From the IMG/VR virus record IMGVR_UViG_3300042695_001683, positions 1-27,296 of that record: a stretch of DNA of 27,296 bases, one strand, 5' to 3'. Of this stretch, positions 1 to 27,296 are shown piece after piece; positions within the stretch are counted from its first letter, which is position 1; each line of letters starts with the position of its first letter. The DNA comes from a virus. Under the pieces are notes generated by a model. That model was not told where the DNA came from and searched no databases. It saw nothing but the letters and a program-made list of their open reading frames with translations. A program made the position numbers and the translations under genes.

Positions 1-204
1 TACACCCCGCGCGAACCCCTTTACTCCTCTATACCCAAGGGCCCTTGCTTGACCCTTCTGTTCATGCACAGAAAAAGAAATAGTGTTCATACTCTCTAGT
101 GGAGTGAAGTATTGGTATTGCCCGTGAGGACAAATGAACACCTTACAATCCGCACCAGAAAATGAGTACCGCGGCTTGATGTATGTAAGTGGAGATTCGG
201 CCAT
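1..204 (-). CDS. Tail tube-like protein, paralogue 2 (partial, cut by window edge)
   Basis: This open frame of 68 codons starts at ATG 204 and runs off the left edge without a stop, so only the N-terminus is seen. AGGAG lies 6 bases before the ATG. It matches the first part of the complete neighbour at 273-968: both have Y-S-x-FSG-x-D-x-K near the start, then an IS[FY] strand, an E-K pair, and G-[YR]-R-x-V-x-x-[FL]-[AS][FR]-G towards the end. I infer two tandem copies of a tail tube or related tail protein downstream of the sheath, the usual place for tube genes in contractile phages. A terminator hairpin separates the copies, so this one may be made at a different level. The paralogy is well supported; the tube role is inferred from position. 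Confidence 0.7.
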   Translation of the reverse strand, partial: MAESPLTYIKPRYSFSGADCKVFICPHGQYQYFTPLESMNTISFSVHEQKGQARALGYRGVKGFARGV

Positions 205-216
205 TCTTAACTCCTA

Positions 217-248
217 AAAGTAATGGAGGGCAGTTGCCTGCCCTCCAT
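217..248 (-). terminator. Rho-independent terminator between tube-like paralogues
   Basis: On the minus strand a perfect 10-bp stem (ATGGAGGGCA with TGCCCTCCAT) closes a 6-base loop and is followed by TACTTTT. It starts 25 bases after the stop of the 231-residue tube-like gene and ends just before the SD of the next gene. The T tract is short, so it may act as a partial terminator or attenuator. Confidence 0.7.
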
Positions 249-272
249 ATTAGGTCCTATCTAATTGATTAT

Positions 273-968
273 CTAGGCTCTGCTGGGCCCTACCGGATCA
301 GGCTCAAACCCACCATAGGTACCACCAGCGAGTGGCTTCCAGGAGCCCATCTTCTGCCAAGGCAGAATGGTCCTGCAAACGTACGTCATCTGGTTCTCGA
401 TAACGATATCATCGATAGAGAAGCCGGAGCCCTCATTCAAGATCTCGATACCGTAGATACGCATAGTAGCGGCGTTGCCGTACTCGTTAGCGGCCACAAT
501 GACAACGTCGAACGGAGGAAGCTGGTCGACGTATACTGCGTTGCTAGCAACGAAGCTATCGCTCAGGTCGTTCGGGTTGAAAACAGACGCTGGCTGGTTA
601 ATGTCCAGCACAGCATTGGTCGCAGAGTTGTAATCAATGGCGTTCAAAGAGTCAGGATTGGCGAAAAGCTCGTCCTTGTCCAGAATCACCTGAGCGGTGT
701 TGAATGCGCTCTCTTTGTACAGCATGTGCTCGTCCATCATCAGAGTGATGATAGTGCCAGCGATACCACGCTTGCCCCTGGAGAAGGACAGAGGGTCAAC
801 GCGACCCATTACATAAGTCGGCGCCTTCTCACGCTGAATAGCATACGAGATGCCCTGCAGAGTGCCAAGAGGCTGACCGTTTACAACGGCTTTAATGTCA
901 CAGCCGCTGAAGGACGAATAAGTCCTAGAAAGATCTAAAGCTGAAGTATTGCCTGGAGATGTGGCCAT
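273..968 (-). CDS. Tail tube-like protein, paralogue 1 (231 aa)
   Basis: The gene sits directly downstream of the sheath gene with an 10-base gap and an AAGGAG site before ATG 968. The protein is of the mixed beta type expected for a tube subunit, with an FSGCDIKAV strand near residue 21, an alternating G-I-S-Y-A-I strand near residue 40 and a GKRGIAGT segment near residue 66. Tube genes follow sheath genes in many contractile phages, and the next gene is a diverged copy of this one. I see no signal peptide or enzyme motif. The tube role is inferred from synteny, size and duplication, not from a decisive motif; a tail-associated protein with a tube-like fold is the main alternative. Confidence 0.6.
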   Translation of the reverse strand: MATSPGNTSALDLSRTYSSFSGCDIKAVVNGQPLGTLQGISYAIQREKAPTYVMGRVDPLSFSRGKRGIAGTIITLMMDEHMLYKESAFNTAQVILDKDELFANPDSLNAIDYNSATNAVLDINQPASVFNPNDLSDSFVASNAVYVDQLPPFDVVIVAANEYGNAATMRIYGIEILNEGSGFSIDDIVIENQMTYVCRTILPWQKMGSWKPLAGGTYGGFEPDPVGPSRA

Positions 969-978
969 TGTTTACTCC

Positions 979-3291
979 TTAGTCTGGGGAAATGGTCATA
1001 GTGACAACGATGGTCTCAATGCTGTACGGAGGCTTGATAGTAAGCGCTACGTTCAGGTTCCCAGCCACACGATCAACAGCGGTGTAGCTGATTCTGCAAG
1101 CAGAACCCCTGCTGTAGCCGCGGTTTGTCATCTCCCTGCAGAACTGGTCAAGCTGAGCCTGGAAAGACATCAGCACTGCGTTAGTAAAGGACTGGCCCTG
1201 GTAAGGACGTCCGATCTCACGGATACCCTGCATGTGGAAGTTAACACAACGAATGGTGGAAAGACGAGTGTAGTCGGAAGAAGGATGCGCGGCGGTCTTG
1301 CAAACACCGAAGGTTCTACGGCCAGGAGTTCCTTCCTGAGGCTTCACAAAGACGATACGAGCATCAGCGAGCTCGGCCTGGATCGCAACCGGGATTAGGA
1401 TGTTTCTAAAGTCTACAGTCTCAGGAAGCATGCCATTCTCGCCGATGGCCTCCACGTTGGGAGCAAGGGAGAAAACCTTCGCCATGAAGTAACGCGAAGC
1501 AGGAGCCTTGTAACCGGTGCCGCCATTCCAACCACTGACGGTCGTACCCCAAGAGCAGTTAACAAAGATGTGCTTGCCAATATCAACTGGCTTCCTACGG
1601 GCATCGAGAGCTTCGTCAGCATCAGAGATACCATAAACGTACTTGCCGGCGTTAGGAAGACTTAGGCCCTTGGTAAGGATGAGGCCGCCATAAGCTAGAC
1701 CATCGTTCGAACCAGGATCCGTCAGCAAGTGGTTACGGTAACCACGACCGGAGATAGCCTTACCGGAGATCAGCTTGTGACCCAGGACACCAGTGCCGTT
1801 GTCGCTTAGAGCGTCAACGAACTTCTCTACACCAGAGATGGTGTACTCGGGAGCACTGCCAAGGTACCTGCGGATAGCCGAAGCGCTGTAGTTGGTGGGC
1901 TCCTTGAAGTCGATGATGCCAAGGCAATCCTGCCAACGAACAGACGCTAGGTAGGCAGCAGAAGCAAGCTGGTGAGCAAAGTTAACCTCGCGCAGCTGGA
2001 CATCGGTAGCAGCATCGAACTTGTCGGACACCACTTCGGGAACAGCATCGCCAGTCAGATCCTCATGCGTGAGGACATGGCCACCAGCTCCACCAGTCAG
2101 GTGAGTGCGGCTGAGCGCAGTCACGACAGTCGTACCGCTACCAGAAACAGAAGACTCTAGAAGGGTGTCTGCCGCGACACCATTAGCTAGCGTGAATGCA
2201 GCTAGAGCATCATTAATCGCCGCCACTACATCAGTAGCAGTCGAAGTACCAACCACACACTCTACGTAGACAAGAAGACCAAAATCAGTCTCGCTAACAG
2301 TAACGTCGATCGCAGCACCGTTCACTACTTGAAGCTCACAAGCGTTGCCGCCGATACCGTCCTTAAGGGCAGAAACAACAACTGCACCATGAGTGATAGA
2401 AGCATTGTCAGGCTCAGCCAAAGTCGTAAAGTAATCGTTGGTGTCTGTAAAGTAAGTGTAGCACTCACCCTGATACACGTACTGCCATACATACCCAAGC
2501 TTGTCATTAGCTTCGCCAGCAACAGGCAAACCCTTCCAGAAGGCGCCGTAGTCCAACTCGGTGTCAGCAACGTTAGCATCATCGATATGCACACCAACGG
2601 GGATTAGACCAGCAGCATCACGGTAGGAAAGATTTAGGTAGGCAGTGTTGAGCGCGGCATACTTCTCTACAAGAGAAGCAGAAGAGCCGTCATCACCAGC
2701 TACACCAGCAAGGACAGTGACACCATCAGCAAATGGATCCCCATCAGTAATCATATCTGCGACATTCACAGCAGTAGAGGGGGAATCAAAATCGTTAGCA
2801 GTAAGAGCCACGGAGAACTCTTCCAGGCCAACTACATCGAAACCACTATTGTCGGTAGTTAGTAGCTCGGAGCTATCGAACACCCACTCTTCCTCGACAG
2901 TGTCGTAAATAGCGAGGCGGTTCAAACCACCCGAGTTCTCTACGAACAGAGCGTAGCGAGAAAGAATGTCACCATCACGAAGAGAAGGAGTGATCGAGAT
3001 CACTTCATCGCCGTTAGTGATAGTAATGAGACCAGCACGCCCGCCAGTACGCATGAGAGCAATGTTGTCTGCTCCACCGGCAACCAATTCATAGGCCGCC
3101 TGCATGAGCGTAGAGGTAACACCGAACTTGTTCTCAGCAAGAGACAAGTTGCTTACCTGGTAGATAGAGCCGGTCGGTCCCTCGGAAGCCGGTCCAAGAA
3201 CCAGAATGCGGCTCTGAGTAGCAGTACGGGTAGCACCAAAGCTTTCCGTGTAAGCTGCCACAACTCCGCCGAGTGAATCAAAAGTTGACAT
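979..3291 (-). CDS. Contractile tail sheath protein (770 aa)
   Basis: This protein should polymerise around the tail tube and contract to drive the tube through the host envelope. The N-terminus (GGVVAAYTESFG, residues 8-19) is typical of phage sheaths. The C-terminal part, about residues 600-770, is also sheath-like: W-x-x-T-V-S-G-W-N-G, then FRNILIPVAIQAELADARIVF, then a closing I-x-P-x-x-x-I-E-x-I-x-V-T-M-T-I strand that would hand over between neighbouring subunits. At 770 residues it is longer than minimal sheaths; the middle (about 120-450) is rich in Thr, Val, Ala and Asp and is probably the surface-exposed variable domain. AAGGAG precedes ATG 3291. Tube-like genes follow and connector genes precede it. 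Confidence 0.9.
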   Translation of the reverse strand: MSTFDSLGGVVAAYTESFGATRTATQSRILVLGPASEGPTGSIYQVSNLSLAENKFGVTSTLMQAAYELVAGGADNIALMRTGGRAGLITITNGDEVISITPSLRDGDILSRYALFVENSGGLNRLAIYDTVEEEWVFDSSELLTTDNSGFDVVGLEEFSVALTANDFDSPSTAVNVADMITDGDPFADGVTVLAGVAGDDGSSASLVEKYAALNTAYLNLSYRDAAGLIPVGVHIDDANVADTELDYGAFWKGLPVAGEANDKLGYVWQYVYQGECYTYFTDTNDYFTTLAEPDNASITHGAVVVSALKDGIGGNACELQVVNGAAIDVTVSETDFGLLVYVECVVGTSTATDVVAAINDALAAFTLANGVAADTLLESSVSGSGTTVVTALSRTHLTGGAGGHVLTHEDLTGDAVPEVVSDKFDAATDVQLREVNFAHQLASAAYLASVRWQDCLGIIDFKEPTNYSASAIRRYLGSAPEYTISGVEKFVDALSDNGTGVLGHKLISGKAISGRGYRNHLLTDPGSNDGLAYGGLILTKGLSLPNAGKYVYGISDADEALDARRKPVDIGKHIFVNCSWGTTVSGWNGGTGYKAPASRYFMAKVFSLAPNVEAIGENGMLPETVDFRNILIPVAIQAELADARIVFVKPQEGTPGRRTFGVCKTAAHPSSDYTRLSTIRCVNFHMQGIREIGRPYQGQSFTNAVLMSFQAQLDQFCREMTNRGYSRGSACRISYTAVDRVAGNLNVALTIKPPYSIETIVVTMTISPD

Positions 3292-3302
3292 ATTAAGACT
3301 CC

Positions 3303-4052
3303 TTATTCGTTAACATTATTGTAGATTCCGCCAGTAGCGAAGATGTTCTTAATCTCAGGTTCGATATCAATCTGAACTTCTGTCAAACGAACAAAGAACC
3401 TCAAGCATCGTTCATATACTGGCTGCCCTGCTGTAGTACGATAATTATCTGCACTTCTATACTCAAAGTAGAAACGCTCTACACCCGCTACCTTGAAGAC
3501 CCAAGCGTAGTTGACGAACAATCGCTCAAGCCATAAGGCTCTCTCACTTGCCACACTGGCAATTCTAGAATAGCAAGTGAATTCCACTACATGGTCAATG
3601 GGACGGGTTTTAATTGAAAGAACTTTGTTCGGGAAATGTGGCGATCTAACTTCTCTGTGGAACATGCTTTCTCTTTGAGGTCTGCCTGTTCCGTTAGAGT
3701 CCATTTTCCCTGGTTCGCGTCTTACTAGCTTATGTGTGATCACTTCACCATCGAAATGAGCGAAGTCAGTATCTACGTAATCGCCAACCATCTTTACGTA
3801 TTTACTTGAGTCGTTTGAGCTTAGGCTTTGTCCGAACTCAATCAACTCTTCTGCTACTTCAAAGAACTTCTCTAGACTACATACCCCCTGTGGAGCGTAG
3901 TCTTTAGGATCAAATCCTTTTGGGCCGTTAAGGAAGACAGCGTTCTCGAGAGAGTTGACGCTCTTCCCTCCATCTACCAATGTTCCAATTACTACATCTC
4001 CTGCTAGGAGTGCAGCTTTTAGATTGGTTAGGGTTTTGGCTACTTCACTCAT
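3303..4052 (-). CDS. Connector or tail-terminator-like protein (249 aa), tentative
   Basis: Unrecognised by direct motif. It lies between a Zn-ribbon connector-type protein and the sheath, where head-tail joining and tail-terminator proteins are normally encoded. Residues about 110-235 hold alternating beta and helical segments, including a V-x-x-F-T-C-Y strand, an ERALWLERLFVNYAW helix and an R-F-F-V-R-L-T-E-V-Q-I-D strand, an arrangement that would suit a tail terminator. The first 100 residues are helical and may be an added domain. The start overlaps the upstream gene by 8 bases, indicating coupled translation. The role is inferred from context only. Confidence 0.45.
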   Translation of the reverse strand: MSEVAKTLTNLKAALLAGDVVIGTLVDGGKSVNSLENAVFLNGPKGFDPKDYAPQGVCSLEKFFEVAEELIEFGQSLSSNDSSKYVKMVGDYVDTDFAHFDGEVITHKLVRREPGKMDSNGTGRPQRESMFHREVRSPHFPNKVLSIKTRPIDHVVEFTCYSRIASVASERALWLERLFVNYAWVFKVAGVERFYFEYRSADNYRTTAGQPVYERCLRFFVRLTEVQIDIEPEIKNIFATGGIYNNVNE

Positions 4053-4650
4053 TTGGGTTTGTATTCCTTATTGCATCTTCGGCTCTACAGTAGACAGCGT
4101 AGTATTCTAGTCTGCCATTGTCTGAGCGCATCTCAGCAATCGTTTGAGGCTTATGTACCTCTTTTCTAATGAAAGAATTCTTGGTGGATGATAACTGAAC
4201 TTTTCCTTCTTCATCAAGACGAACCTCTACAATTTTGTCCCCATACTTGATTCCAACATCATATCTGAGGAAGAAGAGCTTGTAGTTTCCTTTGATGTTG
4301 CCAGATGGCATCCGGACATATGTGTCAGACTTCCCACCCTCGGATGAAGTGTACATTGCGTAGCCAATGTGCCATTCTTCATCCCAAAGAAATCCTTCTC
4401 CCTGACAATATACACAATCTCTTTTCCCTTGTCTGTGCGGATCGTTAACTGAGCACGTACAAAATACAGGTTCTCCGTTTTCTTGTCGGCGCATCCTACG
4501 AAGAATCATTGGATGCCCGTGACGAATCTTTTCTCCAATACCAAGAATGAGTTTATCAAACTCTTCTCTTAGATCGATTTCTCCAGTGAATGTTTTGGGA
4601 TCGATTGTTTTAGCGCCAGCCTTCTTAGGTAGGAGCGAAGGATGCTTCAT
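4045..4650 (-). CDS. Zn-ribbon virion connector protein (201 aa)
   Basis: Residues 64-86 form a four-cysteine cluster, C64-x-C66-x12-C79-x2-C82 followed by QGEG, resembling a DnaJ-type or rubredoxin-like zinc knuckle. The rest looks like a small beta barrel (strands at about 125-175) with a positively charged N-terminus containing an RRMRR run. Small Zn-ribbon proteins of this kind occur next to neck and head-closure genes in several large phages, so a head-tail connector role is likely but not shown. The ATG overlaps the upstream stop as ATGA, and its own end overlaps the next gene. Metal binding is inferred from the cysteine spacing. Confidence 0.5.
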   Translation of the reverse strand: MKHPSLLPKKAGAKTIDPKTFTGEIDLREEFDKLILGIGEKIRHGHPMILRRMRRQENGEPVFCTCSVNDPHRQGKRDCVYCQGEGFLWDEEWHIGYAMYTSSEGGKSDTYVRMPSGNIKGNYKLFFLRYDVGIKYGDKIVEVRLDEEGKVQLSSTKNSFIRKEVHKPQTIAEMRSDNGRLEYYAVYCRAEDAIRNTNPNE

Positions 4651-5735
4651 CTCCTTCTCCTAGGGGCAAACGGATACTCGTAAAGCCCATTATAGTTTAG
4701 GCGCTCTCTCATTCGTTCTCGTCCGTACTGATCGTAGGATGTGCCTCTCCCATTGACTGTTGGTAGCCCGTAGGGATCAAATGCTGGGTTCTCCCACAAC
4801 CGTCCAATCGCAATCCTGTCTGGAGATTCTTCGCCGGGCTTTGCTGTAACAGGCCCCAACCCTTCACCAGGTACGATATTGCCACCTGCGTTAACCACTC
4901 TCCACCACTCGCGCCTCTGGCTTCTGAGCCATTCCAAAGTATCCTTATCGACAGCAGCAGTAGTAAGCCCCCGCTTATCAATAACCAAATCCCCCAAAGC
5001 TTTCTTGCCAAGGCCGACAGTTTCAAGAGCATTGAGTAGGCCTCCTCCTGGCATTACGGCCAAGCGCAGGGCTGTATCATAGATACAGAATTTGGTTCTT
5101 GCCATTGAGAAATGAGCGTCTTTATAAGCATTGCCTTTGCTGATGAAGTCACATTCTTTAGATGACCAGTGAAGCATTAGAGCGATTGTATCGTCGGGAA
5201 AGGATTCGACCCATCGCCCAAGCTCCAACCTAACTAGATTGGGAGAACAATAAAGCGGAGAGTAGTTCGTAGTGAAGTATAGCTGCACATCTTCTTGAAG
5301 TACGTGCTCTGTAACAAGAGCCGTGATCTCTTTAGCTAGTTCAACAACGATCATCGTATTGTTGCCAATGTTTTGATTGTCAGCGTCTAGCCCAGCATTC
5401 ACTTTGAACTGCAAAAGCTCGAATGTATGTACTGAGTCAACCGTACACACCCAAACATCAAACCAAGTACCTTCAGCTGTTCCAGAGGGTACTTCATATT
5501 CAAGTTTATAGTAGCCGGTAGAGATACGAGTGGCAGCGAATGAAGAAGCCGCGCCCGAATAATCTTCCTCGCTAACGGCCAACTCAACTTCTTCATACAG
5601 AGCTTCTGGATCATACAAGTAAACATCTGGAAGACCATCAGGATCTTTCAGAGCCCCAGCATCATCCGTAAAAACAGCATAAAGAGTAATGGTGTCTCCA
5701 GCAGAACCTCCGGTTTGTCTATTGTAGAACATCAC
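4647..5735 (-). CDS. Neck or virion structural protein with N-terminal beta domain (362 aa)
   Basis: Not recognised as a named family. Residues 1-115 read as an Ig-like or jelly-roll beta domain (T-I-T-L-Y-A-V-F, S-T-G-Y-Y-K-L-E-Y, T-W-F-D-V-W-V-C strands). Residues 130-260 are mainly helical with many aromatic and charged residues, and the C-terminus is basic, ending in R-R-R-R. The beta-plus-helical-plus-basic layout and the position before the Zn-ribbon and sheath genes suggest a neck or adaptor protein contacting both the capsid exterior and DNA or the portal. It starts 7 bases after the preceding Ig-like gene and overlaps the next gene by 4 bases. Confidence 0.45.
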   Translation of the reverse strand: MMFYNRQTGGSAGDTITLYAVFTDDAGALKDPDGLPDVYLYDPEALYEEVELAVSEEDYSGAASSFAATRISTGYYKLEYEVPSGTAEGTWFDVWVCTVDSVHTFELLQFKVNAGLDADNQNIGNNTMIVVELAKEITALVTEHVLQEDVQLYFTTNYSPLYCSPNLVRLELGRWVESFPDDTIALMLHWSSKECDFISKGNAYKDAHFSMARTKFCIYDTALRLAVMPGGGLLNALETVGLGKKALGDLVIDKRGLTTAAVDKDTLEWLRSQRREWWRVVNAGGNIVPGEGLGPVTAKPGEESPDRIAIGRLWENPAFDPYGLPTVNGRGTSYDQYGRERMRERLNYNGLYEYPFAPRRRR

Positions 5736-5741
5736 ACCTCC

Positions 5742-6848
5742 TTAGAATTTGAGGATGAGCATATTACCATCCACTTCATATTCGTACCTTAACTGTTTAG
5801 GTTCGTATGTATTTTGGTAGTGCCCGTCTACGTGAGCCTTCCAGAGCTTCACTGTTTCTTCAGTGATTGTTTCTGGATCGATGTCTTCAGAGAAGTAAAT
5901 CTTGATAATCCTTAGCCCGTTACGCACGTTGTAAGACGTATGCTCGGGATCCATTTCTAAGACCTCCAGGTAGGTTGCCTCTGTCTCTAGGATCGTTTCT
6001 GGGACCGTAGAAGCGGGCACAGAGGGTTCCGTGGGTGCGGTGGTCCAACTCCCATCGTTAGTTGTGAAGCCGATAGAGAAGGAACCGGCCATTCTCTCCT
6101 TCTCATGGACGAAGAAAGTATACTCGTCATCTTCTACAAAGGAGGAGCCGCCAAACCTAACTTGGATCCCATCTACTAAATTCCTATATCTACGGGCAGT
6201 CATATTACCTGTACGAGCAGTACCAACTCCCCTAGACTCATACCACCACTTGTAAGTAGCTGTGCCTGGGTTACCATCTGTAGTCATCTTGATATGTAGA
6301 GTATCACTCCCTGTACCACTCCAAGTACCAGCTACATGGACTCTGCCATCTGTAGAGGCATTACTTGGATTTGGAACCACATCGTAAAGTGTGCGCGCCG
6401 ACACACCAACTAGCCCAGTAGACTCAGTATCCCCATTAATATACAGGGTATAAACCATCTCCGGAGCCAAGGCACCACCTTCAGGTACGATACTGACCAA
6501 CGAACCAAGCCGAGCAATATCTTCCCCAGCTCTATCAACTACAGAAGTATCTACAGGAGTACGAGTGGCATCTTCAGTATCGTACATCTGGAATGTAAAC
6601 TTCAGGGGTACTGTACCACTGAATCCAGGAGACTTCATAAAGTACTTGCCGTCACCCAACACCGGGGCCGTTAGAGTAGAAATGGCGGCGCCAACTACTC
6701 GATCGCGCACCTTACCAACCAAGATAACTGAAGACTTAAGACGCTCGGGATCTACCAAGTTAGAGAACGCAAGAACGATAGCTTCTCCTACCGGCACATT
6801 GCTGTCTCCGTCTGATGGGAAATTGTAAAGTAGTTCAGGTACAGCCAT
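5742..6848 (-). CDS. Ig-like (SbsA/Big_5-type) virion surface protein (368 aa)
   Basis: Two segments look like bacterial Ig-like domains of the SbsA (Big_5) type: residues about 7-45 (P-x-D-G-D-x-N-V-P-V-G-E-A-I-V-L-A-F-S then V-D-P-x-x-L) and the C-terminal 65 residues (G-L-R-I-I-K-I-Y-F-S-E-D-I-D-P-E-T-I). Such domains usually give phages surface projections for weak adhesion. The middle has many short beta strands and a GTWSGTGSDTLHIK stretch that could be a carbohydrate-binding-like sandwich. The final residues lack an obvious extra domain. It lies two genes after the major capsid gene and could decorate capsid or neck. The domain type is moderately sure; the location is inferred. Confidence 0.55.
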   Translation of the reverse strand: MAVPELLYNFPSDGDSNVPVGEAIVLAFSNLVDPERLKSSVILVGKVRDRVVGAAISTLTAPVLGDGKYFMKSPGFSGTVPLKFTFQMYDTEDATRTPVDTSVVDRAGEDIARLGSLVSIVPEGGALAPEMVYTLYINGDTESTGLVGVSARTLYDVVPNPSNASTDGRVHVAGTWSGTGSDTLHIKMTTDGNPGTATYKWWYESRGVGTARTGNMTARRYRNLVDGIQVRFGGSSFVEDDEYTFFVHEKERMAGSFSIGFTTNDGSWTTAPTEPSVPASTVPETILETEATYLEVLEMDPEHTSYNVRNGLRIIKIYFSEDIDPETITEETVKLWKAHVDGHYQNTYEPKQLRYEYEVDGNMLILKF

Positions 6849-7033
6849 TAGATCTTACCCCTCAAGTCAATACGAAGAACCTCGGTCTCTTCATCAATGA
6901 CTTCTGAAATGCTAATTCCTTTAGCAATAGCCTTCTCTTGACGTTCAATCTGTTTCCCTTTTTCCACCAAGCGCATAATATAAGCAACCATCTCTTGATC
7001 GATTTTATCTTTGTCTTTGGCGTCAGAACTCAT
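6848..7033 (-). CDS. Small charged helical protein (61 aa)
   Basis: I place the start at ATG 7033 because AGGAGA lies 6 bases upstream; a longer reading from a TTG at 7048 would swallow that ribosome site. The product is highly charged, helical for residues 5-45 (K-D-K-I-D-Q-E-M-V-A-Y-I-M-R-L-V-E-K), then has a short strand. It follows a strong terminator after the capsid gene and abuts the Ig-like gene, so it may begin a separately controlled unit. Function unknown. Confidence 0.6.
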   Translation of the reverse strand: MSSDAKDKDKIDQEMVAYIMRLVEKGKQIERQEKAIAKGISISEVIDEETEVLRIDLRGKI

Positions 7034-7051
7034 TGATATCTCCTGCAAATA

Positions 7052-7075
7052 GAAAAAGGGGGACGAATCCCCCTT
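7052..7075 (-). terminator. Rho-independent terminator after the major capsid gene
   Basis: On the minus strand AAGGGGG, a 6-base loop ATTCGT, CCCCCTT and a T tract make a canonical terminator about 30 bases after the capsid stop codon. It would cap the very abundant capsid message. Confidence 0.85.
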
Positions 7076-7079
7076 AGTC

Positions 7080-7112
7080 TACAGTCTAGTTAGACTATCG
7101 TCTAGCTTAGAC
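7080..7112 (-). repeat. Two tandem GTCTA/TAGAC inverted repeats at the capsid 3' end
   Basis: Immediately around and after the capsid stop there are two small dyads, GTCTA-n2-TAGAC at 7084-7095 and GTCTA-n3-TAGAC at 7100-7112, followed by the terminator. They may add 3' stem-loops to the capsid mRNA. The stems are only 5 bp. Confidence 0.4.
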
Positions 7113-8399
7113 TACAGGAGTGGTGCTGGAGATCTCGCTAACCGAGACAGCCTCAGTGTGCACCGCACCATCCCAGTAGTTACGTACCGTGACAGCGTTC
7201 TTGATGACACCAACACCCAGACCCTCAACAGCCAGAGCGAAGCCGTAGCGCTCGCGCAGGCGTACGTTGATGATGTCGCGCTCGTAGTCGAACCACTCAG
7301 CCTTGGTCTCGCCCTCGTCCTCTAGCAGGAAGCCAACGTTGCCGCTGGAGACCAGGTAGATGTCAGAGAGACCAGTGGTGGAGTCGTAAGGAACCTCGGG
7401 GCAAGGAACAATCCTCAGGCCCTTGGGACCATAACCGGGGAGCACGGGAGCAGAGTTAGCCGCCCAAGCGATCGAGTTGAAGTCGCCGCTCGGATCAGCG
7501 CCGCTCGCAGCACCAATAGGAGTGACAAGACGACCACGAGCAGGACCCATAGCGCCCCAACCCCAGGGATCAAGAGGACCGGGGTTACCAGTCTTCTGAC
7601 CGAAGTAAGAGCCACCAGTCCCGTTCAAGAACAGGTTACGCATGACGGGATCATGCTCCCACATCATGTAGGTCATGGGGTGAACAAGAGCTACGTCATA
7701 GATATAGCCCTGCTCAGCGGAGTGACCGAGAGCCTTGAAGAGGTCGTCCATGACACAAGCGCCGTTCGCGGCCATATCCAACCCACGACCGCTTAGGACA
7801 CCAAACAGCGAGGAGGTAGGATCAGCGTTGTCGAACAGAGGAACACCCAGGCTACGAAGGAACGCAATAGCCTTACGCTCCTTGTGGCGCTTGAGGGCCT
7901 GGCTCATCATGCGCAGGTTGATACCCATCAGGTCCCAAGTAGAGTAGCGAAGAGCTTCCTCGGTGAAGGAGGCCTCAATACCGGACTTGCCGATAACGGC
8001 AGTCTGCATACCGCCACCCAGAGTGAACATCGCCTTGGGGTAGGTACCGCGCTCACCGACATCCGCAGCGTGGAATGCACCACCCAGCGCACCAGCGAGA
8101 ACCTGAGTCGTCATGCCCTTAGCAGCGACGCGGTTGAACATACCAGCAACCATCATCATCGGCTCTACGGGCTCACGCATCATGATCTCAATAGAAGAAG
8201 AGAGCAGAGGACGAATGTTAGAGCTGGAAACGGTGTCACGAAGGGTAGTGACTAGAGAGCCCCAATCAAGAGGAGTCTCCTCACCAGCCACGCGACCAGA
8301 GTTAGTAAAAGCATCGTATAGCTTCTTCGCATCTTCCTGGCTGTCCTCGTTAAAGGGCATGTCGCCAGCGTTGTCTCGAAGCTTAAGGTTGAAAGCCAT
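7107..8399 (-). CDS. Major capsid protein, HK97-type fold (430 aa)
   Basis: This should be the main head subunit. It lies in the standard place after portal, protease and one other head gene, has a strong AGGAG site before ATG 8399, and is followed by the strongest terminator of the module. Residues 1-75 are charged and could be the delta region removed or reorganised during maturation. Residues 105-150 look like the E-loop and start of the P-domain; a spine-type helix (LMGINLRMMSQALKRHKERK) follows at about 156-176. The late strand and helix pattern D-Y-E-R-D-I-I-N-V-R-L-R-E-R-Y-G-F-A-L at about 375-395 is typical of an HK97-fold C-terminus. The call rests on context plus these fold-like features. 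Confidence 0.8.
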   Translation of the reverse strand: MAFNLKLRDNAGDMPFNEDSQEDAKKLYDAFTNSGRVAGEETPLDWGSLVTTLRDTVSSSNIRPLLSSSIEIMMREPVEPMMMVAGMFNRVAAKGMTTQVLAGALGGAFHAADVGERGTYPKAMFTLGGGMQTAVIGKSGIEASFTEEALRYSTWDLMGINLRMMSQALKRHKERKAIAFLRSLGVPLFDNADPTSSLFGVLSGRGLDMAANGACVMDDLFKALGHSAEQGYIYDVALVHPMTYMMWEHDPVMRNLFLNGTGGSYFGQKTGNPGPLDPWGWGAMGPARGRLVTPIGAASGADPSGDFNSIAWAANSAPVLPGYGPKGLRIVPCPEVPYDSTTGLSDIYLVSSGNVGFLLEDEGETKAEWFDYERDIINVRLRERYGFALAVEGLGVGVIKNAVTVRNYWDGAVHTEAVSVSEISSTTPVV

Positions 8400-8429
8400 G
8401 GTTAATCTCCTAAACTTTATTGATATTGA

Positions 8430-9767
8430 TTAGAGGAAACGCAGGGTCAGGATGGCGTGGCGATCAGCAACGGTCGACTCAGCCTTCATGATACCATCGG
8501 AGAAGCCCTTGGTAGCGGTTCCTGGCATACGGGCGGTGGCGGGAATGGACTGGGTGCGGGGCTCAGTAGCACTCTTCACCTTGTCCATCAACGCGTAGGG
8601 CTCGTACTCAGCAAAGTTCAGGAAGCCGAAGTTCGCAACACCACTGAAGATATCGCTAGCAGAACCGGACTTAACGAAGTTGCCCTTCTTGTCGATACCG
8701 ATACGTGCGCCGGGCTGGGCGACACCCTCGAAGTAAACGTAACGCTGGGAACTAGCAGCAGTACCCAAGGCGTAAACGTAGAAGCTCACGTTGAACACAG
8801 TGCTGTCGGCCACAAGAGTGTCCCAGACATCGGAGTGAATGAAGAGCACGCCCTGCTCAAAGTCGATGTAGTAGTCGCCCTCAGAGCGGATAGCTGCAGG
8901 AGAGGTCTTTGCCTTCACAAGCACAGAGGCGTCATCACAAGAGAACGTGGTCCGCTCCGTAACGTGAGCCACTTCACCTTGAGATAGCTTCAGACCAACA
9001 ACGGGTTTGGAAGCAGTGACGCCCATAAGGGAGTAACGGGTTAGCGAGGCGAGAGCCGTAGCATTCCAGACCTCGCCAGCAGCCATTACAACACCGGCAG
9101 CGGCAGCAGAGCTGGTGACGGTGGTAGCGCCAGAGTCAGCATCGAACTCATCAGTGACAAGCGAGGCACCAATCCGGTGAGGAAGGTCGAGCATCATCTC
9201 AGTGATGAACTGAACGTTGGACTGCTTCAGGTAGTTGGTGAAAGCCTGATCGCCGTTTTCAGCCTTGCCGCCATACTTGAAGTAATCATAGGGGGCCAGA
9301 CCGACAGGCAAAGACACGAAAGCAGCGAAGACAGCCTTGCAAGTAGCGAGGTTGCTAACTGCAGCCAAGCTAGAGGGGACCAAACCACGCTCTCTCAGAG
9401 CCTTCGCAACCACTTCGGCGGTGTAGCTTACTGCCGCAGCAACAGGAAGACCGGTAACTAGATCCTGTACCTTCCAGGTCACGTCAGTGGCCGTGTAGGT
9501 AAGGCAAGTCTCGCTCGTGGCAGCAACAGTGCTGACGAAGTAGTAGAACGAGGAAGGAATCAGGTCACCCTGGCTGTCAAAGGAAACAGGCTTGCCCTTG
9601 GAGATAACAAAGGCGTCCGAACCCGCGTCACGGTTGGTGTCAACCCACACAACGGGCAGCCACTTGGCAGGAATGTAAGTACCCTGGGGCAGGATAACGT
9701 TCTCATTCCGGAAGTTCTCAGGGGTGATATCTCCAAAGAAGTCATCCCTACGTAGAAAGTCACTCAT
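8430..9767 (-). CDS. Head structural protein upstream of capsid gene (445 aa)
   Basis: Not a recognised family. It lies between the protease-scaffold gene and the major capsid gene, has AAGGAG before ATG 9767 and is 445 residues of mostly beta structure rich in Ala, Val, Ser and Thr. Features include a KGKPVSFDSQGDLIPS turn-rich segment (about 58-73), a long helical insert (about 120-200) and a late G-A-R-I-G-I-D-K-K-G-N-F strand. It could be a capsid decoration protein, a second capsid subunit or an abundant head-surface protein. Size and position resemble dual capsid-protein arrangements, but I see no clear sequence similarity to its capsid neighbour. Confidence 0.5.
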   Translation of the reverse strand: MSDFLRRDDFFGDITPENFRNENVILPQGTYIPAKWLPVVWVDTNRDAGSDAFVISKGKPVSFDSQGDLIPSSFYYFVSTVAATSETCLTYTATDVTWKVQDLVTGLPVAAAVSYTAEVVAKALRERGLVPSSLAAVSNLATCKAVFAAFVSLPVGLAPYDYFKYGGKAENGDQAFTNYLKQSNVQFITEMMLDLPHRIGASLVTDEFDADSGATTVTSSAAAAGVVMAAGEVWNATALASLTRYSLMGVTASKPVVGLKLSQGEVAHVTERTTFSCDDASVLVKAKTSPAAIRSEGDYYIDFEQGVLFIHSDVWDTLVADSTVFNVSFYVYALGTAASSQRYVYFEGVAQPGARIGIDKKGNFVKSGSASDIFSGVANFGFLNFAEYEPYALMDKVKSATEPRTQSIPATARMPGTATKGFSDGIMKAESTVADRHAILTLRFL

Positions 9768-9786
9768 TTTGTTTACTCCTTAAATC

Positions 9787-11328
9787 TTAGATGTAAAGAC
9801 TGGGGTCAAAGTTTGTCGGCACATATCCAGCAGCCTTGATGCTTAGGAGGTAAGAGCCTGCGGCTCGGCCTCCTTTAGTCTTCAAGATATTCTGGTACTT
9901 CCCAACATAGTATTCAAAGCGCGAATCCTTGAGGGTCGTTTTACCAGCATCGCTTGTGTTCAAGCCAGGGGTACCGCTCTCACTAGGATTTTCAACAGTT
10001 TCTTGTTCTTTAACATTCTCGGTAGAAGTGTCTTTTGCGTCAAGTCCTTCCGCATCAGAAACCGAGTTTTTTTCCTCTTTTGTATCTTCCACTTCTTTCT
10101 TGGAGTCAGAAAGCAAACGCGCATAATCTTGCTTGATTGCTTCTAGCTGATCCTTCAAAGACTGGATCTCTGCCTTAAGGGCCTCATCCGATACAACCTT
10201 GGTAAAATACTCTTCGGCCTTGGCTAGAGAATCACTCAGAGCCTCACGTTCAACCTTGCAGTCAAACAAATCGAGCATCTCCTTGACTCCCTCAAGGTCC
10301 TCTACACAATAGACCATGAGCTCTTCAGAGTCTGCTACCAAAGCAAAGCCCGTAGAAGTAGCATCCTTGGTGGTCTTGAATCTCTTTTGGTATGCCGTGT
10401 CAAGCTTGCTAAACGAAGGCTTGGCGGCCTCCTGCGCAGTCTCAACGGGCTTAGCCATACGGGCAGCTACTTTCTCTACAATAGAGTTGAGCGCCTCTTC
10501 GCTAATGTCCATGATTTCATCTCCTGGTAGTTCGTTATAGGTAGCTTCGTAAGAAATATCTTCCAAGTCAAAGAAATTCACTTCTTCGACTTCTCCGTTC
10601 TCACTATCTTCAAATGAAATGTTGAAAACAACAGAGGTGTCATTCCCAGGAGTATTTACTGTGGAGACTTCTTTTCCATAAAGATTCCCGCAGATCATTA
10701 CAGGGATGTTACCTTTCTTGTCCTTCATACCATGTTTGTGTTGGCATTTCTGTCCCTGCATTCTGTCAGCGCCACACTCTCCACAAGCGTATGAGTCTGT
10801 ATCTGAAGATTGCGAGAAGGTCAGGTAACGCTCATCTAGAATCTTTTCTGCAGCATTACGGTCCTTGATGTCTAGAGTGGCCACAAGGTCACCTAGCCCC
10901 GGCCAACTCCTGTCATTGAGAAGCCGATAACGGTTCATAATCTGCTGTACTTCTTTAGGAGTACCGTTGTTCACTACATGAACAAACTCTTTATACTCTT
11001 TGTCTGTAGTGAAGAACTTCTTTGCCGCTGGGTTCGCCTTCCATTCCACCGATCGGATTCTGCCAATAGGCTCCGAGTTCTCATTGTGGTTGATTAGGAT
11101 TGGCTTTTTGTAGGGTTTAGTCCAAGAATCGATACCGCCAATATGGCCGCTAGGGCGATAAATGCGCTTGTTAATCATCTTGGCTGAAGTAGATAGGACG
11201 ATGTCTACCGACAAACCCTTCTTACTTCCGCGGGCTTCATCAAATAGGAAATCTAAGATTTCCCCGGTATCCTTATCTGCTAGCTCAGGGAACCGAGCAG
11301 ATACAACATCAATAAGGTTACTCTTCAT
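9787..11328 (-). CDS. Prohead maturation protease with Zn-finger insert and scaffold-like C-terminus (513 aa)
   Basis: I choose ATG 11328, with GGAGG 7 bases upstream, over a start 16 codons earlier. The N-terminal 200 residues resemble U35/S78-type prohead proteases: a KPILINH motif with likely catalytic His81, then PIGRI, and an F-S-Q-S-S motif (Ser172-175) for the nucleophile. A Zn-finger-like cluster (C182-x2-C185-x9-C195-x-H197-x-H199) follows directly after the serine motif. From about residue 270 the protein is acidic and helical, with a predicted coiled coil near 365-420 and a low-complexity Asp/Glu/Ser/Thr tract to about 460, as expected of a fused internal scaffold cleaved at maturation. 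The last 45 residues are basic and folded-looking. The start overlaps the portal 3' end by 11 bases. Confidence 0.75.
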   Translation of the reverse strand: MKSNLIDVVSARFPELADKDTGEILDFLFDEARGSKKGLSVDIVLSTSAKMINKRIYRPSGHIGGIDSWTKPYKKPILINHNENSEPIGRIRSVEWKANPAAKKFFTTDKEYKEFVHVVNNGTPKEVQQIMNRYRLLNDRSWPGLGDLVATLDIKDRNAAEKILDERYLTFSQSSDTDSYACGECGADRMQGQKCQHKHGMKDKKGNIPVMICGNLYGKEVSTVNTPGNDTSVVFNISFEDSENGEVEEVNFFDLEDISYEATYNELPGDEIMDISEEALNSIVEKVAARMAKPVETAQEAAKPSFSKLDTAYQKRFKTTKDATSTGFALVADSEELMVYCVEDLEGVKEMLDLFDCKVEREALSDSLAKAEEYFTKVVSDEALKAEIQSLKDQLEAIKQDYARLLSDSKKEVEDTKEEKNSVSDAEGLDAKDTSTENVKEQETVENPSESGTPGLNTSDAGKTTLKDSRFEYYVGKYQNILKTKGGRAAGSYLLSIKAAGYVPTNFDPSLYI

Positions 11329-13093
11329 CTTGAATCCTCCAAAGCATGCTATCTGCGATTGCTTGCAAGTCGTCATAAGTGTCTTTCATTAACTGGTACC
11401 TATTCCAAACCATATCTTTCCAAGCTTGGAATTCTGGCTTTTGAGTTAAATCATCACTTACGATTATACGTTGTTCGCTTGGGAATTCTACATCTCGTGT
11501 TGTTTTAGCTGCGGCTCTAGATCCATACTGGTTAGCAGGGCGAGTCTTATTGGCGTTAGTCTTGCTTTTCTTTGTGGCCGGTCTTCCTGACTTCGCTTTG
11601 GCGGCAGCAGTCTTAGCTTTGGCTGCTGTCTGAGCTGCCTGCTTCTGGATCTTTAGCTCTTCTTCACCACGCTTCTCTTCTTTCTTAACGGCCTGAGGGG
11701 TTAGATTAGACGCAGGAGCATTGGCCAAAGCCTCTCCAGCAGCAAAGGGAATCGTCGCGCTCTTAAGTAGAGCAGCTGGTTCACCAAACAGAGCATGATG
11801 CGTACGCTTCAAATCCTCTTCAGAGAATGGCCTATCGCCAAGAGCAATCTTAGCTTCTTCGACTGTCATAAGATTGGCTGCCCATTTCTGAATAATCTGG
11901 TTTTCATCAGCTCGGCGCTCTTCCTTATCAATGACGCCAAACTTGATGCTAACTTTTTCTTCTTCCTCGAAGATGTCGTATCCACCTTCAAGTAGGATTT
12001 CGTCGATCACGTAAGCGTTGAATTGGATAGCGTACTCGATAGCAAGCGCCTCGATATCTAGCAGCATGCCCTTAGAAAGAGTAGAGGCCGTAGACCTATT
12101 AGCAGAGTCTCCTTCTCCCATATCAAGTGCAGACGTACCCAATGAAGCGAATGCGCGCGACTTAAAATGATCGATATAGTAGTCAATCCGCAGAGACCTG
12201 CCTTCACTACCAATAGCCTGGATCTTGTGCCTATGGTCTGTGACCAACACACCTCCTGGAGGCATGTGCTTTACCTTATGGGCCACCTTAGAAGTCTCTT
12301 TAATACCATCAGGAGAGACACGCTCAGGCATCTCGTCAGTACCAACAGTATAGTGGAATACAGGGAAGAGGTTTGTTTCAATCAAATCCTGGATGTTTTC
12401 TTCGACACGACGCAAGATTTGGATATCATCAATAGCTGGAATTAGCTCAGGCGTACCTAGAAAGAAGCCGGGACTCCTATTCGTACAGAAATGCACAATG
12501 TCTTTAGCTGGAAAGATCTTTTCGTTGCCCGTAGGCATAAGCTGCTTTACTTCGATCAGCTCACCGTTTGGTTTGGCTCTGAACCTCAGAGTCTCAATTG
12601 GTAGAACATGATAACCAGCTACCGGTTGCATCTCTGCGCCACTAGGTAACTTTCTTGGTTTTGCTGAGCTTTTGTTCTCACTACGAGTTTTGACTACGAT
12701 GCAGTTATTGTAGCGCGCCAAATCAAACAAGTGAGAGTACACCATCATAGATGTCGGGATATTCGTAGCCCCAGCAATCTCACGCAAGCGCATCTTAACA
12801 TAGTCTGCTTTATCTGAGTCCTTAGAACTAATAGTAAAGCCGGCCACCATTAACCTATTCACTTTCTTACGAATAGATCTAGAGAAGTAACCGTCGGAGT
12901 GCTGAGCTACCTGAATCTCTCTAAAGTCATACTCTGCACTAAAGAACTGTTCCTTTGCGTATTTCTCAGTGTACGAAAAGGGTTTAGGCTTAACACTACC
13001 AAGTACCTGAAAGGAATCCGCGTCAGAGAGATAGCCTTCATCTTCTCTACGGGCAGCAAAGTTTCTAATTGCTAGGGCTACAGAAGGTTTCAT
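11318..13093 (-). CDS. Portal protein (591 aa)
   Basis: The portal forms the dodecameric channel at one capsid vertex and docks the terminase. Size, position between terminase and protease, and the sequence pattern fit: an early R-x-I-R-K-K-V-N-R-L region, a central I-x-P-x-x-x-x-R strand, a N-R-S-P-G-F-F-L-G-T-P-E-L-I-P-A-I-D-D-I segment and the R-x-V-E-E-N-I-Q-D-L-I helix found in many portals. After residue 467 there is a Lys/Ala-rich low-complexity stretch to about 530 (repeats of AAKAK, TKKSK) before a helical end; this basic tail is unusual and may contact packaged DNA. The start overlaps the upstream stop as ATGA. Confidence 0.8.
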   Translation of the reverse strand: MKPSVALAIRNFAARREDEGYLSDADSFQVLGSVKPKPFSYTEKYAKEQFFSAEYDFREIQVAQHSDGYFSRSIRKKVNRLMVAGFTISSKDSDKADYVKMRLREIAGATNIPTSMMVYSHLFDLARYNNCIVVKTRSENKSSAKPRKLPSGAEMQPVAGYHVLPIETLRFRAKPNGELIEVKQLMPTGNEKIFPAKDIVHFCTNRSPGFFLGTPELIPAIDDIQILRRVEENIQDLIETNLFPVFHYTVGTDEMPERVSPDGIKETSKVAHKVKHMPPGGVLVTDHRHKIQAIGSEGRSLRIDYYIDHFKSRAFASLGTSALDMGEGDSANRSTASTLSKGMLLDIEALAIEYAIQFNAYVIDEILLEGGYDIFEEEEKVSIKFGVIDKEERRADENQIIQKWAANLMTVEEAKIALGDRPFSEEDLKRTHHALFGEPAALLKSATIPFAAGEALANAPASNLTPQAVKKEEKRGEEELKIQKQAAQTAAKAKTAAAKAKSGRPATKKSKTNANKTRPANQYGSRAAAKTTRDVEFPSEQRIIVSDDLTQKPEFQAWKDMVWNRYQLMKDTYDDLQAIADSMLWRIQDEE

Positions 13094-14667
13094 GTTCTAT
13101 TCTCCGTTAGTTCGGAAATCCATTTGCTAAGCATAACAGACTCTTGTGGATCTCGACTACTAATGCAGGCCGATAGAGGTAGAGTGTGGCCGCTCACTGT
13201 TACAGTCCCCTCTTTGGCACTGGATGTTGGATCGACAAAACGCTTAAGCGCATCCTCAAGCTTATCTGGATGTTCCTCTACAAACTGACACCAGTCTGTA
13301 ACGTCTTTGTTCTCTTTGATCAAGTTGATAATCATCACCACGAATCTGATGATGCTCAGAATCAAAAGCATAAACCCATATGCTTCTAGCTGCACACTAA
13401 GCCCACCAGCAACCAATCCTTTGATACTTCTTAGAGACGCAAGAATCTCATTGAAGAAGTCACTAACGTTATCTTTAGCTTCAGCAATAGCCGACACAAA
13501 CTTGTTAAAGAACAAATCGTCCGTAGCTGGTTTCTGAATCGCTTCTTTCATGGTTCTAGCTGAAGTGAACTCTGCTCCAGAGATGAACTCTTTCCATGGG
13601 TTGAGTGTTTTAGTGCCATCTGGAATGCCAGTCATGTTCTTGCCGTCAATCAGCTGGTCTGTTCTTACGAACTTCTTCTTGGCTCCGTCCCAATATAGGC
13701 CCGTAAAGACAAGCTTGGCTTCTGCGTTAGGTAGGATTTCGCCGCCTTTAATTTCCTTCAAGCGCTGCAGGAATTCTTCCTTAGCGGCCTTCATAGTAGC
13801 GTAAGTGTCTTTCGCTTGGTACTCGACAGTTGACAAGGTCATAAAGATGCCCTCTAAGCAATCAAGCGGATTTAACACTACCCCAGCAATCTGCTGAATC
13901 AAACTAGATAGCGCATCTACAATAAAGTTGATGATTGGTCCGAGTAATACTGTCCAATCGAGCTTAGCCGATAGAGCGAACGTCAGATACTTAGTGAATA
14001 GCATCTTCAGAGCCATCAACAAAGCAATCCAATCAGCAGGACAAACGAGTGTAAACCAGTTCATCCAACGACAGAAGTTACGCAAGAAATTGACAGGATT
14101 AGTTAGTTCTTCTAGTTCATCTAAAATCTGGTTGATGTCATTTAGCAAGCTAAAGATTGGTCCCAATAAATCAACTAATGGGATTTGCCAATTGAAATTA
14201 ATGCGTGTGTTACAGTTCCAACATTCTGCCATGTAGGCTTCGAACTTGGCTGCGTCTGCAGGCGACATACCAAGAAGGCTGCCATAATCTGCTCCAAGGT
14301 TAAGAGACCCGCCGCCAATCTCAAAAGAGGCTGTTGGGATCGCATTATCTTGGTTCAGAGTGAATCCGTCATTCTCTCCAGGTACGTAGCTGGCTGTCAG
14401 TGTAGAGTCGGCTGTATCGTCTTGTGAGCCCGTAGGAGAGGGAACGCTACTCTTGGAGCTGTATCCAGGAGGCGTGCCAATCTTCTTCATACGATTGAGA
14501 GACTCGTCTGCTCCCTGCAGAATAGTTTTAAAGCCCTCAATAGGGCCTTGCATAGACATGATGATGCCTTCCCTTGTTTCTGACTCAAGGGCCGCTGTCT
14601 CAAACGCATCAATCAACAACACAATGTTGTTGTATGTCTCTTGATCATATAGGTCTGCAGTAATCAT
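13090..14667 (-). CDS. Hydrophobic virion-associated protein (525 aa), unknown
   Basis: Not recognised. Residues 1-60 are helical; 60-110 are a Ser/Thr/Pro linker; a Cys pair (C149-x2-C152) precedes strongly hydrophobic stretches at about 204-232, 239-265 and 430-450 that could span a membrane. Between them lies a soluble mixed domain (about 285-400). It overlaps the portal start (ATGA) and begins at the previous stop (TAATG), so it is translationally coupled inside the packaging-head operon. Membrane-active proteins in this place could be internal proteins released with the DNA, but nothing here proves that. Confidence 0.5.
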   Translation of the reverse strand: MITADLYDQETYNNIVLLIDAFETAALESETREGIIMSMQGPIEGFKTILQGADESLNRMKKIGTPPGYSSKSSVPSPTGSQDDTADSTLTASYVPGENDGFTLNQDNAIPTASFEIGGGSLNLGADYGSLLGMSPADAAKFEAYMAECWNCNTRINFNWQIPLVDLLGPIFSLLNDINQILDELEELTNPVNFLRNFCRWMNWFTLVCPADWIALLMALKMLFTKYLTFALSAKLDWTVLLGPIINFIVDALSSLIQQIAGVVLNPLDCLEGIFMTLSTVEYQAKDTYATMKAAKEEFLQRLKEIKGGEILPNAEAKLVFTGLYWDGAKKKFVRTDQLIDGKNMTGIPDGTKTLNPWKEFISGAEFTSARTMKEAIQKPATDDLFFNKFVSAIAEAKDNVSDFFNEILASLRSIKGLVAGGLSVQLEAYGFMLLILSIIRFVVMIINLIKENKDVTDWCQFVEEHPDKLEDALKRFVDPTSSAKEGTVTVSGHTLPLSACISSRDPQESVMLSKWISELTENRT

Positions 14668-14960
14668 TAGTCGTCGTCCATTTTGATTAGGTCTTCGCGG
14701 ATCATCTTTCCGCCCTGCCCACGTTCTACAAGGTCAGCGTACGTGTGAGCCAGAGCTCTAGCTTCTCCGTCATAACGAAAATCTGTGATTGGTGCAGAGA
14801 CGCCCAATTCCTGAGCAAAACTTCTTAGGATCGCTTCCAAATCAGCTCGAGTAACAAAATCCCTCCCAATCTTAGGGAACAGGATCTTGTAACCTTCTTC
14901 TCTGTACTTGTTAGCAGAAAAGCCATCCTCGTTACGGGCAGCCTTACTTAGAAAGCTCAT
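14667..14960 (-). CDS. Small unknown virion-operon protein (97 aa)
   Basis: I set the start at ATG 14960, which forms an ATGA overlap with the upstream stop and has GGGGGA just before it; a TTG four codons earlier is less likely. The product is helical, with a charged centre (RADLEAILRSFAQEL) and an acidic end. No family is recognised. Tight coupling on both sides argues that it belongs to the head or packaging assembly set. Confidence 0.6.
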   Translation of the reverse strand: MSFLSKAARNEDGFSANKYREEGYKILFPKIGRDFVTRADLEAILRSFAQELGVSAPITDFRYDGEARALAHTYADLVERGQGGKMIREDLIKMDDD

Positions 14961-15436
14961 GTATTCCCCCAATCGCCCTTCACATACTCTTCAGTACTCT
15001 CTTTATCTAGCTTAGCTTTTAATGCTTTTAGCTCTTTGTACATCTGATACGTGATAGCGTCTTTGGCTTCACCATATAGTTGTCTTGTTGCCGTCCTGAG
15101 GTTTCTACGTTTAGAGATATTTAGTTTGTAGCCAATCTTGTTTTGTTCGGATAGCTGTAGGTCTAGGCCGTTAGAGAAAGAAGTGAGGCGCTCCATAGTC
15201 TGCCTTACTTGCATTTTGGCGTCGTCAATTAGCTTTGCTTGTTCGATTGATTCTTCTAAGGACAACGCTTTAATTGGCCCAGCTTTTTCAGTCGAAGCTT
15301 CCTCCAAACGCTTATTGAGCTTTGCGGCGACATCTTCTCCGCTCGCCTTGCCTCCCCTAACGGCCTCATTCAAACTACCAAAATCAGGCTGTAAATCAGG
15401 AGGATTGAACCCTTTAAAGATCTTTTCAAATGACAT
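14957..15436 (-). CDS. Helical unknown protein (159 aa)
   Basis: Mostly charged helix from about residue 30 to the end, with a probable coiled coil (LSLEESIEQAKLIDDAKMQVRQ region) and a basic patch (KRRNLRTATRQ, about 108-118). The start overlaps the preceding stop by one base (TGATG), and the end overlaps the next ATG. A structural or assembly role is likely from context; no named family is recognised. Confidence 0.6.
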   Translation of the reverse strand: MSFEKIFKGFNPPDLQPDFGSLNEAVRGGKASGEDVAAKLNKRLEEASTEKAGPIKALSLEESIEQAKLIDDAKMQVRQTMERLTSFSNGLDLQLSEQNKIGYKLNISKRRNLRTATRQLYGEAKDAITYQMYKELKALKAKLDKESTEEYVKGDWGNT

Positions 15437-15873
15437 CAGCTACCTACTACTTTCTCTTGTGCGGAAAGAGTAAGTACATAGTTATTCCGATACTGAGCTG
15501 GAGTGCGACCAGGCACAAAAACCCTAAGCCAAACTGAAAGCAAAGTAGTAGTGTCTCCAGCATCTGTATCTCCTAAGGACCCAAGAACAACTGGCGCCAT
15601 ATTGGTTGCGGCGTCCCATTCTTTCTCAGTAGGTCTACGTGAACCAGGAATCAACTTAAACGACCAACCACTAGTCCCATACTCTCCAGTGACATCATAA
15701 GATCCTGAAGATGTAAGTTGAACTTGGATCTGCTGGTAGTAGTGGTTCGCGCTATCATTCCTAACAAAGAATTGAACTTCAGAAGCATCCCCGTAGTATC
15801 CATTATGGGCAGTCCACAAAGGATTGCTACTAGAGAGCTCATCAAAATTAGTATCGAAGAATTTAAGACTCAT
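15436..15873 (-). CDS. Beta-rich small virion protein (145 aa), unknown
   Basis: The sequence alternates polar and hydrophobic residues with many Ser, Thr, Gly and aromatic positions (Q-F-F-V-R-N-D-S, YYQQIQVQL, L-L-S-V-W-L-R-V-F-V-P), consistent with a beta sandwich. It lacks signal peptide or catalytic motifs. It is coupled to both neighbours by one-base stop-start overlaps. It may be a minor virion or baseplate-like component; the family is not recognised. Confidence 0.6.
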   Translation of the reverse strand: MSLKFFDTNFDELSSSNPLWTAHNGYYGDASEVQFFVRNDSANHYYQQIQVQLTSSGSYDVTGEYGTSGWSFKLIPGSRRPTEKEWDAATNMAPVVLGSLGDTDAGDTTTLLSVWLRVFVPGRTPAQYRNNYVLTLSAQEKVVGS

Positions 15874-16985
15874 TATCCACCAAACCTATTGCCTCTAGTA
15901 GAGTTGAGGCCCTGAGCACGGTTTCTGTTTGTACCAAACATACCACCACCAAGCATAGCACCAGTAGCAAAGAGAGCAGCTCTAGCTTCGGCGCTTTCAA
16001 TGCCACGAGCTGCTTGAACAGCCTTGCCTGCAAACTCAGTACCAAAGTCGAAGTTCTTGCTTACAGCTTGTCCCCATTCAGCGACGCCACTAATCATTCC
16101 TCTACTAGCAACTCCAGATACCACAGCACCACCAGCAGCACCAAAAGTAGCTCCTTTAGCAAAGGTCCATGCTCCACGGTTCTCTTCAGTAGAGCCAATC
16201 CAAGCAGTACCACCACCAACAAGAGCCCCACCAACTACAGCATTAGCAGAACCAAAGCCCATAGCAGGGACATGGCTTGGTGAGGCAACACTGCCCTTTT
16301 CAGTTAAACCCCGTTTCTGTCTACCAGAAATATATTCTGTTTCCACTCTGTGACCTGGAACATGTACTAGTGGATTTTCTGATGGTTTAGGTTTTACATG
16401 TACCATTCTTTCGTTAATTGAATGAGTTCCAGGAACAGGAACTAATTGCGTCTCTTTTCTAGGGAAAATGTCCGCCCCTGTGTCATAAATGTGCTCTTTT
16501 TGATTTACATTTTGTCCTAAACGATTTAAAAAGGGATGACGAGCTGTATGGTTGGGCTCAATTACTGGAGAGCCTCCCATTTGCTCGTTTCTTCTTACAC
16601 TTCTTTTACCTGGATTTCCTTTGATTTGAGGCCCAGCAGCCATTTCTAGCATGCTAAGTCTTTTGGCTTCAATTTCTTCAGGACTCATTTTAGATCCCGA
16701 ATTCGAGACAATACGCTGTGTCACAGAATTCGGTCGCTCTTTATAACCTCTGTATTCTCTTCCAGGAGATACGTCTGCTACGTTGACAGTATTTTTTCTA
16801 GGTGCGGTCCTATCAATAGGAGGATCTAGATTCAGCCATCCTCCTACATTTCTGGATGAACCAAAAGGGTTTATAGGCAAGATATTACCCTGGGCGCTTT
16901 GACTTGGAGCTGGAGGAGCAATTCTTACACCAGCATCAAATGCATCATCAAAGAGACCAGCAACTCCTTTAAAATTCCTTGCCAT
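15873..16985 (-). CDS. Glycine-zipper virion protein, probably internal (370 aa)
   Basis: The first 240 residues are hydrophilic, basic and Pro-rich, probably disordered, with repeated P-G-H-R or P-G-T-H turns. Then come three Gly/Ala-rich hydrophobic segments (about 245-263, 273-299 and 335-350) with G-x-x-x-G spacing of the kind that packs membrane helices, and an Arg/Asn/Gly-rich end. The gene is directly downstream of the large terminase (TAATG overlap). With the 327-residue protein upstream of the terminase it makes a pair of similar design. I suggest a membrane-inserting or DNA-ejection protein; no family was recognised. Confidence 0.5.
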   Translation of the reverse strand: MARNFKGVAGLFDDAFDAGVRIAPPAPSQSAQGNILPINPFGSSRNVGGWLNLDPPIDRTAPRKNTVNVADVSPGREYRGYKERPNSVTQRIVSNSGSKMSPEEIEAKRLSMLEMAAGPQIKGNPGKRSVRRNEQMGGSPVIEPNHTARHPFLNRLGQNVNQKEHIYDTGADIFPRKETQLVPVPGTHSINERMVHVKPKPSENPLVHVPGHRVETEYISGRQKRGLTEKGSVASPSHVPAMGFGSANAVVGGALVGGGTAWIGSTEENRGAWTFAKGATFGAAGGAVVSGVASRGMISGVAEWGQAVSKNFDFGTEFAGKAVQAARGIESAEARAALFATGAMLGGGMFGTNRNRAQGLNSTRGNRFGG

Positions 16986-19174
16986 TATCTCCTCCCTAGA
17001 GGCTTACCGCCCCTGCGTGGTACAGCGTAAATATCGTTATCATCATTGAATGAATCACTATCTGGATCGTAACCTTTTGGTAAATTCTTATAGTACTCAG
17101 CTACTGTTTTTGGTGCGTTGTTTCTACGAGAAATACCTTGTTTCTTACTACCTTCATAGTCCAATTCATTCAACAGTGTACCATTGCCACCATAGATATT
17201 CAGGCCCGTAATAGAGACGCCTGCCTTCGCTACGTCTCTAATGAATTCTGCAGTACCGCTTAGGTCAGATTCGTTTTCCTTTCCTCTTTTCTCCAGTGTC
17301 TTGTCATCCACTACAGAGACGTTGCCATCTCCATACATGTTTGGTGAGTACTCCGATAGCTCAATGAACAACCCTCCAAGGGCCAACATCCAAGCATCTA
17401 GTCTATGGTCTCCGACCGTAGCGTTTTCGGGCCCGTAGATAGGACGATTGGTTTGTGGGTTACGCCTTACGATGATGTAGTTTCCAAGTTCGTTTTTTAG
17501 TTGCTCATCATCTTTAGGGAATACAAACTTTTCATCTTCAAAGATACGCATTGCGTTTTCTACAAGGAAGTCTTTCGCGGTCTTTTGGATTTCGCGGCCG
17601 TCTACTGGCGACCTCAGAGTTACCTTCGAAGAGAAGTTGAACGACTTGATGATGTCTACGATTCGAGCTGCGGACTTTTCTCTTTCTGTTTTCTTTTCCT
17701 TTTCTCTCATAGCAAGAGAGTAAACTTGCAAGTCCTCAATAATTGTGTGGCCGTACCCGTCGTCTGCATAGATATAGTCCAGGTTCCACTTATGAGTGAG
17801 GCGAATTACTTCTTCTTTCCACTTAATAGAAGAGAACTCTGACTGGGAGATGTTGATTGCTTCGAGTCCAATCCACCTATGTCCATCTGCATCATAGCCA
17901 GCTACATAGAACTCAGTACCCGCATTCTTGTTCCAGTCAATGCCCATACACTTGATGAGCTTCTCGGGTCGCGCCACCCCTAATTTAGTACGCAAAGTAT
18001 GATTACTAATGGTTTCATAATACGTGTACTCTCTAAGGGCACTCATAATCCAAGAAGGACGGAATACAGAAGAGCCACCATCAATAAACTCGGCCATAAA
18101 CTCAGACATGATAGAGTCTTTGCTCTTGCCCTTGGTAAGAAGGTCTTTAGTTTCGTCCCATTGAGGTAGAACTGTAGTTGGGATGTGATCTTCTTTGAAT
18201 GAGGCATCTTGCATGCACCATTTATAGAAGGCGGCGCGCTTACCAATAGGAGTAGAAGTAGCAATGATTCGAGTGTTCTTACGAGTAGCCATAATAGGAA
18301 TAATGGCATCATCAAGAATCTTCTCTGGAATCATATCCATTTCGTCTAGATAGATGATGTCGGCAGACTGTCCACGCATGGTACCACCAGAAGAGCCGTC
18401 TTGCTTGACGCCAACGCCTGAAACGAATCCTTTGATCACGCCACCATTCTTGAACTCCATACGTAAAGGAGGAGTTTTAGCATACAAGGAGCCGCTGGCT
18501 CCTGTAGTGACTTGGGCAGCTAGCTCGGGACAACGAAGAAGCAAATCTTCCATTTCCTGAAAGATCGCGTTAATCTGAGCTTGGTAAGGAGTAACGATCA
18601 TGATCTGAGGGCCGGCGTAAACATTCTGCCCGTTTGATTTACCCTTAGGAATCTTTACAGTCTCAACAGCATGTAGCAACTTAAGAGCAATGGCAAACGT
18701 TTTCCCTGAACGCCGTCCTTCTCTAAGGGCAATTCTTCTCGAAGTACAGCGAATCTGCTCCTTCTGATAGGGTCTAAGGTACCACTCGTTATCAGTATCC
18801 TTAGTAGAATCATCAAAACCAAACATAAGCTCACACCAAGCAACAGGATCTTGTGTGGCCCGTAGTACTAAAGTGGCGCGCTCACGAGAAATGCCATCTT
18901 TGATCATCATCTGATCTACAATTTCAGCAGATCCAGGAGGCAGAGAGTTCTTGATCCCACTGCAAGGAATATTGTTCTCACCATACTTAATGTGTTGGCG
19001 CGCAATACAAGCAACACAGGTACGATGCCATTCAGGATTGATATCGAACTTCTTCCTAAGCCAAATGATTTCCGCTTCTGTTAGCTTAACGTAAGGGTCC
19101 TGATATTTAACCTTGTATTCATTCTCTGTGTAGAGCCTGTTTCTGATCCAATCTAACGTAATCTGCTCAGCCAT
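16985..19174 (-). CDS. terL: Terminase large subunit (729 aa)
   Basis: The packaging motor that pumps and cuts DNA at the portal. The ATPase part has Walker A G153-RRSGKT159, Walker B I-I-Y-L-D277-E278 and the coupling motif T306-S-T-P309. The RNase H-type nuclease domain carries D413 (GIDWNK), D471-D472 (ADDGYG) and the late D589/D593 (GDHRLDAW), so all catalytic acids are present. An N-terminal cysteine group (C53, C56, then H61 and C71) may bind zinc and is an extra relative to the core fold. The last 100 residues are polar and Gly/Asn-rich. Its start overlaps the upstream gene by 8 bases. Confidence 0.95.
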   Translation of the reverse strand: MAEQITLDWIRNRLYTENEYKVKYQDPYVKLTEAEIIWLRKKFDINPEWHRTCVACIARQHIKYGENNIPCSGIKNSLPPGSAEIVDQMMIKDGISRERATLVLRATQDPVAWCELMFGFDDSTKDTDNEWYLRPYQKEQIRCTSRRIALREGRRSGKTFAIALKLLHAVETVKIPKGKSNGQNVYAGPQIMIVTPYQAQINAIFQEMEDLLLRCPELAAQVTTGASGSLYAKTPPLRMEFKNGGVIKGFVSGVGVKQDGSSGGTMRGQSADIIYLDEMDMIPEKILDDAIIPIMATRKNTRIIATSTPIGKRAAFYKWCMQDASFKEDHIPTTVLPQWDETKDLLTKGKSKDSIMSEFMAEFIDGGSSVFRPSWIMSALREYTYYETISNHTLRTKLGVARPEKLIKCMGIDWNKNAGTEFYVAGYDADGHRWIGLEAINISQSEFSSIKWKEEVIRLTHKWNLDYIYADDGYGHTIIEDLQVYSLAMREKEKKTEREKSAARIVDIIKSFNFSSKVTLRSPVDGREIQKTAKDFLVENAMRIFEDEKFVFPKDDEQLKNELGNYIIVRRNPQTNRPIYGPENATVGDHRLDAWMLALGGLFIELSEYSPNMYGDGNVSVVDDKTLEKRGKENESDLSGTAEFIRDVAKAGVSITGLNIYGGNGTLLNELDYEGSKKQGISRRNNAPKTVAEYYKNLPKGYDPDSDSFNDDNDIYAVPRRGGKPLGRR

Positions 19175-19592
19175 TGATGATATTCCTGTTGATAGGCACT
19201 AGGTATTCTTTTGCCTCAAACAATTGGTGGAGTTCTGTTTCGTAAACACTCCAAACTAGAGTGTTGCTCTCAATTTCGTAGGTCATGACTTTCCCTACAA
19301 TAATTGGTGACATGATATGTCTTTCCAAAACAAGATTTACGTGGTCGCTGTCGCCCAAATCATAGATCTCAATTCTGAAGTCATCAAATGTTGCAGTCCA
19401 GGCGTTCTTGTAAGACTTAACTACTGGCTTCTTCTCCAAGAACTGCGTCGATGCCATGATAAAAGGCGCAATTTCTTCATACAGCATTCCAGCAGTAAAT
19501 AGAATTAACGTCTTTTTTTGAGACAGAGAGTTAGAGATATCATTCCAAATAGTCATCTTGCTGGAGAAAGTAAGCATCATGTGTAGGGTCAC
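19167..19592 (-). CDS. Unknown protein before terminase (141 aa, start uncertain)
   Basis: The frame can begin at GTG 19592, which overlaps the upstream stop (GTGA), or at ATG 19580 or 19577 inside it. AGGA is only one base from the GTG and 13 from ATG 19580, so no start is ideal and re-initiation after the upstream stop is likely. The product is a mixed alpha/beta domain with alternating strands (WTATFDDFRIEIYDLG, VNLVLERH, TLVWSVYETELH). No family is recognised. Its place just before the large terminase invites a packaging role, but it lacks an evident helix-turn-helix. Confidence 0.55.
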   Translation of the reverse strand: MTLHMMLTFSSKMTIWNDISNSLSQKKTLILFTAGMLYEEIAPFIMASTQFLEKKPVVKSYKNAWTATFDDFRIEIYDLGDSDHVNLVLERHIMSPIIVGKVMTYEIESNTLVWSVYETELHQLFEAKEYLVPINRNIING

Positions 19593-20572
19593 ATCCTATA
19601 GCTAGAGTGGTAGTTCTTGGATGGGTAGTGCATGAAGTTAGCCTCCCTTCCAAGGGCCGATCTGGCATTCATGTGAGATCTCTGAATAGCCTGAACAGCA
19701 CGGGAGCGCATAGTAGTGGCCCCTTCAGTCATAAAGGCTGCCAAAGAACCATCTGTTTGTATAGACTTACGCATCTTCTGGTGAGAATTTGCCATTCGAA
19801 TCACTTCAGAAGCCCCACGTCCAATTGTACTAATAGCGGCACCACCCATCATTGCAGTGCCTGCTGCAGCAAACATAAGAGGGTGGCGCGCAATATTCCT
19901 CAAAGGGGCGCCACCAACCATACCACCCATCAAGGTACCAATGGTCTCAAACCCAGGAATACCTGAAGCACCTCCTAGAGCTGCACCAATTGAAGCGCCA
20001 ATACCTGCGCCAATGCCTCGCCCTGCCATTCTAAGACCACCAGTATTCACCATACGCTGAACGATACCGGATCCAGCTTCACCATGTGTTCGTAGAGCGG
20101 CGCCCCTAACACCACTCCACATACCCGCATTAAGGGCCAAGTCATAAATGGCAGCATCCTTAGCACCTTGAATACCATTCTCTGAATACCCAGAAGCAAT
20201 AAAGTACATAGAAGAAGCAATACCGATACCTGGTCCAAGAAAAGAAGCTTTCCCTTTATGGCTGAGCTTAGTCATGGTCCTAAGATCAGGATAACCGCTC
20301 ATCAACGCACCACCAAGGGCACCACCTACTCCCATAGCAGAAGCAGAGTAATCGTCCCCAGTAAGCACAGAGAGACCAATTGAAGCAGCTACGCCAGCAG
20401 CACCACCAGCTAATGCTTTGGAGATAGCCCTCTGAGGGTTAATCTTTACGCTTGTGCGTAGCTTACCAAACTCAAAGAAGTCTTCGCCGTTCGCACCACG
20501 ACCAGAAGCCTCGAAGCCAAAGACTCCAAACATACCCTTATTCAAAGAACCTGAGAATGAATTTAGGCTCAT
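19589..20572 (-). CDS. Glycine-zipper membrane-type virion protein (327 aa)
   Basis: At least six Gly/Ala-rich hydrophobic segments lie at about 52-70, 80-95, 112-127, 184-202, 210-222 and 232-251, many with G-x-x-x-G or G-G-A-x-G-G spacing. The C-terminal 70 residues are hydrophilic and basic. AGGA lies 7 bases before ATG 20572 and overlaps the last codons of the upstream nuclease gene. The pattern suggests a protein that can insert into membranes, such as an ejection or pilot protein carried inside the head. No specific family is recognised. Confidence 0.5.
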   Translation of the reverse strand: MSLNSFSGSLNKGMFGVFGFEASGRGANGEDFFEFGKLRTSVKINPQRAISKALAGGAAGVAASIGLSVLTGDDYSASAMGVGGALGGALMSGYPDLRTMTKLSHKGKASFLGPGIGIASSMYFIASGYSENGIQGAKDAAIYDLALNAGMWSGVRGAALRTHGEAGSGIVQRMVNTGGLRMAGRGIGAGIGASIGAALGGASGIPGFETIGTLMGGMVGGAPLRNIARHPLMFAAAGTAMMGGAAISTIGRGASEVIRMANSHQKMRKSIQTDGSLAAFMTEGATTMRSRAVQAIQRSHMNARSALGREANFMHYPSKNYHSSYRM

Positions 20573-20574
20573 AA

Positions 20575-23500
20575 TTACATCCTATGGTGGTTGATCGGAG
20601 AATCTCCGAATTTGGAGTTAATATGTCGCTGCATGGCGGCCATTCTTTCCTTTTGCTCACGTTTCCGAGCTTTATCAGCACCGTAAATCTTATATGCTTC
20701 AAGAGAACGTTTTGAATAGACAGAGTTAGTTGTTCCTAACGAGTCAACGGCCAGATAACTATTCAATTCGTTAAGGTTGCTAGCAGAGTTCTTGTTGGCA
20801 TTAGTACCAGTGCCTTTTGTCTGAACAAAGTTCGTGTTGTCCTGCATTAAGTTACCAATGTACGTCCTGTAGTTTGCAGCAGTGTTACCTTCCATTCTAT
20901 AGGGCTTTACATTGTCACCGAATTTGTCCCACTTCTGTCCAATGTGTCGCGCAGTCTCTTCTGCCACACTGGCAGACATACCTCCTGACTGAGCTTGCTC
21001 CATAACAGAGATCAACTTCATAGTTTGATAGTTTTCAGCCATCTTGCTAGGCCGAGCAAACGTGTTAAAGGTGATCTGAGTACCAGCAGATTCAGAGAAA
21101 GCTCTATAGGTCTGAGCCCAAGGCGTAGCCCAAAGACCGCGGCGAGCTTCTACTGCCTTTTGTTCTGCATGTCTAAGGGCATCCCAGTCAGCATGAGCAT
21201 CCATGTAGCTACCGTAGGGTAGGTGGGCAGCTAAACCACGCTCTACAGCTTGCTGGTTTACGTTACGGCCGTCTGCAAACACAGTACCGACAGCACGTCC
21301 GTACGTGGCATCCTTCGGGTCATAAGCGATTTTAAGCTTCCCTGACGACATTAGCTGTTTCATGCCTGCAATAGCTTCTGTAGCTCCAGGCTGTGGAGTG
21401 TGCCATGACTTGTCGAACATGCCGTGGGAGATTTCTGTTGAGTCGATACCTTCAAGACGGAAGGTATGCGACCCTCCTAGTCCGAAAAACCTCTGTACCC
21501 CACCAAAAAAGCCCCTTTTCTTCAGCATTACGGTGTCGACGTCTTCAACTTCCATTTCCCAGTTGGAGTCTACGTCGATTACCCTCATATTCTCTGTATT
21601 TCTTAGATTTCCTAGTTCTCCCTCACCGGCAGCCCTACCTTGCAAGGCAGTTGACTTCTTAAAGGGGCTGCGAAATGGCCAGAACAACCCCGAGCTAGTG
21701 TCGTGATGGACTGCGTTGTACTTCATTCTGTTGTACTTTTCGCGTTCTTCAAGCAAATCTTGATGCACTAGAACATCAAAAGACGTAGCTGGACCACGGT
21801 ACGGAGAACCGAAGTCGGTATTCATGCTACGTGTGGCCTTTGCCATACCTGTTTCAGCAAAACCATCGGATTGCTTTCTTAATAGTTCGTATTCTTTGTA
21901 GTCCATCGTTAGGACAGAGCGGCTGTTGTCGTAGTCTTCTACGCGACTTTCTTGGGACATTGAGTGTCCGATTAGTCCTAGGGCACCAACAGCCACCGCG
22001 GCCATACCAGCGCGAGGCACGTTATTGATGATTGTAGTGCCTACTTTGGAAGCTCTGCCTGCGGCATTACCTACGAAGTTACCTAATCCCATAGGAGCCC
22101 ATCTGGAGCTCAGCCTTCCAGCAAGTCTCCTACCATCGTAGTTCAGCATCCTACGGGCATTTGCACTGAAGTAGCTGTCTAGAGCAGTGCCAGTTTCTTC
22201 TTCTACGTGTACGTTTGCTAACTCTTTCCTAGACTGGAAAGGTAGTCCTTCTCTATTTCTTCTTTCAGTTTCGCTTTGGATAAAATTCTGCATTTTATCC
22301 CATTCTTTTCGCTGGTCTAAGCCGTACTGTGAGAAGTCGTTTCTTTTGATTACTTCCTCGTAGTAATCCTCTTCTGTGGTACTAAATTTCTGAGCGAAGT
22401 CAGCTCTAAAAACGTCTTTTGGCTTCCCAGAAGGAGTCGCCTGTCTCATTGCGATTACTCTGTCGATGCCATCAGTATGGGTAGCATACTTTTTGGTCTC
22501 GATGTCGCCGATTCCTCTCTCGTACTGCTGCAACAAGTGTCGTCTTCTCAAGACATGTACGGAGTCATTGTACATTTCGAAGTATTTCAGAACTCCAGCG
22601 AGAGGGCCTTGTCCCTTCCTTGCTTCCTCAATCGCCAATCTCCCTTCTTCTTTCCCTCCTTCTAGCAGATCGAAAGCCCTTAGGCTTTCGATCTTTCTTT
22701 GTAGAACGTATGCTTCGCTCTTCGCTGCGTCTTCTGCCGCTCTGTGGGCTTCTGATCCAAGCAAGCCTTGCTCTGCTTTCTTTCCTGTTTCAAAGGCTGC
22801 CCTTAAGAGACGCTCTTGGTAGTCGATACCTACACCAGCCATCTGCTTAGTGTTTACATCGATTAGTCCGTACGTCTTACCGTAAGAAAGAAGTGCGCGC
22901 GTTAAATCCTGAACGTCTCTGACTGCTACTTCGCCTGCTTTTGGAGTGAATTCTTTATATGCTTTCCACACGCCAATCCAGTTGCCGGTCATTTGAGCGT
23001 TGGTTCTTGCTTTGCTTACTTCACTTCCCGTTACGTAGAATGGTTCAGGAAATGTTGAGCGTGTCTCGAACACGCTCTTCCATTGGTCTACAGAAGCTTT
23101 GTTGGATTGGGCCATTGCTCCGAGTGTCGCGCCAAATTGCTTAGCTTCGAATACTGCGTTAGCGATCCAGACAGTGCTTCCTTTTGTAGGGTCTTGGGCT
23201 CTTGTAATAGCTTGTCTTAGTGGTCCCTGCATCCCCATGATGTCTTCCATAGGGATATTCGCGCCGCCCAGCTCATATTTGATGCCAGCAGCCCTGAACT
23301 CTGCTTCTCTAAGGGCGATCTCTCCTGCTGTAGGATAGTTCCCTAGCAGATGTGGATGGGCGTTCTTTTCTTTAAGCTGCTTCCACAGGAAGGTGTTCGT
23401 TGTTTCTAGCGCTTTTAAGATTTCATCAGCGTTCGTTAGTCTAGCTGCGTCGAGCTTGTACTCTCTGACAAGCATAGAGACCAGTGCGTCTTTCCATGTG

Positions 23501-23733
23501 AGGAAGTTCTTTGCAGTATATCTGCTACCGCGGAAGGACCTCATATTCGCTTCGTCTTGGAAAGCGCCTGTTTCGATGTTTACTTCTTGGGGTCGCGGCA
23601 AAAACTCAGTAACTTTGTTTTCAGCAAAGTTATAGTACGCAATTTCAGTGAATCCCGAACCAGCCTCTCTTGAAAGAGTCTCAGTATCGAGCACGCCTGA
23701 GTTAATCAGGTATTGCCTTGTCCAATCGTCCAT
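20575..23733 (-). CDS. Giant virion-module protein with DEDDh exonuclease and SNase domains (1052 aa)
   Basis: The N-terminus reads as a DnaQ-like DEDDh exonuclease: motif I D16-T-E18 followed by E-I-A-Y-Y-N, motif II N192-x-x-F-E196 (Glu where Asp is usual), a D273-x2-D276-L-T-R-A-L helix, and motif III H330-x-A-x2-D335. A charged helical middle (about 340-540) leads to a hydrophobic Gly/Ala segment at 573-592. Residues about 728-870 match staphylococcal nuclease: D731-V-D733-T-V, F-R759-L-E-G-I-D764-S-T-E767, Y811-G-R813, D-G-R-N-V-N, R-G-L-A and E-A-R-R-G-L-W. These align with SNase D19/D21, R35, D40, E43 and R87 at the same local spacing. The remaining 180 residues are hydrophilic. It starts with GAGG after a terminator and heads the virion operon. 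I infer a nuclease that degrades or processes DNA during entry or packaging. The SNase call is strong, the exonuclease call good. Confidence 0.8.
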   Translation of the reverse strand: MDDWTRQYLINSGVLDTETLSREAGSGFTEIAYYNFAENKVTEFLPRPQEVNIETGAFQDEANMRSFRGSRYTAKNFLTWKDALVSMLVREYKLDAARLTNADEILKALETTNTFLWKQLKEKNAHPHLLGNYPTAGEIALREAEFRAAGIKYELGGANIPMEDIMGMQGPLRQAITRAQDPTKGSTVWIANAVFEAKQFGATLGAMAQSNKASVDQWKSVFETRSTFPEPFYVTGSEVSKARTNAQMTGNWIGVWKAYKEFTPKAGEVAVRDVQDLTRALLSYGKTYGLIDVNTKQMAGVGIDYQERLLRAAFETGKKAEQGLLGSEAHRAAEDAAKSEAYVLQRKIESLRAFDLLEGGKEEGRLAIEEARKGQGPLAGVLKYFEMYNDSVHVLRRRHLLQQYERGIGDIETKKYATHTDGIDRVIAMRQATPSGKPKDVFRADFAQKFSTTEEDYYEEVIKRNDFSQYGLDQRKEWDKMQNFIQSETERRNREGLPFQSRKELANVHVEEETGTALDSYFSANARRMLNYDGRRLAGRLSSRWAPMGLGNFVGNAAGRASKVGTTIINNVPRAGMAAVAVGALGLIGHSMSQESRVEDYDNSRSVLTMDYKEYELLRKQSDGFAETGMAKATRSMNTDFGSPYRGPATSFDVLVHQDLLEEREKYNRMKYNAVHHDTSSGLFWPFRSPFKKSTALQGRAAGEGELGNLRNTENMRVIDVDSNWEMEVEDVDTVMLKKRGFFGGVQRFFGLGGSHTFRLEGIDSTEISHGMFDKSWHTPQPGATEAIAGMKQLMSSGKLKIAYDPKDATYGRAVGTVFADGRNVNQQAVERGLAAHLPYGSYMDAHADWDALRHAEQKAVEARRGLWATPWAQTYRAFSESAGTQITFNTFARPSKMAENYQTMKLISVMEQAQSGGMSASVAEETARHIGQKWDKFGDNVKPYRMEGNTAANYRTYIGNLMQDNTNFVQTKGTGTNANKNSASNLNELNSYLAVDSLGTTNSVYSKRSLEAYKIYGADKARKREQKERMAAMQRHINSKFGDSPINHHRM

Positions 23734-23744
23734 GTAGTTACCTC

Positions 23745-23772
23745 AAAAATATAAGGCCCTTACGGGCCTTAT
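23745..23772 (-). terminator. Rho-independent terminator ahead of the double-nuclease gene
   Basis: On the minus strand a 9-bp stem (ATAAGGCCC with GGGCCTTAT) and GTAA loop are followed by ATTTTT. It lies between the Cys-cluster gene stop and the nuclease gene SD, so most nuclease and later transcription should need a promoter of its own or read-through. Confidence 0.85.
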
Positions 23773-23788
23773 ACATTAAACTAGTTGG

Positions 23789-24592
23789 TTAGTCATCGTC
23801 GATTGGAATGGCTTCTCTCACTTTCTCCTTACTATCTAGCACAATTGTCTCTTTTGCTCCTTTCTCTAGCAGTTTGCGGATCATTTCTAGTTCTGTCTTC
23901 AGAGTAGAGCCGTTAGAAGTGTCACCTAGTTTGCTAGCAACATCATGTTTAGCTTTACGAGTCTCCATCAAACTCTCTAGTAGTTTAATGCGCCTCGATT
24001 CTTGAGTGTTCATAAGAGCGATTACAGGATGTAGCTGTGTGGTTTTCTTTAGAATCACACCATGCTCTCCCTGAATCTCTTCCAAATCTTGCTTCAAGAA
24101 GTTGCGGCCATCTCCATCATTGTCCCCATTAGCAAGAACTAGCATAGCTCTTTGCTTGTACAGGTCAATAACAGCCAATTCGTTAACAATCGCCATTTCG
24201 ATAGGATTGCTTGGATCTACTTGTAGGTGAAGCAGGTAGTCTACAGTTTTCTGCTGTAAGAAAGTCATTTCGAACACGCAAGGCCGGTAGAGAGGATAAT
24301 CCTCGTCGTTGCCAGGTAATGGGCGCCCACTTTCGTCACGTTCAGGGATTGGACAAGAGTTAAAAAATGGACATTTCGTAGGTCCAGCACAAGAAATTGG
24401 CGCGACCGTGTGCATACCATGCTTACGTCTAAGTAGCGAGTTCTCAATTCTTGTTCTTTTAGCTGGGTCTAAGTTATCCAAGTAATTTTCGTAGTTATCA
24501 TCTCCGTAAGACAAAGCATTAATGGCGTCTTCTTGACGCCTAGCTAAATCAGTCTCTCCGGGAAGAGAGATAAGTTTACGCCTGCTCCCCAT
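23789..24592 (-). CDS. Four-cysteine cluster protein, candidate small terminase (267 aa)
   Basis: I start at ATG 24592, which has AAGGAG 7 bases upstream. The N-terminal half holds C68-x5-C74-x5-C80 and a further C105 in P-F-F-N-S-C-P and Y-R-P-C contexts, typical of a metal or Fe-S site. The C-terminal half is helical with a long charged coiled coil (about 195-250: M-N-T-Q-E-S-R-R-I-K-L-L-E-S-L-M-E-T-R-K-A-K). Coiled-coil helical proteins of this length in this place, ahead of the virion operon, are often small terminase subunits, but the large terminase is three genes away and the DNA-binding domain is not obvious. Treat the role as tentative. Confidence 0.4.
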   Translation of the reverse strand: MGSRRKLISLPGETDLARRQEDAINALSYGDDNYENYLDNLDPAKRTRIENSLLRRKHGMHTVAPISCAGPTKCPFFNSCPIPERDESGRPLPGNDEDYPLYRPCVFEMTFLQQKTVDYLLHLQVDPSNPIEMAIVNELAVIDLYKQRAMLVLANGDNDGDGRNFLKQDLEEIQGEHGVILKKTTQLHPVIALMNTQESRRIKLLESLMETRKAKHDVASKLGDTSNGSTLKTELEMIRKLLEKGAKETIVLDSKEKVREAIPIDDD

Positions 24593-24788
24593 TCGGGATC
24601 TCCTTAACGTCACGAACTACGAAATGAGAAGTCCATTCATCCCGCGGCTCCTCAATTTCCTCTGCAACAGGGACAGGTTCCTCAGAAGTCATATCAATAG
24701 CAAAGGCAGTAATCGGCGCAACCGTCAATTTCTCCTTTACGGGCACGGCTACAATCTTGTTTTCTTTGTTCCTAGTCATCAGTACCAT
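24576..24788 (-). CDS. Small acidic-ended unknown protein (70 aa)
   Basis: ATG 24788 has an excellent GGAGGTG site 5-6 bases upstream, which itself lies in the end of the tiny upstream frame. The first 35 residues are basic and beta-like (V-A-V-P-V-K-E-K-L-T-V-A-P-I-T), the middle is very acidic (EEPVPVAEEIEEPRDE) and the end mixed. It overlaps the start of the Cys-cluster gene by 17 bases. Function unknown. Confidence 0.65.
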   Translation of the reverse strand: MVLMTRNKENKIVAVPVKEKLTVAPITAFAIDMTSEEPVPVAEEIEEPRDEWTSHFVVRDVKEIPNGEQA

Positions 24789-24886
24789 TTGTACACCTCC
24801 ATAACAACTTCACCAGTAATACCATCTACAATCTCAAAATACTCTTCCATTTCATACAGAACGTAGTTCTTGCTCCAATAAGTCAC
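24779..24886 (-). CDS. Tiny overlapping protein (35 aa, GTG start)
   Basis: A frame from GTG 24886 to TGA 24779 has AGGAG five bases upstream. It overlaps the end of the 81-codon gene by 35 bases and the start of the 70-codon gene by 10 bases. The product is aromatic and acidic (M-T-Y-W-S-K-N-Y-V-L-Y-E-M-E-E-Y-F-E-I). The tight tiling suggests real translation or at least coupling, but with 35 codons this is uncertain. Confidence 0.45.
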   Translation of the reverse strand: MTYWSKNYVLYEMEEYFEIVDGITGEVVMEVYKWY

Positions 24887-25097
24887 ACTCACTCCTAATA
24901 TCATTAAGTAGCTTCAACAAAGCATCCTTCTCATTCTCACTCTTAAACAATTCAAGAGACTTCTTAGCGTACCTACACTCAATACCAAGATCAGAATTCT
25001 TAACAAAGAAGAAGTACCTATAAGCATGGAATGATTCAAGTTTGCCAACAAGCTCTTTTAGAGCTTTGAGTTTACCACTAAACTTATAGAATTGCAC
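24852..25097 (-). CDS. Small helical protein at head of leftward operon (81 aa, GTG start)
   Basis: I place the start at GTG 25097 because GGAGG lies four bases upstream; the open frame extends further up, but that part has no ribosome site and reads like non-coding AT-rich DNA. The product is a Lys/Glu/Leu-rich helical protein with heptad-like Leu spacing (LKALKELVGKLES, then LLKLLNDIRSECDLLEQEL), probably a coiled coil. It is the first leftward gene. No family is recognised. Confidence 0.6.
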   Translation of the reverse strand: MQFYKFSGKLKALKELVGKLESFHAYRYFFFVKNSDLGIECRYAKKSLELFKSENEKDALLKLLNDIRSECDLLEQELRSV

Positions 25098-25492
25098 AAT
25101 TCCTCCAAACGCGGGGACTTTTGATGCTATACTTATTGAATACCAAGTGGCCCTTAGAGATGTAAAGATGGCCGCCCCTATAGAGCAAAAAATGTGCTGA
25201 AAATTATATGAAAAAGGGGCTTGTTCCTGATTCCCGGTAAAACTGAGGGGAAAGGCTGGGAATTTGTTTTTGAAAAGAAACAAAAATCGCTTTATAGTAA
25301 GTGAATTTTAGTTGGGTTAGTACCTTTTGACATTGCAAAAAATTGCTTATTGGAAATTGAAAATATGGTAGGTTAGTACCTGGTATTGATAGGAAGCTAT
25401 TTACTGCCCTGTGGACTTGCGAGCCCACCCGGGTAAAGTAAAATGCTTCTATTGAACACATCCTTGCGAAGGGGTGCGGCCAATCATTTTCT
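25098..25492. promoter_or_regulatory. AT-rich divergent intergenic region with 11-bp direct repeats
   Basis: No convincing gene is seen here. It separates the leftward virion operon from the rightward cassettes. GGTTAGTACCT occurs exactly twice, at 25315-25325 and 25371-25381, 56 bases apart. Read leftward these are AGGTACTAACC, and the GGTACTAAC core recurs in the + strand cassette leader at 26415. A TATAAA box for leftward transcription lies at 25291-25296. A TTTGTTT/AAACAAA dyad lies at about 25263-25284. A TTGACA at 25327-25332 has no good partner box. These may include the leftward promoter and operator sites. Confidence 0.45.
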
Positions 25493-25519
25493 CTATGGGC
25501 AATACATGCCTTTTTAATT
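25493..25519 (+). promoter_or_regulatory. First CTATGG motif with weak terminator-like hairpin
   Basis: CTATGG at 25493-25498 is the leftmost of seven motif copies. A weak GGCA/TGCC hairpin follows and is trailed by TTTTT. The unit is too short for a gene with an SD. It may be a degenerate or minimal cassette head. Confidence 0.35.
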
Positions 25520-25616
25520 CTATGGACAATCAAGTCCATAGCCAAAGAGGATGGGATGTCTATACCAACAGATGAATCCCCTGATAACTAGGGGATAAGG
25601 GCGTAAGCCCTTTTTT
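25520..25616 (+). ncRNA. Short structured RNA or leader cassette with no obvious gene
   Basis: This cassette opens with a perfect 8-bp inverted repeat CTATGGAC / GTCCATAG (25520-25541, 6-base loop). It then has ATCCCC / GGGGAT (25576-25596) stacked on AAGGGC-GTAA-GCCCTT plus T6 (25597-25616), a clear terminator. Only tiny frames fit: one of 17 codons from 25522 without SD, and one of 11 codons from ATG 25556 with an AGAGG site. A small RNA of about 95 bases is the simplest reading; a leader-peptide gene is the alternative. Confidence 0.5.
25597..25616 (+). terminator. Rho-independent terminator of short RNA cassette
   Basis: AAGGGC, GTAA loop, GCCCTT and then TTTT: a perfect six-pair stem with a T tract running straight into the next CTATGG motif. 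Confidence 0.85.
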
Positions 25617-25712
25617 CTATGGATCTAACCCATCCAGAATCCGAAAGGATGCAGCTATACATTCGTGTATGGTGGGCATATGAGGAAGTGATGGGTAGAC
25701 CTTGGAGGACGT
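25617..25712 (+). promoter_or_regulatory. Cassette leader 1: CTATGG, GGATCTAACCC, dyad hairpin
   Basis: The block CTATGGATCTAACCCATCC (25617-25635) recurs exactly at 26032. A seven-pair hairpin CTATACA-TTCG-TGTATGG follows at 25655-25672, whose right arm contains a TATGGT box followed by GGG. An ATG inside CTATGG opens a frame without SD. The true gene SD is GGAGG at the end of this leader. A promoter and/or operator is expected here. Confidence 0.45.
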
Positions 25713-25925
25713 ATGTCCAACAACTTCTACGCAACCATCCTCGCGCTGGTCGTCGCGACCTGCTTCGTCCTCATGGCCTACATGAAGGTGAGTCAGTGCA
25801 CCGAGATCGCGGAGAAGGCCGGCCGCCGCCACAGCTGGACGACCCATGCCTGGCATGGGGAGGTCGAGCGGTGGCGCACCGCCGGCCGGCACGGCCCCCG
25901 CCCTCGGTGGGGCGCGCGGTACTAG
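25713..25925 (+). CDS. Small single-pass membrane protein, cassette 1 (70 aa)
   Basis: ATG 25713 has GGAGG four bases upstream, and the stop lies 8 bases before a strong terminator. Residues 5-24 are a clear membrane segment (F-Y-A-T-I-L-A-L-V-V-A-T-C-F-V-L-M-A-Y-M) with a short MSN head and a basic, Trp/His/Arg-rich tail, so the tail probably faces the cytoplasm. It is much more GC-rich than the leftward genes. The mRNA contains hairpins CCCATGC/GCATGGG (25843-25859) and GCGGTG/CACCGC (25868-25882). It resembles cassette 2 in design. The function is unknown; small phage early membrane proteins often target host functions. A longer frame from 25619 runs into the terminator and is less likely. 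Confidence 0.65.
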   Translation: MSNNFYATILALVVATCFVLMAYMKVSQCTEIAEKAGRRHSWTTHAWHGEVERWRTAGRHGPRPRWGARY

Positions 25926-25932
25926 GCCCTCT

Positions 25933-25970
25933 GGCCCCCACTACCTACGGGTAGTGGGGGCCCTTCTTTT
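25933..25970 (+). terminator. Strong terminator with UACG tetraloop
   Basis: A 13-pair stem (GGCCCCCACTACC with GGTAGTGGGGGCC) closes on a C-UACG-G tetraloop, followed by CTTCTTTTT. Confidence 0.95.
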
Positions 25971-26031
25971 TACTATCCACTACAGTGTAGTACACATAGG
26001 TGTATTCAGTATGACATACACCTTTTTATTT
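25971..26031 (+). other. Short segment between terminators; possible small RNA
   Basis: After the first terminator come ACTACAGTGTAGT (a short dyad) and then a second terminator hairpin, GGTGTAT / ATACACC with T5 (25999-26027). There is no gene. It may be a backup terminator or a separate very short transcript starting near the ACTACAGTGTAGT dyad. Confidence 0.45.
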
Positions 26032-26125
26032 CTATGGATCTAACCCATCCGAAACCAAAAGGGCTTAACTGTACGCGGAGTACAGTGGGAGCATGAGGTA
26101 GATGGGTAGATTCACGGAGGCTAAC
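26032..26125 (+). promoter_or_regulatory. Cassette leader 2: repeat of CTATGG block with dyad hairpin
   Basis: It opens with the same 19-base block as leader 1. A perfect seven-pair dyad ACTGTAC-GCGGA-GTACAGT (26068-26086) follows; the right arm gives TACAGT then GGGAGCATGAGG, closely matching TATGGT GGGCATATGAGG in leader 1. A 20-codon frame without SD starts in CTATGG (26034-26096). GGAGG precedes the cassette gene. Confidence 0.45.
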
Positions 26126-26362
26126 ATGTCTAACGTTACCAGCGCCGTTGCAGCCGCCCTGCTCGTCATCCTCACCACCGCGACCTTGGTCGCGGTGGAT
26201 GTTCGTCTCCGTAAGGAGATGAAAGAGGCTACACGGGTGGAGGCCGCGGCGGATGCGCGTGCGCGGGCCGTCCAGGCCCAGCACCGCATGCTGGAGTGCG
26301 TCCGTATGCCCCTGCACAGCGATGCGCGAGAGTGGTGCATTCTCTTCCGCACTCCAAACTAG
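26126..26362 (+). CDS. Small single-pass membrane protein, cassette 2 (78 aa)
   Basis: ATG 26126 has GGAGG five bases upstream. The protein starts MSN like cassette 1 and has a membrane segment at about 6-24 (S-A-V-A-A-A-L-L-V-I-L-T-T-A-T-L-V-A-V). A long charged helix (about 25-55, Arg/Glu/Ala-rich) and a Cys-containing end follow. The stop is just before a UACG-loop terminator. The coding region holds an 11-pair inverted repeat with a TT centre at 26175-26198. It looks like a distant paralogue or analogue of cassette 1. Function unknown. Confidence 0.7.
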   Translation: MSNVTSAVAAALLVILTTATLVAVDVRLRKEMKEATRVEAAADARARAVQAQHRMLECVRMPLHSDAREWCILFRTPN

Positions 26363-26367
26363 GCACT

Positions 26368-26402
26368 AGGCCCCCTACCTACGGGTAGGGGGCCTTTCTT
26401 TT
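26368..26402 (+). terminator. Strong terminator with UACG tetraloop
   Basis: A 12-pair stem (AGGCCCCCTACC with GGTAGGGGGCCT) on a UACG loop, then TTCTTTT. The sequence is nearly that of the previous cassette terminator. Confidence 0.95.
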
Positions 26403-26410
26403 AATCACTA

Positions 26411-26479
26411 CTATGGTACTAACGCCTATGTACATGGGGTACGTATGGTGTAGTACAGGCTAGTAGCACGAGGTGACGC
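26411..26479 (+). promoter_or_regulatory. Cassette leader 3: CTATGG, GGTACTAAC, dyad hairpin
   Basis: CTATGG overlaps GGTACTAAC, the same nine bases found leftward at 25315 and 25371. A seven-pair dyad TATGTAC-ATGGG-GTACGTA lies at 26427-26445, followed by TATGGT and, further on, GCACGAGG. A 16-codon frame without SD starts at 26413. The gene SD is GAGGTG at 26470-26475. Confidence 0.45.
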
Positions 26480-26659
26480 ATGTTCATGCGTATGGCCGTG
26501 CTCAGGCTCTCCAAGCGGGGCTTCGCAGCCCTGCTTGCCAGGCACCTGCCGAAGGGTGCCCGGGTGTCCCACTTGTGGGACACGGGTCGGCTATCGATGT
26601 GGAGGCTAGAAATGGCCTCTGCTCAGGTAGCCGTTGTCGAGGTCTGCCTCGACACCTGA
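26480..26659 (+). CDS. Small basic protein in heavily structured cassette 3 (59 aa)
   Basis: ATG 26480 follows GAGGTG by four bases; other ATGs at the third and fifth codons are possible. The product is basic and Leu/Ala/Arg-rich with one Cys, probably helical, and matches no family known to me. Four or five consecutive inverted repeats span almost the whole frame: 26513-26536, 26541-26560, 26564-26583, 26603-26619 and 26621-26661, the last including the stop codon. So a structured non-coding RNA is a real alternative. A 91-codon frame in another phase runs through the terminator and is rejected. Confidence 0.45.
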   Translation: MFMRMAVLRLSKRGFAALLARHLPKGARVSHLWDTGRLSMWRLEMASAQVAVVEVCLDT

Positions 26660-26709
26660 GCGTTATCTCCCCCACCTACGGGAGAAGTAAAGATAGTAGG
26701 GATGGATCT

Positions 26710-26734
26710 GGGGGCTTCGGCCCCTTTTTCTTTT
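26710..26734 (+). terminator. Terminator with UUCG tetraloop
   Basis: GGGGC-UUCG-GCCCC with an additional G-T pair is followed by TTTTTCTTTT; a classical C-UUCG-G hairpin. Confidence 0.9.
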
Positions 26735-26742
26735 ATCTACTT

Positions 26743-26811
26743 CTATGAGAGTGAGTCCCACTCTTGCTAAGCCGTTGGTGAGCGGCAAGCATAGTTCGTT
26801 GGAGAAAGACC
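26743..26811 (+). promoter_or_regulatory. Cassette leader 4: CTATGA and dyad hairpins
   Basis: CTATGA is followed at once by a six-pair dyad AGAGTG-AGTCC-CACTCT (26748-26764), then by a GCCG/CGGC hairpin (26771-26785). GGAG lies 7 bases before the gene. This leader is the most divergent in sequence but keeps the motif-plus-hairpin layout. Confidence 0.4.
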
Positions 26812-26937
26812 ATGAACTACGACGAAATCCTCGAAACCCTGAAAGACTTCGGTCTGGAAGGGCTTCAGGAGCTCGCAGAGGCTGCCCGCCTCGTCACCGA
26901 TGAAGAGATCCGTCTCTTCATCGAGGCGAATGGGTGA
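26812..26937 (+). CDS. Very small acidic helical protein, cassette 4 (41 aa)
   Basis: ATG 26812 has GGAG seven bases upstream. The whole product is acidic and amphipathic (MNYDEILETLKDFGLEGLQE, then EAARLVTDEEIRLFIEANG), likely two helices. Small acidic phage proteins often bind and inhibit host enzymes or DNA-binding proteins, but no family is recognised. The frame contains a UUCG-capped stem at 26838-26869 and a 16-pair stem with one bulge at 26887-26928, so the mRNA is very structured. Confidence 0.6.
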   Translation: MNYDEILETLKDFGLEGLQELAEAARLVTDEEIRLFIEANG

Positions 26938-26941
26938 CCTC

Positions 26942-26970
26942 CCTGCCCCTAGGTAAAAGCTGGGGGCAGG
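26942..26970 (+). other. Stable hairpin after cassette 4 gene
   Basis: CCTGCCCC pairs with GGGGCAGG across a 13-base loop, five bases after the stop. No T tract follows, so it is a 3' stem rather than a terminator; a weaker CGTCT/AGACG hairpin follows it. Confidence 0.6.
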
Positions 26971-27001
26971 CGTCTAAGCATTAAGACGTTAAAAGAAATG
27001 T

Positions 27002-27030
27002 AAAGGCTCACTTTGGTGGGCCTTTTTCTT
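27002..27030 (+). terminator. Rho-independent terminator of cassette 4
   Basis: Ten pairs (AAAGGCTCAC with GTGGGCCTTT, one G-T pair) close on a UUUG loop and lead into TTCTTCTATGG. Confidence 0.85.
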
Positions 27031-27082
27031 CTATGGCATCTAATGCATACATTCCGTATGTCACAGATGCTAAGGAGCTCAA
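27031..27082 (+). promoter_or_regulatory. Cassette leader 5: CTATGG, dyad and overlapping short frame
   Basis: CTATGG is followed by GGCATCTAATGC, a relative of GGATCTAACC. A dyad GCATAC-ATTCC-GTATGT lies at 27045-27061. A 17-codon frame from ATG 27033 ends at TGA 27084-27086, overlapping the start of the cassette gene as ATGA. AAGGAG sits six bases before the gene. Confidence 0.45.
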
Positions 27083-27271
27083 ATGAGCACTAAAGTTGTT
27101 GATAGCGCTGGCCGAGAGATCGGCCAGCGTGAGGTTTTCCACTTCGTCGGCCGGAAGGCCGGCGAGGTAGTGGCGGAGCGGGTTGTCGCGACCAATCGCG
27201 GCTGGGCTTTGGCCCGCCGCGACTTCAAGGCACAGCACAACCTCAAGGACGAGGAGGTGGAGACCCTCTGA
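27083..27271 (+). CDS. Small basic protein, cassette 5 (62 aa)
   Basis: ATG 27083 has AAGGAG upstream and overlaps the stop of a short leader frame (ATGA). The first 35 residues look like a small beta domain (T-K-V-V-D, R-E-V-F-H-F-V-G-R, E-V-V-A-E-R-V-V-A); the rest is a basic then acidic helix. No family is recognised. Three stable stems with tetraloop-size loops lie in the frame (27106-27129 with GAGA, 27139-27173 with GGAA, 27196-27222 with UUUG). The window ends 25 bases after the stop, before any terminator could be seen. Confidence 0.6.
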   Translation: MSTKVVDSAGREIGQREVFHFVGRKAGEVVAERVVATNRGWALARRDFKAQHNLKDEEVETL

Positions 27272-27296
27272 ACTTCTAGGCCCTGCTACCGAAAGG

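Follow-up and report, generated by a model that had tools for sequence, protein, structure and literature searches.

Does a single phage protein, encoded just upstream of the gene for the terminase large subunit (TerL), combine two nuclease domains, and if so, what might it do there? The question is raised by a 1052-residue open reading frame (ORF) in the window (the whole stretch of DNA that was analysed, 27,296 nucleotides of virus record IMGVR_UViG_3300042695_001683), for which a first-pass annotation had proposed a DEDDh exonuclease and a staphylococcal nuclease (SNase) domain on one chain. The features of this region are as follows:

16985..19174, minus strand: TerL
19589..20572, minus strand: glycine-rich membrane-like protein, 327 aa, with homologues upstream of TerL
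20575..23733, minus strand: two-nuclease protein, 1052 aa (putative exonuclease, helical middle, hydrophobic helix, FGSPYRG motif, SNase, C-terminal tail)
20578..20601, minus strand: C-terminal tail SPINHHRM, preceded by a low-confidence linker
21124..21591, minus strand: predicted SNase domain, residues 715-870 (D731, D733, R759, D764, E767, R813)
21796..21819, minus strand: TDFGSPYR motif, residues 639-646 (F641-G642-S643 invariant in a nine-sequence full-length alignment)
21955..22011, minus strand: hydrophobic helix, residues 575-593, perhaps a membrane segment (net charge of its flanks: +2 on the N-terminal side, -2 on the C-terminal side)
22684..23733, minus strand: predicted DnaQ-like/DEDDh domain, residues 1-350 (motifs I-III and predicted strand/helix order)
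23789..24613, minus strand: conserved four-cysteine protein, 274 aa, bounding the nuclease slot on its upstream side

Two predicted nuclease domains on one chain

The ORF begins with an ATG, and the proposed motifs were all found at their claimed positions, residue by residue. The gene differs from its counterpart in one sister contig by 24 synonymous and 2 nonsynonymous changes, and from that in another by 38 and 1; it is under strong purifying selection, and a frame error or pseudogene was rejected on the ORF call and these differences. As a single query, the protein found the two sister contigs and no others among viral contigs, and zero relatives among genome contigs. Its Pfam scan returned the SNase domain as the sole match, its PHROGs scan only phrog_452 ('endonuclease', 0.044) and its PADLOC scan nothing; Rfam and tRNA scans across the window gave zero matches.

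The SNase domain was matched by PF00565 with 47.6 bits (cut-off 21; E 2.5e-12). The catalytic set of SNase consists of D19/D21, R35, D40, E43 and R87, with D731/D733, R759, D764, E767 and R813 as counterparts here (in D731-V-D733-T, R759-L-E-G-I-D764-S-T-E767 and T-Y-G-R813). All six of these residues fall within the 41 invariant columns of the nine-sequence full-length alignment (2.4e-9), every member of which is matched by PF00565. The region is predicted to form the OB-fold barrel that the first-pass annotation had expected: in the AlphaFold model it superposes on 1ii3 with Z 16.6 (2.7 A over 133 residues). Profile, predicted fold and invariance are concordant, so a chance motif was rejected, and together they establish an SNase domain in which every catalytic residue is present. 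It resembles staphylococcal nuclease (PF00565) in fold and catalytic residues; the known enzyme, however, is secreted, whereas here the domain is the C-terminal module of a 1052-residue phage protein.

A divergent DnaQ-like domain in residues 1-350 is well supported as a prediction from alignments and modelled topology. The motifs are D16-T-E18, N192-A-V-F-E196 and H330-R-A-A-E-D335: motif I lies inside a predicted strand (12-19), motif II (N192..F195-E196) runs from a strand (186-190) to the beginning of a helix (193-219), and motif III is at the beginning of a helix (332-358), an order of strands and helices that agrees with the DnaQ-like fold. We aligned the exonuclease regions of eight sequences (the window protein, L010, L078, L080, L081, L083, L011 and ME3_11 of an Acinetobacter phage; 19-40% identity to the window), omitting the intein-bearing L079 as well as L041 and L020, in both of which motif II reads GFD rather than NxxFE. 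Of the 350 positions of the window protein covered, 15 do not vary, and these include all seven named residues (D16, E18, N192, F195, E196, H330, D335; hypergeometric 5e-11, with positions taken as independent). The named nuclease motifs of this protein thus exceed chance expectation, as judged from the alignments. In the nine-sequence full-length alignment, which includes L041, only D16, E18 and H330 of the seven are invariant.

Profile comparisons speak partly for and partly against this assignment. The three best PDB matches of the exonuclease family profile are to E. coli DnaQ (E 0.0071-0.015); the alignment places motif I and then motif II but leaves out motif III, and neither aligned piece is strong by itself (i-values 21 and 4.3). 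In turn, hhalign of the eight-sequence alignment against a three-member DnaQ alignment covered motif I only (probability 21%). RNase_T did not match the 1052-residue protein and matched one of nine members of the full-length alignment (E 0.25), while L044 passes its cut-off (24.4 bits vs 24). PHROG 192 ('DNA polymerase exonuclease subunit') matched L078 (6.1e-6), ME3_11 (4.7e-5) and L044 (9.1e-14), and did not match L097 or L020. In PDB fold searches with the model, the best 50 matches listed for each all fall on the SNase part.

The acid of motif II (ExoII) is classically Asp. It is Glu (E196) in the window protein, in all eight sequences of the exonuclease alignment and in L079, and Asp in L041, L020 and the PD-(D/E)XK-type proteins compared (see below). 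Because the window protein departs from the classical Asp, we claim homology to the DEDDh fold family and not a canonical active enzyme; the substitution may leave the exonuclease weakened or changed in activity. The domain is like DnaQ (DNA polymerase III epsilon) and RNase T in motif I, the position of motif II, motif III and strand/helix order, and unlike them in its size (about 345 residues), its long insertions, the Glu in motif II and the fused second nuclease. The proposed pairing on one chain therefore holds, strongly for SNase and by way of family profile, predicted topology and relatives for the DEDDh-type domain.

Between the two domains lie a helical region, the hydrophobic helix and the FGS motif, which join them. 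Of the central membrane-like Gly/Ala segment described earlier, a single hydrophobic stretch (residues 575-593) stands, and its hydrophobicity is only modest (mean Kyte-Doolittle 1.42, in a region with pLDDT <50). Of the two flanks, the one facing the exonuclease has the higher charge in 19 of 20 proteins (one tie), or in 16 of 18 (two ties) under a stricter motif pattern. Endings similar to SPINHHRM were found in seven of ten SNase-type proteins, the window protein counted.

Relatives and exchange of the second nuclease

The searches turned up ten distinct proteins of the SNase type, along with about ten further relatives that have a Cas4/lambda-exonuclease-like PD-(D/E)XK domain in place of SNase. 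The exonuclease-SNase fusion is thus part of a modular family and not one phage's oddity, and the second nuclease in relatives is shown to be SNase, PD-(D/E)XK or none detected. The PD-(D/E)XK-type proteins have the core motif G-x-[IVA]-D...E-[IL]-K plus QANxY and are matched by PADLOC Cas4 profiles; a Pfam scan of them found no such domain. For example, L097 is matched by PHROG 1706 (7.6e-12), and its model, with a mean pLDDT of only 50.2, resembles LHK-Exo (Z 12.8; 4.4 A, 180 residues) and SSO0001 (Z 12.2; 3.5 A, 151 residues).

L020 combines a front half of the PD-(D/E)XK type with an SNase behind it (37.6 bits), which indicates that the second nuclease has been exchanged. Since members train the iterated profiles, their E-values are inflated (that of L020 went from 4e-93 to 2e-6 once it was left out), and we used left-out values: profiles built without L020 still detect in it the PD-(D/E)XK-type exonuclease region (2e-6), the linker (5e-5) and SNase (3e-20). 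In L079, an intein sits immediately past motif II. L041 has an SNase and a D-x-E start and was missed by both exonuclease profiles, so its exonuclease is uncertain.

A search of genome contigs with the full-length alignment gave at least 62 loci, with matched ranges in the SNase region only and an FGS-motif ORF in none of the 62 listed. Two alignments compared with the PDB gave matches that we read as chance: six for A5 (five designed helical proteins and an esterase) and seven for A8 (three of them SRP54; another, at E 1, a 3'-5' exonuclease).

Gene slot and comparison with known phage proteins

The nuclease gene has a conserved gene on either side and lies a short distance upstream of TerL. 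The glycine-zipper neighbour proposed earlier is there, as the glycine-rich protein 2 bases away; the placement of the nuclease gene as first in the virion operon did not survive, as a same-strand gene (the four-cysteine protein, with homologues in many related loci) sits 55 bases upstream. Of the 34 loci whose sequence extends 6 kb or more upstream of TerL (L030 and L050 scored as nuclease-bearing), 30 have a homologue of the glycine-rich protein upstream of TerL, and 14 have no profile-tagged nuclease ORF there; PF00565 and PF00929 searches of 12 of these 14 found nothing near TerL. What lies between the two conserved genes varies across loci, and a variable slot suits an accessory effector. 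In some relatives, the gene in the same slot has other enzyme-like domains (DUF4406, HAD-like, kinase-like). The glycine-rich family includes ME3_12, KLEB27-3 gp009 and MTATph1 CDS0252.

A close known counterpart comes from Acinetobacter phage vB_AbaM_ME3, whose ME3_11 (AND75172.1, annotated 'hypothetical protein') lies, like the window gene, two genes before TerL, has the same motif order (NHRFE and HTALSD; RNase_T match weak, 0.039) and is followed by a glycine-rich family member. Unlike the window protein, ME3_11 is without SNase, and the FGS motif was not found in it. A 529-aa ME3 protein, taken as ME3_11 by its length, was the second match (4.3e-8) in a structural search of BFVD. The best was A0A6J5NQ80 from an uncultured Caudovirales phage (1342 aa; E 1.6e-36, 1359 alignment columns), named no further than 'Staphylococcal nuclease (SNase-like), OB-fold', whose whole-chain superposition is poor (rmsd 24.6, TM 0.35), as with flexible chains.

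ME3 does have an SNase, in its baseplate hub ME3_37, and that of Moorella phage MTATph1 is in a gene matching the ME3 hub (SNase-bearing product CDS0032; a further product of this phage, CDS0027, has an RNase_T match); the hub homologues of the window phage and of two other SNase-type phages are without it. The domain therefore moves from gene to gene without leaving the structural module. The BtI1 baseplate hub, a homologue of 0305phi8-36 gp147, bears an SNase for a reason called 'not obvious' (Hardies et al. 2007, PMC2147016); this is a structural protein with SNase built in, from a phage of the same broad group as the window phage, but it is a hub, and no DEDDh partner is described for it in the passages on the hub. 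Phage polyvalent proteins (Iyer et al. 2017, PMC5512222) likewise have several enzymatic domains per chain; the main text of that paper has no mention of SNase or DnaQ, and the ParB-like, RadC, 2H and ArdC domains that it describes were absent from Pfam scans of the window protein and its relatives. No description of the exonuclease-SNase fusion was found in the open-licence literature searched by titles and abstract openings.

Candidate roles

The equal gene position and differing second nuclease suggest an exchangeable DNA-destroying cargo, perhaps virion-borne. We tentatively favour, at somewhat short of an even chance, a structural-module effector of large myophages, with two nucleases on one chain, that travels in the virion and reaches the cell at infection. 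The protein would be made late and enter the particle assisted by its own C-terminal end or by the glycine-rich product of the adjacent gene; it would be delivered together with the genome, be anchored at the cell membrane by the hydrophobic helix, and degrade host, plasmid or competing-phage DNA, SNase perhaps making internal cuts and the exonuclease resecting ends. In favour of delivery we count the SNase in hub or hub-like genes elsewhere, the variable slot and the consistent flank charges. Searches of the open-licence literature turned up no proteomic study of the particles of a relative.

A gene adjacent to TerL could equally serve packaging. The protein might trim branches or ends of replicating phage DNA for the adjoining terminase during head filling, like T4 gp4, whose DNase activity is described as needed for packaging (PMC7824862); the gene is close upstream of TerL in a structural operon, with two genes between, the PD-(D/E)XK form in relatives looks like lambda exonuclease and Cas4, and end trimming is compatible with a DnaQ-like domain. 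We nevertheless think this role unlikely, if the most serious of the rivals, as 14 of the 34 surveyed loci are without the tagged nuclease, the protein has a hydrophobic helix, and SNase occurs in the ME3 hub and the hub-like gene of MTATph1, remote from the packaging motor. The hydrophobic helix also speaks, along with the structural-gene location, the similar C-terminal tails and the placing of SNase in the hub of other phages, against an intracellular enzyme, produced in infection and absent from the particle, that degrades host DNA for nucleotide supply. SNase and an exonuclease would be a sensible pair for complete breakdown, and strong purifying selection fits such an enzyme, which we regard as rather improbable.

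The same helix, with its consistent flank charges, would suit superinfection exclusion: a nuclease held in the membrane would cut the genome of a second phage on entry, much as the host defence SNIPE does. An exclusion gene would not be expected to be late and among structural genes, however, and we give this reading little probability. SNIPE is described as a membrane-held nuclease able to cut incoming phage DNA (PMC13190303), and its domains, GIY-YIG and DUF4041, are absent from the Pfam scan of the 1052-residue protein at E up to 1. It is least probable, and by our estimate hardly credible, that the protein is a degenerate structural one whose nuclease folds are now only scaffold or DNA-binding parts: the Glu for Asp in motif II and the failure of Pfam to find the exonuclease agree with decay, but the SNase catalytic residues and most DEDDh residues are kept, and the intein of L079 sits at an active-site motif.

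Beyond the virion-delivered effector, a broader and doubtful idea is that of a cargo slot in the head-packaging operon for membrane-held nuclease warheads that enter with the genome, having a standard front end (exonuclease, helix, FGS motif) and interchangeable second nucleases, with SNase on the baseplate hub elsewhere. The two domains might even lie on opposite membrane faces, SNase acting on DNA in the envelope (e.g. that of competing phages) and the exonuclease on host or plasmid DNA inside.

Should delivery prove right, large phages would arrive in the cell already equipped to destroy DNA in two steps, by means of an enzyme with a second part that is swapped like a tool head. Delivery would also bear on the SNase in hub proteins, the purpose of which is 'not obvious' in the account of Hardies et al. 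2007 (PMC2147016), and would make the nuclease slot a gene position to inspect for more delivered effectors.

Operon and neighbouring genes

By Pfam and PHROG annotation, the 27,296-base window carries a large myophage's structural operon on its minus strand, with terminase, portal, major capsid and sheath genes and a protease-like gene. The two-nuclease gene lies in a slot upstream of TerL, bracketed by two other genes:

23789-24613, minus strand: four-cysteine gene (274 a.a.; four conserved cysteines), whose homologues precede the slot in many loci
20575-23733, minus strand: two-nuclease gene, an intact ORF of 1052 codons
19589-20572, minus strand: gene for a glycine-rich, membrane-like protein, whose family occurs throughout the group, upstream of TerL

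Homologues of the four-cysteine gene include CDS0247 of Moorella phage MTATph1, ME3_9 of Acinetobacter phage vB_AbaM_ME3 (ME3) and KLEB27-3 gp005; the glycine-rich family (e.g. MTATph1 CDS0252, KLEB27-3 gp009 and ME3_12) has a conserved C-terminal stretch, AI..S.LN.RS..G.E.

Two sister contigs are 98.3-98.4% identical to the window across 16942-25526. They differ from the two-nuclease gene at 26 and 39 bases, and the protein is strongly constrained, since nearly all of these differences (24 and 38, respectively) are synonymous. Beyond the operon (24852-27296), G+C climbs to 0.56, and a search of the phage collection at blastn sensitivity gave no match to this stretch; within it, 26234-26417 has an additional alignment, at a second site in the sister contigs (77.9%).

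Evidence for the two nuclease domains

The first-pass annotation assigned six catalytic residues to a C-terminal SNase domain (D731, D733, R759, D764, E767 and R813), and all six are invariant in nine sequences. Residues 757-869 match PF00565 (47.6 bits; Pfam cut-off 21), and a nine-sequence profile matches staphylococcal nuclease in PDB (3e-15). Structure prediction, proposed as a check, bears out the SNase fold: in the AlphaFold model (mean pLDDT 69.2; SNase part mostly 70-90, loops lower) this part can be overlaid on known SNase structures at 2.7 A across 133 residues (Z 16.6).

Support for a DEDDh-like exonuclease domain is many-sided and indirect, coming by way of the family and its relatives; the domain in the window protein itself has no match in Pfam, PHROGs or PADLOC. 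We aligned eight of the 11 available proteins (ten SNase-type proteins and ME3_11, a relative without SNase), omitting L079 because of its intein, as well as two more divergent proteins with GFD at motif II, L041 and L020. At 19-40% identity, ME3_11 included, 15 positions are invariant, seven of which are the motif residues named by the annotation (D16, E18, N192, F195, E196, H330 and D335); in the nine-sequence full-length alignment, of which L041 is a member, invariance among these is limited to D16, E18 and H330. Searched against 177,635 PDB sequences, the eight-sequence profile found E. coli DnaQ as the top three of six matches to E 10 (E 0.0071-0.015), with motifs I and II aligned with their counterparts and motif III unaligned, which is suggestive of DnaQ kinship, short of proof. 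PHROG 192 (DNA polymerase exonuclease subunit) matches L078 (6.1e-6), ME3_11 (4.7e-5) and L044 (9.1e-14), and gives no match in L097 or L020; L044 also narrowly exceeds the RNase_T cut-off. In the predicted structure of the window protein, D16 and E18 lie on strand 12-19. Two strands follow (28-35 and 40-46), then a helix (80-92) and another strand (186-190). F195 and E196 open helix 193-219, after which come a strand (269-273) and a helix (274-287), and D335 opens helix 332-358; other elements are interspersed. This order is the one seen in known DEDDh structures. Active-site motifs are favoured intein insertion sites, so we count for the exonuclease domain the intein that follows immediately after the motif II Glu in the L079 sequence (Pfam Intein_splicing 0.0023, in one of the nine members of the full-length alignment). 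The intein-bearing ORF is L079:3340-7188. Three findings count against the DEDDh reading: RNase_T matches one of the nine members (E 0.25), a small profile-profile test of the region is weak, and the motif II acid is Glu where DEDDh has Asp.

Exchange of the second nuclease

The family was sampled by a terminase-based scan (60 loci) and two further scans. Ten distinct proteins are of the SNase type (the window protein, L010, L011, L020, L041, L078, L079, L080, L081 and L083). Ten others (L016, L025, L027, L032, L043, L044, L095, L096, L097 and L098; L095 is partial, its start missing) have a Cas4/lambda-exonuclease-like PD-(D/E)XK domain in place of SNase, backed by motifs, by PHROG 1706 matches in L097 and L044, and by fold matches (Z 12.8 and 12.2) from a model with a mean pLDDT of just 50.2. 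L020 connects the two groups: with it left out of the profiles, those of the PD-(D/E)XK type still match its front half at 2e-6 and its linker at 5e-5, and that of the SNase type matches its SNase at 3e-20. L024 has the front half, and Pfam and family profiles detect no second nuclease in it.

Among 23 proteins examined, 20 have the FGS motif (F641-G642-S643 in the window protein) with a hydrophobic stretch 26-94 residues N-terminal of it; L043, L030 and ME3_11 lack this combination. The stretch is the protein's most hydrophobic window in 19 of the 20, and its N-side flank is the more positive in 19, with one tie (16 of 18, with two ties, under a stricter motif pattern). Seven of the ten SNase-type members have a common C-terminal ending.

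Added N-terminal domains precede the exonuclease in L024:2105-4933 (DUF4406, 1.3e-11) and L027:958-5448 (HAD-like, matching weakly at 0.0016, short of the cut-off). The 903-a.a. slot ORF L013:2938-5646 has a PD-(D/E)XK region and a kinase-like region (Pkinase 3.1e-5, under the curated cut-off). A KGHD..RWGR.WVT tag occurs in it three times, and a different tag occurs twice in L098. These are possibly cargo or processing tags.

The slot, the baseplate hub and possible function

Upstream of TerL, a profile-tagged ORF is found in 18 of the 34 loci (out of 60, near-identical contigs kept) with at least 6 kb of upstream sequence, including L024 and L013 (no exonuclease found in the latter), or in 20 if L030 (Pfam exonuclease matches) and L050 (ME3_11) are counted. 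The remaining 14 have no tagged ORF there, and SNase and RNase_T profiles gave no match near TerL in the 12 of these records searched. The bracketing genes are found in 54 loci, a redundant set with some members found via the nuclease itself, and enclose a tagged ORF in 37; for loci from the terminase scan alone, the count is 15 of 29 (17 with L030 and L050).

SNase also occurs in baseplate hubs. The single SNase match of ME3 is within its hub ME3_37, and that of MTATph1 is within CDS0032, a match to the ME3 hub. Of 19 records, eight yielded a hub homologue; the hubs of the window phage (record end possibly incomplete), L081/L082 and L084 are without SNase, and the one SNase in each of these records is the slot gene. 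In this small sample, therefore, three phages have SNase in the slot and an SNase-free hub, and two have it in the hub. A passage in Hardies et al. (PMC2147016) notes an SNase in the BtI1 hub, for a reason 'not obvious' to its authors. In the tail module of MTATph1, RNase_T partially matches CDS0027 (∼1310 a.a.; 30512-34441; labelled hypothetical), scoring 25.5 bits, above the cut-off, at profile positions 64-163.

A role in DNA packaging is a serious rival explanation, because the two-nuclease gene is close to TerL. We favour the window protein as a candidate delivered effector, because the same kind of nuclease sits on either the slot protein or the hub, because the slot has a variable, accessory character, and because the protein has a hydrophobic helix as well as the C-terminal ending common to seven of the ten SNase-type members. 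Each domain singly, and SNase within a phage structural protein, are already known; our literature searches (open-licence papers) found neither the DEDDh-SNase fusion, nor its PD-(D/E)XK counterpart, nor exchange at a fixed position. As a delivered effector, the protein would degrade DNA efficiently, SNase cleavage being followed by exonuclease resection, and we rate it as belonging with the multi-domain phage effectors, a known kind.
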